A DNA stretch of 64,000 nt from Planctomycetales bacterium. Its GTDB lineage: Bacteria; Planctomycetota; Phycisphaerae; SM23-33. A model generated the notes under the pieces. It was not told where the DNA came from. It was given only the letters and a program-made list of their open reading frames with translations, and did no database searches. The position numbers were made by a program, and so were the translations under genes. Positions 1 through 64,000 of the stretch are shown in pieces (the stretch's first letter is position 1; every line of letters starts with the position of its first letter). The stretch is from positions 128,542 through 192,541 of the forward strand of contig JAUWNJ010000002.1 of assembly GCA_030612725.1 (NCBI GenBank), given 5' to 3'.

Positions 1-109
1 GCCTGTGGGCGAACTTATCTGGACAGGCGCTAAGTCCGTCTTCGGAAACGATCCGCGAATTCGTGTCCTGCGGAAGCAGATGGATTTGACGCGGGAGATT
101 TTCACATGA
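1..109 (+). CDS. C-terminal end of an unidentified tad-locus protein (partial)
   Basis: Frame 2 is open from the window edge to a TGA at 107-109 and encodes about 35 residues ending in LTREIFT. The stop overlaps the ATG of the next gene as ATGA, the usual sign of translational coupling, so this is probably the end of a real gene of the same operon. Too little is visible to name it. Tad proteins absent from this window (secretin RcpA/CpaC, TadZ, TadD) are candidates by context only. Confidence 0.6.
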   Translation, partial: PVGELIWTGAKSVFGNDPRIRVLRKQMDLTREIFT

Positions 110-288
110 TTACACTCACGCCGGTGAAAAAAATCGTTTCCGACGATTCCGGTCAGGTAACGCTTGAGTGGGCGCTTGTACTGGCGGCGGTTGCGCTGCC
201 GATGTATTTTATAATCGTCGTGTGCCTGAATCTGCTTGTGGCGCACTATCGTATGGTAACCTTTATGGAAACGCTTCCTTTCCCGTAA
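106..288 (+). CDS. Small Flp/TadE-like prepilin
   Basis: This 60-residue protein has a charged N-terminus, then SGQVTLEWALVLAAVALP, which fits a type IVb prepilin: cleavage after the Gly of GQVTLEW, a Glu near position +5 of the mature form, then a hydrophobic helix of about 25 residues and a short polar tail. It would be inserted in the membrane, cut by the peptidase at 567 and either built into the pilus or used as a minor pseudopilin. Start ATG 106 overlaps the upstream stop. Family assignment rests on motif and context; the exact Flp versus TadE label is uncertain. Confidence 0.7.
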   Translation: MITLTPVKKIVSDDSGQVTLEWALVLAAVALPMYFIIVVCLNLLVAHYRMVTFMETLPFP

Positions 289-339
289 CGGGTCAGGCAC
301 GGACAGGAAGCCAAAAATACTGACCCGAGGGATAAGATT

Positions 340-546
340 ATGAAAGGCTTATGGAAAACGGCGAAGCGGCTTCATTCGGACCAGCGTGGCGCCGTGGGTT
401 TGGAGACACTGCTTATCATCGCCGCGATCGTGCTGCCGCTTTTGGGCGCACTTCTGTACTTCAAGGACGAGATAATCAGTTGGGCCTCAAGTTCCTTCGA
501 CGCGATACGCGGCGAAGCCGGTGACGATCCAACGTACAACCCGTAA
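340..546 (+). CDS. Flp-type major pilin candidate
   Basis: This 68-residue protein has the Flp layout: a basic leader ending DQRG, then AVGLETLLIIAAIVLPLL with the Glu at +5 of the predicted mature chain, one long hydrophobic helix, and a short polar tail rich in Ser, Asp and Glu. The Gly before AVGLET is the predicted cleavage site for the TadV-type peptidase 20 bp downstream. It has the same organisation as the 60-residue protein just upstream, so the two may be major and minor pilins or paralogues. ATG 340 follows a purine-rich stretch (GAGGGATAAG). Confidence 0.75.
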   Translation: MKGLWKTAKRLHSDQRGAVGLETLLIIAAIVLPLLGALLYFKDEIISWASSSFDAIRGEAGDDPTYNP

Positions 547-566
547 TGTGAAAGTCCATATACACT

Positions 567-1142
567 ATGCCAGATGATGGTTTCTCTTGGTTTTCGCAGT
601 ATTGGTCGTCGGCGGTGATTGCTGCGCTGGTCGTAACTGCTGCCGTTGTCGATTTGCGCCACGGGAAGGTTCCGAATTGGCTGACGTATCCTGCCATATT
701 AATCGGCCTTCTCGGGCATGCCGTCGTCGGTTACGCCTCCGGCGGGGTGTTTTGGGGCAGCACCGAGCAGATGGGACTGGCTGGAGCGTTACAAGGCTTT
801 GCTATGGGCTTTTCCCCGCTGCTTCTGTGTTGGTTGGCCGGTGGTATCGGCGGTGGAGACGCGAAATTGATGGGTGCCGTCGGCGCGTTGGGCGGGTGGA
901 GGCTCGTCTTGGGCGCGATGCTGTTCGGCTTCGTAATCGCAGGCCTGATGGCTGTAGTTGTGATGATTCGCAAGCGGATCGTTCGTCGAACTGTGCGGAG
1001 GGTGTGGCATACTATTATATTGCTGATTATACCGGGCGCAAGGCCGGCGGATCCGACCGGCCCCGACAGCCCGACGGTCCCCCTCGCCGTGGCATTATGC
1101 CTTGGAACCTTCGTTGCGATGTTCGAACTGTACATCCGGTAG
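567..1142 (+). CDS. tadV: Prepilin peptidase, TadV/CpaA type (A24 family)
   Basis: This 191-residue polytopic membrane aspartic protease cleaves and may methylate Flp-type prepilins. Two catalytic Asp motifs are visible: AVVDLRHGKVPN near residue 28 (the first Asp) and GGGDAKLMG near residue 98 (the GxGD site typical of A24 and presenilin-like proteases). Four to six hydrophobic segments are present and there is no N-terminal cysteine-rich methylase domain, which fits the short CpaA/TadV subfamily. It lies directly after its two likely substrates. The C-terminus ends in a further hydrophobic segment. Confidence 0.88.
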   Translation: MPDDGFSWFSQYWSSAVIAALVVTAAVVDLRHGKVPNWLTYPAILIGLLGHAVVGYASGGVFWGSTEQMGLAGALQGFAMGFSPLLLCWLAGGIGGGDAKLMGAVGALGGWRLVLGAMLFGFVIAGLMAVVVMIRKRIVRRTVRRVWHTIILLIIPGARPADPTGPDSPTVPLAVALCLGTFVAMFELYIR

Positions 1143-1196
1143 TTCCTCGGTCTTTAGTTTTGTACGTCGAAAGTCCCCAAGGGGCAGGTGCGCTTA

Positions 1197-2120
1197 ATGC
1201 GACAGAACCAACAAGAACGGGCAGTGCGACTCTCAGCCTCGGCGACAATCGCCGCTGCAGCAGTGGTGGTTGTCTGCGTTGCCTGGTTTATCGCCTCGCT
1301 TGGGAGCGGATGGATGGGGCGGTGCTTCCGAAGCCGGATGTCGCTCTACGCCGGCGCGGTCGTATTAATCGGCCTGATGGGTTTGTATATTCTTGTCGGT
1401 GTGGCTTGGCGACTGGGGCGGACGCGGCGGAAAGAGAGGGTCCGTTCGAGGCAAGCCGGTACAGCCGCTATCGAATTCGCGCTGCTGTTTCCCTTTGCCC
1501 TGATGATCGTATTGGCGATGATCCAGTCGATGCTGCTGGTGGCGGGGAACCTGGCCGTTCATCACGCCGCTTATTCGGCTGCTCGCTCGGCGGTGGTTTG
1601 GATTCCGGAGAATCTTTCCTACGATGAGCCAACCAACGTGGTCGGCTCTTTGGAATCATCGGCCAAGTTTCATCACATCCGTTCATCGGCTGTTTATTCG
1701 GTCATGCCGGTTTGTGCCGGTAAGGGCGGCCTTGGCAGCGACGATCCCGGAAACGCCGCGACAATCGAAGACGGGTTTGAGAGGTTCTGGCAACTTTACG
1801 GATCGTCGGCGCCCAACTGGGTACGAACGATGCTGGCGGGGAAGTACCGATACGCCTGGAATTTCACCGAGGTGTCGCTGACGCCGCCGGACGACGGGGA
1901 CGCCTACGGTAAAAACGAGACAATCAGCGTTCAGGTCAATCATATGCTGTATTTGTCGGTCCCATACGCTAATATGGTTTTCAGCGCCTTCAGCGGAGCC
2001 GAATTACCGGGCGAGTCCGGTCATTACGCTGCGGAGGTTAACGTTACGTGTGCCCTGACCAATCAGGGCGTTGTGGATGAAATAGACGTGGAGCAGTTTC
2101 CCCGATATGTGGGACGATGA
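1197..2120 (+). CDS. TadE-like pseudopilin with extra N-terminal membrane segments
   Basis: A 307-residue protein from ATG 1197, which has AAGGGG about 10 nt upstream; GTG 1188 in frame is the alternative start. Two hydrophobic segments lie in the first 70 residues. A TadE-like motif follows near residue 90: RQAGTAAIEFALLFPF and a hydrophobic helix, then AAYSAARSAVVW. TadE proteins normally begin at this motif, so the roughly 85-residue N-terminal extension with two membrane spans is unusual and may be a fusion with a separate small membrane protein. The periplasmic C-terminal part has no recognised domain. Presumed role: minor pilin in the Tad machine. Confidence 0.65.
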   Translation: MRQNQQERAVRLSASATIAAAAVVVVCVAWFIASLGSGWMGRCFRSRMSLYAGAVVLIGLMGLYILVGVAWRLGRTRRKERVRSRQAGTAAIEFALLFPFALMIVLAMIQSMLLVAGNLAVHHAAYSAARSAVVWIPENLSYDEPTNVVGSLESSAKFHHIRSSAVYSVMPVCAGKGGLGSDDPGNAATIEDGFERFWQLYGSSAPNWVRTMLAGKYRYAWNFTEVSLTPPDDGDAYGKNETISVQVNHMLYLSVPYANMVFSAFSGAELPGESGHYAAEVNVTCALTNQGVVDEIDVEQFPRYVGR

Positions 2121-2188
2121 CCAGTGATATGTGGGCTGGATTGTGGGAATTTTGATTTTGTGAGAAGAAAAAAAAGAAGAAGCAGACT

Positions 2189-2275
2189 AGAATAGCAGGA
2201 TTATGGGGATTTTGGGATTAGAGGAAGAAAAAGAAAAAAATCCCTGTAATCCGGTAATCCCTGTAATCCCGCTAT
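2189..2275 (+). repeat. Intergenic inverted repeat of GGATTACAG-type units
   Basis: The spacer before the kinase gene holds a left arm at 2191-2220 (units resembling GGATTATGG and GGATTTTGG) and a right arm at 2239-2275 built from TAATCCCTG / TAATCCGG units. The right arm read in reverse complement is GATAGCGGGATTACAGGG and matches the left arm imperfectly. The loop is purine-rich (GAGGAAGAAAAAGAAAAAAA). It could fold as a long imperfect hairpin in the transcript. Confidence 0.75.
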
Positions 2276-2323
2276 CTTTCTTCTTTACTGTCGATGGTGT
2301 CAGGATATTGGATTTGCGATATT

Positions 2324-5038
2324 ATGAATCAGGAAAACACAGACAATAACACTACCGGTATTTCGGGCGTCCTTCCGGCAGGGACCAAACTCGGTAAATA
2401 CGAGATAGTCGAGCGACTGGGTTCGGGCGGGCAGTCCATCGTCTATAAAGGGCACGATCCGCTACTTGACCGGTATGTGGCGATAAAGCAGGTCGCTCCG
2501 CAACTCGCTGCCGAGGATAAGTTCACAAAGCGGTTCCGCGACGTCGCCCGGCAACTGGCCAGTCTGGGGTGCGAACAGGTCGTTACGCTCTACGAACTGA
2601 TGGAAGAGGACGGCGGGTTGTTTGTCGTTATGGAGTTCGTGGAAGGCCACACAATTGAGACGACGCTTGAGGACCATCCCGAACCGGTCGACCCCAAAGC
2701 CGTCCTTCAGATTATCTGGCGGTTGGCAACCGGTCTGACGGCAATTCACAAGGCGGGGATAGTTCACCGCGATATCAAGCCGGGAAACATCATCATCGGC
2801 GAAGGTCTGAAGGTAAAGATTACCGATTTCGGTGTGGCGGCAAAGGCCGGAGCGGTGGTGTCGATGAAGTTGGGCACTACCAAATACATGGCTCCCGAAC
2901 TATTCACCGGCGGGGAGGTCGATGGTCGGTCGGATATTTATTCGCTCGGTATGATTGCCTATGAGATGCTTCTGGGACGGGCGAAATTCAACGAAGTTTT
3001 CCATGATGTCGTTCGCGATCCGCACAGCGAGGCGTTACGCTGGATGAAGTGGCATTCCTCACCGGACCAGATCGCTACACCCCTTGCCGAAATTAATCCC
3101 GACATCCCGAAGGCGCTTTCGGTAACAGTGGCGAAGATGCTCGCCAAGGACCCGGACGAGCGTTTTGCGAGTATCGAGGAGTTAGGAAAGGAGATTCGCG
3201 CGAATTTCTCTCCGAGAGCACATCGCCCTCGTAAGCGTCGCGGAAAAAAACTCCACGCGACCGGGACGGAGAGCAAGGTTCATGCAGCCGGCGACAAGAA
3301 AATCGCGCCGGACAGCGATACGTCGGGACCGGCCACTGCCGAGATTCCGAAAGAACAAATGTCGCTCCGAAAAAAACTCGCGATTATCGGAACAATAGCC
3401 GGGATTGTTATCGTCGGATTGATTGTGTTTGGGATGATGGACAGATTGCAACAGGGAAAGATTCGCGATCTGGCTCTGACCGATTACCGCATAGCCGAAA
3501 AACTGTACAAAGAAGCATCCAAGGCTGAAACATCCGCCGAAAAAAAGAGCAACTATACCGCATCGGCCGAGGCCTTCGGCGCTATCTACAACAACAAGCA
3601 ATACACTCGCCAGATAATCAGGGAGCAGGCGAAAGTGAAGGAATATCTCTGCCGGGCGCACCTGGCCGCTCTGGATGGAGACTGGAATACCGCTTACTCG
3701 CAAGTTCAATCGGCAGGGGAATTGACGAAGCAATTACAGCGTAAGCGGGGCGATTTGGACAAGTGGACGCAGACGATTGAGCAGCAATTGCGTGATATGG
3801 ACGCTTACCTGACCAATCGACGGCAATACGTCATGACGATAGATCAGGCAAAGAAGGCCATTTCCGACGGCGACCTGGAACAGGCACTGAAGGAACTTAC
3901 CACCGCCGCCAGACTGGCAATTTCAACCGAGCAGGACGCTGAGGTCCGATCGCTCCGGCGGGACATCGACGAAAAGCAGAAACAAAGCGAGTACTGGTTG
4001 TACATTCGCAGGGGAGACGGACTGGCTAAGGACGGCGACGTTGACGGAGCAATCGCGGAGTGGAATAAGGCTCTGGCCGTTCTGGAAACCGCCAAGGGAA
4101 CGCTCAAACCGAAAATGTACTCCGACCTGAAAAAAACCGCCGAGAAGAAAAAAACCGTATTGCGAACCGAAACAGATTTCAAAGCCACAAAGGCCGACGC
4201 CCAAAAAGCCGAAGATGCCAAAAACCTGCTCGTCGCCGCCGATGCCTATGAAAAAGCCGCTAAAATCAAGCCGGACGAGTCCGAGTCTTTACTGACCAAG
4301 GCACGCGACTTGAGGCACGACCACTATCTCCAACTGGGTCGCCAACACCTTGCCGCCAATAAGTTGCCCGATGCCAAAGAGGCACTCGAAAAGGCACAGT
4401 CCTATAAAAATTCTTCAGACGTTCAGACCGAACTGAAAAAGATTCTCCAGGTACAGAAGTACAGGTCTCTGTTGCGGCAGGGAAATAAGTTTTTCCGACA
4501 GAAGAAGTACAAAGTAGCATTGGAAAAATACCAAGCCGCCGGCAAATTATCGTCCGATGCGGAATTACAGAGCAAGATGAAAGATTGTAATTATCAGATC
4601 AAACTGGCTGAGGCCGAAGCCCATAGCGTCAATGCCGAATGGGCAAAAGCCAAAGTCGCTTATAATAAAGCCAGGCAGATTAAACCGTCCACATCGGCAG
4701 AGATTGACGCTCGTCTTGAATTGCTCAGGCAGAACCGCATCTATGCCGAGGAAATGGGCGCTGCAAAACGTGCATTGAAAGGACACGACCTGAAGGAGGC
4801 TCTCAGGCGGGCCAACAGCGCCAAGAATGTTCGCGCTACGCCGGAGGTCGAAGAGATCATAAAACGCGTCCGTTACGAGCAACAGGTAGTGCTGGGAAAA
4901 GAAGCAATGAGCCGGGAAGATTACAACAGTGCGGCTGCGTATTTCAGACAGGCCAAGCGGTTTCTCGGTACGCCTGAAATCGATAAGTTAATCGACCAGG
5001 CCGAAAAGTCCAAAGCCGCCTCGCCGGGCGATTCCTGA
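2324..5038 (+). CDS. Membrane Ser/Thr protein kinase with long TPR-like extracytoplasmic region
   Basis: Numbered from ATG 2324 (904 residues; ATG 2294 adds ten residues). The Hanks-type kinase domain spans about 25-290: glycine loop LGSGGQSIVYKG, Lys in VAIKQ near 55, HRDIKPGN with catalytic Asp near 150, TDFG near 168 and GTTKYMAPE in the activation segment. All essential residues are present, so it should be active. A basic, Ser/Thr-containing linker leads to one membrane helix near 353-371. About 530 residues follow, made almost entirely of degenerate TPR-like helical pairs rich in Ala, Lys and Glu. It sits inside the tad locus, and the pilus ATPase and a later gene carry FHA phosphothreonine-binding domains, which makes them plausible partners (inference). 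Confidence 0.88.
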   Translation: MNQENTDNNTTGISGVLPAGTKLGKYEIVERLGSGGQSIVYKGHDPLLDRYVAIKQVAPQLAAEDKFTKRFRDVARQLASLGCEQVVTLYELMEEDGGLFVVMEFVEGHTIETTLEDHPEPVDPKAVLQIIWRLATGLTAIHKAGIVHRDIKPGNIIIGEGLKVKITDFGVAAKAGAVVSMKLGTTKYMAPELFTGGEVDGRSDIYSLGMIAYEMLLGRAKFNEVFHDVVRDPHSEALRWMKWHSSPDQIATPLAEINPDIPKALSVTVAKMLAKDPDERFASIEELGKEIRANFSPRAHRPRKRRGKKLHATGTESKVHAAGDKKIAPDSDTSGPATAEIPKEQMSLRKKLAIIGTIAGIVIVGLIVFGMMDRLQQGKIRDLALTDYRIAEKLYKEASKAETSAEKKSNYTASAEAFGAIYNNKQYTRQIIREQAKVKEYLCRAHLAALDGDWNTAYSQVQSAGELTKQLQRKRGDLDKWTQTIEQQLRDMDAYLTNRRQYVMTIDQAKKAISDGDLEQALKELTTAARLAISTEQDAEVRSLRRDIDEKQKQSEYWLYIRRGDGLAKDGDVDGAIAEWNKALAVLETAKGTLKPKMYSDLKKTAEKKKTVLRTETDFKATKADAQKAEDAKNLLVAADAYEKAAKIKPDESESLLTKARDLRHDHYLQLGRQHLAANKLPDAKEALEKAQSYKNSSDVQTELKKILQVQKYRSLLRQGNKFFRQKKYKVALEKYQAAGKLSSDAELQSKMKDCNYQIKLAEAEAHSVNAEWAKAKVAYNKARQIKPSTSAEIDARLELLRQNRIYAEEMGAAKRALKGHDLKEALRRANSAKNVRATPEVEEIIKRVRYEQQVVLGKEAMSREDYNSAAAYFRQAKRFLGTPEIDKLIDQAEKSKAASPGDS

Positions 5039-5054
5039 TCAAAAGGAGGCCGGC

Positions 5055-7025
5055 ATGATGAACAGAGGCAGAAGATTTTCAGTTGGGTGGCACAGATGCT
5101 CCGGACAGGTGGTCGTGGTCCTGCTGTTGGGGATTACGCTGCTGGCCGGACTGGTGCTGTACGTGATAAATGTCGGCGACCAGGTCAATCGTCGCCTGGA
5201 AATGCAAAATGCCGCCGATTCAGCGGCAGTGTCGGGTTCGGCGTGGATGGCAAGGAGCATGAACGTCGTAGCCGGTAACAACGTCGCCATCACGCGTATG
5301 CTCGCACTTGTACCGCACCTGGATTCGTATCCGCTGGCGACGAAAATGACGCACGAAGAGGTTGCTTCATGGGAATCCGGTATCAACGATCAACTGGGGC
5401 GGGGAATCCCGGACAACTGGATGCGGGAAGGGCTTGAATCGCTGCGAGACAGAATATCAGAGCAGGCGAACATTCTCGGTTCGTTGGACGATTTGTTCAA
5501 CAACAGCGATTATGACGTCGCAACGCTGACGAACTGGTCGATTCGAGGATACGCAGCCCCGACGCCACACGGACAACTATGGCAGGCGGCTGAAAGCCTC
5601 GACGAATTCAGCCAGGCGACCGTCCTTTCTGCGCCTGTGCTAAGCCAAGCCAATGCCGCACGATACGGTAAGAGCGATTATGCCGAAACCGCTTTCATTA
5701 CGCCCGTCCTTCCGGAACTTCCGGCAAGGAGAACGGACTTCGGCGACTTTGAAAAGCCCGTCAAAAACGGCGTAATTCCCGACCGGGAATATCCCCACCG
5801 TCTTGGCCCATACGACCGCCTGTTCAAGTGGCGCAACTATCACTCCAGCGGCATCTATGAGCAGGGCCAATGGGTCGAGGGAACGCCCGGACACGGACTG
5901 ATCCAGGGCGGCGGCGGAAACGTCAATATCGGCGGACGCCGACACGGCAGCGGCGCTCACGGATATACCACAGACCCAGACGGACACTACTCGCGAAACC
6001 AGATTGGAACAATCCTTACAGGGTATTCGGTCTATGGCCCTTACAGTTGGATGATGAGCCGGGTTGGCCGTTACAGTTCCCGAGATTTACCGGATACGTA
6101 TTTCTATGATAATTACAGGCGAATCGCCGACACCAAACTTGGGTACATGTGGGGCAATCAGACGCTTAAGAAAATCCACTACCCCCGATGGTGGACCGAT
6201 TATCCTCAGGCTAAGACCATCGCGTCAGACTCCACCAACAGCGTTACGCGGACGATGTTTTACCTGGTGGAAATCCGTAGCCGGTATCCCAAAGGTTCTG
6301 CTGGTTGGCTTTCGCCCGGAAGTTACCGCACTAATGGCGATCACCCGACAGCAATCTGGATCAACGGCTGGGAAGACCCCGCCGGGTGGGGCATCACGAA
6401 AATCGCCAACCACATCTGGGAAGACAAGTATGATTACGAAACTACCGAGGACTGGGACATCGGAATCAGGATACAGTACGATTCGAACGGAGACCCCGTC
6501 TGGCAGAAGGTTTATATGGTAGCGCAGTACGTCTTCGGCGGTATCGACGCCGGCGGAGATGTGGAGATATCCAACCCGACCAACTACTGCCAAACATGTA
6601 ACGATGAAAGCGATCTGCCAGCTCCGATCCTGATGGACACCAGCGTCGGCGATTACGACATCGGTCAGCCTCACCACGACCTGGGCGTTCGCAGGAGCGT
6701 TTTTACCTATCTCGGTGTGGCTGGACGAAGCAGCGAACCGATGGTCTGGGCGAGACGCTTCGGAAAGGGGAACCCCTTCGGGCAGGTCGTAGCCGTCAGC
6801 CAGGCGGAGATATTCAACACTACCAGTTGGGGGCTTTGGACGCAGGACTGGAAGGCCAAACTTGTACCCGTTACGCAGTGGGGCGATTGGACCGAACGAA
6901 TGGCCAACGGCGCGATGGACGCCTCGGAAACCGGAGGACTTCTCGACCCGGAAACAGTGAGCGATTTCGCTGAATATCTTAACCGATTTGACGAGCAAAT
7001 GGTCGGAGAAATGCTGCACCATTAA
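5055..7025 (+). CDS. TadG-like pilus-assembly pseudopilin
   Basis: This 656-residue protein starts at ATG 5055 behind AAAGGAGGC, a strong ribosome binding site. The N-terminus has CSGQVVVVLLLGITLLAGL followed by VNRRLEMQNAADSAAVSGS; the run NAADSAAVSGS is typical of TadG-like (Flp pilus-assembly TadE/G-like) proteins. One N-terminal helix anchors a large periplasmic domain of about 600 residues, rich in Trp, Tyr and Gly (for example MWGNQ, WWTDYP), for which I recognise no family. No von Willebrand A-type MIDAS motif was seen. It lies between the kinase and a TadE-like gene. Confidence 0.72.
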   Translation: MMNRGRRFSVGWHRCSGQVVVVLLLGITLLAGLVLYVINVGDQVNRRLEMQNAADSAAVSGSAWMARSMNVVAGNNVAITRMLALVPHLDSYPLATKMTHEEVASWESGINDQLGRGIPDNWMREGLESLRDRISEQANILGSLDDLFNNSDYDVATLTNWSIRGYAAPTPHGQLWQAAESLDEFSQATVLSAPVLSQANAARYGKSDYAETAFITPVLPELPARRTDFGDFEKPVKNGVIPDREYPHRLGPYDRLFKWRNYHSSGIYEQGQWVEGTPGHGLIQGGGGNVNIGGRRHGSGAHGYTTDPDGHYSRNQIGTILTGYSVYGPYSWMMSRVGRYSSRDLPDTYFYDNYRRIADTKLGYMWGNQTLKKIHYPRWWTDYPQAKTIASDSTNSVTRTMFYLVEIRSRYPKGSAGWLSPGSYRTNGDHPTAIWINGWEDPAGWGITKIANHIWEDKYDYETTEDWDIGIRIQYDSNGDPVWQKVYMVAQYVFGGIDAGGDVEISNPTNYCQTCNDESDLPAPILMDTSVGDYDIGQPHHDLGVRRSVFTYLGVAGRSSEPMVWARRFGKGNPFGQVVAVSQAEIFNTTSWGLWTQDWKAKLVPVTQWGDWTERMANGAMDASETGGLLDPETVSDFAEYLNRFDEQMVGEMLHH

Positions 7026-7058
7026 CAATTGCCAATTGCCAATTTGCAATTGCCGATT
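7026..7058 (+). repeat. Short CAATTGC-type quasi-tandem element
   Basis: Immediately after the TAA of the TadG-like gene come units CAATTGC, CAATTGC, CAATTTG, CAATTGC, CGATTGA. Each unit is nearly self-complementary. The next gene begins a few bases further on, so the element fills the whole spacer. Related units occur at 48431-48448 and around 28874. Confidence 0.6.
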
Positions 7059-7072
7059 GAAGGATGAAGAAG

Positions 7073-7681
7073 ATGCTATCAAAACGAACAATTTCGCGGC
7101 GCGGGACGGCAATGGTGGAGTTTGTCATCGCTTTACCGTTTCTGGCAATCGTGTTGGGTCTGACATTTTTCTTCGGATGGGTGATGATGCACAAACACCA
7201 GGTACTTATCGCCAACCGATACAGCGCCTGGCAACGGGTGGATACCGGCGCCTGGCCAAGTGAAGGAAGCCTTAACGAACTTGCCTTCAATAACCGGGCA
7301 TCGAGTGTGTCGCTGTCGTCAGAGAACCCCGTCACCGACACCGTAAATGACCTGGTTACCGAAGCGGGTAACATGAGTCCTCGCGCGGAAGTTCTTGCCA
7401 AGGAACTTGTAACTGAACAATACCCTCCGGGCCGGCGAGCGCACGTATCGGCCGATTTCAATCCTCGTAAGGCGCTTTGGCAGAATGTTATGAACGACAT
7501 GTACGATATACATCACCGCCACGGACGCGAGGGCGTTACGTGGAGAAGGGGTGAAGCCTCCTGCTGGCCGGTGCTGCGAAACCAGTATTACTCCGAACTC
7601 GATGAGTCGCTGGAACGGATATCCTCACCTGCCGACCGAATGGCCGAGATGATTCGAGGACTTTACCTGGCCGGGTGGTAA
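7073..7681 (+). CDS. TadE family pseudopilin
   Basis: I chose ATG 7073 because GAAGGA lies 8 nt upstream; ATG 7064 is in frame but has no properly spaced ribosome binding site. The 202-residue product begins MLSKRTISRRGTAMVEFVIA: a basic leader, RRGTAMVEF (the TadE signature, with Glu at +5 after Gly), and one hydrophobic helix of about 25 residues. The remaining 150 residues are soluble and presumably periplasmic with no recognised domain. It would be processed by the TadV-type peptidase and act as a minor pilin. Confidence 0.72.
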   Translation: MLSKRTISRRGTAMVEFVIALPFLAIVLGLTFFFGWVMMHKHQVLIANRYSAWQRVDTGAWPSEGSLNELAFNNRASSVSLSSENPVTDTVNDLVTEAGNMSPRAEVLAKELVTEQYPPGRRAHVSADFNPRKALWQNVMNDMYDIHHRHGREGVTWRRGEASCWPVLRNQYYSELDESLERISSPADRMAEMIRGLYLAGW

Positions 7682-7690
7682 AAGCGGAAA

Positions 7691-7837
7691 GACAGGGACC
7701 AGGGATTAGGCAACACGAAGTGTCCCTATGGGAAAACAGAAACACAAAGTGTCCCTACGGGAAAACGGAACTTGAAACTGATAAACTGATGAACCGATCA
7801 ACCGATTTACCAATCAACCAGTCAACCAGTCAACCAG
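7691..7837 (+). repeat. Composite repeat: CAGGGACCAGGGATTAGG module plus AATCAACC module
   Basis: Three parts are visible. First, CAGGGACCAGGGATTAGG at 7693-7710. Second, two direct copies of a block containing AAGTGTCCCTATGGGAAAAC at 7713-7736 and 7743-7766, offset by 30 bp. Third, an 8-9-bp quasi-tandem run at 7775-7837 (AACTGATAA, ACTGATGAA, CCGATCAA, CCGATTTA, CCAATCAA, CCAGTCAA, CCAGTCAA). The first and third parts occur again in the same order at 52165-52270. The ORF of the following gene can be read backwards through the element but need not start there. Confidence 0.8.
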
Positions 7838-7872
7838 TTTGTTGGCGTGCTCGTGGTCTGGTACAATGGCGG

Positions 7873-8385
7873 ATGATGGTATTGGTTGTTGGTGGGGCGT
7901 GCGTGGCGCTTGGGACGATGTTGTTATACCGGAATTACAACCGGTCTAAGCCCGAACCTGTCCGCCGCTATGTCGGCGGAAGTTCCGGCTCGACGTCTGC
8001 GACAACACCCGTTAACCCGACGGACTTAGTGGCCAAACCACTGGCAGGAAGCGGGCTTGAAGTGCTTCGTGTCGGCGCGGATGATATTATCGCTCCGCCC
8101 GATGCCATAATGCATCACGCCATTCGAAGGAAAATGGCCGATGGCAGCGCTGATATCGTTACTTACACCGTGAAGGCGAAAATTGCAGATGTGGAAAAGT
8201 TTTACAGCGACCGGCTGACCAAAAACGGTTATAAATTTCTACAGCGGAAACCGGCAATGCAGCAGGGGGCTGTATCGTTGGTGTTCCTGCGAGATTCGCA
8301 ACGCTATAGCATTATGCTACGCTATACCGATAAGGAAAAGGAAACAGTAAAGATAGTTCTGGTAATGGCCCAAAATGACCGTTGA
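7873..8385 (+). CDS. Unknown single-pass membrane protein of the tad locus
   Basis: From ATG 7873 the product is 170 residues and starts with a membrane helix (MMVLVVGGACVALGTMLLY). A Ser/Gly/Thr-rich linker is followed by a soluble domain of about 110 residues with a predicted alpha/beta pattern (IVTYTVKAKIADVEKFYSDRL). The open frame extends back to 7675, but those 66 codons run through a dispersed repeat and read like repeat-derived peptide (DLPINQSTSQPV), so I do not include them. No family is recognised. Position just before cpaB suggests a role in pilus assembly. Confidence 0.6.
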   Translation: MMVLVVGGACVALGTMLLYRNYNRSKPEPVRRYVGGSSGSTSATTPVNPTDLVAKPLAGSGLEVLRVGADDIIAPPDAIMHHAIRRKMADGSADIVTYTVKAKIADVEKFYSDRLTKNGYKFLQRKPAMQQGAVSLVFLRDSQRYSIMLRYTDKEKETVKIVLVMAQNDR

Positions 8386-8414
8386 AAATCGGTCGTTCAT
8401 AAAGGGAGTACCTT

Positions 8415-9203
8415 ATGCCCGAGACAATCGTCTGGAATAAGAAACTATTGGTCGTATCGCTGATACTGGGGGTTTTGGCCGTTGCGATGTTCTACCTTTA
8501 TATTTCCGCTCAGGAGAAAAAACTTCGCGGCGATACGGTCGAGATACTCCAGTGGAGTCGAAGCCTCAGCGTCGGGGACGAGATATCCGCAGCGGATACG
8601 ACGGTTGCCAGGGTAAACTCGGCGACCACGGTAACAAAGGGTGTTCTGCGAAAAGCAAGCAAGGATGAATTCGTCGGAAAGCACGTAAGTCGCAACGTCA
8701 GCCGGGGCGATAAAGTCTATTACAAGGATATATTGGAAAGAAGTTCGGGCACACCGGCCGATGACATAACTCCGGGTATGCGGGGCTTGTCGCTGCGAGT
8801 AGATCCGAATTATACCCCCGGAAACATACTGCGGGTCGGTGGCAGGATAGATATTCTGGGCAGGGTCAGCCCCAGAGGCAAACCGGCGAAGACCTATACG
8901 CTTGTTCGGAATCTGCGCGTACTGGCCGTCGGCGGTCATGGACAGAAACCCGAAGAAACCATCGGGTCCAAACGCCGGCGGGGATACAACCCGGGAATAA
9001 GGGTTTATCGTTCCGTTACAGTTGAAGTCTCGCCGGAACTGGCTGAACAGATGGTGGACCTGCTTAGTCGCGTGCAGGGAAAGATATGGCTGACAGTGCG
9101 GAATCCCTCCGATGCACCGAAGAGAAAATCCGAGACAGGAATAAACAGTGAAGTGCTTTCGGTATTGTCCCAGGCACCGGCGAAAAAAGACAATCGACCT
9201 TGA
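8415..9203 (+). CDS. cpaB: Flp pilus assembly protein CpaB/RcpC
   Basis: This 262-residue protein begins with one membrane helix (residues about 10-28). A SAF/RcpC-type region follows: VEILQWSRSLSVGDEISAAD through SRGDKVYYKDIL near residues 35-110, then LRVDPNYTPGNILRVGGRID, a hallmark of CpaB proteins. The C-terminal part (VTVEVSPELAEQMVDLLSRV) is also typical. CpaB is a periplasmic, inner-membrane-anchored component thought to help the secretin assemble. ATG 8415 follows AAAGGGAG. It is followed by the pilus ATPase as in many tad loci. Confidence 0.85.
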   Translation: MPETIVWNKKLLVVSLILGVLAVAMFYLYISAQEKKLRGDTVEILQWSRSLSVGDEISAADTTVARVNSATTVTKGVLRKASKDEFVGKHVSRNVSRGDKVYYKDILERSSGTPADDITPGMRGLSLRVDPNYTPGNILRVGGRIDILGRVSPRGKPAKTYTLVRNLRVLAVGGHGQKPEETIGSKRRRGYNPGIRVYRSVTVEVSPELAEQMVDLLSRVQGKIWLTVRNPSDAPKRKSETGINSEVLSVLSQAPAKKDNRP

Positions 9204-9242
9204 AAATTCGTGTAATCAGCAGTAATTCGGGAAATTCGTGGT
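9204..9242 (+). repeat. Short ATTCGTG-type element between cpaB and cpaF
   Basis: The 39-nt spacer starts right after the TGA of cpaB and reads as units AAATTCGTG, TAATCAGCAG, TAATTCGGG, AAATTCGTGG, ending at the cpaF ATG. The same unit type (ATTCGTGTAAT) builds the larger element before hisS at 27445-27566. It leaves no classical Shine-Dalgarno for cpaF. Confidence 0.6.
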
Positions 9243-11114
9243 ATGGAAATCTGGGTCTATAATCATTTGAACGACGAGCGCAGGGTCGTTGAGGTCAAGG
9301 ACGCCGACGTGCTCATCGGACGCGAGGACAGCAATACTGTCGCGCTGCAGAGCGCCTTCGTCTCGCGTAAACATGCCAGACTGTTCAAGGAAGACGGAAC
9401 TTATTACGTCGAGAACCTGGGGCTGAACGAAACTACCGTCGCCAACAAGCAGGTTCCTCCCAAAACCAGGGTAAAGGTTGATTACGGCGACGAGATTCGC
9501 GTAGGGGAATTTTCGCTGTTTATGATGGCTCCGTCTGCGCGGCGAGGTCTGCGTGACGAAGCCGGTGTAACGCCCCGGCGAAGACTGGTGGAACTGGAGC
9601 AGAAGATACACGGCGAACTGCTCGTTCGCCTGAACCTCCGCGTCGCCGGCAATGTCGCCAAGGCCGACGCCAAACATGCTTCTCTGATAAAACGGCATCT
9701 CTCCGAAATAATCGCCACCAGCCTGGATGAGGTCGATTCCGAAATGTCGGAAAGCCTCCTCCGCGACTTTCTCTGGCGCAGCGTCCTTTCCGAATTGAAC
9801 GTTCGCTCTATCGGGAAAATCTCATATTCCTATGGGTTCGAAGAGTCCGACATCCTCCAGGCAGAGCACGAAAAGACAATCAGCCAAATCATCGGCGACG
9901 TAATCAGCGACTTCCCGCTCCGCCTCCAGCCGCAGTTCGTCAAGGAAGACGCTGCGATGATTGAGGCGGACTTCGACAACCAGTTGCACCGCATATCGTC
10001 GAAACTTACGCCGGAACTGAACCGCTACATCACCACCCGCATGTTGAGCAAGGAAATCGAGGACGTGGTCTTCGGTTATGGTCCGCTTCAGGACCTGCTG
10101 GAGATGCCGCACGTCAACGAGATTATGGTGGTCGGGAAGGACCATATATATATCGAGAAGGACGGCGTGGTTCAGGCTACGGGGCGGAGTTTTTTCTCCG
10201 ACGAGGTTATTAACTCGATTATCGAGCGGATTATCACGCCGGTAGGTCGGCGAATTGACCGCTCGACACCGCTGGTCGATGCCCGCCTTCCGGACGGTTC
10301 AAGAGTCAACGCCATTATCACCCCATTGAGCCTTTCGGGCCCAGCCCTGACGATCCGCAAATTCGCCCGCGTACCGTTCACCATAGACGACCTCGTCGAG
10401 CGTAACACGCTTACCGAAGCGACTGCGAATTTCCTTAAATCATGCGTTCGCGGACGGAAAAACATGCTGATTTCCGGAGGCACAGGCAGCGGAAAAACCA
10501 CCACGCTGAACGTTCTGAGTAGTTTTATCGACCCAGTCGAGCGAATCGTTACAATCGAGGAATCCGCCGAACTGCAATTACCACAGGAGCACGTTGTCCG
10601 CCTGGAAACCCGCCCGCCGAACATCGAAGGAAAAGGCGCTTACACTATTCACGACCTCGTCCGCAATAGCCTGCGAATGAGGCCTGACCGGATAATCGTC
10701 GGCGAGGTTCGAGGACCCGAAGCCCTCGATATGCTCCAGGCGATGAACACCGGCCACGATGGCTCAATGACGACGATTCACGCCAACAATCCCGCCGACA
10801 CGATGCTGCGAATGGAAACGATGGTCCTGACGGCAGTGGAAATGCCCGTTCGGGCGATCAGGGAGCAGATTGTCGCTGCCATGGACCTTGTTGTGCAGAT
10901 AACTCGTCTTCCCAACGGCGACCGTCGCGTTACTCACATCTCCGAAATCGTCGGAATCGACCTGGATACGAGCCAGGTCATCACGGAGGACATATTCATT
11001 CTTCGCAAGACCGCCGGCCAGGGGGAGTCATCGTTGCAGCATACCGGATATGTTCCCGAATTTGCCGAAGAACTGATAGAAAAAGGATTCCTGGACCTTG
11101 AGGTGTTCACGTGA
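9243..11114 (+). CDS. cpaF: Pilus assembly ATPase CpaF/TadA with an N-terminal FHA domain
   Basis: This 623-residue protein has two parts. Residues 1-100 form an FHA domain: [14 protein letters not shown] (the SRxH pair that contacts phosphothreonine) and NLGLNETTV. From about 120 to the end is a CpaF/TadA secretion ATPase: Walker [12 protein letters not shown] near 415, the Glu-rich [10 protein letters not shown], Walker B-like [12 protein letters not shown] and a His box [10 protein letters not shown]. The enzyme hydrolyses ATP at the inner membrane to drive Tad pilus extension. Known CpaF proteins usually lack an FHA domain, so here the motor may dock to phosphorylated partners, with the operon kinase at 2324 the obvious candidate (inference). 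The stop overlaps tadB by ATGA-type coupling. Confidence 0.93.
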
Positions 11115-11992
11115 TTGGGCTTTCGCTATCACCGGCGTTCATGCTGGCAGCAGGTTGGTCCGCAGTGGTGGCGGCGGTCATTTTTCTTGCCGTTGCCGGG
11201 GGTGTTATTGTCTGGGTGGAACCGTTTCGCCGGTTCATCCTCAGACGTGAAGCCTACTTCGATCGGGTCCTTCGCGGAACGCTACTGCTGGATATAGCCC
11301 CTCGGACGGTTACGATTTTGTGCTTCTGCGTAATCGCATTTCTGGCGCTGATTGCGTACGTGATGTCCGGTAATATTTTTGTGGCGGCAATCGCCGCAGG
11401 CGTCGGCGTTTTTTCGCCCTGGGTGGTGCTCCGATTCCTCAAGGCCAGACGCCTGTACAGGCTTGAAGAGCAACTCGTCGGCGGTATCCAGACGTTGACT
11501 TCCGGTGTTCGCGCCGGTCTGAACCTCGTCCAGGCGATGGACCTGCTGGCACGCAACGACGTCAAACCAATGAGCGAGGAATTCTCTCATCTCGTGCGCG
11601 AATATGAGCATGGTATCTCGCTGGAACAGGCGATGAGCAATGCGTCGAAACGCATTGGTTCGGGCAATTACCGTCTGCTCTTCGCAGCCCTTCTGACGCA
11701 CCGAGAACGGGGCGGAGACCTGGGCGGTACGCTCGACCGGATAGCCGACAGCATCCGTGAGATTTACCGCCTGGAAAAACGCATCGAAACGCTGACAGCG
11801 CCGAACAGAACCGCCGCCAGGTGGATGGGAGCAATGCCGGCGGTAATCCTGGGAATCCTGTACTTTATCGACCCCGAAGGCGTAACAATGCTGTTCACTG
11901 AAGAGGTAGGGAGACTCATCCTGCTCATTATTGTTGCGCTGAACATTGTCGGTTTCCTGTGGATACGCAAAATAGTGTCGATTGATATTTAG
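11111..11992 (+). CDS. tadB: Tad inner-membrane platform protein TadB
   Basis: This 293-residue protein belongs to the T2SSF-like family. Hydrophobic segments lie near residues 8-30, 60-100 and at the C-terminus near 235-285, around a cytoplasmic helical domain containing LTSGVRAGLNLVQAMDLLA and RERGGDLGGTLDRIADSI, both typical of TadB. It would form the membrane platform on which the CpaF ATPase acts. The GTG start at 11111 overlaps the cpaF stop by four bases, so translation is coupled. The TAG stop is followed by a repeat element. Confidence 0.9.
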   Translation: MIGLSLSPAFMLAAGWSAVVAAVIFLAVAGGVIVWVEPFRRFILRREAYFDRVLRGTLLLDIAPRTVTILCFCVIAFLALIAYVMSGNIFVAAIAAGVGVFSPWVVLRFLKARRLYRLEEQLVGGIQTLTSGVRAGLNLVQAMDLLARNDVKPMSEEFSHLVREYEHGISLEQAMSNASKRIGSGNYRLLFAALLTHRERGGDLGGTLDRIADSIREIYRLEKRIETLTAPNRTAARWMGAMPAVILGILYFIDPEGVTMLFTEEVGRLILLIIVALNIVGFLWIRKIVSIDI

Positions 11993-11998
11993 ATTAAG

Positions 11999-12056
11999 CA
12001 ATCAGCAATCAGCGGTCAGCAGTCAGCAAAAGATAAAAAAAGAACGCTGATTGCCG
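11999..12056 (+). repeat. CAATCAG / CAGTCAG quasi-tandem element between tadB and tadC
   Basis: Units GCAATCA, GCAATCA, GCGGTCA, GCAGTCA, GC run from 11999, then an A-rich stretch, then GCTGATTGC at the far end, which is complementary to GCAATCAGC at the start. The element could therefore fold as a hairpin and occupies almost the entire spacer. Confidence 0.65.
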
Positions 12057-12068
12057 GCGGTATTGGAG

Positions 12069-13028
12069 ATGGGCATAATTGCTTTTGAGACAACTTGTGT
12101 TGCTTTGGCGTCCCTGGCGATCATTACTCCGCTGAAGATCGCAACGGCTGTGGTGATTTTCTTGTTCGTGTTTGTATTCATCATTGCGGTTTTCAGTCAG
12201 CGAGGCCGGGCGGAAATGACACCGGAACGGGAAATCGCCCTGGCCTCCGGGGCGACCGACCGAAGCACGGTCTTCGAGATGTCACTGCTCCAGCCGGTGA
12301 TGTGGCTGCTTCTGGTACTGGTCCAACGATTACCCATGCCCGGGTACAAGGCGAAATTTCGCAAGTGGCTCGTGGCTGCGGGGAGTCCGAATTTCTATAC
12401 CCCCGATGAGTTCATCGCGGTGGCAATGCTATGGGGGCTGATTATCGCTATTATTCTGGAAGTTGTCAGCATCCGCTTCCTGGGCGGACCCAGCATTATC
12501 CTTCCGATGGTCGGTTTCCTGACAGGGCTTGTCGGTATGGCGTATCATTTGTACGGCCAGGCGTCCAAACGTCTCCAACAAATCGGCAGACGTATGCCGT
12601 ACACGCTGGACCTGATTGCCCTGGCGATGGGCGCGGGTGCGACGTTCACAGAGGCGGTCAGAACCGTCGTCGGCGAAGACCCAGAACATCCGTTCAGCGA
12701 GGAATTGAATTCCGTCCTTGCCGAAATCGACCTCGGAACCACTCGCAGGCAAGCACTGATGAATATGTCCGACCGGATACCGCAGGAATCGCTACGTTCC
12801 ATTGTCGCAGCCATTATTCAGGCAGAGGCCCTCGGTACGCCGCTGTCGGACGTGCTGAAGCAGCAGGCAAACCTGCTTCGACTTCAGCGGTCGGTCCGGG
12901 CTGAAAAACTTGCAGCCTCGGCGTCGGTGCGTATCCTTATACCGTCGCTGCTGATACTGCTCTCGGTGGTCATAGCGGTCTTCGCCACTATAATCATCAA
13001 GGGCATCAAAGGTGAGTTAATGTTCTGA
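12069..13028 (+). CDS. tadC: Tad inner-membrane platform protein TadC
   Basis: I chose ATG 12069 (319 residues); a TTG at 12051 would add six residues. It is the second T2SSF-type platform protein of the Tad system. An N-terminal hydrophobic pair lies near residues 5-45, central segments near 120-165, a cytoplasmic domain contains LPYTLD-like RMPYTLDLIALAMGAGATF and FSEELNSVLAEIDLGTTRR, and the C-terminal helix is followed by IIKGIKG. It pairs with TadB. Its TGA stop forms the first bases of the next repeat element. Confidence 0.88.
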   Translation: MGIIAFETTCVALASLAIITPLKIATAVVIFLFVFVFIIAVFSQRGRAEMTPEREIALASGATDRSTVFEMSLLQPVMWLLLVLVQRLPMPGYKAKFRKWLVAAGSPNFYTPDEFIAVAMLWGLIIAIILEVVSIRFLGGPSIILPMVGFLTGLVGMAYHLYGQASKRLQQIGRRMPYTLDLIALAMGAGATFTEAVRTVVGEDPEHPFSEELNSVLAEIDLGTTRRQALMNMSDRIPQESLRSIVAAIIQAEALGTPLSDVLKQQANLLRLQRSVRAEKLAASASVRILIPSLLILLSVVIAVFATIIIKGIKGELMF

Positions 13029-13096
13029 TTGCGGATTGCGGATTGCGGATTTTATTTTTTCCCAGTCCCAAGTCCCTGGTCCCTGTTTTTTACGGT
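13026..13096 (+). repeat. TGATTGCGG tandem plus inverted GGGACCAGGG module
   Basis: The element begins at the tadC stop codon itself: TGATTGCGGATTGCGGATTG and one more unit. A T-rich spacer follows, then CCCAGTCCCAAGTCCCTGG and TCCCTG at 13061-13085, the reverse complement of the CAGGGACCAGGG module found at 7693 and 52166. It ends just before the next gene. The same start-at-stop arrangement of the TGATTGCGG unit is seen at 42925. Confidence 0.75.
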
Positions 13097-13101
13097 AAAA
13101 A

Positions 13102-14205
13102 ATGAGCGATAAGCATCCTGAATTGATTTTTGTAACCGGTCCGCAAGCGGGCCAGCGTGTCGTATTGTCCCATCCGGTGGCCATGCTGGGCAGGGGGGGC
13201 GATGCGGATGTTTTGTTCAGCGAAGAGTACATCTCCCGCGACCAGGCGCGATATGAACTCGTCCAGGCCGGTCCTACACTCGAAAACCTCGCCAGCCGAG
13301 GCACATGGATTAACGGGAAACGCTATAAAACCGGGAAACGAGTCCTTCTGGAGACCGGCGACCTTATCGGTGTAGGGCAGGAGACGCAGGTTCTTTTCGT
13401 CTCGGCTGGTGATGATCCCGATACCGCTCTTGCGACGTATCGAGAGTCTGCTACTACCGGAAAAGATGCATTCGGGCGAAAAGCCGAGCCTCTGAAGCAG
13501 CCGCCTCCGCCGTCTGATCTTATCGAATCAGAGCCTGCAACAGAGCAGGATGAGCAGCCCGGTGAGGCTGAATTCGCAGAAAAACGTCCTTCGGAAATGT
13601 CTGCCGCCGAGCGACTTGAAAACGAGCAGAAGGTACGCCGGAAAAAAATCATCATCGGTCTGGGAATATACCTGGCTGCGATAATAGCGATAGCAATTGT
13701 TCTCAAAGCACGCTCAGGCGGGAAAGAGCAGCCTTGGCTTATTCCGCCCAAACTTACCAATAATGAGATTGCCGATTTCATACGAGCGCCCATCAAGGGT
13801 ATAACGCCAATTCAACTCCGCGAGGAGGAGGAACTCAAGAAGGCGGAAGGCTTATACCAGCAGTATGGGCTTAGTGATACATATCGCCTCTACGATTGCC
13901 TTGTGGCTTTCAAGGAAGCACTGGCCTATGGCGGCAGAGGATATTACAACGACCCGAAACATGACCAGATGTATAAGGCCGTTCTGGACAAACTTACCGA
14001 GATGATCCAAAAGAAGTACGAAAACGCCTATTTCCAGGAAAAGGCCGAGGAGTGGGACCAGGCGGAGAAGGAATTTTACAAAATTCTTCGCATCTACCGT
14101 AACCAGGGCGACGGTCTTTTTAAGAATATCCAGGCCCACTACAAGCGGGTGAAGCATTTCCAGCAGAAGGGCAAACCCAAAAAACGTCGCATGTTCGGCA
14201 GGTAA
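13102..14205 (+). CDS. FHA-domain membrane protein with helical C-terminus
   Basis: In this 367-residue protein, residues 1-100 resemble an FHA domain: AMLGRGGDADVL, ISRDQARYEL and LASRGTWINGKRY. The SRxH His is replaced by Gln and the Asn of the NGT turn by Arg, so phosphothreonine binding may be weakened or altered. A Pro/Glu-rich linker, a basic KVRRKK stop-transfer-like segment and a membrane helix (about 183-202) follow. The C-terminal 165 residues look like TPR-type helices (EWDQAEKEFYKILRIYRNQG). It closes the tad locus and is a candidate scaffold linking kinase signalling to the pilus (inference). Confidence 0.75.
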   Translation: MSDKHPELIFVTGPQAGQRVVLSHPVAMLGRGGDADVLFSEEYISRDQARYELVQAGPTLENLASRGTWINGKRYKTGKRVLLETGDLIGVGQETQVLFVSAGDDPDTALATYRESATTGKDAFGRKAEPLKQPPPPSDLIESEPATEQDEQPGEAEFAEKRPSEMSAAERLENEQKVRRKKIIIGLGIYLAAIIAIAIVLKARSGGKEQPWLIPPKLTNNEIADFIRAPIKGITPIQLREEEELKKAEGLYQQYGLSDTYRLYDCLVAFKEALAYGGRGYYNDPKHDQMYKAVLDKLTEMIQKKYENAYFQEKAEEWDQAEKEFYKILRIYRNQGDGLFKNIQAHYKRVKHFQQKGKPKKRRMFGR

Positions 14206-14214
14206 TGCTACAAG

Positions 14215-14368
14215 AAGTGAAATCCGAATATCGAAATCCGAAACAAATTCTAAATTCAAAATCCCAATGTCCCAAACAGTTACAGCAAAACCTACCGGAG
14301 AGCGTTTGAGAATTTCTGATTTTGGTCATTCGATATTGTTTCGGATTTCGACATTGGGATTTCGGATT
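14215..14368 (+). repeat. Long imperfect inverted repeat of AATCCGAA / CGAAATCC units
   Basis: The left part at 14218-14277 contains AATCCGAATATCGAAATCCG, AAATTCAAAATCCC and AATGTCCC. The right part at 14308-14368 contains GAATTTCTGATTTTGG, TCATTCGATATTG, TTTCGGATTTCG and ACATTGGGATTTCGGATTTG. Read in reverse complement, the right part matches the left part in several blocks (TCGAAATCCGAAACAA, ATCCCAATGTC). About 30 bp of ordinary sequence separates the arms. It lies between the last tad-locus gene and the flippase-like gene. Confidence 0.75.
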
Positions 14369-14370
14369 TG

Positions 14371-15330
14371 ATGATTCACATGCGTTCAAACGCCATGAGA
14401 TGGTTTCGATATAGTATTTCGCTGATCCTTGCCGTTGGTGTTCTCGCGGTGCTTATGGGTCGGCAGCGGTGGGGCGACCTGACCGGCCAAGTCGATTGGC
14501 GATGGTTAATCGGAGCGGGTGTCCTGTCGGCTGGGTATTGGTTCATCCGCGTTGCTCGCTGGCGGTGGATGATTGCGATGGAGGGTCTGCGCATCGGCTG
14601 GGGGGGCGCGTGGGTGTCTATGCTGGCGGGGCTTGGCGTTGGGCTTATCACGCCGGTCAGGAGCGGCGAAATCGTCCGCCCAATGTTCCTTCCGAAAGGC
14701 CCGAAGGCTCGCCTGGTCGGGTGGGTCGTCATTGAGCGTATGTTCGACCTGTCAGCCGTTCTGACGCTGGGCATCCTCGGCCTGTTCTACATGCTCTTTT
14801 CAGGCCTGTTGCTGACGGCGGACGTATCGGTTCCGCCGTGGGTGCTGGTGATAGCGCCGCTGCTGCTTGCCTGTACGCTGGGCGCGCCGCTGCTGATGCA
14901 CTATAAGCCTGAGGGGCTTTGGCGGATTCTCGCTCGCGTGTTACCCGGAAAGGCCAAGCAATTGGCCGATGCCCGTCTGACCTGGCGGCAGTTTGGTATC
15001 TTCTATACCGTTTCGGTTCTTGCCGAATCGCTTTCTCTGCTGTCGGTATTTTTGTGCTTGAGTTCGTGTGGTGAAATTTCGCTGATTACCGCGACGTGCC
15101 TGGCTCCGGTGATTGCGATTGGAAGCCTGCTTCCCGCAGGCCCGGGCGGGTTCGGTATCCGCGAAGGCTCAGCCGCTCTCGTATTCGGGGCATTCGGATT
15201 CCCCCAACAGATGATCCTGGCTGCATATCTGTCAAATACGCTGATAATCCTGGTGATCCCCGCAGCCATTGGTGTAGCGGCGGCATGGATTTCCGATGTA
15301 ACGAAGACATCATCCCAAACCGTTGCTTGA
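14371..15330 (+). CDS. Flippase-like / lysylphosphatidylglycerol synthase-type membrane protein
   Basis: This protein of about 319 residues has eight or so hydrophobic segments and belongs by pattern to the UPF0104 / LPG synthase transmembrane family: an N-terminal RWFRYSISLILAVGVLAV, the RVARWRWMI stretch, RSGEIVRPMFLP (a conserved motif of this family) and LPAGPGGFGIREG near the C-terminus. The soluble GNAT-like synthase domain is absent, so it resembles the stand-alone membrane part implicated in lipid or glycolipid flipping. The start is uncertain: ATG 14371, 14380 and 14395 are all in frame and none has a clear ribosome binding site because a repeat runs up to the gene. Confidence 0.78.
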   Translation: MIHMRSNAMRWFRYSISLILAVGVLAVLMGRQRWGDLTGQVDWRWLIGAGVLSAGYWFIRVARWRWMIAMEGLRIGWGGAWVSMLAGLGVGLITPVRSGEIVRPMFLPKGPKARLVGWVVIERMFDLSAVLTLGILGLFYMLFSGLLLTADVSVPPWVLVIAPLLLACTLGAPLLMHYKPEGLWRILARVLPGKAKQLADARLTWRQFGIFYTVSVLAESLSLLSVFLCLSSCGEISLITATCLAPVIAIGSLLPAGPGGFGIREGSAALVFGAFGFPQQMILAAYLSNTLIILVIPAAIGVAAAWISDVTKTSSQTVA

Positions 15331-15376
15331 CAAAACTGGGCTGGAAATATAGGTTCCTGAACTTGCGAACGCTCAT

Positions 15377-17248
15377 ATGGACCAACAACAGTTGAAACTC
15401 GATACATCTGATTCCACCGGCCCGGTCAGGACGTTTCTCGACGTGGTTTTGGTTTTATTGGTCGTAGCGATTGTGATTAGTATAGCGGCGACCGGACCAT
15501 CGACTACCTATGCTTACGCCCAGTTACAGCAGATCGGCGCGGTCGTCGGCTCTGTCGAGAGCGGTAACTGGCTGCTGCCAAGGGACCAGTTTGGCGGACT
15601 TGCGATTAAACCGCAACTTTACGCCTGGCTTGATGGGCCGGTGCTTATGCTCACCGGCATCTATAACGATTTCACGTTTCGCCTACCGACGGTGCTGGCC
15701 TCGTTGGTCCTCGGCGTGTTGGTCTATTTCCTAGGCCGACGGTGGTATGGGCGGCGCGTTGGGCTGTTGGCGGCGTGTCTGTGGGCGACTGCCCAGCACA
15801 TGGGCAAAATGACCTACGTCGCCGTAACGGACATGCTTCTGTCGCTGTGGATACTTCTCGCCATTATGTGTGCCGATAGGCTGTTGTTCCACCGCGCGCC
15901 GCGCAACCAGCGATGGAAATGGGCGGTCGGGCTTTGGGCGGCGATGATAATAGGCGCTGCTACCAAGGGCTGGGGAATAGCCAACCTTATTCTTGTCGGC
16001 GGGGCGCTGGCGCTGGCGACTGCCGTCGGGCCCGGATTCAAGGCGCTGCGATTGGCTGATGATTTCGGTACGGCGGTGGTTTTGCTGTTTCGCCTTGTGC
16101 TTCGCCGTTGGCGAAAAGCATTGAAGGCGACACGCTTCGGATGGGGTATCCTGGCGATGGTGGTGGTGCTTACGCCGATATGGGCGGGGATGTTTATTCA
16201 AGGCGGTGAGGAGTTCGCGGGGGTATTTAATCGTGATGTTTTTCAGCGCATCACCGGCTCCGGCGAGCGCCCGCCACATTCGAGATCCACAGGCCCGGCA
16301 TTGAACCTGCTCTACTATGCGTTGCCGATGTCGGTTTTCATGGTCGGGGCGCTTCTGCTTGCCGGTCCGCGGAAATGGTTCACAGCCAGGTCGTCGATAT
16401 TCCTTCCGCTCTGCTGGATATTGGCCGTTACGGTTCCGTTTTCGCTGACGCACGCCTTCAGACCTGATTATCTGCTGCCATGCTACGCCGCCGTGGCGCT
16501 GATGGGGGCTTGGGCAATTGAGGAAGTCCTTCGTCGTGGCAAGAGTGGTAATCAACTTACGCAGATTCTGCGGCACGTTATCGCGGCAGCGCCTGTGGTA
16601 ATCGGTGTGGGATTAATCCTGTTGCCGCTGATATACCTCTTCTACGATTACATGCCCAGTTTCATAACGAAGAACATAAAGATGCCCTCGGCTGTGCCCG
16701 CGCCGACGTGGTGGGTTCTGTGCAGCCTGATTGGCCTGGGCGTCGTTGTGCTGGCGCTGGCGGTGCGATGGTCTTTGCAATGGCGGCTTCGGCGAGTCGC
16801 CGCCTTGGCGGTGGTGGGAATGCTGGGGGTGATATTCATCGACCGGCACATGTTCAGCCGGCACGCCCGCACGCGCGACGGGCAGAAGATGGTCGCCTTT
16901 GCACGAGAGGCCAAGCCTCTATTGGGCAATGATGAATTCGCGGTTCTCAGCACGCATAAACTGGCAGTGGAGTTATATTTTGGCCGCTTTGGTCAATGGG
17001 CCCAGCCGCACGGTACGCCCGATCCAAAGCGTTGGACCGTCGATTCGCTCAATAATTCCGGCATTCCCTGGCTGATTACATGCGATCACGGGTTGATTGA
17101 ACTGGGCGCGACGGAGATTATCGAGCAGGACGGCAAAAAGGTAGAAATTCTCAAACCCGGCAACCTGGGACGGGTCGAAGTCTGCACCGATCCGATTATT
17201 TCCCAAAAACAAAAATGGGGGAAAATGTACCTGATTCGCCTTCGCTGA
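15377..17248 (+). CDS. GT39-type glycosyltransferase (ArnT/PMT-like)
   Basis: This 623-residue polytopic protein has about a dozen hydrophobic segments. The first periplasmic loop carries KPQLYAWLDGP, and DFTFRLPTVLASLVLG and FLGRRWYGRRVGLLAAC follow, the pattern of the ArnT/PMT-2 (GT-C fold) family that transfers sugars from polyprenyl phosphate donors to lipids or proteins. The usual early acidic pair is not obvious at the canonical spacing, so acceptor and donor cannot be named. It follows the flippase-like gene by 46 bp in the same direction, which suggests an envelope glycoconjugate function. Confidence 0.8.
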   Translation: MDQQQLKLDTSDSTGPVRTFLDVVLVLLVVAIVISIAATGPSTTYAYAQLQQIGAVVGSVESGNWLLPRDQFGGLAIKPQLYAWLDGPVLMLTGIYNDFTFRLPTVLASLVLGVLVYFLGRRWYGRRVGLLAACLWATAQHMGKMTYVAVTDMLLSLWILLAIMCADRLLFHRAPRNQRWKWAVGLWAAMIIGAATKGWGIANLILVGGALALATAVGPGFKALRLADDFGTAVVLLFRLVLRRWRKALKATRFGWGILAMVVVLTPIWAGMFIQGGEEFAGVFNRDVFQRITGSGERPPHSRSTGPALNLLYYALPMSVFMVGALLLAGPRKWFTARSSIFLPLCWILAVTVPFSLTHAFRPDYLLPCYAAVALMGAWAIEEVLRRGKSGNQLTQILRHVIAAAPVVIGVGLILLPLIYLFYDYMPSFITKNIKMPSAVPAPTWWVLCSLIGLGVVVLALAVRWSLQWRLRRVAALAVVGMLGVIFIDRHMFSRHARTRDGQKMVAFAREAKPLLGNDEFAVLSTHKLAVELYFGRFGQWAQPHGTPDPKRWTVDSLNNSGIPWLITCDHGLIELGATEIIEQDGKKVEILKPGNLGRVEVCTDPIISQKQKWGKMYLIRLR

Positions 17249-17273
17249 CCGATCTACGTTTCCGGAAAGCCAA

Positions 17274-18077
17274 TCAGGTGCGGGACTTTCGGGAACCCAT
17301 CCTCAAATAGACGCTCAATATGTAAAACATCATCACTATGGCGAAGCAGTATTCCTTGAACTCGCCGGAGCCTTGAAAGAAGGCCATATCCGCGTAACTC
17401 GCGTTCGGCGGCGCTCCGAGCACGTCTTCCAGACGTTTGGGCAATCTGAGAAAGATCACCATCAGCGAGATAAGCGTCAGGCGATAATTAGGCGCAAGCC
17501 AATACCATGCGCTTTGAGGCGAGCGGAGTTTGTCGATTGCCCGTTGCAATGTCGGCCTGAGCCGTGGAAAACGTTTATTAAGCCACTCGAAATGCGTACC
17601 AAGCCAAGGCCAGGACGCCAGCCAGAGCGGAATGACGACACAACAGATCGTGCCGGCGAACATCAACTGCCTTGGGATGTTATTGAAGATGTTGTTTATG
17701 TTATGGACGTTGAACTCGTCTTGACTGTTGATTTCCTTGAGGGCATCGGGCGTGCCGTATCCAAGCCAGTGCTGACCCCAACTGGCTTCTTCCCCGGCGA
17801 AGTACAAGGCTGCAAGTCCGCCCAGCAGCATTATCCATCCGATGCCTCGCGGCAGTTCGCGTCGGCGAAGAAAAATCAATACGCCCGTGACAATCGCCGG
17901 AAGGAGGAAAATGACCGTCAGATTCTGGATAAGCCCGAACTCTTCGGTCATCTGCCGCTGCCAGTCCGGTTCGCTCAGCACGGCTGGGGCGGCGAATCTA
18001 AACGCCATCGACGCCAGAGGCAATCCCACCCAAAACCAGAGAGGCAAATCATGCTTTTTATCAATAGTGTTCGCCAC
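17274..18077 (-). CDS. Multi-pass membrane protein of unknown function
   Basis: The product is about 267 residues, from GTG 18077 (TTG 18080 also possible), with six or so hydrophobic segments. A cytoplasmic or periplasmic loop has the conserved-looking stretch YFAGEEASWGQHWLGYGTP, with Glu-Glu and His between membrane helices 2 and 3. I do not recognise the family. It converges with the GT39 gene across a 25-bp gap and lies downstream of the MNT/HEPN pair. Confidence 0.6.
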   Translation of the reverse strand: MANTIDKKHDLPLWFWVGLPLASMAFRFAAPAVLSEPDWQRQMTEEFGLIQNLTVIFLLPAIVTGVLIFLRRRELPRGIGWIMLLGGLAALYFAGEEASWGQHWLGYGTPDALKEINSQDEFNVHNINNIFNNIPRQLMFAGTICCVVIPLWLASWPWLGTHFEWLNKRFPRLRPTLQRAIDKLRSPQSAWYWLAPNYRLTLISLMVIFLRLPKRLEDVLGAPPNASYADMAFFQGSGEFKEYCFAIVMMFYILSVYLRMGSRKSRT

Positions 18078-18096
18078 CAATCAACCGTTCCTCGAT

Positions 18097-18498
18097 TTAC
18101 CCGCCAATAGCAGACACAGCCCATTCCAGTGTCCGCTTTACACAAGTCTCCAACCATGGGCGATCCAATTCAGACTCCTGTTCATCTGCATCCGAGGCTC
18201 CGTCATACCGAAGCGGAGCACCAAAAGGTGTCAGAACGGGCAATTGCTCGGCGTCCGGCGGAACTTGAATTTTGTTTTCTCGCAGTATCTTCAGAAGCAC
18301 CAGGAGATCATGTGTATATGGATACTCAACCGAATGGTTTGCCAAGACGGCCTTGATTGCCTTTTCCACTGCTTGCTGGGCGTGAAATCCCATACCCCAG
18401 TCCGGCATTTCGGGATCGGCGTTCAGGCGATAAAGCATCTTCGCGTCGCCATGCGCCTTTTGCAACAAAACTTCGGAATGCTCATGCGACCTGTTCAT
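18097..18498 (-). CDS. HEPN-domain protein of an MNT/HEPN pair
   Basis: This 133-residue protein is helical. The stretch HAQQAVEKAIKAVLANH followed by YPYTHDLLVLLK is the standard HEPN core, in which two four-helix bundles dimerise. The RX4-6H nuclease motif of active HEPN ribonucleases is not present at the usual place, so it may belong to the non-nucleolytic HI0074-like branch that partners small nucleotidyltransferases. Its start overlaps the end of the nucleotidyltransferase ORF by 17 bp, so the two are co-translated. MNT/HEPN pairs are widespread toxin-antitoxin-like modules; which member is toxic here cannot be read from sequence. Confidence 0.8.
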   Translation of the reverse strand: MNRSHEHSEVLLQKAHGDAKMLYRLNADPEMPDWGMGFHAQQAVEKAIKAVLANHSVEYPYTHDLLVLLKILRENKIQVPPDAEQLPVLTPFGAPLRYDGASDADEQESELDRPWLETCVKRTLEWAVSAIGG

Positions 18499-18814
18499 AG
18501 ACTCTGCCTTCTTTCAGTGCGCTGTAATAGACGGTGTTGGGCGTGTCCCGCCAATAGTCGAATTTCTCTTTGCTAACCACCAGCACATCAACTGGAATTA
18601 GAAATTGCCCAAGCAACGGCTGTAACGCCTGCCGCAGACGGACCATTTCCGCGAGGCGGTTTTTCACCTCCGGTTCGATGATCAGGAAGTCCAGGTCGCT
18701 GCGCGCATCGGCCTGGCCACGAGCGTACGATCCGAACAGGATCACCTTCGACCCCGGAGGAACGGCATCAAGCAGTAGATTCACCGCCTTCGTAATGGTT
18801 TGTTCATTTATCAC
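18482..18814 (-). CDS. Minimal nucleotidyltransferase (MNT) of the MNT/HEPN pair
   Basis: From GTG 18814 the protein is 110 residues; the open frame extends to 18907 but the extra residues show no family similarity. The polymerase-beta-type signature GSYARGQADARSDLD is present (GS-x10-DxD), giving both metal-binding Asp residues. Such proteins transfer nucleotides, in known cases AMP onto a HEPN partner. The coupled HEPN gene follows with a 17-bp overlap. It is divergent from gyrA, with about 200 bp between the starts. Confidence 0.8.
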   Translation of the reverse strand: MINEQTITKAVNLLLDAVPPGSKVILFGSYARGQADARSDLDFLIIEPEVKNRLAEMVRLRQALQPLLGQFLIPVDVLVVSKEKFDYWRDTPNTVYYSALKEGRVYEQVA

Positions 18815-18901
18815 AATTCGTATTTTTCGATTTTCACCGGCGAAATAATATACTCTGTTTTTACAACACTCACCAGTCGCAAAAACGCGAAAGACTGCTG
18901 A

Positions 18902-18930
18902 TTGCAATTCGTTGGTTTTGATGCGATAAT
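18902..18930 (+). promoter_or_regulatory. Predicted sigma-70-type promoter of gyrA
   Basis: TTGCAA at 18902-18907 and GATAAT at 18925-18930 are separated by 17 bp. The predicted start lies near 18937, giving a leader of about 75 nt before the gyrA GTG. Sequence match only. Confidence 0.5.
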
Positions 18931-19011
18931 ACCCCCTTGGGAACCTAAAGGCAAGGTGATGGAATACCTTGCAAATCCCCGATTTTATTGATTCTTACCA
19001 GGAGTAGATTT

Positions 19012-21642
19012 GTGGCAGAACGTGAAGTGAAAGATACATCGGACAATACGGATAATAATTCGGCAGGGGCGGTTGCCGAAATGCCGGCGGAACTGATATT
19101 TGAAAACGAGCAGATCGAAGACCTGCTCATCGAGGAGGAGATGCGAGATTCGTATCTGACCTACGCGATGAGCACGATAATGGACCGCGCGTTGCCTGAC
19201 GTCCGCGACGGCCTGAAGCCTTCGCAGCGCCGCGTCCTTATGGCAATGCACGACCTGCACCTCGGCCCGCGAACCAAACACCGAAAGTGCGCGAAGATCG
19301 CCGGCGATACATCCGGTAACTACCATCCGCACGGTGAAGGCGTGGTCTATCCGACGCTCGTTCGCCTTGGGCAAAACTGGAACATGCGGGTTCCGCTGGT
19401 TGATCCGCAGGGCAACTTCGGCTCGATAGACGGCGACCCGCCGGCGGCTATGAGGTACACAGAAGCCAGAATGACCGCGCCGGCTACCGAGATGCTCGAA
19501 GACATCCAGTACGACACCGTCGATATGCAGGCAAATTACGACGATACCCGCACCGAACCGACCGTCCTTCCGGCGAAATTCCCAAATCTCCTGGTCAACG
19601 GTTCGCAGGGTATCGCCGTGGGGATGGCTACGTCCATCCCGCCGCACAACCTCGGTGAAATTTGCGATGCGCTGGTGCACCTTATCGACAATCCCGAAGC
19701 CGACATTATCGACCTGATGAAAATCGTTCCGGGTCCTGATTTTCCCACCGGCGGGATAATCTGCGGACGCAGCGGTATTCACAAAGGCTACACCACCGGC
19801 AGGGGGCACATCGCTCTTCGCGCACGGATGCACACCGAAGAGCAGACCCGAGGCTCGAAGACGCTGATCGTCATCACCGAAATTCCATACCAGGTTCTCA
19901 AGACCACTATCATCGAGCGGATTGCCGACAACGTCAAAAACGGGCGAATTCCCGACATCGCCGACCTGAACGACCACTCCGACAGGGACGGTATGCGGAT
20001 CGTGGTCGAACTGAAAAAAGACGCGGAACCGGAGTTGGTGATAAATCAACTTTATAAGTACACGCCGCTCCAGAACACCTTCAGTATAATCAACATAGCC
20101 CTGATCAACCGCGCACCTCGTACGCTTGACCTCAGGCAGTTCATGGTGGCGTTCCTTGACCATCGCAAGGAGGTTATCCGCCGACGGACGACTTTCCTGC
20201 TCAGACGGGCGAGACAGCGGGCACACCTGCTGGAAGGTTTGATCCTGGCCGTCGCCGACATCGACGAAATTATCGCCATTATCAAGAAAAGCCCCGACGT
20301 CCCGACCGCCAAAGAACGCCTGATGAGAAAAAAACTCCGCCTGATAGAAAAGGCGACCGTTCGCAAACTCCTGCCCAAGGAGTTCGTCAAACAGGCGTCG
20401 CAATCCGACGGAATGAACCTCACTGCCGTTCAGACCGACGCTATCCTGGCGATGCAACTCCAGCGGTTGACAGGTCTGGAAATCCAGAAACTCGCGCGGG
20501 ATTATTCCGCCCTGGTCGAGGAGATTACCGGACATGAAGCCATCCTTGCCGACGAACGTCTGCTGCTGGACGTTATCCGTGAGGATATTTACGAGATAAA
20601 GAGCAAGTACGCCACCCCGCGTCGAACCGAGATTATGGGCGACGTCGGCGACTTCAACTACGAAGACCTCATCGCCGAGGAGGATGTCGTCGTAACAATC
20701 AGTCACGCCGGTTACATCAAACGCATGCCGCTGACGACGTATCGCCTCCAGGGCAGGGGCGGGCGAGGCGTTATCGGCTCCGATAAGAAGGAAGGCGACT
20801 TCATCGAGCAACTCTTCATCGCCTCCACGCACGATTACATGTTGTTCTTTACAAGCACCGGAAGGATGTACTGGCTAAAGGTCTATGACGTACCGTCGAT
20901 GAGCCGTCAATCCAAAGGCCGGGCCATTATCAACCTCCTCCAGATGCAGAAGGACGAGCGTATCTGCGCCGTTATATCCGTACGCGAATTCGACGAGAGA
21001 TACCTGGTTACCGCCACGATGAAGGGGCAGATTAAGAAGACCATACTGTCTGCCTATGGAAACCCGCGAAAGGGCGGCATCCAGGCGACGGGCCTGGGCG
21101 CTGGCGACACTGTTCTCGGAGCGGCGGTTACACGCGGAGACGACCAGATCGTCCTGTGTACGCGCGACGGAAAGGCCATTCGATTCAAAGAAACAAATGT
21201 CAGATCGATGGGACGAACCGCCGGCGGCGTCAGAGGGATTAATCTGCGAAAAGGCGATGAAGTGGTCGGTATGTCCGTGATCGATCCGACCGCTACGCTC
21301 CTGACCGTCTGCGAGCACGGGTACGGAAAGCGTACGAAATTTGAAGAATATCGCGTCCAGTCACGCGGCGGGATGGGAATTATCAATATCAGGACCAGCG
21401 GACGAAACGGAAAAGTCGTAGCCATTAAGAGCGTCCTCGACAACGACGAACTGGTTCTGATTACCGAAGGCGGAATGGTCGTTCGAATCGGCGTGTCCGA
21501 CCTGCGGAGCATCGGGCGGGCGACACAGGGCGTTCGGGTGATAAACCTCAAACCCAAAGACAGGGTCGTAGCCCTGGCGAAGGTTGTAACCGACGGTGCG
21601 AATTCGGACGAAGACGACTCAGATCAAACCGGGAATACATAG
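19012..21642 (+). CDS. gyrA: DNA gyrase subunit A
   Basis: I chose GTG 19012, 7 nt after AGGAG at 19000-19004, giving 876 residues. The breakage-reunion domain contains [10 protein letters not shown] with catalytic Tyr near 149, and the C-terminal beta-pinwheel has the GyrA-box variant QGRGGRG, which distinguishes gyrase from topoisomerase IV. The tail is acidic. GyrA with GyrB introduces negative supercoils using ATP. The quinolone-resistance region reads [10 protein letters not shown], where E. coli has HPHGDSAVYD: Ser83 is replaced by Gly, Asp87 by Pro and Asp82 by Glu. gyrB is not in this window. Confidence 0.96.
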
Positions 21643-21714
21643 AATCGCACAACGATACAATGTATCACCCATATGATACGATGGGATAACCAACACTAAC
21701 AGAGGGCCTATAGC

Positions 21715-23979
21715 ATGTTCAGGATTGGTTGCGTAATTGTTATCGTAACGGTGTTTCTGACAATGGCCGGACCTGTCCGTGCGCAAAGTACACAACAGTG
21801 GGACGCCCAGGCTGTTGAAAAATCCATCGAAAAGGCCAAGGCGTATATCTGGTCTGAATGGTCCGAAGGACACTGGCCGGAACTCGGTAAGCCTGGCCAA
21901 CGAGACGGGGGCCCTCAGCAGCGTAATTACGGGGGAGTAACGGCGTCATGTGCGTACGCCCTCCTGGCCGCTGGCGAAAGCCCGCAGACTCCCCGTATGA
22001 AAAAGACCCTCGAATGGCTTGCTGAAGTCGAGATGCTCGGTACCTATGCACGTGCGCTGCGAGCCAATGTCTGGGGTATGCTGGGAAGAGACAGCAAGTA
22101 TCGCCGGTTCCTGAAAAAAGACGTGGACTGGCTTGTCGAGGCCGCTGGCTCACACGGAGCCTACAGTTACACATATGCCAGGGGCGACCACAAGGGCGCA
22201 AACCCGGAGGCATCGAAGCGTTTGTACGATAACTCCAACAGCCAATTTGCCGTCATGAGCGTTTGGGCAGGTTCACGCAATGGTGTCGAGGTGCCTCGGG
22301 AATACTGGAAACGGGTAGAGAAGCACTGGCTGACAGAGCAGAATTCCGGTGACGGAGGATGGGCGTACCGTAAGGGCCACAAGTCCCATGTCGCCAGTTA
22401 TGGTTCGATGACGGCTGCTGGTCTGGCGACGATGTTCATCTGCTTTGACGAACTCTATCGAGAAGAGTTCATCAGGTGCAGTGCAGAGACCGACTATGCC
22501 CCAATTGTCCGCGGGCTGGACTGGATGGATAAAAACTTCATCGCCTTTCGCAATCCCGGAAAGGGCGGATCGTATTACTACTATTACCTCTACGGCGTCG
22601 AGCGGGTCGGACTGGCCAGCGGGTACAAGTATTTCGGGAAGAAGGACTGGTATAAATTATGCGCCTCGAATCTGATTAAGCGCCAGGCTTCCAACGGCTC
22701 GTGGGGCGGGAGGCTTTGCGAGACTTCTTTCGCCCTTCTTTTCCTCGCTCGCGGGCAGCATCCGGTGCTGTTCAATAAACTCCAGTACCCAGGCTCGTGG
22801 AACTGCCGACCCAGAGATTTGGCGAACTTAACGCGACGGATTGTTCAAACCTTTGAAAAAGAAGTCAACTGGCAGATTATTCCCCTCAGCGTACCGGTTG
22901 AAGAATGGCACGACGCGCCGATACTCTACATCTCCGGCGCAAAGGCTCCGAAATTCACCGATAAGGACATCGAATCGCTACGCAAATTCGTCCACCAGGG
23001 CGGAGTGATTTTCTCCGAAGCCGCGTGCAGCAAGGGCGCGTTCAACTCGGCTATGCAGAAATACTACGCCAAAATATTCCCGAATTACGAACTAACCCGC
23101 CTTCCGATGGAACATCCGATATATTCCATCCACTACAAGGTCAGAAAGCGCAGGCTGATGGGTATTTCCAACGGCGTTCGCCTTCTGGCGATCCACTCAC
23201 CGGTGGAGGTCTCGCTCGCCTGGCAGATGAACGCTACCGACAGGTCCGGGGTCGACGTTTTTAACCTGGGCGCCAATATCTATTTTTACGTTACAGACAA
23301 GGGTTCGCTCCGCAATCGCGGCGTCAGTCCATGGCCGATAGCCCAAAAATTCACTCCCACAGAGACATTGAAGGTCGCGCTGATCAAGCATACCGGTAAT
23401 TGCAATCCCGAGCCGATGGCGTGGGAGCGATTCTCGATTCTGATGGGCAACAGGCATAAAATTGCGGTAAAGGTTACAGGCCCGACGGCGATAGCGGAAC
23501 TTGACGCTGCGAATCAACCAGCCGCTGCGATGACGGGAACCGCCGCGTTTTCGTTTGATGCTGAAGATTGCCGGGCATTGCGTAAATACATCGATGCCGG
23601 TGGGACGTTGATAATCGACGCTGCCGGCGGGAGCAATGCGTTTTCAGCATCAGTCGAGAAGGTCATCGCCAAAATCCTTCCCGAAGGACGGTACGGACCG
23701 ATTGTTCCTGGTCATTCTCTCTACACCAGGGACGGATTTGTCATCAAGAAGATTTCGTATCGCAAGGCCTTCAGCGGTTCGGTAGCATCTTCTCGTAAGC
23801 CGCGTTTGCGTGGTGTCTTGTATAAGGGTCGCCTGGCGATAATCTTCAGCCGGGACGATTTGACTGCCGGTTTGCTGGGTTATCCCTGCTGGGGTCTGCG
23901 TGGCTACGAGCCTGAAAGTGCGTTTGCATTGATGCGTAACATCCTCCTGTACGCCTCCGGCAAGACGCTCAAGGAGTAA
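21715..23979 (+). CDS. Secreted DUF4159 protein with N-terminal terpenoid-cyclase-like repeats
   Basis: This 754-residue protein has a signal peptide (residues 1-23, ending VRAQS). Residues about 35-370 contain repeated helical motifs with conserved Trp and Gly (GDGGWAYR, NGSWGGRLCETSFALLFLARG), like the alpha/alpha toroid of squalene-hopene cyclase and prenyltransferase families but without the catalytic DxDD motif. Two DUF4159-like blocks follow: WHDAPILYISGAKAPKF with GGVIFSEAACS, and a second one with DCRALRKYIDAGGTLIID. DUF4159 resembles a glutamine-amidotransferase-like fold without a catalytic Cys. This architecture is common in Planctomycetota; its function is unknown. Confidence 0.78.
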   Translation: MFRIGCVIVIVTVFLTMAGPVRAQSTQQWDAQAVEKSIEKAKAYIWSEWSEGHWPELGKPGQRDGGPQQRNYGGVTASCAYALLAAGESPQTPRMKKTLEWLAEVEMLGTYARALRANVWGMLGRDSKYRRFLKKDVDWLVEAAGSHGAYSYTYARGDHKGANPEASKRLYDNSNSQFAVMSVWAGSRNGVEVPREYWKRVEKHWLTEQNSGDGGWAYRKGHKSHVASYGSMTAAGLATMFICFDELYREEFIRCSAETDYAPIVRGLDWMDKNFIAFRNPGKGGSYYYYYLYGVERVGLASGYKYFGKKDWYKLCASNLIKRQASNGSWGGRLCETSFALLFLARGQHPVLFNKLQYPGSWNCRPRDLANLTRRIVQTFEKEVNWQIIPLSVPVEEWHDAPILYISGAKAPKFTDKDIESLRKFVHQGGVIFSEAACSKGAFNSAMQKYYAKIFPNYELTRLPMEHPIYSIHYKVRKRRLMGISNGVRLLAIHSPVEVSLAWQMNATDRSGVDVFNLGANIYFYVTDKGSLRNRGVSPWPIAQKFTPTETLKVALIKHTGNCNPEPMAWERFSILMGNRHKIAVKVTGPTAIAELDAANQPAAAMTGTAAFSFDAEDCRALRKYIDAGGTLIIDAAGGSNAFSASVEKVIAKILPEGRYGPIVPGHSLYTRDGFVIKKISYRKAFSGSVASSRKPRLRGVLYKGRLAIIFSRDDLTAGLLGYPCWGLRGYEPESAFALMRNILLYASGKTLKE

Positions 23980-23987
23980 CGCGGTAA

Positions 23988-24605
23988 ATGAACGCAACAT
24001 CGAAGAGAATAGGCAGAGAACTCAAATCTCACGCGCCGTTCACAACGTTCGGAGCCTTGACGGGAATCGCTATCATGGCGGTGTTTTTTTATGTCGATAT
24101 CGATCGTTCTGCCTCCAGGACGCTGTTTTGGGTGTTTCATCCGTTTCACGTTTTTCTGAGCGCGTTGGCAACGGCTGGGATGTACAGGCTCAACAGCAAG
24201 GGAAGGCTTTTACCGACGATCCTGATCGGATACTTCGGGGCGATCGGCATAGCCACTTTGAGCGATTGCATTATTCCGTATCTTGCCGAGTCGCTTCTGA
24301 ACTGGCCTGAAAGGGACATTCACCTCGGTTTCATAGAGAAGTGGTGGTTGGTGAATCCGCTGGCGTTCGCGGGTATTGCGGTGGCGTATTTTTTGCCCCG
24401 GACGAAGTTTCCTCACGCCGGTCACGTGCTTTTGAGCACGTGGGCGTCCCTGTTCCATATGACTATGACCATGGGAACGATTGATGTGTATATAATCCCT
24501 CTCGTGGGAGTCTTCCTTTTCCTGGCGGTCTGGATTCCATGTTGCATGAGTGATATCGTATTCCCATTGCTGTTTGCAAAAAAATCGGGTAGTGAAGAGA
24601 CCTGA
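23988..24605 (+). CDS. Conserved-looking polytopic membrane protein, unknown function
   Basis: This 205-residue protein has about six hydrophobic helices. Several His residues sit within or near membrane segments (FHPFHVFLSALATAG, HAGHVLLSTWASLFHMTM), which could bind metal or haem, but I recognise no family. ATG 23988 is 8 bp after the preceding stop, and its own TGA overlaps the nadE ATG (TGATG), so it is probably co-translated with nadE. Confidence 0.65.
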   Translation: MNATSKRIGRELKSHAPFTTFGALTGIAIMAVFFYVDIDRSASRTLFWVFHPFHVFLSALATAGMYRLNSKGRLLPTILIGYFGAIGIATLSDCIIPYLAESLLNWPERDIHLGFIEKWWLVNPLAFAGIAVAYFLPRTKFPHAGHVLLSTWASLFHMTMTMGTIDVYIIPLVGVFLFLAVWIPCCMSDIVFPLLFAKKSGSEET

Positions 24606-26242
24606 TGAAGATTGCTCTTGCACAAATTAATCCGACAGTAGGCGACATCGCCGGCAACAGCCGGAAGATTTCCGAGAGCATCGCCAGCACCGAGCAGGCG
24701 GGGGCCGAACTGGTCGTCTTCAGCGAATTGTCGCTTCTGGGCTATCCGCCGCGCGACCTTCTCAGCCGGGCCGGTTTTATCTCGGCGGGAGTCGATGCCG
24801 TCGAAACACTGGCGAAACAATGCCGGGGTATCGCAGCCTTGGTTGGTTTTGCCCGTCCGGCGGACGACTCACCGGGCAGGCCCCTGGAGAACGCCGCTGC
24901 CCTGCTGGCTGACGGTAAAATCACCGGCGTTCACGTCAAGACGCTCCTTCCAACTTACGATGTTTTTGACGAGACCCGCTACTTCAGGCCCGGTCCGCCG
25001 CCGAAGCCGCTGACGCTCAACGGCCGACGCATCGGAGTGAGCATCTGCGAGGACCTCTGGGACCGACCGGCACTCGGCGCTGCGTTGTATCAGATGGACC
25101 CCGTCGCACATCTCCGCGACGCCGGGGCGGAAATCATTATCAACATGTCCGCCAGCCCGTTTCAGTTAGGCAAGACCGAAATCCGCGAAAACCTTATCCG
25201 ACGACAGGCCCAACGAACGAAAACGCCGATTGTCTATGTCAACCAGGTCGGTGGAAACGACGAACTTATCTTCGACGGCGCGAGCCTGGTCGTCGGAGCC
25301 GACGGTGAAATCCTCGCGCGATGTAAAAGTTTCGCCGAAGACCTGTTGGTAATCGACACTGACGCCGGCGCGGGGCGATGCGAACCGAACGGCTCCGATA
25401 TGGAACAATTGGCTGCGGCATTGAAACTTGGTCTGCGGGATTATGTTCGCAAGTGCGGCTTCAAGTCCGTCGTATTCGGACTGTCGGGCGGGATAGATTC
25501 CGCCGTCGTAGCCGCCATCGCCGCCGATGCACTCGGCGCTGAAAACGTCCTTGCCCTGGCTATGCCGTCGCGCCACAGCAGCGACCACAGCCTCGCCGAT
25601 GCGCGCCAATTAGCCCGGAACACAGGCATCAGGGTGCTCGAATTACCGATTGACCCGATTCATACCGCTTACGAGCAGGCATTGGCGGGGCACCTGCCGA
25701 AGGACCGCCCCGACACGACCGACCAGAATATCCAGGCCCGTATCCGCGGCAACCTCGTCATGGCATTTTCCAACGCCTGCGGGCATCTGCCTCTGGCGAC
25801 CGGAAACAAGAGCGAACTGGCGACCGGATACTGCACGCTCTACGGCGATATGACCGGTGGACTGGCCGTTATAGGCGACGTGCCCAAGACGATGGTCTAT
25901 GACCTGGCCCGGCACCTGAACGAAACGACAGACCAGCGAATTCCCGAAAACACCATCACCAAGCCGCCCAGCGCCGAACTGAAACCCGACCAGACAGACC
26001 AGGACAAACTCCCGCCCTACGATATTCTCGATGCGATCCTGTCGCGTTATATCGAGCGTGAGGAAAACATCGGTGAGATTATCGCCGCAGGCCTTGATGC
26101 CGACGTGGTTCGTCGCGTCGCGTCAATGGTGTCGGCTTCGGAATACAAACGTCGCCAGGCCGCTCCGGTGTTGAAGGTAACAGCGAGGGCGTTCGGGACA
26201 GGCCGGCGAATGCCAATTGCCTGCCGACGAGATTTCGATTGA
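24605..26242 (+). CDS. nadE: Glutamine-dependent NAD+ synthetase
   Basis: This 545-residue enzyme makes NAD+ from deamido-NAD+, ATP and glutamine. The N-terminal carbon-nitrogen hydrolase (glutaminase) domain shows its full triad: Glu41 in FSELSLLGYPPR, Lys112 in VKTLLPTYDVF and Cys148 in VSICEDLWD. The C-terminal synthetase domain has the PP-loop SGGIDS at 294-299 and later KPPSAELKPDQTDQD. Length and domain order match bacterial two-domain NadE. The start overlaps the upstream stop. Confidence 0.96.
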   Translation: MKIALAQINPTVGDIAGNSRKISESIASTEQAGAELVVFSELSLLGYPPRDLLSRAGFISAGVDAVETLAKQCRGIAALVGFARPADDSPGRPLENAAALLADGKITGVHVKTLLPTYDVFDETRYFRPGPPPKPLTLNGRRIGVSICEDLWDRPALGAALYQMDPVAHLRDAGAEIIINMSASPFQLGKTEIRENLIRRQAQRTKTPIVYVNQVGGNDELIFDGASLVVGADGEILARCKSFAEDLLVIDTDAGAGRCEPNGSDMEQLAAALKLGLRDYVRKCGFKSVVFGLSGGIDSAVVAAIAADALGAENVLALAMPSRHSSDHSLADARQLARNTGIRVLELPIDPIHTAYEQALAGHLPKDRPDTTDQNIQARIRGNLVMAFSNACGHLPLATGNKSELATGYCTLYGDMTGGLAVIGDVPKTMVYDLARHLNETTDQRIPENTITKPPSAELKPDQTDQDKLPPYDILDAILSRYIEREENIGEIIAAGLDADVVRRVASMVSASEYKRRQAAPVLKVTARAFGTGRRMPIACRRDFD

Positions 26243-26249
26243 GTAAAAC

Positions 26250-26720
26250 ATGCAGCACAAGAAATTTGAGCATTTGATGCGTTCTGCCATTGAGCAGGCC
26301 CGCATAGCCGAAGGGCTTGGCGACGTGCCCATAGGGGCGGTGGTTGCGCGTAACGGTGAGATAATAGCATCCGCTTACAACCGCCGCATTATCGACGCCG
26401 ACCCGACCGCCCACGCAGAAATGCTCGCCATTCGCGCCGCTGCAGATGCCATTGGCGACTGGCGACTCACCGGCTGTACGTTGGCCGTAACGCTGGAACC
26501 GTGCCCGATGTGCGCCGGGGCGATTGTCCTGGCCAGAATCGACCGGCTGGTCTATGGCGCCGCCGACCCCAAAGCCGGCGCTGTCAAAACGCTTTATCAA
26601 ATCTGCTCCGACACCCGCCTCAATCATCAGGTCGAAGTTGTCCCCGGCATCCTGGCTGACGAGTGCAGCCGATTGCTGACCGACTTTTTCCAGCGACAAC
26701 GGGCGATGGGGAAGAAATAG
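26250..26720 (+). CDS. tadA: tRNA-specific adenosine deaminase (A34 to inosine)
   Basis: This 156-residue zinc deaminase converts A34 to inosine in the tRNA anticodon wobble position. Zinc and catalytic motifs are clear: HAEMLAIR (His ligand plus proton-shuttling Glu) and PCPMCAGAI (two Cys ligands), followed by RLVYGAADPKAGAV. The length is typical. It follows nadE by 7 bp in the same direction. This gene is unrelated to the pilus ATPase that shares the TadA name. Its TAG stop lies within the inverted repeat at 26718-26793. Confidence 0.93.
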   Translation: MQHKKFEHLMRSAIEQARIAEGLGDVPIGAVVARNGEIIASAYNRRIIDADPTAHAEMLAIRAAADAIGDWRLTGCTLAVTLEPCPMCAGAIVLARIDRLVYGAADPKAGAVKTLYQICSDTRLNHQVEVVPGILADECSRLLTDFFQRQRAMGKK

Positions 26721-26793
26721 GCTGGGACGAAGCGAAGCGGAGTCCCACCTTTACTCATCCAAAGCCCAAAAGGCGGGACTTCGTCCCAGCCTA
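26718..26793. terminator. Bidirectional hairpin between convergent genes
   Basis: Perfect 15-bp arms TAGGCTGGGACGAAG (26718-26732) and CTTCGTCCCAGCCTA (26779-26793) enclose a second near-perfect pair, AGTCCCACCTT and AAGGCGGGACT. The first arm contains the TAG of tadA and the second the TAG of amrA, which is transcribed from the other side. The long hairpin without a strong U-tract suggests a shared terminator or a dispersed palindrome fixed between convergent genes. Confidence 0.75.
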
Positions 26794-27339
26794 CTCTGAG
26801 AACTTTTCGCTGGTGAAGGTATAGACCGTAGCCCGCTCGTCCCGCCAGGCGTCGGGCGCCATGCCGGCCTTTCCGGAGCAACATTGCGAAAGGAATTGTT
26901 CTTTGGACCATCCGGTTTCCGTTGCGACCTCCGGCAGGAAGCATCCGCTCGCCGCACCGCGAACAATGTAAATACCGTGGACGCCCAACTCGATGTCGAG
27001 CGGGTTTGCAATGGGCGTCAGTTCGCTCAATACGGAGACCTGGACGGTAAGGCCGGCGACCTCGCCCGGCGTGATTGGATCGGAGGTGAATCTCGGATCG
27101 CGTGCGGCAGCGGCAGCCATTTCGACAATCTGCTCTGCAAGCGGTTTGCTCGGATGGAACGTGCCGATGCACCCGCGAAGCCGACCTTGATTGGTAAGCG
27201 TTACAAAACATCCGCGACGCTCGGAAAGCACACCCTCTACCTCCGGCAGGGCGGGGCGGGGCGAACCCGAAACCTTCGCCTCAACAGCCCGCCTCGCCAA
27301 TAACAATAACGCCTTACGCTCTTCGTCAGATATAGCCAT
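26791..27339 (-). CDS. amrA: AMMECR1-family protein (AmmeMemoRadiSam system protein A)
   Basis: This 182-residue protein has the AMMECR1 signature LRGCIGTF, followed by PLAEQIVEMAAAAARDPRF and VSVLSELTPI, and a C-terminal WRDERATVYTFTSEKF. The family is found in bacteria, archaea and eukaryotes, often next to a Memo protein and a radical SAM enzyme. Neither partner is in this window, so the gene stands alone. The biochemical role is not established. It converges with the tRNA deaminase gene. Confidence 0.85.
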   Translation of the reverse strand: MAISDEERKALLLLARRAVEAKVSGSPRPALPEVEGVLSERRGCFVTLTNQGRLRGCIGTFHPSKPLAEQIVEMAAAAARDPRFTSDPITPGEVAGLTVQVSVLSELTPIANPLDIELGVHGIYIVRGAASGCFLPEVATETGWSKEQFLSQCCSGKAGMAPDAWRDERATVYTFTSEKFSE

Positions 27340-27444
27340 ACAAAAACCCCTTCAGCAAAACCATCGGAAATGATACCACCGTTACCGCCAAGCCTGCAAG
27401 CAGGTCAATCCTCCACCAACATTTTACCCTGTTTCTCTTTCAAT

Positions 27445-27566
27445 AATTCGTGTAATTTGTGCAACCCGTGGACTATTCTTCTTTTGTTGTTTCTGTATAA
27501 TTCGTGTAATCCGTGTAATTCGTGGACTATTCTTTTTTTTGCTTCTGTGTAATCAGTGGACTGACT
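27445..27566 (+). repeat. Three tandem ~52-bp copies of an ATTCGTGTAAT-unit element before hisS
   Basis: Copy 1 begins at 27445 (AATTCGTGTAATTTGTGCAA and CCCGTGGACTATTCTT), copy 2 at 27498 (AATTCGTGTAATCCGTGTAA and TTCGTGGACTATTCTT), and a partial copy 3 at 27548 (GTGTAATCAGTGGACTGACT), which runs into the hisS ATG at 27567. Each copy is itself made of 9-bp units of the TTCGTGTAA type. The rest of the 27340-27566 gap shows no gene. Confidence 0.8.
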
Positions 27567-28871
27567 ATGAAATTCAAAGCCGTAAAAGGAACGAGGGATT
27601 TTTATCCCGACCGAATGGCGATGCGGAACTACCTGGCCGAGACTTGGCGGGCCGTCTCGCTGCGCAATGGCTTCGTCGAGTTTGACGGACCTGTGCTGGA
27701 ATATCTGGACCTTTTTTCCGTCAAGAGCGGAGATGAGATCGCTTCGCAGCTGTTCAGTTTCACTGATCGCGGCGGGCGGGCATTGGCTATGCGCCCGGAA
27801 ATCACGCCTACGCTGGCGCGAATGGTCAATGCGCAAATAAACTCCCTCCCCAGGCCTATAAAATGGTTCTCCCTGCCGAGACTGTTCCGAGCGGAAAACC
27901 CGCAAAAAGGCCGGCTTCGAGAGTTCTTCCAGTGGAATATCGACATTATCGGAAGCGATAGTGTCCTCGCCGACGCCGAGTGTATATTCACAGCCATAGA
28001 TTGCCTCCGCGAAATGGGCTTGTCGGCCGATGACGTGGGTGTGCGAATCGGCTCACGTCCTCTAACCGTCGCAGCCCTGCGACTGGCCGGTGTGGACGAT
28101 TCGGCGATGGAGCCTGCACTGGCGGCGCTGGATAAACGCCCCAAGGTTTCACCGGACGCCTTCGCCGAAATGGCCGTTGCCGCCGGGATTCCAGCAGATT
28201 CGCTCGATAAACTCTGCGCGTTTCAAGACGCCGAGGGCCTCTCCGACGTAGCGGCTTCGCTCGGTGAGGGCGATGCCAACTCGGCCGGTGAAATCGCCAA
28301 ACTCGAATCGCTGATGGGCTATCTCGACAATATGGGCGTGGGTGATTATTGCAAACTGGATTTGCGAATCGTTCGCGGGCTGGCGTATTACACGGGCATT
28401 GTATATGAGATATTCGACGCTGCAGGTTCTCTGCGGGCAGTGGCAGGGGGGGGGCGATACGACAATCTGCTGAAATTATTCGGCGGCCCTGAAGTCGGCG
28501 CGACCGGTTTCGGGATGGGCGATGCTGTACTGGAGATACTACTGGCAGAGAAGGAAAAACTACCGGACCTGTCAGCCGGCCTGGACTGCTTCGTTATCGA
28601 CGGCGAATCGAATCTGCTGGAAAAAGTCCTGGAAGTGGTGGGGCGGTTACGGCAGGGGGGTATCGCCGCCGATTTCTCCGCGAAACGGCAAGCCGTCGGA
28701 AAGCAACTCAAAGAAGCAAACCGCCGAAACGCTCGATACGCAATCATCCTCCGCGCCGACACCGTCGGCATAAAAAACCTCGCAACAGGCGAACAGACAG
28801 ACATGTCCATTGATGAGTTTTTAGAAAAACCGTTGGCGTATATAAAAATTAGCGATAATCCTTTTTTGTAA
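27567..28871 (+). CDS. hisS: Histidyl-tRNA synthetase
   Basis: This 434-residue enzyme, from ATG 27567 (MKFKAVKGTRDFYP is the usual N-terminus), charges tRNA-His. Class II motif 2 is seen in WFSLPRLFRAENPQKGRLRE, the histidine-specific motif in RGLAYYTGIVYEIFD, and motif 3 in GATGFGMGDAVLEIL. LAMRPEITPTLARM is also conserved. The C-terminal anticodon-binding domain follows. An in-frame upstream extension to 27522 is excluded because it reads through a repeat. There is no classical Shine-Dalgarno: the repeat reaches the start codon. Confidence 0.94.
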   Translation: MKFKAVKGTRDFYPDRMAMRNYLAETWRAVSLRNGFVEFDGPVLEYLDLFSVKSGDEIASQLFSFTDRGGRALAMRPEITPTLARMVNAQINSLPRPIKWFSLPRLFRAENPQKGRLREFFQWNIDIIGSDSVLADAECIFTAIDCLREMGLSADDVGVRIGSRPLTVAALRLAGVDDSAMEPALAALDKRPKVSPDAFAEMAVAAGIPADSLDKLCAFQDAEGLSDVAASLGEGDANSAGEIAKLESLMGYLDNMGVGDYCKLDLRIVRGLAYYTGIVYEIFDAAGSLRAVAGGGRYDNLLKLFGGPEVGATGFGMGDAVLEILLAEKEKLPDLSAGLDCFVIDGESNLLEKVLEVVGRLRQGGIAADFSAKRQAVGKQLKEANRRNARYAIILRADTVGIKNLATGEQTDMSIDEFLEKPLAYIKISDNPFL

Positions 28872-28891
28872 AATTGAAAATCGGCAATTGA

Positions 28892-29410
28892 ATGGGTCGT
28901 CGGAGCGTACATTACGAAGCCGCGTTTGAGTCTTATCTTCGCGGGAAAGGCTGGCCTTACGTTGTCGTCGATGAGGCGAAAAAGACGCTGTTTGCGGGGA
29001 TTTCCATCAAAAGTTTCGATTTCGTCGTCTATTCCGACAGCAGGGCGAACCTTCTGGTCGATGTGAAAGGCCGGAAATTTCCCGACCAGTCCGGTTCGTC
29101 GAGCCGCTCAAGCCGGGCGTGGGAAAACTGGGTTACTCGCGACGACATCGAATCGCTGCGCGAATGGGAGAATATTTTCGGCGTCGATTTTTCAGCCGTT
29201 CTTGTCTTTGCATATTGGCTCCAGGGGCCGCCGCAGCGTGCGCCGTTTGAGGATGTGCATTTCTTCCGCAACAAATATTACGCATTTCTGGCTATAACCC
29301 TAGCTGAATATGCCGACAGCGTGCGCCCTCGCAGCGCCAAGTGGCAGACAGTGTCGATGCCGACGAGCGAGTTCACTCGTCAGTCAGCCGACCTGGCGAC
29401 TTTTTTATAA
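28892..29410 (+). CDS. HYExAFE-type protein of unknown function
   Basis: This 172-residue protein begins MGRRSVHYEAAFESYLR, which contains the HYExAFE motif that gives this planctomycete-associated family its name. It continues with KSFDFVVYSDSRANLLVDVKGRKFP. The D-x10-DVKGRK pattern resembles the PD-(D/E)xK nuclease core, so a nuclease-like fold is possible but not shown. It lies 20 bp after hisS and is probably co-transcribed. Confidence 0.72.
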   Translation: MGRRSVHYEAAFESYLRGKGWPYVVVDEAKKTLFAGISIKSFDFVVYSDSRANLLVDVKGRKFPDQSGSSSRSSRAWENWVTRDDIESLREWENIFGVDFSAVLVFAYWLQGPPQRAPFEDVHFFRNKYYAFLAITLAEYADSVRPRSAKWQTVSMPTSEFTRQSADLATFL

Positions 29411-29427
29411 GAAGAAACAGAAGAAAC

Positions 29428-29524
29428 GAAATTTACCGCAGAGCACGCAAAGACCGCAGAGAAAAGAAACATAAAAGTTTTTTTATTTGTTCTCTGCGTC
29501 CTCTGCGTTTTCTGCGGTGAAATT
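29428..29524 (+). repeat. Inverted repeat of ACCGCAGAG units (copy 1 of a dispersed element)
   Basis: The left arm at 29428-29463 is built of units ACCGCAGAG, CACGCAAAG, ACCGCAGAG. The right arm at 29490-29524 is built of TCTCTGCG, TCCTCTGCG, TTTTCTGCGG. The loop AAGAAACATAAAAG plus TTTTTTTATTTG matches the loop of the copy at 58985-59078 almost base for base, so the two are copies of the same element rather than independent hairpins. Confidence 0.85.
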
Positions 29525-29545
29525 CTTTTTGTTAAATGCTCTTAC

Positions 29546-29575
29546 TTGAAGTATTCGGTGGGGGGGGTGTATAAT
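29546..29575 (+). promoter_or_regulatory. Predicted promoter with a G8 tract in its spacer
   Basis: TTGAAG at 29546-29551 and a perfect TATAAT at 29570-29575 are 18 bp apart. The spacer contains eight consecutive G at 29560-29567. The ATG of the small membrane protein is only 11 nt after the -10 box, so the transcript would be almost leaderless. Confidence 0.5.
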
Positions 29576-29585
29576 CTTTTTTACT

Positions 29586-29786
29586 ATGAAAGCGATACCA
29601 TTACTGTTCCTGACGGGTTTAATAGTATTGGCGACGACGTGTGCCGCCTGGGCTGCGAGTGATGGCTTTGAGCCTCCGGAGATTAAGAAGGGTGATTTCT
29701 GGTACGCCCTGGTCGTTGCGGTAGTGGCGCTTGCGGGCATATGTGTAGTTGCCTTCAAAAACCCTAAAAAGACGTACCTGGATTAG
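29586..29786 (+). CDS. Small exported membrane protein
   Basis: This 66-residue protein has a signal-peptide-like N-terminus (hydrophobic 5-20, ending CAAWAAS), a short polar stretch DGFEPPEIKKGDFW, and a second hydrophobic helix of about 19 residues followed by KNPKKTYLD. It is predicted to be a small inner-membrane protein with a short extracytoplasmic segment. No family is recognised. A good promoter lies just upstream. Confidence 0.6.
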   Translation: MKAIPLLFLTGLIVLATTCAAWAASDGFEPPEIKKGDFWYALVVAVVALAGICVVAFKNPKKTYLD

Positions 29787-29854
29787 AAAAAAGGGCATAG
29801 GGCGTTTAGGGGATCGGGTTTAGGAAAAAAGGGATTCGATATAGGAGAACAGAT

Positions 29855-30157
29855 ATGAAACAGGTGATTATTGTGGCATTGGTGTGCCTGAACGCGTCGC
29901 TTCTGGTAGCGCTTGTATTCGGGATCGGCACCCCGCCCGCCAAGGCCCAGGTTATCGGCGGAGGCACAAACTATATCATGATTACCGGGGATATCCGCCA
30001 GGACTACGATGCCATCTATATTATGGACCTGGGTAAGCGGAAACTTGCTGCATTGAAGTTCGACAAAAAAGGTGGCCTGAGGAAAGGCAAACTTGTTATG
30101 TCGGGAATCCGCGACCTATCCAGGGACTTCGGCAAGACAACGGACAATCGACGATAA
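29855..30157 (+). CDS. Small secreted or anchored protein, paralogue A
   Basis: This 100-residue protein, from ATG 29855 behind AGGAG, has an N-terminal hydrophobic helix (signal or anchor, residues 3-24), then IGGGTNYIMITGDIRQDYDA, IYIMDLGKRKLAALKF and a basic C-terminus. The middle resembles one blade of a beta-propeller. It shares its layout with the next gene: GG-x-YIM-x-TG-x10-YV/I-x-D. Function unknown. Confidence 0.65.
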   Translation: MKQVIIVALVCLNASLLVALVFGIGTPPAKAQVIGGGTNYIMITGDIRQDYDAIYIMDLGKRKLAALKFDKKGGLRKGKLVMSGIRDLSRDFGKTTDNRR

Positions 30158-30175
30158 CGTTCTGGAGATATGATC

Positions 30176-30460
30176 ATGAAAGACACAAAAAATGTAACAA
30201 TTGGGATGCTCTGCGTCTTGGCCGCTATTCTTGTAACCGTTCTTGCCCTGACGTACGACAGCAACCAGGCGATGGCCGATACGTCGATCCGAGGCGGCGA
30301 CTATATAATGGTTACCGGTAATTACTCTAAAAGCCTTGATTTGCTCTATGTCATAGATGTTGCCCAACAGAAGATAAATGTCTATGCACTCGACGAGAAC
30401 GACAACGTTGTCAGGATGCTCGATCAGAAAAGACTGAGCCAGGTCTTCAAGAAACGCTGA
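30176..30460 (+). CDS. Small secreted or anchored protein, paralogue B
   Basis: I chose ATG 30176 (94 residues) because GGAG at 30164-30167 is 8 nt away; ATG 30170 is too close. The N-terminal hydrophobic helix is followed by RGGDYIMVTGNYSKSLDLLY, VIDVAQQKINVYALD and a basic end, matching paralogue A position by position in its core. The two genes are 18 bp apart and probably one transcript ending at the terminator at 30502. Confidence 0.65.
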   Translation: MKDTKNVTIGMLCVLAAILVTVLALTYDSNQAMADTSIRGGDYIMVTGNYSKSLDLLYVIDVAQQKINVYALDENDNVVRMLDQKRLSQVFKKR

Positions 30461-30501
30461 TTTTCGCGTCAGACATCGGATTTTGAAGGTTTCTAAAACC
30501 C

Positions 30502-30533
30502 AAGCCGACGGATAGTCATCCGTCGGCTTTTCT
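30502..30533 (+). terminator. Rho-independent terminator after the paralogue pair
   Basis: Perfect 12-bp arms AAGCCGACGGAT and ATCCGTCGGCTT with a four-base loop AGTC, followed by TTCT. The stem core CCGACGGAT is the same as in the hairpin at 32271. Confidence 0.85.
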
Positions 30534-30652
30534 ATCGCCCACACACCGAGCGCAACATAATATATATTATCGGACGTTACAGAAGGGCGAAATCGGCGAA
30601 ACTAAGGACCGGTTCAGCGGCTTTGTAGGGGTTTCGAACGGTTACACCGGCT

Positions 30653-32182
30653 TTATCCGATTCGCTCGCGGACGTATTCGACGACCTTGTCGGCTGCGAT
30701 TCGGTCCTGTTTGAGCGAATCGCGGTCGCGAATGGTAACTGTCTGGTCCTCGAACGTCTGGCCATCGACCGTAACACAGAACGGCGTGCCGGCTTCGTCC
30801 TGGCGACGGTAGCGCCGGCCAATCGCGCCTTTTTCGTCGTAGAAACAGGTCAAACCCGATGCCAGAACGTCATCGTATATCTTGCGGGCAGCCTCGGGCA
30901 TACCTTCCTTTTTGACCAGCGGGAAGACCGCCACCTTAATCGGGGCCAGGCGAGGATGAAATTTCATCAACACCCGCTTCTGCATCTTACCCTTATCGTT
31001 GGGGGCCTCGTCTTCGGTGTAGGCTTCGCAGATGAACGCCAGGACCGCCCTATCGACCCCGCCGGACGGCTCGATAACGTAAGGGATATACCGCTCCTTC
31101 GTCTGATCGTCGAAATAGGTCATATCCTTGCCGGAGTGTTCCTGGTGCTTCTTAAGGTCGTAATCGGTGCGGTTGGCGACGCCTTCCAGTTCGCTGATGC
31201 CGAATGGGAAATCGTATTCGATGTCCGCACAAGAGGCTGCGTAGTGTGCCAGTTCCTCTTTCTCGTGGTCTCGCAGGCGGAGGCGTGAAGAGGTCAGGCC
31301 GAGGTCGATATACCATTTATATCGGGCGTCGCGCCAGTATTCGTACCATTTGTCGGCATCGGACTCATGGCAGAAGAACTCAATCTCCATCTGCTCAAAC
31401 TCGCGCGAGCGGAAGGTGAAGTTTCGCGGATTAATCTCGTTGCGGAACGCCTTTCCGATCTGAGCGATACCAAACGGCGGCCTGACGCGTGAGGTGTCCA
31501 GAACGTTCTTATAATTGCAAAATATCCCCTGCGCCGTCTCAGGACGAAGATAGGCTACCGACGAAGAATCCTCCATTGCGCCAATGGATGTTTTGAACAT
31601 CAGGTTGAACTTGCGGGCCTCGGTCAGTTCACCTTCGCAAAGTGGACATAGGGCTTTTTCGTTTGGGGGGACTTTATCGGCACTAAACATCACCCATTTT
31701 ATCTGATCGCGATAGTGATCTATTTTGTGACGTGTCTTACTGTTGGCTTCGATCAGAACCTTATCGCGAGCCGATAAATCACTATCTGCCTCAACACCTG
31801 CGGACACTATTACGTCATCCCCAACACGACCTATAACCGTAAAAATCCTGTCGGCACGAAATCTTGCCTTGCATTTATTGCAATCTACCATCGGGTCGCT
31901 GAACCCCCCTACGTGGCCTGAGGCTTCCCAGACTTTTGGGTTCATTATTATGGCTGCATCCAGGCCTACGATGTCGTCGCGTTTGCGGACGACGTCTTCC
32001 CACCAGATATTTTTCAGGTTGCGTTTGAGTTCGACGCCCAGAGGCCCGTAGTCCCAGAAGCCGTTGATTCCGCCGTAGATTTCGGAGGATTGGAAGATAA
32101 AACCCCGGCGTTTGCACAAGGCTACGATTTTTCCCATCAAGTCGTCTCTTGAGGACAGGTCAGTTTTGCCTTCTTTACCCAT
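30653..32182 (-). CDS. glyS: Glycyl-tRNA synthetase, dimeric type
   Basis: This 509-residue class II enzyme of the single-chain alpha2 type found in archaea, eukaryotes and some bacteria charges tRNA-Gly. N-terminal KRRGFIFQSSEIYGGINGF and DYGPLGVELKRNLK are family hallmarks; FLRPETAQG appears as YLRPETAQGIFCNY; motif 2 is FRNEINPRNFTFRSREFEQM; motif 3 is PYVIEPSGGVDRAVLAFI. The C-terminal anticodon-binding domain (KVAVFPLVKKEG) is complete. A cysteine set (CNKCKARF and CPLCEGEL) suggests a zinc-binding insertion. Confidence 0.95.
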   Translation of the reverse strand: MGKEGKTDLSSRDDLMGKIVALCKRRGFIFQSSEIYGGINGFWDYGPLGVELKRNLKNIWWEDVVRKRDDIVGLDAAIIMNPKVWEASGHVGGFSDPMVDCNKCKARFRADRIFTVIGRVGDDVIVSAGVEADSDLSARDKVLIEANSKTRHKIDHYRDQIKWVMFSADKVPPNEKALCPLCEGELTEARKFNLMFKTSIGAMEDSSSVAYLRPETAQGIFCNYKNVLDTSRVRPPFGIAQIGKAFRNEINPRNFTFRSREFEQMEIEFFCHESDADKWYEYWRDARYKWYIDLGLTSSRLRLRDHEKEELAHYAASCADIEYDFPFGISELEGVANRTDYDLKKHQEHSGKDMTYFDDQTKERYIPYVIEPSGGVDRAVLAFICEAYTEDEAPNDKGKMQKRVLMKFHPRLAPIKVAVFPLVKKEGMPEAARKIYDDVLASGLTCFYDEKGAIGRRYRRQDEAGTPFCVTVDGQTFEDQTVTIRDRDSLKQDRIAADKVVEYVRERIG

Positions 32183-32270
32183 GTGTCTTCACTTCTCCTA
32201 AGTTGATCGCAACGTAAAGCGGGCATAATAGAGCCATTTACAGCGGATTACAACCATGAGGATTGTAAAG

Positions 32271-32298
32271 CCGACGGATAGCTATCCGTCGGTTTTTT
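32271..32298 (+). terminator. Hairpin terminator of unclear ownership
   Basis: CCGACGGATAGCTATCCGTCGG is a perfect 22-bp palindrome followed by six T, a textbook terminator on the plus strand. No plus-strand gene is visible upstream; glyS starts on the opposite strand at 32182. It may end a short untranslated RNA or read-through antisense to glyS. Confidence 0.6.
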
Positions 32299-32449
32299 GC
32301 CCCCCTATTTTCGTTATTTCTTACCCATTTTACTATTTACCGAAACTCTTGGCGGCCAAGGGGTTGCGTCCGCCTTTTCCCCCTATGCGATTTCGCTTTT
32401 CCGTGGTAGTATAGTTGTAGAAGAAGATTGCCCCAGGAGGTAATCAACG

Positions 32450-32524
32450 ATGGCACGAGAAGTCATAAGACGAAAATTCAAGATGATCCTGTTCATAGTG
32501 CTGAGTTTCGCAGCCCTGTGTTAG
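32450..32524 (+). CDS. Possible 24-residue membrane microprotein or leader peptide
   Basis: ATG 32450 is preceded by a consensus AGGAGG at 32435-32440 with a 9-nt gap. The 24 codons give a basic start (MAREVIRRKFK), a hydrophobic stretch MILFIVLSFAA and end Leu-Cys-stop. It looks like a one-helix membrane peptide or a bare export signal. A TAGTATAGT sequence upstream (32407-32415) could be a -10 region. The rest of 32183-32640 holds the palindrome at 32271 and a repeat at 32551; I see no other gene there. Confidence 0.45.
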   Translation: MAREVIRRKFKMILFIVLSFAALC

Positions 32525-32550
32525 GCGCGGTTTAACCATTTGGATTATTG

Positions 32551-32637
32551 GCCGCGAACAACGCAAATCATAAACAGCACAAAATAAAAGAAAAGAACGA
32601 AGGAAGTTGTTTACGGTATTAGCGTAGTTCGCGGCTA
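32551..32637 (+). repeat. Inverted repeat of CGCGAAC / ACGCAAAT units
   Basis: The left arm GCCGCGAACAACGCAAATCA (from 32551) and the right arm (32606-32637: GTTGTTTACGGTATTAGCG then TAGTTCGCGGCTAT) pair imperfectly. The same unit type with arms AATAGCCGCGAACAGCGAG and CTCCCGCGACTATT occurs at 53039-53117. It abuts the ligA stop codon. Confidence 0.7.
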
Positions 32638-32640
32638 TTT

Positions 32641-34762
<2,122 letters not shown>

Positions 34763-34772
34763 TTTTTCTTAA

Positions 34773-35111
34773 TTACGTTTTCGGTACCAGACACAGGAAT
34801 TTGAGATTTTCGCCGCCGGTATTTCGAAACTGGTGATCCTCGTTCGGCGGCACATAGATGCAATTACCAGCGATTATCGGTTTGTCCTGCCCATTTTCCA
34901 GGACGACTCCCTTCCCTGCCAGGACATATACCTCATGTTCCCAATCGTGCGTATGTCTCGGCGTATAACCGCCCGGAGCGACCTCGAAGAGCCGCATATT
35001 AAAGGTCGGGGCCTTATCGTCAGGTCCGATGAGCATTCGCATCGTTACGTCTTCGGCGCCTTCCATCTCAACCTGTTTGGCTTCAACCGTTTCAGCGTTC
35101 CGTATCTTCAT
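34773..35111 (-). CDS. Single-domain cupin protein
   Basis: This 112-residue protein, from ATG 35111 with a GGAG-containing leader, has the first cupin motif PRHTHDWEHEVYVLAGKGVV, with the metal-binding His, His, Glu and later His, and the second motif PPNEDHQFRNTG. Cupins of this size bind a metal and a small ligand; the substrate cannot be inferred. It lies between ligA and the sigma-54 activator gene in the same direction. Confidence 0.85.
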   Translation of the reverse strand: MKIRNAETVEAKQVEMEGAEDVTMRMLIGPDDKAPTFNMRLFEVAPGGYTPRHTHDWEHEVYVLAGKGVVLENGQDKPIIAGNCIYVPPNEDHQFRNTGGENLKFLCLVPKT

Positions 35112-35179
35112 ACCCTGTCTCCAGAAATATCTTCTCACCGAGGAGATTAGCAGAAATTGCGGGGTTGCACGAGATGTTT

Positions 35180-36166
35180 TTACCGCATCAGGCCGTACTT
35201 TTTCATCTTCTTGTATAGCGTGCAACGGTTGATGCCGAGCGCGTGCGCGGTGGCCTGCCTGTGCCCGCCGTGGGCGGTCAGGGCGGACTGGATAATCCGC
35301 TTTTCCGGTTCCGCCAGTGCTTCAGCGAGTGTCCGGTCGGCGTTTGAACCTGGCGACATAACCGAAACCGCATCACCCGCCGACGCCATTATCGGCTGGA
35401 GCACAGCGGCAACTGTTTGCGGAAGGTCGGTCAGGTCGATTCTGCTTCCGCGACACAGTACAACTGCCCGTTCGACGCAGTTGGCCAATTCCCGCACGTT
35501 TCCGGGCCAGGGGTATGCTTGCAGTGCAGCCTGGCAATCGTCGGTGAATCCGAGGATGTTTCGAGAGTTTTCCCGCTCGTAACGTCTGAGGAAGTGTTCC
35601 GCCAGCAGGGTAATGTCCTCGCCCCGCTCCCGTAGCGGTGGTAATTCAATGTTGACGACGTTGACACGATAATACAAATCCTGGCGGAACCGCTCCGACT
35701 CGACGTCCCGCCACAGGTCGCGATTCGTCGCCACGATCACACGGGCATCGACGGTGTACGTCCGGTTCGAGCCGACCGGTTCGAAGGTTCGCTCCTGGAG
35801 AATGCGGAGGAGTTTGAATTGCAGACCCGCCGAGGCTGTGGAAATCTCATCCAGGAAGATCGTCCCTCCGTCCGCGGCAGCGAATTTACCGTCGCGGTCG
35901 CCGAAGGCGTCGGTAAATGCCCCTCGCACGTGCCCGAACAGTTCGCTTTCGAGCAGCATCTCCGGAAGCGCACCGCAGGAAACCTCCACGAATGGTTTTT
36001 CCCGCCGCTGACTATGATAGTGAATGGCGCGGGCGATGAGGCTCTTGCCGGTTCCCGACTCGCCGGTAATCAGGACGGTCGCCTTACTGTCGGCCACGGC
36101 TTCGATCAGGTCGAAAACCTTCACCATCCGATAATCCTGACCGATGATATTCTCGAAATACGCCAT
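35180..36166 (-). CDS. Sigma-54-type AAA+ activator without receiver domain
   Basis: This 328-residue protein starts directly with the AAA+ domain: Walker A GESGTGKS at 35-42, Walker B FLDE near 104-107 and the arginine-finger region [23 protein letters not shown]-terminal Fis-type helix-turn-helix is present ([20 protein letters not shown]). No sensory N-terminal domain is present, so activity is probably set by expression or a partner. The loop that normally contacts sigma-54 reads GAFTDA (82-87) instead of GAFTGA. Confidence 0.9.
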
Positions 36167-36296
36167 AGATGGAATATCGGTGCATATCGGAAGCGATGTT
36201 GTTAAAAAACAACGGATGTTTCGGAAAAAATACAGCCAAGATAGACTTGCATTATCGGGCGTTCTGTCCGATACTGTGTGGACAATCAGAGTTCCC

Positions 36297-36387
<91 letters not shown>

Positions 36388-36450
36388 TTATTCCATTGCA
36401 GATTTCAGATTGCCTGTCGTGAGCGCAGTCGAACGGCGGATTTTCCCGTC

Positions 36451-38037
36451 TTACCGAGCGTATTCAACGCAGCGTACTTCCCGGATAAGCGTTACCTTGA
36501 CTTCGCCGGGGTATTGCATCTCTTCCTCGATGCGTTTGGCGATGTCGTGAGCAACCTTGGCTGACAGGTGGTCATCGACGTTTTCGGCATCAACCATAAC
36601 GCGAACCTCGCGCCCAGCCTGGATAGCGTACGCCTGCTTGACGCCTGCGAATTTTCCGGCGATCTCTTCGAGTTTCTCCAGCCTCTTGATGTATCGCTCA
36701 AGCGTTTCGCGGCGTGCGCCGGGACGTGATGCGCTTATGGCGTCAGCGGCGGAAACTATCGGGGTGTATATGAACTGTGTCTTGATGTCGCCGTGATGCC
36801 CCGCAGCGGCTTCTATGACCTCGTCGGCCTCGCCATACCGCTTGCACAGGTCGGCGCCGATCTGCGGATGCGTACCCTCGACCTCGTGATCGACGGCCTT
36901 TCCTATATCGTGAAGCAAACCGCACCGCTTCGCCAGTGCTCCGTCGAAGCCGATTTCGTCGGCGATCATCTGCGACAGGAATGCGACTTCAGTCGAATGT
37001 TGAAGAACGTTCTGCCCGTAACTTGTCCGGTATTGCAGTCGGCCCAGCAGGTTGATCAGCTTGGTGTGCATTCCGCGAATACCGACGTCCATTACCGTCT
37101 GCTTTCCTATTTCCTGTATTTTCCGGTTAACTTCCTGGCGAGTATCTTCCACCAGTTCTTCAATCCGTGCGGGATGGATTCGTCCGTCCTGGACGAGTTT
37201 CTCCAACGACAGGCGGGCGACTTCTCTGCGGACCAGGTCGAACGCCGAGATTACGACCACGCCGGGCGTATCATCCACGATCACGTCAACGCCGGTAGCG
37301 GCCTCGAATGCGCGAATGTTTCTACCCTCTCTTCCGATAACACGACCCTTCATCTCATCGGAGGGGATACTGACTGTCGAGACAGTGGCTTCGCTGGTAT
37401 GTTCGGCGGCATAGCGTTGGATTGCCATCGTAACAATTTCGCGCCCTTTCGCCTCGGCTGTTTCGTTGGCTTCCTCCAGTCGCTGCTGGATTATCTTGGC
37501 GGCATCGGACTCTATATCCTGCTCGACTTCGGCGAGGAGGAGTTTCCGCGCGTTTTCCATTGACAGGTTGGCCACTTTGAGTAACTGGCTTTTCTGCTGG
37601 GCGATCAGTTCGTTCAGGTGTCGGTCCTTGGCAACGAGAGATTTTTCTCGCTCTTTGATGGCCCTCTCTGCCGCATCCGCCGACCGCTCCTTTATTACCA
37701 GCATCTCCATTTTCTGGTTGATAAGGTCTTCGCGCTTGGAGATGCGTTTTTCCTCGTTACGAAGTTCCGCTTTGGCGTTTTTGGTCTCTTCGTCGAACTC
37801 GTTTCGACGAGTAATGAATTCACTCTTTGCCTCCGCCTGGGCCTGGGCCTTGATTCTTTGGGCCTCGGATTCGGCAGCGGCCAATCGGACCTCAATTTCC
37901 TGCCCCAGCACCTTTTCCTGACGACGAACCAAAATCGCGCGAATCACCAGCGAACCGGCAATACCAACAACCAGACTAACCAGAACCACTGCTGCTGTTT
38001 CGCCTGAAATCTGAGAAAGAATTGCGTAGGTGTACAT
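36451..38037 (-). CDS. rny: Ribonuclease Y
   Basis: This 528-residue endoribonuclease starts mRNA decay. It has an N-terminal membrane helix (about 15-33), a long coiled coil rich in Ala, Glu, Lys and Arg (about 40-195), a KH domain ([20 protein letters not shown], with GREG) and an HD domain ([15 protein letters not shown] with the metal-binding His-Asp). The end [11 protein letters not shown] is typical. ATG 38037 follows AAAGGGA. A strong promoter 500 bp upstream gives it a very long leader. Confidence 0.96.
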
Positions 38038-38542
38038 AGTTATATCCCTTTATGCTATCGGCTTGGGAGTATGACAGACATCGGCGCGAAGATTTTTCAA
38101 CCTTCGGTATGCCGACGTCCGCGGCAGGTATGTTACGGATCAGAAGTTTCGGGGAGTTGCTTTATCCCCGAACCCGTCAGGTCAGAATGATTTCATGCAG
38201 TCATCGGATGCATACGAACGCATTATGTGCTCAATAGTCGCGTTACCGCCCTGGAACTCTCCCAACGGTTCGACCAAAAACCCCGGATGGAAAACAGATC
38301 GCATCCGAAAAATCCCAACATCCCGATACATCTTTGACCAATGCGGTCATGACGTTAACTGCCTTTAACTTCCGACCCGAAAGCAACGTGCGGAAAATCG
38401 GTCGTTCACCGACTCCGAGCACCTGCAACGGGAGAAAACCTCTTCACACGACTTCCCTGCCGCAATACTCTTCAGCTGTCCATTCTGCTACTTGTCCATG
38501 ATCGGGTCGGGAAACAACTCCCCGACCACAATCCAACCCTTT
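38038..38542 (-). other. ~500-nt leader of rny or undetected ncRNA
   Basis: Between the promoter at 38549-38577 and the rny ATG I see no convincing gene. The predicted transcript starts with a hairpin (GGTCGGGG pairing with CCCGACC at 38505-38527), and has another near its end (TTCGGGGA / TCCCCGAA at 38148-38172) plus several short stems. Small open frames in both strands lack ribosome binding sites. RNase Y is an RNA-decay enzyme, so an autoregulatory leader or a separate small RNA is plausible. Confidence 0.4.
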
Positions 38543-38548
38543 AACATT

Positions 38549-38577
38549 ATATTAATCGGTCAAAAGAGGCGCGTCAA
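38549..38577 (-). promoter_or_regulatory. Predicted strong promoter upstream of rny
   Basis: On the minus strand TTGACG (38577-38572) and TAATAT (38554-38549) are separated by exactly 17 bp. The predicted start lies near 38542. Confidence 0.6.
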
Positions 38578-38646
38578 GTACGAATTACTTTTATTAACAG
38601 ATATCTAATTGCTAACGCCTTACGTAACATGCCGTTACAAAAAACC

Positions 38647-38664
38647 GCAAATTCGAGAATTTGC
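38647..38664. promoter_or_regulatory. 18-bp operator-like palindrome
   Basis: GCAAATTCGAGAATTTGC has perfect 8-bp arms around a 2-bp centre. It lies in the long gap between rny and the MscS gene, just upstream of the structured region at 38713. The size suits a dimeric regulator. Confidence 0.4.
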
Positions 38665-38712
38665 AAACAATCTTGTTAAACACCGCCCGGAATAGAGCCG
38701 ATAGGGGAAAAT

Positions 38713-38785
38713 GGACCGGGAAGCCGGGAGGCGGAGGGAAACCTCTCTCGCAGGGGCGTGAAGACACCCCGACGATTCCCGGTCC
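38713..38785 (+). ncRNA. Candidate structured RNA upstream of the MscS gene
   Basis: Outer stem: GGACCGGGAA (38713-38722) pairs perfectly with TTCCCGGTCC (38776-38785). Inside are a hairpin GCGGAGG-GAAA-CCTC-TCT-CGC (38731-38751, GNRA-type loop) and a hairpin with GGGGCGTG and CACCCC (38753-38770). CCCGG at 38686-38690 could also pair with CCGGG at 38725-38729 as a pseudoknot. It matches no riboswitch or ncRNA consensus I know; the plus strand is assumed from the downstream gene. Confidence 0.4.
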
Positions 38786-38881
38786 GACTTATTTCAACAC
38801 GCCAATTCACCCCATGACAAGACCGTTGTTACGTGGTATAGTCTGTCGCTCTAAAGGAACCGCGATTCGGGAACAACCATA

Positions 38882-40033
38882 ATGATATTGACTCTCGCAC
38901 AAACGTCACGTCCGGCAGGAGATGCCTGGTATCTCACTGAATTCCTCAACAACGCCGTCTGGCAATGGGCGGTTTTGCTGGGGGTCTTGCTGATTACGTT
39001 TATCGTCGGAAAGATTGTGTCTTTCACTCTCATCCGTCAGGGACAAAGGATAATCCAGAAGCAACGATTCGTCGCCACAGGAACAATCCTCCGCTCGCTC
39101 GCCAAGCCGATTGCCCTGCTGATCTTCGCCGCCGGGCTTTACTCGGCCAGGATGTTCATGCGGCTTGATAACGTCATCTTTACCGATGCCGGCGATACCG
39201 ATAGAACCCTCATGTGGTTGTGGACCGCCGTCTGCCAGACCATCACCGTTATCGCCGTCGGCTGGGCGGTCTATCGCCTCGTTGATGTAATGGAAATGTT
39301 CCTCCTGCGTTTGACGGCAAAGACAAAAACTCAGCTGGACGACCAGTTGGTTCCCATCGTCCGTAAGACGCTGCGCATATTTGTTATCATCATTGCGGGC
39401 CTGTTCATCGCCCAGAACATCTTTCAATGGAACATCGGCACGCTTCTGGCGGGGCTTGGCATCGGCGGTTTGGCGTTCGCGCTGGCAGCCAAGGACACGC
39501 TCGCCAATTTCTTCGGTTCGGTAACGATTTTCACGGACAGGCCGTTCCAGATGGGCGAAAGGGTCAGGATCGGCAGCCATGAGGGCATTATCGAGGAGGT
39601 CGGTTTCCGCTCGACGCGGGTTCGGACGCTTACCGGGCACCTGGTTACAATACCCAACTCCGTCATAACCAATTCGCCTGTGGAGAACGTCAGTCGCAGG
39701 CCTTATATCAAGCGAGTCCTGGACGTAACGATTACCTACGACACCCCGCCGGAGAAGGCCGCCCGCGCCGTCGAGATTATCCGCGAAATGCTCGATGCCC
39801 GAAAAAGCCACTTCCCCGCAGACAGGCCCGGACGGGCATATTTCAACGAGTTCAACGCCGCCAGCCTGAACATCGTCGTCTATTACTGGTTCGCCCCGCC
39901 GGAATGGTGGGACTACCTCGATTTCACGCATGACTTCAACATGGAACTGCTTCGCCGATTCAACGAAGAGGCAATAGAATTCGCCTTCCCGACACAAACG
40001 CTATACCTCAAAAAGGACGAATCGGAAAACTGA
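38882..40033 (+). CDS. Small-conductance mechanosensitive channel (MscS family)
   Basis: This 383-residue channel protein has four or so N-terminal membrane helices and a pore helix with the glycine/alanine pattern LAGLGIGGLAFALAAKDTLA, followed by the beta domain TIFTDRPFQMGERVRIGSHEG, VGFRSTRVRTLTGHLVTIPN and the C-terminal alpha/beta domain. It opens under membrane tension to release solutes on osmotic downshock. ATG 38882. TATAGT at 38838-38843 could be its -10 box. The stretch 38038-38881 upstream holds the elements listed separately. Confidence 0.92.
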   Translation: MILTLAQTSRPAGDAWYLTEFLNNAVWQWAVLLGVLLITFIVGKIVSFTLIRQGQRIIQKQRFVATGTILRSLAKPIALLIFAAGLYSARMFMRLDNVIFTDAGDTDRTLMWLWTAVCQTITVIAVGWAVYRLVDVMEMFLLRLTAKTKTQLDDQLVPIVRKTLRIFVIIIAGLFIAQNIFQWNIGTLLAGLGIGGLAFALAAKDTLANFFGSVTIFTDRPFQMGERVRIGSHEGIIEEVGFRSTRVRTLTGHLVTIPNSVITNSPVENVSRRPYIKRVLDVTITYDTPPEKAARAVEIIREMLDARKSHFPADRPGRAYFNEFNAASLNIVVYYWFAPPEWWDYLDFTHDFNMELLRRFNEEAIEFAFPTQTLYLKKDESEN

Positions 40034-40044
40034 CAAGAAAATTT

Positions 40045-40136
40045 AACCACAAAGGACACGAAGGACACAAAGAGAAAGTAAAACAATTTTTAATTCTTTC
40101 TTAAAATCCTTTGTGAACTTTGTGTCCTTTGTGGTT
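40045..40136 (+). repeat. Inverted repeat of CACAAAGGA units
   Basis: The left arm AACCACAAAGGACACGAAGG with ACACAAAG (40045-40072) and the right arm CTTTGTGAACTTTGTGTCC with TTTGTGGTT (40109-40136) match in about 24 of 28 positions. Units are 9 bp (ACAAAGGAC). The trpF ribosome binding site AGGA begins two bases after the right arm. A half copy lies at 47031-47060. Confidence 0.85.
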
Positions 40137-40149
40137 CAGGATAAGTGCT

Positions 40150-40842
40150 TTGCAAACTCGAATCAAAATCTGTGGCCTGCGCGATCCTGCCCAGGCATCC
40201 GAGATTGTGCGGATGGGTGCCGACGCGATTGGGGTGGTCCTCGCCGAATCGCCTCGGCAGGTTTCACCGGAGCAGGCCTGCGCCGTAACCGACGCGCTAC
40301 CGCCATTTACAACGTCAATCGGCGTATTCGTCGATAGCGACGCCGAAACCGTCAATCGCGTTGCCGCCAGGGCAAACCTGACAATTGCCCAACTCCATGG
40401 TCACGAGGCCCCCGAAATCGTCGAACACCTCTCTATCCCGTGCATCAAAGCCTTTCGCGTTCGTGATGACCACTGGATTGATGAAGTTGCCCGCTGGCTG
40501 GACGGTGTCCAGCCAACCCAGCAGGTCAAAGCCATTCTGCTGGATGCCTACGTTCCCGGCGTCGCCGGCGGGACGGGAAAGCAATTCAACTGGAAATGGG
40601 TGGCAGAGGCGCGGGACGCGGGAAAACTGGACAATTTGCCGCCGTTGGTGCTTTCCGGCGGGCTTGATGCCGAGAATGTGGCCGAAGCCGTCCGAATCGT
40701 CCAACCATGGATGGTAGATGTCTCCAGCGGCGTCGAATCATCGCCCGGCGTCAAAGACCTGAAAAAAGTCGAAGATTTCATCCACGCCGTGCGGAATCCA
40801 GTTCATCTTACAAACTGCGAACAGAGAAGGAGATCATCATGA
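40150..40842 (+). CDS. trpF: Phosphoribosylanthranilate isomerase
   Basis: I chose TTG 40150, 8 nt after AGGA, giving MQTRIKICGLRDPAQAS, the normal TrpF start; the longer frame runs through a repeat. The 230-residue TIM barrel converts phosphoribosylanthranilate in tryptophan synthesis. KICGLRD carries the catalytic Cys; VDVSSGVESSPGVKDL near the end contains the phosphate-binding loop and general-acid Asp region. No other trp gene is in the window. The stop overlaps the next ATG. Confidence 0.92.
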   Translation: MQTRIKICGLRDPAQASEIVRMGADAIGVVLAESPRQVSPEQACAVTDALPPFTTSIGVFVDSDAETVNRVAARANLTIAQLHGHEAPEIVEHLSIPCIKAFRVRDDHWIDEVARWLDGVQPTQQVKAILLDAYVPGVAGGTGKQFNWKWVAEARDAGKLDNLPPLVLSGGLDAENVAEAVRIVQPWMVDVSSGVESSPGVKDLKKVEDFIHAVRNPVHLTNCEQRRRSS

Positions 40843-41708
40843 GTTGCCTGAAATATGCCGCGCATGCCTATGCTTGGACATCCAGCTGGAATTCCGATTC
40901 GCTGGATATCATCGACCACGCCAAACAGATCGGGTTCGATCTTATAGAGATTCCACTAATGGAAATCGAATATATTGATCCGAAAGCGATCCGGGAACGA
41001 GCAAACGGAATCGGTCTCGGAGTGTGCGCTTCAACGGCGTGTTCCGAAAAGAATGATCCGACAGGAGAAGACGAAGATACCCGCAAGCGCGGCGTGGAAT
41101 ACCTGAAGAAATGCGTCGAAGCGACCTCGGAAATGGGCGCAACGTTGTTTACAGGGGTTACTTATTCGGCCATTGGTCGAAAGATAGATTCCATACCTGA
41201 CGAGCGTTACTGGAACCGCGCCGCTGATTGCATGAGAGAAATTGCGAGGTTTGCTCAGAATTTTGGCATTACGATCGGCATTGAACCTATCAACCGGTAC
41301 GAGACTTTCTTGATAAACACATGCCGGCAGGCCTTGAAACTTAAGGCCATGATTGATGAGCCGAACGTCGCGATTCATCTCGATGCGTACCACATGAACA
41401 TCGAGGAAACGGATTTCTATCACCCCACACTGGAAGCGGCCGATGACCTGTGCCATTTTCATTTGAGCGAGAGCCATCGCGGTACGCCCGGAACGGGTAC
41501 GGTGGACTGGGACGGAATATACAGAGCGCTGGCGGAAATCGGATATAACGGCATTGTGGGGCTGGAATCATTTTGTGCACCATCCGACGCAATGCGCGCC
41601 GCTACGTGCATATGGCGCAAACTTGCGCCTTCGAGCGATCAACTTCTGACGGAAGGTCTGAAGTATCTCAAGTCATTAGAGAAAAAGTACTACGCGAAAA
41701 CAAAATAG
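40839..41708 (+). CDS. Sugar phosphate isomerase/epimerase (D-psicose/tagatose 3-epimerase-like)
   Basis: This 289-residue TIM barrel starts at ATG 40839 behind AAGGAG and overlaps the trpF stop as ATGA. TIGIEPINRYETFLINT holds the first catalytic Glu, HLDAYHMNIEE a metal Asp and His, ESHRGTPGTGTVDW another ligand set, and GLESFC the second Glu. These are the landmarks of the ketose 3-epimerase branch of the xylose-isomerase-like superfamily. The actual sugar is unknown. Coupling with trpF has no obvious metabolic logic. Confidence 0.85.
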   Translation: MSCLKYAAHAYAWTSSWNSDSLDIIDHAKQIGFDLIEIPLMEIEYIDPKAIRERANGIGLGVCASTACSEKNDPTGEDEDTRKRGVEYLKKCVEATSEMGATLFTGVTYSAIGRKIDSIPDERYWNRAADCMREIARFAQNFGITIGIEPINRYETFLINTCRQALKLKAMIDEPNVAIHLDAYHMNIEETDFYHPTLEAADDLCHFHLSESHRGTPGTGTVDWDGIYRALAEIGYNGIVGLESFCAPSDAMRAATCIWRKLAPSSDQLLTEGLKYLKSLEKKYYAKTK

Positions 41709-41823
41709 TTTATGCCCCCTTTTGACAAGAGGAGAATCGTGTCGAGTAGGAAAAAGATTGCGATCTTTCAACGGCCCGGCGATTACCGCCACGACTGCAG
41801 AACGGACGAAGTGCGAGATTGAC

Positions 41824-42927
41824 ATGACACCACGACAACGAGTTCTTGAAACCATCAATCATACCGAACCGGATCGCATTCCTGTCGATTTCTGGGCGCT
41901 CGACGACGTGTACGAACGTCTGGCCGCAGAATGGGGTCTGGATGAGAAGGAAGCAGTTCTCGAGCGGATCGGCGTTGACCTGCGTTATTTCAACGGCCCG
42001 GCATTTATTGGCGAGGCCGACCAACCCGATGCCGACGGAATCATCACCGACCATTGGGGCGTCCGGCGGAAGTATAACACCGTTACCGGCGCACGACGCG
42101 ACGGTACCGAATACACCTGGGCCTATAAGCACCTGGTTTCCAGCCCGTTGGCCGAGGCGACGACGGTGGCCGAGATCGAGCAGCACAACTGGCCCACAGC
42201 CGACCTCTGGGACTACTCCGACGTTCAGGCCGCTTGCGGCACCATCCGCGACGCCGGTTACGCCGTAGTCGCCGGCGCGGACCGGCTTGACCGCACCGCG
42301 CAATTCAAACCGGCTATGTACATTCGTGGAACCGAAAAGTTCTTCTACGACCTGGTTCTCGAACCGGCCATCGCCGAATCCATCCTCGAACACATCAGCA
42401 ATTATTACCTCGAATACAACCGCCGTTTTTTCGAGGCAGCCGACGGAACAATCGACATCTTCTTCATGGGCGACGACATGGGTGCTCAGAACAACACCCT
42501 CATCTCGCCGGAGATGTATCGGAAGTTCTTCAAGAAGCGATTCGCCGCCTACTGCGACCTGGCCCACGAATTCGATATGAAGGTTATGTACCACACCTGT
42601 GGCCACGTTACGCCGCTGGTGGGCGACTTTATCGAAGCCGGGCTTGACATCCTCCAATCGCTCCAGCCGGCAGCAATGGGCGACGACCTCGCCGCACTTA
42701 AACGCGAGTACGGCAAGGACTTATCATTCCAGGGCGGAATCGATATTCAGGAAGTCCTGCCGACCGGCACACCCAAAGAAGTGGCCCAGCACGTCCGCGA
42801 CCGCGCGGAAATCCTCGCTTCCGGCGGAGGCTACATCTTCGGCACAGCCCACAACATCCTGCCCGATACGCCCACCGAAAACGTCCTCGCGCTCATCGAA
42901 GCATACCACGAGTACGGAACGTACTGA
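41824..42927 (+). CDS. Uroporphyrinogen decarboxylase superfamily protein
   Basis: The 367-residue protein, from ATG 41824, has the URO-D superfamily pattern: MTPRQRVLETINHTEPDRIP at the start, GDDMGAQNNTLISPEMYRKF, YHTCGHVTPLVGDFIEAG, and FQGGIDIQEVLPTGTP with GGGYIFGTAHNILPDTP near the end. The N-terminal Arg pair of true HemE is not clear, and such proteins next to sugar or C1 genes are usually corrinoid-dependent methyltransferase-like, so I do not call it hemE. Its TGA stop forms the start of a repeat. Confidence 0.8.
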   Translation: MTPRQRVLETINHTEPDRIPVDFWALDDVYERLAAEWGLDEKEAVLERIGVDLRYFNGPAFIGEADQPDADGIITDHWGVRRKYNTVTGARRDGTEYTWAYKHLVSSPLAEATTVAEIEQHNWPTADLWDYSDVQAACGTIRDAGYAVVAGADRLDRTAQFKPAMYIRGTEKFFYDLVLEPAIAESILEHISNYYLEYNRRFFEAADGTIDIFFMGDDMGAQNNTLISPEMYRKFFKKRFAAYCDLAHEFDMKVMYHTCGHVTPLVGDFIEAGLDILQSLQPAAMGDDLAALKREYGKDLSFQGGIDIQEVLPTGTPKEVAQHVRDRAEILASGGGYIFGTAHNILPDTPTENVLALIEAYHEYGTY

Positions 42928-43020
42928 TTGCGGATTGTGGATTGCGGATTAAAAAAAAGCAAGAGGGGCCGAGGCGTCTAAATGACACATCGGTCCCTCT
43001 TTTCTAAATCCGTAATCCGC
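42925..43020. repeat. TGATTGCGG inverted element enclosing a terminator
   Basis: The left arm begins at the stop codon of the preceding gene (TGATTGCGGATTGTGGATTG and CGGATT); the right arm is AAATCCGTAATCCGC. Between them sits the terminator at 42961-43003. The same start-at-stop TGATTGCGG unit occurs at 13026. Confidence 0.75.
42961..43003. terminator. Bidirectional terminator between convergent genes
   Basis: AAGAGGGGCCGA (42961-42972) pairs with TCGGTCCCTCTT (42990-43001) with one G-U pair, preceded by eight A and followed by TTT, so it can act in both directions for the convergent URO-D and DUF4139 genes. Confidence 0.85.
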
Positions 43021-43027
43021 AATCGTA

Positions 43028-44458
43028 TTACCAGGTGTATTCAACTGTATATGTTACCACCGTTTCGCCGTCGACCTTGACGGGTACGTCGAAGGCGACG
43101 TGATGAGCGTCAAGTTTGGTGTACTCGTGGTTCTTGGCCGTTATCGTCCAGTTCGTCCAGCGATACATCGGCTCCTTGACCCGCACGGTGATGTCTTCTT
43201 TCTTGTGGTTGCGGACCTTTATCTCGATGCTCTCCTGAATCCAGTGGCGCCCGCTCTCAACGCGGAAGTTCGTCTGTTTTCGCTCGCCTACCACGTCGAA
43301 GGCGTTGCCGATTTGCAGCGAAAGTTTCTCATCCTTCGGCGTGTGGTCGATTCTCTCCTCGCCGATGAACTCGAGGGCCTTGTCGGCGGGGTCCTGCTTA
43401 TAGACGCGAATCTTCCCTGCCGGTAAGGGGATGCCCAGATTTTTATTGTTTTCCTTGGAGTTGACGAACTCGATAAAGACCTGGACCTTTTTGTAAGACG
43501 ACAGGCCATAGGAGCGGCCTGTGTATCGCCCGCCCCAATTCCAGCGGCGCTGTCCCATCGGGTTGTAGAGGTATTTTTTTTCGACCTTCAGGCCTCGGGC
43601 GGGCGTGAACATCTCCAACTGCTTGGTCTCATTGTCTGCGACCGTCGAAGGCCTCTCCAGCGTGTACATGTGGTACTCGAAGAATGCCTTTTCGGCCATC
43701 GGCTCTGCCATACCCCTGCCCTTGCCCATGGTACGCCCGGGCGGTGCCGGATACCGCGTCGGCTGGACACGTCGGACGTCGCCGGCGATGAACTTCAGTT
43801 TCGCCTTGTTGTAAGTCTTACCGGACGTGTTATTTACGCTGACCCACCCGGACAGGTCGGCAGTGGCGTCGTCGCCGCCGAGGACAAGTACGTACTCTGC
43901 GTGCCAGCCCAACCCGCCGGTCTGATACGTTACCTCGCACGTGTGCATGCCGGGCTTTCGCGTGAAAACCTTCCACAGGAGCGTCGGTCGAGTCAACAGC
44001 CCGCCGGGCAGAGCGCCGAAGCGGATGTCCCGCACGTTGTCCGCCCTCTGGACCATGATAATCCCGCCGTCTTTGCTGCGCAGCACAAGTTGCCCTGCGT
44101 CGAACGACAGCAGCGTCCCGGCATAGGACTTGCCCTCGCAGATGACCTCAATCTTCCGGTCGATGTACTTCTTCAGCAGTTTGTCGGCGGAGACGAGGTC
44201 GTACTGGTAGTTCTGCTCCAGCAGTTTGGCCGCCTCGTCGGTGAGACTTTTGAAGTGCACGGTAGTCGCATCGATCCGGCTGGCGACGTCTTTAAACTTG
44301 ACGTTTCCATCGTTGCCGATGTCGAGGTTGCGAATCTCGCGCACCACGCCGTACCCGCCGTTATAGACGGTCAAGGCCACGCTTTCCTTCTCCGCCGCCG
44401 CCACCGGCAGCGCCATTGCACAAACCATTCCCATCACAATCCAATTCTTCGCGTTCAT
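43028..44458 (-). CDS. Secreted DUF4139-type protein
   Basis: The 476-residue protein, from ATG 44458 with AAGGAG upstream, has a signal peptide ending VAAAEK near residue 23. It continues with VALTVYNGGYGVVREIRNL, LEQNYQYDLVSADKLL, GTLLSFDAGQLVLRSKDGG and VTYQTGGLGWHAEYVLVLG, and a beta-rich C-terminal half (IDHTPKDEKLSLQIGNAFDV, NHKKEDITVRV). This matches DUF4139 proteins. The next gene upstream encodes a homologue of the whole region fused to an anti-sigma factor, so this is the free secreted paralogue. Confidence 0.8.
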   Translation of the reverse strand: MNAKNWIVMGMVCAMALPVAAAEKESVALTVYNGGYGVVREIRNLDIGNDGNVKFKDVASRIDATTVHFKSLTDEAAKLLEQNYQYDLVSADKLLKKYIDRKIEVICEGKSYAGTLLSFDAGQLVLRSKDGGIIMVQRADNVRDIRFGALPGGLLTRPTLLWKVFTRKPGMHTCEVTYQTGGLGWHAEYVLVLGGDDATADLSGWVSVNNTSGKTYNKAKLKFIAGDVRRVQPTRYPAPPGRTMGKGRGMAEPMAEKAFFEYHMYTLERPSTVADNETKQLEMFTPARGLKVEKKYLYNPMGQRRWNWGGRYTGRSYGLSSYKKVQVFIEFVNSKENNKNLGIPLPAGKIRVYKQDPADKALEFIGEERIDHTPKDEKLSLQIGNAFDVVGERKQTNFRVESGRHWIQESIEIKVRNHKKEDITVRVKEPMYRWTNWTITAKNHEYTKLDAHHVAFDVPVKVDGETVVTYTVEYTW

Positions 44459-44486
44459 CTTTCGTACTCCTTTCTTTCTGTCGTAC

Positions 44487-44535
44487 CATGGCCGTCTCGG
44501 CCATGTTTTCTTTCCTCACGGGCGAGACGCCCGTG
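44487..44535. repeat. Two 19-bp palindromes of the same type
   Basis: CATGGCCGTCTCGGCCATG (44487-44505) and CACGGGCGAGACGCCCGTG (44517-44535) both have perfect 8-bp arms around AGA/TCT with the shared core CG-AGA-CG. The second contains the stop codon of the anti-sigma fusion and encodes its last residues. Confidence 0.8.
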
Positions 44536-46363
44536 CTACGTCCCACGGCGATTTCAGTCCGCCGCCGGTTTGACTGTTATGCTTATATTCGAAAATTATC
44601 TTTTCCACCGAGTTTGCCTTGACGGGGACTTCGACTTCCCAAACGCCGGCCTCGCGTATGTGCCAGGGGTAATCCTTACCGTCCTTTGTACACTTGGCCC
44701 AGTAGGTCGTTTTCGGGCGGCGCATGATTATGGTCACCGTTACGTCATGGCCCTTGTGATTCCGCAGGTCGTACCGCCATTTGTGGTAACGTTCGTAGCC
44801 ACGGCGTTTGTAATCGACTTGCTTGACTGAGCAAACGATGTCGAATGCGAATCCCCACGGCAGGCGGATTTTCTCATCCTTCGGCGTGTGGTCTATTGAA
44901 GTCTTTGCAACGTAAGTGCTTACGCCTTCCGGGTCGGGTGCGTAGAGTCGAATGACGCCTTTCGGCAGCGGCTTGCCCAGGCCGTTGTCTTTGGAGTTCT
45001 TGAATTCGCTGACGACACGAACAGCCGTTGGATTGACGGTCGGATCGTACACGTAACCGCGCTGCATCTTAATACCGCTGCCGGAGATAAGTTCTATCTG
45101 CTTGGTCTCTGCAGAGCGGATCGTCGTAGGTCGGCCTAGCGTATAAAGATGATATTCAAAGAACGACTTTTCCTTAAACTGCGACTCTCTGCCTTCTCTG
45201 CTCTCGTTCATTGCCGCCCCGTTGAACCGCAAGAGTTTAATCTCCGGCCTGATGAGGTTCACATCCCCTGCCAGGAGTTTGAGTTGTGCGTTTTCGTAAG
45301 TTACGCCGGAGTTGTTGGTTACTGTGGCATATCCGACAATGTCCGCAGTGTCGATAACCACCGGCGGTTTGCCCTTGGGGGCGACTTTTGCGGGTTTGAG
45401 TTTCAGAATATAATCCGCCCGCCAGGTCAGGCCACCGGTCAGGTAGGCGACCTCGAACTGCTGTTTCGCAGCTGCCTGGTTCCTGAGTTGCCACATCAGT
45501 GTCGGCTTGCTCAACAGTCCCACCGGCAACTTCTCAAACGCTATGGACTTGACCATTTTGCGCGAAATGTTCCTCGGACCTTCGCCCTTGGGTTGAATAA
45601 CCAGCGTTTGCGCATCGAAACTCAACAGCGTACCGCTCGCGCCTTCGCCCTTCTTAAAAGTGATGGTGATATTCTTATCAACGTATCGCTTCATCACCGC
45701 AGACGCGGACGCGAGGTCGTATTGGTAGTTTTGTTCGAGAATTGTCAGCCCGTCGGGATCGTCGAGGCTTCGGAGGCGGACGGTATCGGGCAGGATACCG
45801 GACGGTACGTCGGTAAAACGAACGCTCGTTACGCCCCTCTTAATGTTCCGCACGATCCGCTTATCCCGCACCAGCGCCAGACCCCGCCAGCCGCCGCCGT
45901 ACATGTGCCTGAAAAAGGCCTGCGCGTCCGACAGAGGAACGTTCGCCATCTGGACTTCCATCTGCCCCCGCCACTGTCGGGGATAGTATCCAGGCCAATT
46001 TTCCGGCTCGGACAGTATCGTCAGCGAGACGTTGAGACGTTTGATTTCGACAGGCCCAGCGGCGATGGCGGGTTCGGTGGTTCCTTCCTGAAACACCCAG
46101 ATTCCAACCGCGATTAGGATCGCAGCGGCGACGCCCGTAAGGCCAAGGAAGAAGCGACGATACGAACGAACCATCGGTTTTAAACCTTTCGGTTCACCGG
46201 CGCGATAGGTTGCGAGCGCCGACCGCGCCAGTTGGAGTTTTTCGTATTCCTCGCGGCATTGCGGGCATTGGAGAATGTGCTCGCCGACTGCGCGGGCGTC
46301 GTCCCCGGTCAGTTCGTCGTACACAAGGTCTATCAGTTTTTCGCGGACATTATCGCAATTCAT
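44516..46363 (-). CDS. Anti-sigma factor fused to a DUF4139-type extracytoplasmic domain
   Basis: In this 615-residue protein, residues 1-55 form a zinc-binding anti-sigma domain (DELTGDDARAVGEHILQCPQCREEY, cut here into HILQC and CPQC: the HxxxCxxC set). A membrane helix follows near residues 70-90 (FFLGLTGVAAAILIAVGIW). The rest is extracytoplasmic and parallels the next gene: LEQNYQYDLASASAVMKRYV, GTLLSFDAQTLVIQPKGEG, VAYLTGGLTWRADYILKL, IDHTPKDEKIRLPWGFAFD. It would hold the ECF sigma factor until a signal acts on the outer domain. The start overlaps the sigma gene by 14 bp. Confidence 0.85.
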   Translation of the reverse strand: MNCDNVREKLIDLVYDELTGDDARAVGEHILQCPQCREEYEKLQLARSALATYRAGEPKGLKPMVRSYRRFFLGLTGVAAAILIAVGIWVFQEGTTEPAIAAGPVEIKRLNVSLTILSEPENWPGYYPRQWRGQMEVQMANVPLSDAQAFFRHMYGGGWRGLALVRDKRIVRNIKRGVTSVRFTDVPSGILPDTVRLRSLDDPDGLTILEQNYQYDLASASAVMKRYVDKNITITFKKGEGASGTLLSFDAQTLVIQPKGEGPRNISRKMVKSIAFEKLPVGLLSKPTLMWQLRNQAAAKQQFEVAYLTGGLTWRADYILKLKPAKVAPKGKPPVVIDTADIVGYATVTNNSGVTYENAQLKLLAGDVNLIRPEIKLLRFNGAAMNESREGRESQFKEKSFFEYHLYTLGRPTTIRSAETKQIELISGSGIKMQRGYVYDPTVNPTAVRVVSEFKNSKDNGLGKPLPKGVIRLYAPDPEGVSTYVAKTSIDHTPKDEKIRLPWGFAFDIVCSVKQVDYKRRGYERYHKWRYDLRNHKGHDVTVTIIMRRPKTTYWAKCTKDGKDYPWHIREAGVWEVEVPVKANSVEKIIFEYKHNSQTGGGLKSPWDVARASRP

Positions 46364-46955
46364 TATTTCGACCTTCGGCGTCGGGCCTGAAGGGTTTTAG
46401 TTCGTCAGCAAGTTTCAACAGTGCGTATCGCACGCGGCTCTTGGCTGTGGCGACGGGTATTTCGAGTACTTCGGCGATTCGGGCGAATGTCAGCCCTTCG
46501 CTTTCTCGCAGCGACAAGGCCTCACGCTGCTCATCGGGCAGACGCCCCAGCGCCCCAGCCACCGCGACGGTAAGTTCGCGCCGATGGGCCGACAGCGGTG
46601 GTGAGGCGGAAATCGTGGCCTGGTATTGCTCATTCAACGTTTCTTCCCTTGGTCTGCGACGTTTCCGGCGGAGCCGGTCCAGCCACCGGTTGCGTGCAAT
46701 CGTGAATATCCACGTTTTCGCATTGGCTTTACCGTCGAAACTCGCCCGTTTTTCCCACGCCTTCAGCATTGCTTCGGAGGCGACGTCTTCTGCCTCATGC
46801 CAGTCGCCGCACATCCCGAAAATGTATCGCCGGACCGGCACAGCCGACTCGTCCAGTGCGGCGCGTACAATCTCCTCGCGGACAGGCACAGGTTGGAAAC
46901 CCGTGCCACGACCTTCCGGGCATGACGCGTTTTCAACACCACTACTACCGGTCAA
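46350..46955 (-). CDS. ECF-type RNA polymerase sigma factor
   Basis: From TTG 46955, which follows AGGAG by 5 nt, the protein is 201 residues; the open frame extends to TTG 46976. Region 2 is GDWHEAEDVASEAMLKAWEK and TWIFTIARNRWLDRLRRKRR, the -10-recognition and core-binding part; region 4 is ALGRLPDEQREALSLRESEG followed by the helix-turn-helix TFARIAEVLEIPVATAKSRV. A short N-terminal segment (GTGFQPV) is encoded by a dispersed palindrome. Co-translated with the anti-sigma fusion downstream. Confidence 0.9.
   Translation of the reverse strand: MTGSSGVENASCPEGRGTGFQPVPVREEIVRAALDESAVPVRRYIFGMCGDWHEAEDVASEAMLKAWEKRASFDGKANAKTWIFTIARNRWLDRLRRKRRRPREETLNEQYQATISASPPLSAHRRELTVAVAGALGRLPDEQREALSLRESEGLTFARIAEVLEIPVATAKSRVRYALLKLADELKPFRPDAEGRNNELR
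46885..46907. repeat. GGCACGGGTTTCCAACC-type palindrome inside the sigma gene
   Basis: On the plus strand GGCACAGGTT and AACCCGTGCC flank GGA: near-perfect 10-bp arms. In the sigma-factor frame it encodes GTGFQPV, a peptide that lies N-terminal to region 2. Confidence 0.65.
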
Positions 46956-47030
46956 TCGCACTCCTGCTTCGTTCAACTGATTAGACGCTTATATACCGGA
47001 AATGGATTTATCGAAAATTGTTTTTTTTTG

Positions 47031-47060
47031 TTCTTTGTGTCCTTTGTGCCCTTTGTGGTT
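47031..47060 (+). repeat. Half copy of the CACAAAGGA element
   Basis: TTCTTTGTGTCCTTTGTGCC and CTTTGTGGTT repeat the right arm of the element at 40045-40136; no left arm is present. It is preceded by a run of nine or more T. It lies in the divergent gap between the ECF sigma gene and ahcY, which otherwise shows no feature. Confidence 0.7.
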
Positions 47061-47152
47061 CACGCTGTTTGAATTTCAATTTGCAATTCGCCGTCGAAAC
47101 CATCACAATGCCCGCTCAAGTTAACCCTGAACTTTATGATTGAGAGGTAACT

Positions 47153-48424
<1,272 letters not shown>

Positions 48425-48445
48425 CCGATTGGCAATTGTCAATTG

Positions 48446-49087
48446 TTAGATTTGCTGCGCAGCCGCGGCTGTGGGCGGGCCTATCATCTCGGCCAGAGCG
48501 ATGTCGTCGTCGGTGAACGGCTGTTCGCCTTTGCGGTACAATACGACCACTCCGATGAGTTGGCCTTCCGCCACCATCAGCGGTATCACCATGACGTTGA
48601 CGCCGATAAGGAATCGGTGCAGGTCTGTGGGGAATTTTTCGATGTTGTCAAAGGCGTCCAGCACAATCACTTCCGGGCGTTCGAGCATGTCCGGAACCAT
48701 GGATTCGGCGATAGTCTTACAGAAATTCGTCCCGTCGGGAACGGGAACGCCAAACCGCCCTACCAGTTTCAATTCGGCGTTTTCGTCGCACAGCATCGCC
48801 ACGCCGAACAAAGGCCCGGTCCGCTCGACGAATAAATGAAAAAATCGACGGAAGACCTCGTGATCGTCGCTGCGAGCCAGAAGGTGCTTCTGGTAATCAA
48901 TGACCGCTTCCTGGCAGTCCATCTGATTTTGCAGGCTCCGGCAGGTGTTGGTCAGGTCGGCACAGGTTAAACACAGACGCCGGTACGCCTGCTTCCTTCT
49001 CTGGTGAACCTTTTGCAGGCGAATGTTGCGACGGGTAAGGTCTTCGGGATGAGCAGTTTTTGTAGTCATTGTTTTTTGCATCATCAT
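48446..49087 (-). CDS. GAF-domain protein
   Basis: This 213-residue protein has a helical, Gln/Arg-rich N-terminus (about 20-75) that could be a coiled-coil connector, then a GAF domain (about 80-205: FRRFFHLFVERTGPLFGVAM, FNIEKFP-like region DAFDNIEKFPTDLHRFLIG, PLMVAEGQLIGVVVLYRKGE). No output domain follows. Its ATG overlaps the stop of the histidine kinase gene, so it may be a sensory partner of that kinase. The similar phrase MVAEGRLIGGVLL in the kinase GAF domain suggests the two are related. Confidence 0.82.
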   Translation of the reverse strand: MMMQKTMTTKTAHPEDLTRRNIRLQKVHQRRKQAYRRLCLTCADLTNTCRSLQNQMDCQEAVIDYQKHLLARSDDHEVFRRFFHLFVERTGPLFGVAMLCDENAELKLVGRFGVPVPDGTNFCKTIAESMVPDMLERPEVIVLDAFDNIEKFPTDLHRFLIGVNVMVIPLMVAEGQLIGVVVLYRKGEQPFTDDDIALAEMIGPPTAAAAQQI

Positions 49088-51366
49088 CCGGCAGGTAGTT
49101 CGATAAAAACAGTTGCACCGTTACCGGGCGTGCTTTCGATCCACATTCGCCCGCCGTTATTCTCCACTGAACGCTTCGCCCGCGTCAGCCCCATTCCTCT
49201 TCCTCGCCCCGCTCGCCGGTGCGAAAAGAACGGTGTGAACACCGAATCCAGGGTTGACTCTTCCATCCCAGGCCCGTCATCGCGCACCTGAATCAAAACA
49301 CCCGATGAATTTTCCGCCATGCCTGCACGGATACTGACGTTCACCTGTCCATCAGCAGCCGTTGCTGCATTTCTGAGCAGTTCGAGAATAACTTCCTCCA
49401 TCTGTCCGGGATCCGCCAGTACGGACGGGCAAGTCGATTCAATTTTTATATCGACCGTCGCGGGGAGCGCCTTTTGTTGTCTTTCGGATTCGAACGTATT
49501 TCTCGCCCGCTCCAACAAATCGGCGACGACAACAGTTTCGACATTCGGCGGGGTTGGACGCGCAAATGCCATCAGGTCCGTCATAATATCGCTGATTTCC
49601 AAGGCTTTGTCGGCGATTAATTCGGCGGACTCGCGGTCTTTTTGGGTCCTGACCCGTCCGGCCAGTAGTTGCGCACGCCCGGAGATCACCGCGAGCGGAT
49701 TGTTCATCTCGTGCGCAGCCCCCGCGGCCATCTCTCCCACCACTGCCAGCGAGTGCGATCGAGCCAGGGCATCCTGTGCCTGCTCAAGACGCTGCGACGC
49801 ACCGGCGAGCTCCTCGGCGAGACGATCTGCATTTGATCGCCCGACGACAGCGGCGAGGATAAAGGCTGTTATCCTGGTGAGTCTTTCCAGAAGTTCGACA
49901 TCCGCTCTATCGGCAGAGCGTCTCGGAAGCAGGACGCCGCCGATCAGACGCCCTTCAGCCACCATCGGCAGATGAGCGTAACTACCCAGGTCAATCAGAT
50001 CCGACCAGTCATTGGGCCGCCGAAGCAGCGACCTGACTAACTCCTCTACCGGACATAATACGGACGACGGAGGCGAATAATCCCGCCTGTAGGGACTGAA
50101 GCGAAATTCGGTTTCGCCGCTCACCGTCAAACCGGCTGATAGTTTGCTGCAAACGGCGAGGATGACGTTGGTGTCGTCGCAAACGGCGAACGCGCAGACG
50201 GGGACATCCCGGCTCGGTTCAATTGAAAGGACAGACGAGAAGACGCGAACAAGTTCCTCGCAGACATTCGACAGAGACGATGTGGGCGAAATCCGCTCGG
50301 CGAATTCGCCCAGATACTTCAATCCTTCGGCGTATCGGCTCAGCGTTTCAGCCCGTTCGACAAGCGCTTCGTTTATCCGCGACAGTTCCGCGCCCGCCTC
50401 GACCACCGACGAGCGGTACAACAATTCGGCAGCGGCTTGCGATTTCGGATCGGCGGGGGTCATACGCTCCTCAAGCCGACCCACCACCCCGTCCTCAACG
50501 CAAGCGACGTCCTCGTCTGAAAGCCCGGCTCTGTTTGCCAACGCTTTGATGTCGTATCCGAATGTATAATTACCGCTGAAACCAAGATGCTTGCGTCGGG
50601 CAATCACGTCAGCCAATTGGACAATCGCAACCAGAGCCGGCATCTCAAGCGTCTCCGGCATGGCGACAGCCGGATGATGGTGCAGCCAGACGGTTTCGGT
50701 TATACAAGCCGGCAAAGACAACTGCTGGGCCAATCGGCGTCCCGCGCGGGTATGATCGGTTCCGATTATTTCCTGCTCGACGCGGGCGATGTTTCCGTTC
50801 CCGTCGGCCAGGCCGGAAATGATACGCCGATAAGTCCCGGGCAGGCAGCGATCCAGGACGATCTTGCCGATGTCGTGCAGCAGGCCTGCGGTGTATGCCA
50901 ATGACGGAGAAATCTTCCCCCCGCTCCGCTTTGCGAGAAGTTCAGACGCGCACGCCACCGCTACGCAATGGGTGCGAAATCCTTCGTAATCAAACCCGCC
51001 GGCATCGGACGGAGCGAAAACCTTCATTCCCATAACGGCGGAACGAACACCGAAAATACCGACCGCTTCAACTGCCTGTGCAATGGTCCGAGGCGGACGG
51101 CCCGGCTGCTGGTTGCACGCCAGCGACAGTAATTGGGCTGATATGGACGGATCGCATGCGGCAGCCGATGCGATCTTCTGTAAATCAGCGTTCCCTGCGG
51201 TAAGTGCCAGCACGTCGGCGGCGACGGTCGGCGAGGCGGGTAGTGATTTCATTCGACGAATCAGCAGGTCCAGTTGCTGCGTGGGAACCTTTCCCGTAAG
51301 GGATGCTCCGCACCCCCGCAACGCCCCGGAGTGCTCATTCCGCGTTGTATCAGAAGCGTCAGACAC
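49084..51366 (-). CDS. HDOD-GAF sensor histidine kinase
   Basis: This 760-residue protein has no membrane segment. Residues about 30-245 form an HDOD domain with an intact HDIGK sequence near 164; 365-500 form a GAF-like domain; 515-545 is a short coiled coil. The DHp domain has AAGAAHEMNNPLAVISGRAQ with phospho-acceptor His near 552, and the ATPase domain has the N box ELLRNAATAADG, DDGPGM and GRGRGMGLT. HDOD joined to a histidine kinase in one chain is uncommon. It is followed by the overlapping GAF gene and preceded, 15 bp away, by the HTH-REC regulator, forming a three-gene signalling unit. Confidence 0.88.
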   Translation of the reverse strand: MSDASDTTRNEHSGALRGCGASLTGKVPTQQLDLLIRRMKSLPASPTVAADVLALTAGNADLQKIASAAACDPSISAQLLSLACNQQPGRPPRTIAQAVEAVGIFGVRSAVMGMKVFAPSDAGGFDYEGFRTHCVAVACASELLAKRSGGKISPSLAYTAGLLHDIGKIVLDRCLPGTYRRIISGLADGNGNIARVEQEIIGTDHTRAGRRLAQQLSLPACITETVWLHHHPAVAMPETLEMPALVAIVQLADVIARRKHLGFSGNYTFGYDIKALANRAGLSDEDVACVEDGVVGRLEERMTPADPKSQAAAELLYRSSVVEAGAELSRINEALVERAETLSRYAEGLKYLGEFAERISPTSSLSNVCEELVRVFSSVLSIEPSRDVPVCAFAVCDDTNVILAVCSKLSAGLTVSGETEFRFSPYRRDYSPPSSVLCPVEELVRSLLRRPNDWSDLIDLGSYAHLPMVAEGRLIGGVLLPRRSADRADVELLERLTRITAFILAAVVGRSNADRLAEELAGASQRLEQAQDALARSHSLAVVGEMAAGAAHEMNNPLAVISGRAQLLAGRVRTQKDRESAELIADKALEISDIMTDLMAFARPTPPNVETVVVADLLERARNTFESERQQKALPATVDIKIESTCPSVLADPGQMEEVILELLRNAATAADGQVNVSIRAGMAENSSGVLIQVRDDGPGMEESTLDSVFTPFFSHRRAGRGRGMGLTRAKRSVENNGGRMWIESTPGNGATVFIELPAG

Positions 51367-51381
51367 CGGCGCACGCCCCCT

Positions 51382-51972
51382 CTATTTCTTCGCCTTGCCC
51401 TGGACAAGTTCTACGATACGTCCTATGACCGTCTCTATGTTGAACGGCTTTTTGATAAAGTCGTCGGCACCGGCTTCGAGGAGAGCATCGACCTCCGACT
51501 TGTTGACCACGCCGGAGATGATCAGTATGCGGATGTGCTGGAGGTCGTCGCTTTGGCGAATCGTCCGGCAGACGACGTTACCGTTAATATCCGGAAGCAG
51601 ATAGTCAAGAACCACGATATCGGGACGAAACTTGTTGGCTTCGACGCCGGCGTCGAAACCGGTACTTGCCGAGCGCGTCTCAAACCGCCCATCACGCGAA
51701 AGAGCGTCGATGAACAATTCCACAATATCGGGATCGTCATCAACCACCAGCACCTTAATCTTATCCGACTCCAGCGAATCGAGTGGGATATCGTGGTTCC
51801 GCATGAACTTCTTGAGTTTGTCGCGCGGAATACGCCGGAACTTGCTTCCCGGAACACGAAAACCCTCCAACTGACCGCTGTCGAAGCAGCGAATGATTGT
51901 TTGCTGGCTTAATCTGCAAACCTCGGCTACTTCGCCTGTAGTGAAAACACTCTTATGCCGTAAATTGGACAC
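51382..51972 (-). CDS. Response regulator with N-terminal excisionase-type HTH
   Basis: I chose GTG 51972, which has AAGGAGG 5 nt upstream; the longer frame to 52089 has no such site. The 196-residue protein starts with a MerR/excisionase-type DNA-binding fold (FTTGEVAEVCRLSQQTIIRC then GFRVPGSKFRRIPRDKLKKF) and ends with a receiver domain: acidic VVDDDP near 76-81, phospho-acceptor Asp near 123 in VVLDYLLPDING, and KKPF with the conserved Lys. DNA-binding before receiver is the reverse of the usual order. Likely partner: the adjacent histidine kinase. Confidence 0.85.
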   Translation of the reverse strand: MSNLRHKSVFTTGEVAEVCRLSQQTIIRCFDSGQLEGFRVPGSKFRRIPRDKLKKFMRNHDIPLDSLESDKIKVLVVDDDPDIVELFIDALSRDGRFETRSASTGFDAGVEANKFRPDIVVLDYLLPDINGNVVCRTIRQSDDLQHIRILIISGVVNKSEVDALLEAGADDFIKKPFNIETVIGRIVELVQGKAKK

Positions 51973-52164
51973 GAAAGCCTCCTTGATAAACTTCAATACG
52001 TGGCGCAGAACCTCCAAAAGTTCTGAATCGGCCACTACCCTGCACTTACCCAGCCACACAACACTAAAATCGTCAAATCCGAAAGTCAACTTAATCTATT
52101 CATTCTACGTATTTTACCAAGTCTCTCTATCTTTGCACGACAATTTTTCAGAAAAAGCAAAAAA

Positions 52165-52270
52165 ACAGGGACCAGGGATTAGGAAATAGGGAACAACAGA
52201 GAAGAAACAGCAAGTAAAACTGATTCGCTGATTTACCGATTCACCAATCAACCAATCAACCAATCAACCA
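52165..52270 (+). repeat. Composite repeat, second copy of the 7691-7837 element
   Basis: CAGGGACCAGGGATTAGG near 52166 is followed after about 35 bp by an 8-bp quasi-tandem run at 52217-52270 (AACTGATT, CGCTGATT, TACCGATT, CACCAATCAA, CCAATCAA, CCAATCAA). Same two modules and same order as at 7691-7837, different filler between. It fills the gap between the regulator and the glycosylase gene; the remainder of 51973-52164 shows no gene. Confidence 0.8.
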
Positions 52271-52273
52271 TGT

Positions 52274-53029
52274 TCAGGACAGTTCCCGCATGACTTCCTG
52301 GAGGTCCGACCAGACTTTCTGGCGATTGTCGCGGGTGTATTGGCGCAGCACGAAGGCGGGGTGGAATGTCGGCATGACTTTTATACCGGCCAGGTCCGCA
52401 TCGAGCATCGGCAGGGATTGCCACTGTCCGCGGAGGCGCGTGATTCCGACTTTCGTATTGAGCATGGTGTGTGTAGCGGGGTTGCCGAGCGTAACGATAA
52501 CCCTGGGCTGGATGATTTGCAGTTGCCGGATGAGGTAATCCAGACAGGCTTCAACTTCGTCAGCCATCGGCGCACGGTTTCCCGGCGGGCGGCATTTGAC
52601 GATGTTACCGATGAACACATCCTGGCGGGTCAGACCCATCGCTGTGATCATCTTCGTCAGCAGTTCGCCTGCCCTGCCTACGAAGGGTATTCCCTGCTTG
52701 TCTTCTTCAGCGCCTGGGCCTTCGCCGATAAAGAACAGGTCGGCGTCCGGATTGCCTTCGCCGAAGACAGTTTTGTTTCGCCCCTTGCACAGGCCGCACT
52801 TCGTGCAGTTGCGGACCTCGTTGACGTCGATAGCGTCCAGTTCGGCGGCCTTGCGCTTTGCTTCGGCGCTGACGGCCGGTTTTTCGACGGGCCTTGGTTC
52901 GGACGAAACAGGGGCGGGCTGGGGTTCAGGAAGCGGCACGCCGGGCGCAAGCCCATCCCCCGCCAGCAGACGATCTGCCTCGATCAACTCCCTCGCCGCT
53001 CGCTGTAATTGTTGGAATTCGTCGCCCAT
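52274..53029 (-). CDS. Uracil-DNA glycosylase, family 4
   Basis: This protein is 251 residues from ATG 53029. A Pro-rich N-terminal linker (about 20-65) precedes the family-4 domain: CTKCGLCKGRNKTVFGEGNP (two iron-sulphur Cys), FIGEGPGAEEDKQGIPFVGR (active-site motif), NIVKCRPPGNR, GNPATHTML and the second motif TFHPAFVLRQ. It removes uracil from DNA. The start is uncertain: AAAAGG abuts the ATG, and the longer frame to 53077 reads into a repeat. Family-4 enzymes carry a 4Fe-4S cluster; further Cys ligands are present in the domain. Confidence 0.9.
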   Translation of the reverse strand: MGDEFQQLQRAARELIEADRLLAGDGLAPGVPLPEPQPAPVSSEPRPVEKPAVSAEAKRKAAELDAIDVNEVRNCTKCGLCKGRNKTVFGEGNPDADLFFIGEGPGAEEDKQGIPFVGRAGELLTKMITAMGLTRQDVFIGNIVKCRPPGNRAPMADEVEACLDYLIRQLQIIQPRVIVTLGNPATHTMLNTKVGITRLRGQWQSLPMLDADLAGIKVMPTFHPAFVLRQYTRDNRQKVWSDLQEVMRELS

Positions 53030-53038
53030 CCTTTTAAG

Positions 53039-53117
53039 AATAGCCGCGAACAGCGAGAACAAAAACAAAATTATCAAAAGAAAATCAGAGGAAAAGTTCG
53101 CGTCTCCCGCGACTATT
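53039..53117 (+). repeat. Inverted repeat of CGCGAAC units, second copy
   Basis: Arms AATAGCCGCGAACAGCGAG + AAC (53039-53060) and GTTCGCGTCTCCCGCGACT + ATT (53096-53117) pair imperfectly around an A-rich loop. Related to the element at 32551-32637. It reaches within ten bases of the glycosylase start. Nothing else is seen up to 53247. Confidence 0.7.
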
Positions 53118-53247
53118 TCATTACTCTATGATTTACCACGACAACGCGGGTTAATGAGAAACAGGAAAAAATCGAATATTGAATAACGTGCATCACTGCG
53201 TAACGCACAATATTCGATATTTCTTCTTCCACTTTATTTCTAATCCG

Positions 53248-54600
53248 CTAAAGGTCCCTGTACTCGCGTTCCTGGTGGTCGGGCGTCCGAGGACGCATGG
53301 GGTCGGTCTTACCTTTCAGGGACAGATCCATCCAGGAGAACAGGGCCTCTTTCATCTGCTTTTCTTCGTTCAATCCTTGCCCGGCGAGGTTTTCGCACTC
53401 CATCGGGTCGGCGGCGACATGGTAAAACTCCGTCTGTTGAGCATCCATCCGGCAGATGAATTTCCACTGCCGATCCCTGACCGCGCGAGAGTTGTTGCTT
53501 TCGGCGAATATCTTCTCTCTGAAGGTTTCGCCGGCCGCCAGTCGCGACAGGGGCTTTCCCTCGAATTCGTCCATGCTCTTTACAACGGCATTGCCGTCGA
53601 AGTCGGGAATGTCATCAATACCGGCCAGTTCCATCACCGTCGGCAGGAGGTCGGCATGCTGGGCGAATCCTTCGACTACCTTGCCCGCGGGCAATTGCCC
53701 GGGCGCCCTGATGATAAGTGGAATGTGGATGACCGCATCGTGAAGGCCGTCGTGGCCCCACAGGCCGTGCTGACCGAGTTGCTCGCCGTGATCGGCGGTG
53801 ATTACGAGGATGGTGTCTTCGAGCAGGTCTTTGTTCTTCAGCAGGTCATGGACCCGGCCTACGGCGGCGTCGGCGTAACTGACCTCCCCGTCGTAGAGGT
53901 CCATCGAACGTCTGAAGGTCTCCCCCTCGACCTCTATGACCTTCTCGTTTTCTTCGATGTCGCCGAGCCGGCCCCATCCGGGGACATAGTCGTAACCGGC
54001 GTCGGCCCTGCGAACCTGGAGGTCATTCGTCGAGCCTGGCTCGTGCCGCCAGAGCCGGCGATATTCAGCCGGCTGGTTGTACGGCATGTGCGGGTCCCAG
54101 TAGTGCAGGAACAGGAAAAACGGCGGCTCGGCGCGGTCGGCAAGCCAGGGAAGGACCATCGCATTAATCTTCTCGGCGGTAACGTGGTGGTGCACCCAGT
54201 AGGGGCTTCCAGTCGCGTTCATGTAGTACTCATAGCCCCGGACGAAGTGCTTCATGTGGCTCCGGAAGTTGACCAGGTTGTCCACCGCCGCGGTCTGGTA
54301 GCCGTTATGCTGAAATATCTCGGCCATTGTGGGGATGTTATCGTCGAGTTGCTCGGCGTTGGGCTTGTTCCACGGGGTGATGTAGTATCCGTTTCTTATC
54401 GGGGGCAGGCCCGTCACGATGCTGGTGAAGCCCGGACCGGTGGCGATCCCCGATGCGAAGAAATCGCTGAAGACGCTCCCCGCGGCGGCGATTTCACTTA
54501 TCCGAGGATCGGTCTTCCTGAAGTATCCGTAACAGGAGAGGTGATCGGCCCTGAGAGTATCCAGCACAATGAATACCACGTTTCTTTTGTTCGTCTTCAT
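53248..54600 (-). CDS. Sulfatase-like alkaline-phosphatase-superfamily hydrolase with a Thr at the nucleophile position
   Basis: This 450-residue protein has no signal peptide. Its overall pattern is sulfatase-like: NVVFIVLDTLRADHLSCYGY, LFLHYWDPHMPYNQP, TADHGEQLGQHGLWGHDGL and HIPLIIRAPG. At the site where sulfatases have CxPxR-x4-TG it reads TGPGFTSIVTG, so the formylglycine Cys is Thr and the following Arg is Phe. Members of the superfamily with Thr or Ser there are phosphatases, phosphodiesterases or transferases. I therefore predict a phospho- rather than sulfo-hydrolase. It is followed by another superfamily member, apgM, 30 bp upstream in the same direction. Confidence 0.8.
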   Translation of the reverse strand: MKTNKRNVVFIVLDTLRADHLSCYGYFRKTDPRISEIAAAGSVFSDFFASGIATGPGFTSIVTGLPPIRNGYYITPWNKPNAEQLDDNIPTMAEIFQHNGYQTAAVDNLVNFRSHMKHFVRGYEYYMNATGSPYWVHHHVTAEKINAMVLPWLADRAEPPFFLFLHYWDPHMPYNQPAEYRRLWRHEPGSTNDLQVRRADAGYDYVPGWGRLGDIEENEKVIEVEGETFRRSMDLYDGEVSYADAAVGRVHDLLKNKDLLEDTILVITADHGEQLGQHGLWGHDGLHDAVIHIPLIIRAPGQLPAGKVVEGFAQHADLLPTVMELAGIDDIPDFDGNAVVKSMDEFEGKPLSRLAAGETFREKIFAESNNSRAVRDRQWKFICRMDAQQTEFYHVAADPMECENLAGQGLNEEKQMKEALFSWMDLSLKGKTDPMRPRTPDHQEREYRDL

Positions 54601-54630
54601 CCTTATTCATCAATCGAAAATCAAAAATGT

Positions 54631-55848
54631 TTATGCTCCGAATTTTTCGAGTTTTCCGGCGTGCGCCATTGCCAGTGGCATGAGTTCTTTTCCGGTGATG
54701 GTTCCGATCTCTCCGCTCCGGCAGGCGATTTCGTCGAATTTCCCAAGGCCGCCGCCACGGAGGTGCGGAGCCTTCATCAGTATCGGAACCGGATGCCAAC
54801 TGTGGGCCTTCATCGACGGCGGCGTCGAGTGGTCGCCGGTGATAATCAGCACGTCGGGGTCGGCCTTCAGCAGCGTCGGCAAGGCAGCGTCCATCTCTTC
54901 TATTCGCGCGATCTTTCCGGGCAGGTCGCCGTCCTCGCCTGTCTTGTCGGTGTATTTGAAGTGGGCGAATATGAAGGTGTGGTCGCCCATAGCCGCTACG
55001 GCCTCGGCGCAGATGTCGGCAGCGGTGGTCGGCTGGGATACGACCGGGATTCCCACCAGGCGGGCAACGCCTCGATACATCGGATAACCCGCCACCGCGG
55101 CAGGATTGAGTTTATACCGCTGGGGGAACGTAGGCCAATCAGGCCACTTGGCGAACCCGCGAGCGAGGATCATATTGGCCTGCGGTTCGTCAGCGAGGAT
55201 TTTTCGGACCTGGTTGATTACCTCCTCTGCGATTTTCGCGGTTTTGGATTTATCGTGCGGCCTCCTGGCCGGCGACAGTGCGGACACGCCGACAGCCTGC
55301 GGGTCGGTGTCGCCTATGTCGTCGTCAAGACCTTGGCCTCGAAGCACCATCAACGCCCGATGCTCAGCCACCGTCTCGAAGAGCACTTCGACACCGGCAG
55401 GCGGTTTGATGTCTTTGCGAATCTTTTCGAGGACTCGCTTATTTACGTCGTCGCCGATTCGTCCTGCCCGACGGTCGGTAACGTTTCCGTCGGCGTCGAT
55501 TGTGCAGAAGTTCAGCCGGGCGGCTACGTCGGTCTTTTCCAGGGGGAATTCAATCCCCAGCGCGCTGAGGACGCCTCGCCCTACCTGATATACCAGCGGG
55601 TCGTATCCGAACAGCGACAGATGCCCAGGGCCGGAGCCGGGGGTGATTCCAGTGGCAATTGGTTTGTGTTGGCCCAGCGCGCTTTTCGCCGCCAATGCGT
55701 CCATATTCGGCGTTTTCGCCTGCTGCAGACCCGTACCGGCTCCGTCGTTATCGCAATCGCCCACGCCGTCCATCACCAGCAGGACGATCCGCTTGTCGTT
55801 TTCAGCCGCCAGAGAAGAAATTACCTGTCCGTAAACGTCTTCATACAT
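54631..55848 (-). CDS. apgM: 2,3-bisphosphoglycerate-independent phosphoglycerate mutase, ApgM type
   Basis: The 405-residue enzyme interconverts 3- and 2-phosphoglycerate. Metal and nucleophile motifs: LLVMDGVGD, GSGPGHLSLFGYDP (nucleophilic Ser), AHFKYTDKTGEDGD and ITGDHSTPPSMKAHSWHPVP. These define the archaeal-type ApgM branch rather than bacterial GpmI. Its product is the substrate of enolase, whose unusual gene lies about 3.7 kb away on the same strand. Confidence 0.94.
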   Translation of the reverse strand: MYEDVYGQVISSLAAENDKRIVLLVMDGVGDCDNDGAGTGLQQAKTPNMDALAAKSALGQHKPIATGITPGSGPGHLSLFGYDPLVYQVGRGVLSALGIEFPLEKTDVAARLNFCTIDADGNVTDRRAGRIGDDVNKRVLEKIRKDIKPPAGVEVLFETVAEHRALMVLRGQGLDDDIGDTDPQAVGVSALSPARRPHDKSKTAKIAEEVINQVRKILADEPQANMILARGFAKWPDWPTFPQRYKLNPAAVAGYPMYRGVARLVGIPVVSQPTTAADICAEAVAAMGDHTFIFAHFKYTDKTGEDGDLPGKIARIEEMDAALPTLLKADPDVLIITGDHSTPPSMKAHSWHPVPILMKAPHLRGGGLGKFDEIACRSGEIGTITGKELMPLAMAHAGKLEKFGA

Positions 55849-55920
55849 TGTCGGATACCTTTCATTGCAATAATTCGTTAACGCCCCAAGCGTATCGTAC
55901 TCGCCTCGGTCTGTCCAGTT

Positions 55921-58104
55921 TCACCGCATTTGCGGGACGATAATCACGCCGCGCCTGAAGGAGGCCATCTGATTGTGCAGCAGGCGGAGATTTCGGGCGG
56001 CATCGTCGTAATCGGGATTAATCTTCAGTGCGTCTTTGAACAGTTTTTCAGCCTCCGCCCAGTCGGACAAACCTCCGCTACGGGCGCGGTTCGCCGGGGA
56101 CGGTTTGCCGTTACGCTGATACGCCTGCATGAGCAACATCTTACCGGTCCCACGCAGCGCAAGGCATATGCCGAGATTGCCTATCGCTTCGTAATAATCC
56201 GGCTGAAGTTCGATGCACTTCCGCCAGACGGTTATGGCGTGCCTTCCCCAACCCATCCGGTACAAAAGCGTAGCCGTGCTGTGCAGGGCACAGGCCCGCA
56301 ACGGGTCGGTTTTGACGATGCGTTCGATATGACCGGAAACGTCGAAATTCTTTTTGGTGATACCCAGTTCCTTCGCCAGTTCAGCATTTGGCCCCGTCCG
56401 TCGGAGAAAGACAACGTGGCTGGCGCCAATGTCCGCAACCGACCAGTCTTCGCTTTTGGCGAGCGTCTTCATCAGCGGCGTGGTATCGTGAGCCAGACGC
56501 AGGACGACAGTACCTATATCGTATTCGCTCACAGCCTGCTCGAAATCGCAGCGGCCATTCGTGCAATCGGAAACCCATTTCATCACGTAAGGCGGATACG
56601 CCCATGTATTTGTCAGCACCGGAACCCGCCGATGCGGGTCGGTGAAATACATCAGGTTGGAGGAAACGCCGTAGTCGCAGAATACTTTCCCCGCCGGTTT
56701 GTGGGTATCAATCCACTTGGCTGATTCGAGCGGGACAGTGATTTCAGAGACACCCCACCCGAACCGCCAGGCCCGACGCTCCGAAAAGTAAAAGCGATTC
56801 GAAGCCACCGAAACCGTCCACCATCCGGCAAGGGCAATGGTAACCAGCGCAATAACAGCGCCGGCCCGTCCTGCCAACGGCTTGGCGGGTTTGTTCAGGC
56901 CTAGTCTTTCGCGTAAGGCGTTCCATCCATCCGTCAGGATAATCATCGCCAGCGGCACGATAATCATCGCAGCCGGTGCGATATTACGCCGCATCCGGGT
57001 CGAAATAACCGTCATGCCCGCAAGCACCAGCATCCAACCCCACCGGCGACGCATCAAGGCGACCACTCCTGCCACACCCGCAACGCAAAGCACGACGTAG
57101 TATGCGGTTATGACTCGCATCTGACGGACACCCTCGGCGAACGGCGAGAAAAATTCGCCAATCGTCGCCCACGGATGACGTTCGCCCGGCATTGGCGTAC
57201 CACCGGCGATGTTGTGCTTTGCCATGAACAGCAGCGTCTCAATCGGCATGATTGCGCCGCGAATAAAGAAGGGGTTGACCAGGCAGGCGAGCACAACGCC
57301 AGCCAGCGCGATACCAAGCCATTTCAGTCGGGGCGTCGGGGCTTTGGCTTCGGAATGTGTAACAAACCGCGCCCATAACCGGCGAAGCAGGACATCTGCA
57401 AACATCGCTCCGACCAATGCCGGGCCTAGAATGAAATAACTATGCAAATTAACCGCGAGTATCTGAAGCGCAATCACTCCCGCCACCCGCCGCTGGGTGA
57501 TTTCCGGCAGATTCGCTTCGCTCATCTGCCGGCTTTTATCCCGCCCTGTCCCTGCAATTAACCACCATTGCAGCACCAGAATCAGATACCCGAATACTTC
57601 CGGGCGAATGTTGAACCGTTCATACCCTGCCAGCGCAACCAGGACGACCGCTGGGCCGACCCAGTGCCACGCTACACCGCAGCGACGCATCGTCGCGACA
57701 ACCGTCAGGAATATCGCCGCTATCATACCGGCTTGGAGTATCCCAAGCCCCGTCGAACCGGCTGCCCGCCAGACGGCTGACATGACAACCTGGCTGAGCC
57801 AGTTGGCGTTGACGAAGTGGTAGGTATCTGTGGCTTTGTCGTATCGACAGCCCGGACCGAGGTTGGCGGGATCGGCGAGGATGTCAGGGTCCAGGTGCGT
57901 ATAGACGAAGCGATTTGTCTGTACGATTTCGCCGGTGCTGAGGAAGTGCTCACCGTAGGCAAGGTGATACCCGACGTCGTAACTGGCGATAGGTCGGACG
58001 GCCAGGGCGACCGCCATAACCACAGCGGCAACCACAGCCGCCCTCGTCAGCGTCCGCCCCACCAGGCCGGGAGACAATTCACTTATCGCATCCGCATCCT
58101 TCAT
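55921..58104 (-). CDS. Polytopic membrane protein with C-terminal TPR repeats
   Basis: This 727-residue protein has about ten hydrophobic segments in residues 25-430, a following extracytoplasmic stretch, and two or three TPR-like repeats at the end (WAEAEKLFKDALKINPDYDD). The opening after the first helix, SYDVGYHLAYGEHFLSTGEI, resembles the first loop of GT-C glycosyltransferase-like proteins (D-x-Y/H pattern). Family not certain. Likely an envelope or glycosylation-related protein. Confidence 0.65.
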   Translation of the reverse strand: MKDADAISELSPGLVGRTLTRAAVVAAVVMAVALAVRPIASYDVGYHLAYGEHFLSTGEIVQTNRFVYTHLDPDILADPANLGPGCRYDKATDTYHFVNANWLSQVVMSAVWRAAGSTGLGILQAGMIAAIFLTVVATMRRCGVAWHWVGPAVVLVALAGYERFNIRPEVFGYLILVLQWWLIAGTGRDKSRQMSEANLPEITQRRVAGVIALQILAVNLHSYFILGPALVGAMFADVLLRRLWARFVTHSEAKAPTPRLKWLGIALAGVVLACLVNPFFIRGAIMPIETLLFMAKHNIAGGTPMPGERHPWATIGEFFSPFAEGVRQMRVITAYYVVLCVAGVAGVVALMRRRWGWMLVLAGMTVISTRMRRNIAPAAMIIVPLAMIILTDGWNALRERLGLNKPAKPLAGRAGAVIALVTIALAGWWTVSVASNRFYFSERRAWRFGWGVSEITVPLESAKWIDTHKPAGKVFCDYGVSSNLMYFTDPHRRVPVLTNTWAYPPYVMKWVSDCTNGRCDFEQAVSEYDIGTVVLRLAHDTTPLMKTLAKSEDWSVADIGASHVVFLRRTGPNAELAKELGITKKNFDVSGHIERIVKTDPLRACALHSTATLLYRMGWGRHAITVWRKCIELQPDYYEAIGNLGICLALRGTGKMLLMQAYQRNGKPSPANRARSGGLSDWAEAEKLFKDALKINPDYDDAARNLRLLHNQMASFRRGVIIVPQMR

Positions 58105-58174
58105 ACCGGGAAAGATTCTAAACCATCGCGCCCGATTCTGCAGTGATTATTTCCAGGATGACAGGTGCCGTAGC

Positions 58175-58945
58175 TTACTTTAATGATTTCGCCACCATTT
58201 CGGCGATGCGCTTACCCGACAGCAGCATTCCGCCGAAGATCGGTCCCATCCGAGGACCGCCGAAAGTCGCGCAGACACTCATGCCCGTAACCCATAGCCT
58301 CGGATAAACCTCACCGGCCCGCTCAACCACAAAGGCTTCGCCGGCAGCGGCGTCCATCGGACCTTCGAGCCGACCATCGGCGTCGGTGCCCTTGAGCAGG
58401 CCTCGTCTGCGAACGGCTTCGACGATAACGGCTTCGTGCCCGGTGGCGTCTATGACCGCACCGGCGGAGAACATAATCGGATCGACCGGCAACGCGCCGG
58501 AAATCATCGAGCGATTCACCACCACGCCGGTAACTTCACCCTCGCTTAGACAGACATCTTCGACGGTCATAAGGTTGAGCATCACAGCCCCAGCCTGGAT
58601 CGCCTTGAGACAAAGCCCGCAGGCCAGTTCCACCGCGTCGGCGGTATGAAGGGCGTTTTCGCCGGGCTTGTGTCGGACGCCGAACTCGTCCAGGATGGCG
58701 ACGGCATGGTCCTGCACGACGATCTCGTTCATTCCGATTCCGCCGCCCCAGATACCACCGCCCGGCGAGAGTCGCTTCTCGATGATGGTTACCTTCAGAC
58801 CCGCTTTGGTCAAATCGTAAGCCGCCACCAGTCCCGACGGACCGGCTCCGACGATTATGACATCGCTCTGGAGACTACCGGTCAACTTCTTGTAATACTC
58901 GCCGACAATGGCAGCGGAAATCTGTGTGTTGTTGAATCCATCCAT
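58175..58945 (-). CDS. thi4: Thi4-type thiazole synthase
   Basis: The 256-residue protein has the FAD/NAD-binding GAGPSGLVAAYDLTKAGL, EKRLSPGGGIWGGGIGMN, a TGHEA motif and a C-terminal TGMSVCATFGGPRMGPIFGG, all typical of Thi4, which builds the thiazole part of thiamine from NAD, glycine and sulphide. The suicidal Cys of the yeast enzyme is absent. At the place where archaeal sulphide-using enzymes have His-Val-Asp-Pro this protein has Pro-Val-Asp-Pro. ATG 58945. Confidence 0.88.
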   Translation of the reverse strand: MDGFNNTQISAAIVGEYYKKLTGSLQSDVIIVGAGPSGLVAAYDLTKAGLKVTIIEKRLSPGGGIWGGGIGMNEIVVQDHAVAILDEFGVRHKPGENALHTADAVELACGLCLKAIQAGAVMLNLMTVEDVCLSEGEVTGVVVNRSMISGALPVDPIMFSAGAVIDATGHEAVIVEAVRRRGLLKGTDADGRLEGPMDAAAGEAFVVERAGEVYPRLWVTGMSVCATFGGPRMGPIFGGMLLSGKRIAEMVAKSLK

Positions 58946-58984
58946 ATTAATTAATCCCGTTAATTATATTAGAAACCAGAACAG

Positions 58985-59078
58985 AATTCACCGCGGAGAA
59001 CGCAGAGACCGCAGAGAAAAGAAACAAAAAGGTTTTTTTATTTGTTCTCTGCGGTCTCTGCGTTCTCCGCGGTGAATT
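58985..59078. repeat. Perfect 34-bp inverted repeat of ACCGCAGAG units (copy 2)
   Basis: The left arm at 58985-59018 and the right arm at 59045-59078 are perfectly complementary over 34 bp. Units: CACCGCGGAG, AACGCAGAG, ACCGCAGAG. The 26-nt loop (AAGAAACAAAAAGG and TTTTTTTATTTG) is almost identical to that of the copy at 29428-29524. It lies between two minus-strand genes. Confidence 0.92.
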
Positions 59079-59096
59079 TCTTTTTTTCACATGCGC

Positions 59097-59432
59097 TTAC
59101 TCGACCAATTTCAATTCGTTGTTCTTGAATTGTTCGAGTGCGTTTTTGATCGTTCCCGTCGCGCCGGTGTAAATTTTTACACCGCCGGCCTGTAGCGTAC
59201 TCTGTGCTTTAGGTCCCACGTTTCCGGTGATGACGGCTTCGACGCCGAATGCGACGACATTTTGCCCGGACTGGATGCCCGCACCGTGTGTGGCGTTGAG
59301 GTTTTGGGAATTATCATGGGCGGTAAATTCGCCGGTATCAGTATCGACGACTATAAACTGCACCGCTCTTCCGAAACGCGGATCGGCCTGACTTTCCAGG
59401 TCGGGGCCTTGGGACGTTACTGCAACTTTCAT
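59097..59432 (-). CDS. NifX/NifB-type dinitrogenase cofactor-associated family protein
   Basis: This 111-residue single-domain protein has the family pattern: MKVAVTSQGPDLESQADPRF then GRAVQFIVVDTDTGEF, HGAGIQSGQNVVAFGVEAVI and GNVGPKAQSTLQAGGVKIYT. Stand-alone members occur widely in anaerobes without nitrogenase, and their role is unclear; iron-sulphur or metal cofactor binding is presumed. No nif gene is in the window. ATG 59432 follows GAGGAG. Confidence 0.88.
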   Translation of the reverse strand: MKVAVTSQGPDLESQADPRFGRAVQFIVVDTDTGEFTAHDNSQNLNATHGAGIQSGQNVVAFGVEAVITGNVGPKAQSTLQAGGVKIYTGATGTIKNALEQFKNNELKLVE

Positions 59433-59485
59433 TTTTTTCTCCTCGAAAAGTTTTGCGTTGAGTCGCCACTAACTATACATAACAA

Positions 59486-59525
59486 AACGCGAAACGACAA
59501 GTCCTGCGACTGGTCGTTTCGCGTT
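59486..59525 (-). terminator. Terminator of the enolase fusion gene
   Basis: Perfect 13-bp arms AACGCGAAACGAC (59486-59498) and GTCGTTTCGCGTT (59513-59525) with a 14-nt loop; read on the minus strand the hairpin is followed by TTTTGTTATG. It lies 28 bp beyond the enolase stop. Confidence 0.85.
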
Positions 59526-59553
59526 ATTTATTGAAATTTTCAAAGCGCCGAAC

Positions 59554-62013
59554 CTACGCGGTTGCAGCGGCTACTTTTTTGACGCCGTAGAGCGCTTCGC
59601 GGTCGATATTTCCTTCGAGTTTCCTGAGGATGTCCGGCAGTTCGACGCCTTCACGAGCGGCGATGAGGCGTCCCAAAGCCAGTGAGGCAGAGAGAATCGC
59701 GTTCATGCCGAGGTTCGCCTTTCGCTGCATAACGGCGATCTGCTCGTCGGCACCGGCGTTTTCGGCGAGTTTGTTTCGTTCGACGGCTGCCTTCCGTTCC
59801 AGTTCGAGCAGTTGGGTGTCCACGTCGATCAGGCTGCCGACCTCGTCGAGCGTTTTACCCTCGAACAGCGGGGCAATGTACTTTTCGACGTTATCGACGG
59901 CATTGAGGCATCCCTTGCCTTTGTATCGCTGCGCCCGATGCCAGAGTTCGGAGAGTTTCTCATCGCCCCTGACCTTTATGGCGTCGTTGGTAACTTCCTT
60001 GTTGAACTTGTATGTTTTCCCGCCGTCGCCGCTGCTGAACAGGTCGGGATGCTTGCTGGTGATTTCGGACTTCTCGATAATGCTATCGACCAGGTGGCTT
60101 GCTTCGTCGCTCCCTGCCGAGGTTCCCAGCGGCGTCGCGCCGGTGAATGTTACGCCGTTCTCCAGGCGGACGCTTACGCCGACGGTTGGGATACCGGCGT
60201 TGGTGGCCTCTTCGCGGGCCAGGATCGCCGCGATTTTCAGGTCGCCCGACATCGGACGAGTTACCTTGATGCCCTTGGTAATCATGTTCATCAGTTCGGT
60301 AATCCGGGCGTATTTGATCAGGCGCTCGGTATTCGACCCACCGCCGCACTTGAGAGCCATCGCATCGACGGCGAAGCCGATGTCGGCCTCCATCGTGTCG
60401 TTGGGACTCTTGGAGCGGTGAGAAACAACCAGCGCCGCTCCCCTGCTGGTGGCGGCGTGAGTCGCCAGAAGCGTCTCGCAAAGCGAACCGATCTGGTTGG
60501 CTTTGATAAGGACGGTGTTCATCAGGCCTTCTTCGATGGCGTTGATGATGTTGGTGTCCTTGGTGGTAACCAGGTCGTCGCCGATGATGAAGATTTTGTC
60601 GCCCAGTTCCTTCATCATCATCTTCCATCCTTCGGGGTCGTCCTCGGCATGTCCGTCCTCGATGGAGACGATTGGATACTTTGCGACCCAGTCCTTGTAC
60701 ATTTCGACGAGTTCTTCGGAGTTCATCACCTTGGGTTCTTCCGCCCGCCAGAAAGAATACTGTCCGATGGCGTCGGCCCGTCCGGTCTCTTCGCGGTAGG
60801 CGATGCTCAGTTCGGTAGCGGCTGGGTCAAGCGCAAGGGCTACATCCACGCCCGGAACGAACCCGCACTCCTCAATGGCCTGTACCGCGACCTTCAGGGC
60901 GCGTTCTTCGGGGATACGGTCATCGTCGCGTTTGCTGTAAGCGCCGACCATTCCGCCTTCCAGGCCGATGCCGACGAAGTTCATTCCCGCCGAGTCCTGA
61001 ACAATCTGGATGACCCGGCTCTGGAGTGCGTTCGTCATCCGCTGGGCCTCGACATAATCCTTGGCCGAGAGCGGCAGGAACATGAATTCCTGGAATGACA
61101 GGTTTCCGCCCTGCTCTTCTGTATGTCGTCCGCCCATGAGGCAGTTTCTGAATTGCCAGGGCGCGCGGATGGTCTTTCCATCGACTTCGATTTCGCGGAG
61201 GCGGGTTTCCAGCATCTTCTTTTTGTTGCCGGCAGTGTCCCACTCGCCGGTAGCGGCTGCACGTCGCGCTTCGGCCGCTTTGGCGGCAGCACCCGACAGA
61301 CGGGCGCGGTAGGCCTTGAGCGAACCGCTGTCGGCCAGGAACCGGTCAAGCAGCGCGACGATACCGATTGCACCAAGCAACCTGCCTGCGATGATTACGG
61401 GGACACCCCACCCGATACCATTACCCAGGAACGGGGCTATGCCCACAAAAACCAGTATTATCCCCAGCGGAAGCGTCGCCATAGACAACTTGGCGCTGGT
61501 CGCGGGACCGGCAGCCGATACCGCAAGGTTCTGGGTTTTAACGTCCGGGAAGAAGTTACCTGCCTCTTTCTTGATACCGGGGAACTTTCCGAACGGAATG
61601 AGCACAATCGCCTTGAGATACAGGCCGAACTTATTCGTCGCCAGTTGCCTGTTTGCGTCTTCGAGATATTCCGGGCGGAGGTTGTTTGTCTTGACCGCCG
61701 CCAGATAGTGTCCGAGTTCGTGGACGGCGATATTAATATGGTATGACAGGTACAGGATAATCGCCGAGATAATCACCTCGCCGTGGGCGGGATTGAACAT
61801 GAAGTTCAGCACCTTCCAGTTGCTCCATCCGCCGCCTGTCAGCATTAACAGGCTCGACAGGAACGCCACGTGGAAGGAGACGAGTTTATGGTTGGCGATA
61901 ACCCATCCTTTTTCCAGCAGTCCGGAGCGATACGCCGGTCTGCGGGTGCGGTGAAGTTTTCCGATAAATCCTACGATACCTTCATATATCTTTGCCGATA
62001 CGTTACTGAACAT
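59554..62013 (-). CDS. eno: Site-2-protease-like membrane domain fused to a circularly permuted enolase
   Basis: One unbroken 819-codon frame; ATG 62013 follows AAGGAA. Residues 1-225 are a polytopic domain with HELGH at 98-102 in a membrane helix, then AVSAAGPATSAK (like the S2P third-helix motif) and LLDRFLADSG. A basic, Ala-rich linker (230-280) follows. Residues about 285-588 are the enolase catalytic barrel: H297, E309 (FQEF), E352 (LEGG), D396, E452 (SIEDG), D479 (GDDL), K504 (KANQIGS), H532-R533-S534 and K555. Residues about 590-805 are the enolase capping domain, normally N-terminal: AREEATNAGIPTVGVSV, the loop GTSAG with S632, and NLGMNAILSASLALGRL. These residues match yeast H159, E168, E211, D246, E295, D320, K345, H373-S375, K396 and S39. 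The enzyme is thus likely active (2-phosphoglycerate to phosphoenolpyruvate) but membrane-bound. Protease activity is unproven. Confidence 0.93.
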   Translation of the reverse strand: MFSNVSAKIYEGIVGFIGKLHRTRRPAYRSGLLEKGWVIANHKLVSFHVAFLSSLLMLTGGGWSNWKVLNFMFNPAHGEVIISAIILYLSYHINIAVHELGHYLAAVKTNNLRPEYLEDANRQLATNKFGLYLKAIVLIPFGKFPGIKKEAGNFFPDVKTQNLAVSAAGPATSAKLSMATLPLGIILVFVGIAPFLGNGIGWGVPVIIAGRLLGAIGIVALLDRFLADSGSLKAYRARLSGAAAKAAEARRAAATGEWDTAGNKKKMLETRLREIEVDGKTIRAPWQFRNCLMGGRHTEEQGGNLSFQEFMFLPLSAKDYVEAQRMTNALQSRVIQIVQDSAGMNFVGIGLEGGMVGAYSKRDDDRIPEERALKVAVQAIEECGFVPGVDVALALDPAATELSIAYREETGRADAIGQYSFWRAEEPKVMNSEELVEMYKDWVAKYPIVSIEDGHAEDDPEGWKMMMKELGDKIFIIGDDLVTTKDTNIINAIEEGLMNTVLIKANQIGSLCETLLATHAATSRGAALVVSHRSKSPNDTMEADIGFAVDAMALKCGGGSNTERLIKYARITELMNMITKGIKVTRPMSGDLKIAAILAREEATNAGIPTVGVSVRLENGVTFTGATPLGTSAGSDEASHLVDSIIEKSEITSKHPDLFSSGDGGKTYKFNKEVTNDAIKVRGDEKLSELWHRAQRYKGKGCLNAVDNVEKYIAPLFEGKTLDEVGSLIDVDTQLLELERKAAVERNKLAENAGADEQIAVMQRKANLGMNAILSASLALGRLIAAREGVELPDILRKLEGNIDREALYGVKKVAAATA

Positions 62014-62199
62014 TTTTGATTCCTTTTTCCTGAGTCCTGATACCCACTTTCATTGCTCTCCAGACGCCATTCAGCCGAAAAGCCTGTAAAAGACGGCGAT
62101 ACTATCCCATTATCGTCAGCAAATTGCAATACTAGAGTTGAGACAGTATTAAAGTTTCTTTCCACCAGCCGGTACGCCGATACAATAAAATGGATTTAT

Positions 62200-63327
62200 A
62201 TGTCGCAGACGATATCCAACAATTCGACGGAAACTCCGGGAAAGGTTCCTCCGAAACCTGTTCACGTGTGCCTGGTGGCGGGGCATGAGACGCTGCGCAA
62301 CCTCGGCCCGGTGGTACGGCATACAATCGTCGGGCTATTGGACGAACCGTTGCCGGTAACACTGCTTTGCCCAGTCAAGGCGGACATCGCGGACATCCCC
62401 ACCCCGCCGGTGCAGATTATGGGGTACGACCTGACTCGCATCCCGTTCCTCCGTAAGCGGGCGTTTGAAGCCCTCACCGAACAGGTCACCCAAGCCGGTG
62501 TGTCCCTGTTTCATGCCCTTGACACCGACGCTGCGGAACTGACCGGGAAACTGGCGGACGGAATTGGCGTCAATTACATCATCGGTGCATATTCGCTCAG
62601 CAGGGATGTGCGAACGCTGGATATGCACTGCCGGGCAGTCACAGCCGCCAGCGAACCGATCCGCCAACGCCTGCTGAGTTCGCACGTCGGACCCGAAGAA
62701 ATGATTCATCTGCTTCGGCCTGGGGTTCACCAAGCCGACGAGGCTACGTGCTTCATAAACCCGTCCCACGCGACAGCCATAATCGCCGGCGGAGATTTCA
62801 GCAAATACAGACCCTTCGCTACGGTGCTACAGGCATTCGCCAAACTGCAAAACCAGCAGCGTGATTGCGTGTTCTTCCTCGTGGGCGACGGACCTGGAGA
62901 AACACGGCTCCGACATCTGGCCGAAAAACTCAACCTGATGGAGAACCTGACCTTCGTGGACCGCCAGGGCGCAGACGCTCTGAAGGGGATTCTCCGTGCC
63001 GCCGACATATTCATCTCGCCGACACCGTCGAACCGCCTGGAAATAGAACTGCTCTCGGCAATGGCAGCCGGTGTTCCGATTATCGACGCAGGCGCAAAGG
63101 CGTGCGATTTTATTATCCCCGATGAAACAGCCCTGACGTACCAATCCGGAAATATCGGCGACCTGTCCGACAAACTCGCCGCCCTGATGGACAATCACCC
63201 CACATCCAGACAACTGGCTGAAAACGCTCTGGCCTACCTCCGCGAAAACCACTCGCCGGCAAAAATGGTCAGGCAACTCATCGACCTGTACTACGCCGTT
63301 ACAGGAAAAAAAAGGCCTGTGAATTGA
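62200..63327 (+). CDS. GT4-type glycosyltransferase
   Basis: The 375-residue protein, from ATG 62200, shows the two-domain GT-B pattern: an N-terminal half (VHVCLVAGHETLRNLGPVVR) and a C-terminal half with FFLVGDGPGETRLRHLAEKL, LKGILRAADIFISPTPSNRL, EIELLSAMAAGVPIIDAGA and a DLSDKLAALMDN ending typical of Glycos_transf_1. The usual E-x7-E appears as E-x-E (RLEIELLSAMAAG). The acceptor is unknown. It is divergent from the enolase fusion. Confidence 0.82.
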   Translation: MSQTISNNSTETPGKVPPKPVHVCLVAGHETLRNLGPVVRHTIVGLLDEPLPVTLLCPVKADIADIPTPPVQIMGYDLTRIPFLRKRAFEALTEQVTQAGVSLFHALDTDAAELTGKLADGIGVNYIIGAYSLSRDVRTLDMHCRAVTAASEPIRQRLLSSHVGPEEMIHLLRPGVHQADEATCFINPSHATAIIAGGDFSKYRPFATVLQAFAKLQNQQRDCVFFLVGDGPGETRLRHLAEKLNLMENLTFVDRQGADALKGILRAADIFISPTPSNRLEIELLSAMAAGVPIIDAGAKACDFIIPDETALTYQSGNIGDLSDKLAALMDNHPTSRQLAENALAYLRENHSPAKMVRQLIDLYYAVTGKKRPVN

Positions 63328-63344
63328 GACTCATGCGAGATGAG

Positions 63345-64000
63345 TCAGGGACGTTTGATTTGCCGTAGCATCTTTGACCAGGCAAGTTCGGCGTAAAAGC
63401 GGTGTCCTTTGGGACCGACAACCAGCCGGCAGTTGTTTTCAGCGCCGGCGGCCTTGTATATCGCCTTCAATCGCCTGAATGACCTGCGTACGGCTGCGAC
63501 GGGGAAAATCTCATCGTCTTTACCGGCTACGATTACCACGGGCTTCGGGGCGAACAGACCCATCACGTCGGACATTTCCGCATAGCGCAGCAGTGAAGGG
63601 ACATAATTGTCAACGCAGTGGTGAATGGACATTATCGAATCGCGGAAGGTGCAGAAATAGCACGACGGCATAGCCAAAGCGATCCTCGGCAGCACTGCCG
63701 CCGAGAAAACGGAAATCGTACCCCCGCCGGAATTGCCCATCACGCCGACTTGCTTCATGTTAACGTCGCTGCGCGTAGCGAGGTAATCGATGCCTCGGTC
63801 CACGTCGTACACCCGCTCGCCCATGAGCGTTCGTCCGAACATGAGGGCGTGCATTGCCGCCTCGTCGCATGGCGTATTGCTGCGCATGACCTGCATCTGC
63901 TCGCGCCGCTCGCCGAAACTGCGCTGCTCGATACACAAGGCCGCGATACCGCGTTTCATGCAACCGATTCCAAAATCGCGGTCGCCGGCCACCCTGATCG
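63345..64000 (-). CDS. Alpha/beta hydrolase, acetyl-xylan-esterase-like (partial, N-terminus beyond window)
   Basis: The frame is open to the window edge, so the 5' part is missing; about 218 residues are visible. The nucleophile elbow is GVMGNSGGGT (GxSxG), the acid is probably in AGKDDEIFPVAAVRR, and the His in VGPKGHRFYAE. ALCIEQRSFGERRE resembles the oxyanion-side region of CE7/dienelactone-hydrolase-like esterases. The substrate is unknown. It converges with the glycosyltransferase gene. Confidence 0.8.
   Translation of the reverse strand, partial: IRVAGDRDFGIGCMKRGIAALCIEQRSFGERREQMQVMRSNTPCDEAAMHALMFGRTLMGERVYDVDRGIDYLATRSDVNMKQVGVMGNSGGGTISVFSAAVLPRIALAMPSCYFCTFRDSIMSIHHCVDNYVPSLLRYAEMSDVMGLFAPKPVVIVAGKDDEIFPVAAVRRSFRRLKAIYKAAGAENNCRLVVGPKGHRFYAELAWSKMLRQIKRP

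Follow-up and report, generated by a model that had tools for sequence, protein, structure and literature searches.

Few enzymes are as conserved as enolase, and a planctomycete gene in which its two domains appear in exchanged order, behind a membrane domain resembling a metalloprotease, raises the question of whether such an arrangement is real and, if so, whether it can serve as the enolase of a cell. The gene lies in a window of 64,000 nucleotides (the whole stretch of DNA analyzed here) from the genome of a Planctomycetales bacterium, hereafter the host. It is a single unbroken ORF that begins with ATG, ends with TAG and encodes 819 aa; sequence inspection shows an AAGGA-type ribosome site 5-13 bases 5' of the ATG. 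Its product consists of an M50-like four-helix membrane domain, followed by the enolase barrel and finally by the enolase cap (Table 1). An uninterrupted frame with this order had been claimed in an earlier note made from the sequence alone, and both the ORF and the Pfam matches bear it out. To our knowledge, barrel-then-cap is the opposite of the order in every known enolase, and we know of no natural enolase that is circularly permuted, membrane-fused or fused to an M50 domain. In the open papers to which our literature search was confined, neither a permuted enolase nor an enolase-M50 fusion is described.

Both enolase models of Pfam are matched well above their cut-offs, Enolase_C with 198.6 bits against 21.5 and Enolase_N, as two stretches within residues ~594-792, with 51.4 bits against 35, while Peptidase_M50 (residues 93-189) reaches 24.4 bits, under its gathering cut-off of 27.2. 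The protein also scores 245.8 bits with the NCBIfam enolase equivalog TIGR01060, below the cut-off of 300, partly because the reversed domain order splits the match into three pieces that the model is unable to span. The cap-before-barrel order of enolases is thus reversed here.

Table 1. Features of the permuted enolase gene, of its glycolytic neighbour in the window and of the PPDK-like genes at other loci
Feature	Coordinates	Strand	Basis
Complete permuted enolase gene (819 aa): M50-like membrane domain, then barrel, then cap	59554..62013	-	Single ORF; Pfam; same order in homologues
Residues 1-267: invariant GWVIANHK segment, four predicted membrane helices, HELGH 98-102, AVSAAGP 164-170, D223, helical linker	61213..62013	-	Pfam; profile-profile match; charge pattern; DSSP of model
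Residues 285-576: enolase C-terminal TIM barrel	60286..61161	-	Enolase_C, E 1.8e-58; invariant residues
Residues 577-590: short linker from barrel C-terminus to cap N-terminus (permutation junction)	60244..60285	-	Alignments
Residues 591-806: cap (enolase N-terminal domain), with S632 and an inserted stretch at ~645-690	59596..60243	-	Enolase_N, 51.4 bits; in 42/42; alignment with ordinary enolases
apgM-type 2,3-bisphosphoglycerate-independent phosphoglycerate mutase (preceding glycolytic step)	54631..55848	-	NCBIfam PRK04135, 521 bits (cut-off 468)
PPDK-like genes	L041:10526-13231, L042:3268-6075, L070:2338-7640, L083:4149-6827, L063:1677-4394, L165-L169		Neighbours of permuted enolase

The fusion was at first seen in one window only, as would be expected of an assembly chimera or a chance fusion of unrelated genes, an explanation that we now regard as exceedingly improbable. 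The earlier note had suggested looking for the same order in related genomes, and we found it at about 60 independent loci (44-96% identity), some on contigs of 0.1-0.8 Mb, which contradicts an assembly join inside the gene. Searching 60 related genomes with the protein recovered the fused permuted gene in eight, belonging to six genera including that of the window, at ~70-96% identity. A scan of GTDB species genomes gave 53 loci, spanning Phycisphaerae, Sedimentisphaerales, other Planctomycetota and Acidobacteriota/Terriglobia, as well as MAGs labelled Deltaproteobacteria, Margulisbacteria/WOR-1/Saganbacteria, Fermentibacteria and Verrucomicrobiota; MAG taxon labels can be wrong, but the breadth across phyla is nonetheless clear. 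Five further Acidobacteriota-class loci, located on contigs as long as 800 kb, were obtained via a different query. A viral origin was rejected, no relatives being found on viral contigs. Moreover, substitutions between the window gene and its homologue at locus L034 are mostly silent (dN/dS 0.13 overall, 0.087 for the enolase half and 0.18 for the N-terminal domain), and both halves are under strong purifying selection. Together with the independent loci, this selection rules out an assembly artefact.

The enolase half retains the catalytic positions of an enolase. Residue conservation was assessed over 42 full-length homologues, all of which match both enolase Pfam models. All 12 catalytic and metal positions are invariant in the 42 sequences, namely S632, which is located in the displaced cap, H297, E309, E352, D396, E452, D479, K504, H532-R533-S534 and K555, which we take to correspond to S39, H159, E168, E211, D246, E295, D320, K345, H373-R374-S375 and K396 of yeast enolase. 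The catalytic residues named in the earlier note are therefore all present, and its assignment of residues 590-805 to the enolase N-terminal domain holds in every homologue. The structure prediction that it had called for yielded a single, confidently predicted fold for this half: template-free AlphaFold2 reached pLDDT 84 and pTM 0.80 for the full chain, and pLDDT 89.7 and pTM 0.90 when residues 268-813 were modelled by themselves. These scores indicate a well-defined cap-barrel arrangement in the predicted model of residues 268-813, with the caveat that the network may be reproducing an enolase fold learnt during training. In Foldseek comparisons, the barrel matches solved enolase crystal structures at about 2.1-3 A, with about 28-36% identity over the barrel in the structure-based alignment; as Foldseek aligns in sequence order, the cap cannot be credited together with the barrel.

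The permuted protein thus shares with ordinary enolases (phosphopyruvate hydratase, EC 4.2.1.11; Pfam PF03952 and PF00113) both domains, all catalytic and Mg-binding residues and a predicted single fold. However, it differs from them not only in its barrel-then-cap order and membrane fusion, but also in signatures outside the active site: where the ordinary form has DSRGNPT it reads ATNAGIPT, no C-terminal tail follows the last barrel helix, some 40 aa are inserted in the cap behind the S632 loop, and H297 and D396 are each followed by a longer loop. These alterations count against a bona fide enolase. Several of the altered sites fall where ordinary enolases dimerise, so the oligomer of the permuted form may differ. 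Length also varies within the family, the barrel-cap linker being ~45 aa longer in most Phycisphaerae homologues than in the window protein. Phycisphaerae versions have about 60 extra residues, and those of Margulisbacteria (L063, L070, L083) ~270 at the C-terminus, without a Pfam match.

Concerning the membrane half, the earlier note had correctly placed a polytopic region with HELGH at the N-terminus, but its proposed end at residue ~225 is too early, as the M50-like domain and its helical linker reach ~270. Four hydrophobic helices follow the GWVIANHK-type segment, and HELGH sits in a membrane helix (residues 78-108 by DSSP of the model). Peptidase_M50 is matched weakly by 36 of the 42 members. 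In a profile-profile comparison with eight genuine M50 proteases of related genomes, hhalign gave 92% probability (E 6.7e-7), pairing HELGH with HExxH and AVSAAGP with the M50 VSxAGP motif. D223, the candidate third ligand, is in an LLDR stretch outside the aligned part, and its motif is LDR or FDF. Positive charges are found at the N-terminus, in the loop that follows HELGH and C-terminal to helix 4, the two remaining loops having few. By the positive-inside rule, this pattern predicts a cytoplasmic position for the two termini, the candidate zinc site and the enolase.

The N-terminal domain shares with Site-2/SpoIVFB-type metalloproteases (Pfam PF02163, M50) an HExxH in a membrane helix, the AGP motif, a candidate ligand Asp downstream at a helix end and a predicted cytoplasm-facing site. 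In contrast to these proteases, it scores weakly, and it is always N-terminal to a permuted enolase: no free-standing relatives were recognised among the matches listed from 246 genomes of the phylum and 297 of the class, two weak partial hits and one remnant excepted, although very distant ones may have escaped this listing, and a search of PDB sequences with its profile returned nothing relevant. A degenerate membrane anchor without catalysis would explain the sub-threshold Pfam score, the replacement of the usual LDG motif by LDR or FDF and the faster evolution of this domain relative to the enolase half (dN/dS 0.18 vs 0.09, against L034), and would be compatible with a working enolase. Yet H98, E99, H102 and D223, which occupy the M50-type positions, are invariant in all 42 sequences, as are H42, H48 and H92, across several phyla. 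Such conservation is unlikely for a simple anchor, and the invariant zinc-site residues make this option the less favoured of the two raised in the earlier note, possible but somewhat doubtful. With a complete candidate zinc site predicted to face the cytoplasm, it is more likely that the M50 domain is an active or formerly active peptidase.

To place the permuted form among enolases, we used a tree of cap and barrel, in which the 42 permuted sequences form one clade (support 0.998), with none falling among 39 ordinary ones, and a long branch separates the two. Most simply, a single permutation would have occurred and then spread across phyla. Within the permuted clade, the window's own clade groups with Acidobacteriota forms (support 0.953), which fits a transfer.

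The permuted and the ordinary enzyme do not co-occur in the family of the host, where nine genomes (the host included) have the permuted form, 20 others the ordinary one, none both, and six neither. One family member estimated to be 90% complete (G024) has neither form at an E-value of 0.001. The host genome, which is 96% complete, has Enolase_C and Enolase_N only in the permuted gene, and the second ordinary eno that the earlier note had proposed to look for was detected neither there nor in the eight relatives carrying the fusion; as all genomes examined are MAG-type assemblies, this absence rests on completeness estimates. Two chromosome-level assemblies, CP070678 and CP070675, also have the permuted enolase only, though they cannot be claimed as closed genomes, sister records of the same series containing 100-N gaps. 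Over a wider range, 17 of the 44 homologue genomes with a match have a single enolase match, and at least 22 also carry a full ordinary enolase.

The host genome encodes pyruvate kinase and two apgM-type phosphoglycerate mutases, which are used instead of the absent iPGM. One of these lies in the window, 3.7 kb downstream of the permuted enolase and on the same strand, and the second (C27), elsewhere in the genome, is close to an ordinary RseP-like M50 gene. The enolase step falls between apgM and pyruvate kinase, so the permuted protein is the sole candidate seen for it. Around the fusion, a GT4-like glycosyltransferase (62053-63327, +) is divergent from it and conserved alongside in L034-L037 and L045. 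Directly downstream are genes for a NifX/MrpORP-like protein (59097-59432, -), with a homologue downstream in L034 and L035 too, and for a Thi4-type sulfide-dependent thiazole synthase (58175-58945, -). Conserved neighbours at Phycisphaerae loci (clusters 1, 2, 5-11) resembled common housekeeping genes or antisense frames.

These data suggest that the protein is most probably a functional enolase, held on the cytoplasmic side of the membrane, that in the host lineage has displaced the cytosolic enzyme. It would be a bona fide enolase, interconverting 2-phosphoglycerate and PEP, with barrel and cap exchanged. The cap would fold onto the barrel and supply the mobile catalytic loop with S632, giving an ordinary active site. 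The N-terminal site-2-protease-like domain would anchor the protein in the cytoplasmic membrane with the catalytic half in the cytoplasm, and might in addition clip or control proteins, perhaps releasing the enolase itself. In the host and its close relatives, the permuted form would have replaced the ordinary one and serve glycolysis/gluconeogenesis. Its activity as an enzyme, its place in the membrane and any role as a protease are inferred, as is its fold in the cell. Presumably the chemistry of the protein is ordinary, and its architecture, location and phylogenetic behaviour are not.

In the genomes that keep an ordinary enolase beside the permuted one, the latter may do something else. 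The main rival to a working enolase is accordingly that the enolase half is a neofunctionalised enzyme of the enolase superfamily, or a sensor of 2-phosphoglycerate/PEP that signals to the M50 protease, so that glycolytic flux would be sensed by regulated proteolysis. This idea is attractive where the two enolases co-occur, and the long branch, the invariant M50 site and a constant neighbour in two phyla agree with it; nonetheless, we consider it quite unlikely, given that no enolase catalytic residue varies, that the permuted form is the sole enolase in the window's clade and the single match in many homologue genomes, and that the host has both pyruvate kinase and apgM.

The constant neighbour is a gene for a protein of ~900 aa resembling pyruvate, phosphate dikinase (PPDK), which adjoins the permuted enolase at 13 of 13 loci checked in Acidobacteriota, where the two genes are convergent, and Margulisbacteria, where they are divergent. 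Over about 480 aa (residues 148-632), this protein can be aligned with the regions of PPDK that bind the nucleotide and carry the phospho-His (E about 1e-21), and it has an invariant His-Val at the position of the catalytic His region. In contrast to PPDK, the TSHA motif is altered and no PEP/pyruvate barrel is detectable. Among 42 genomes searched, close homologues of this protein occur only where the permuted enolase occurs, and beside it. Searching 250 Acidobacteriota-class genomes with the PPDK-like protein alone gave five new genomes, all five with the permuted enolase adjacent and convergent, and the predicted association thus held in new genomes. In the host genome, matches to the PPDK-like profile are at the level of ordinary PPDK only, and the neighbour is absent. 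The WOR-1 genome has the PPDK-like gene duplicated head to head, and enolase and PPDK-type genes of the ordinary kind lie within about 13 kb. In the planctomycete G124 (L119/L170, about 6568-8507), a truncated PPDK-like gene is followed without a break by the N-terminal part of the permuted enolase, likewise truncated and in antisense, which may reflect a joint deletion of the two genes or a join in the assembly.

A more far-reaching version of the working-enolase reading would have the membrane-integral permuted enzyme replace the cytosolic one in the lineage, an active M50 domain in the same chain couple the glycolytic state to intramembrane proteolysis, and the PPDK-like partner complete a membrane-bound PEP-handling module in Acidobacteriota and Margulisbacteria. 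Taken as a whole, we hold this version to be rather unlikely.

The family indicates that an enzyme at the core of glycolysis can have its domains swapped, and that a cell can come to have the swapped form as its sole enolase. Through it, the effects of permutation on folding, dimerisation and catalysis could be studied in natural proteins. Annotation pipelines that expect an ordinary enolase would miss or mislabel the permuted form, and would score such genomes as enolase-negative. Finally, the M50-like fusion and the constant PPDK-like neighbour in two phyla suggest a PEP module or flux sensor located at the membrane, of a kind that the papers searched do not describe.
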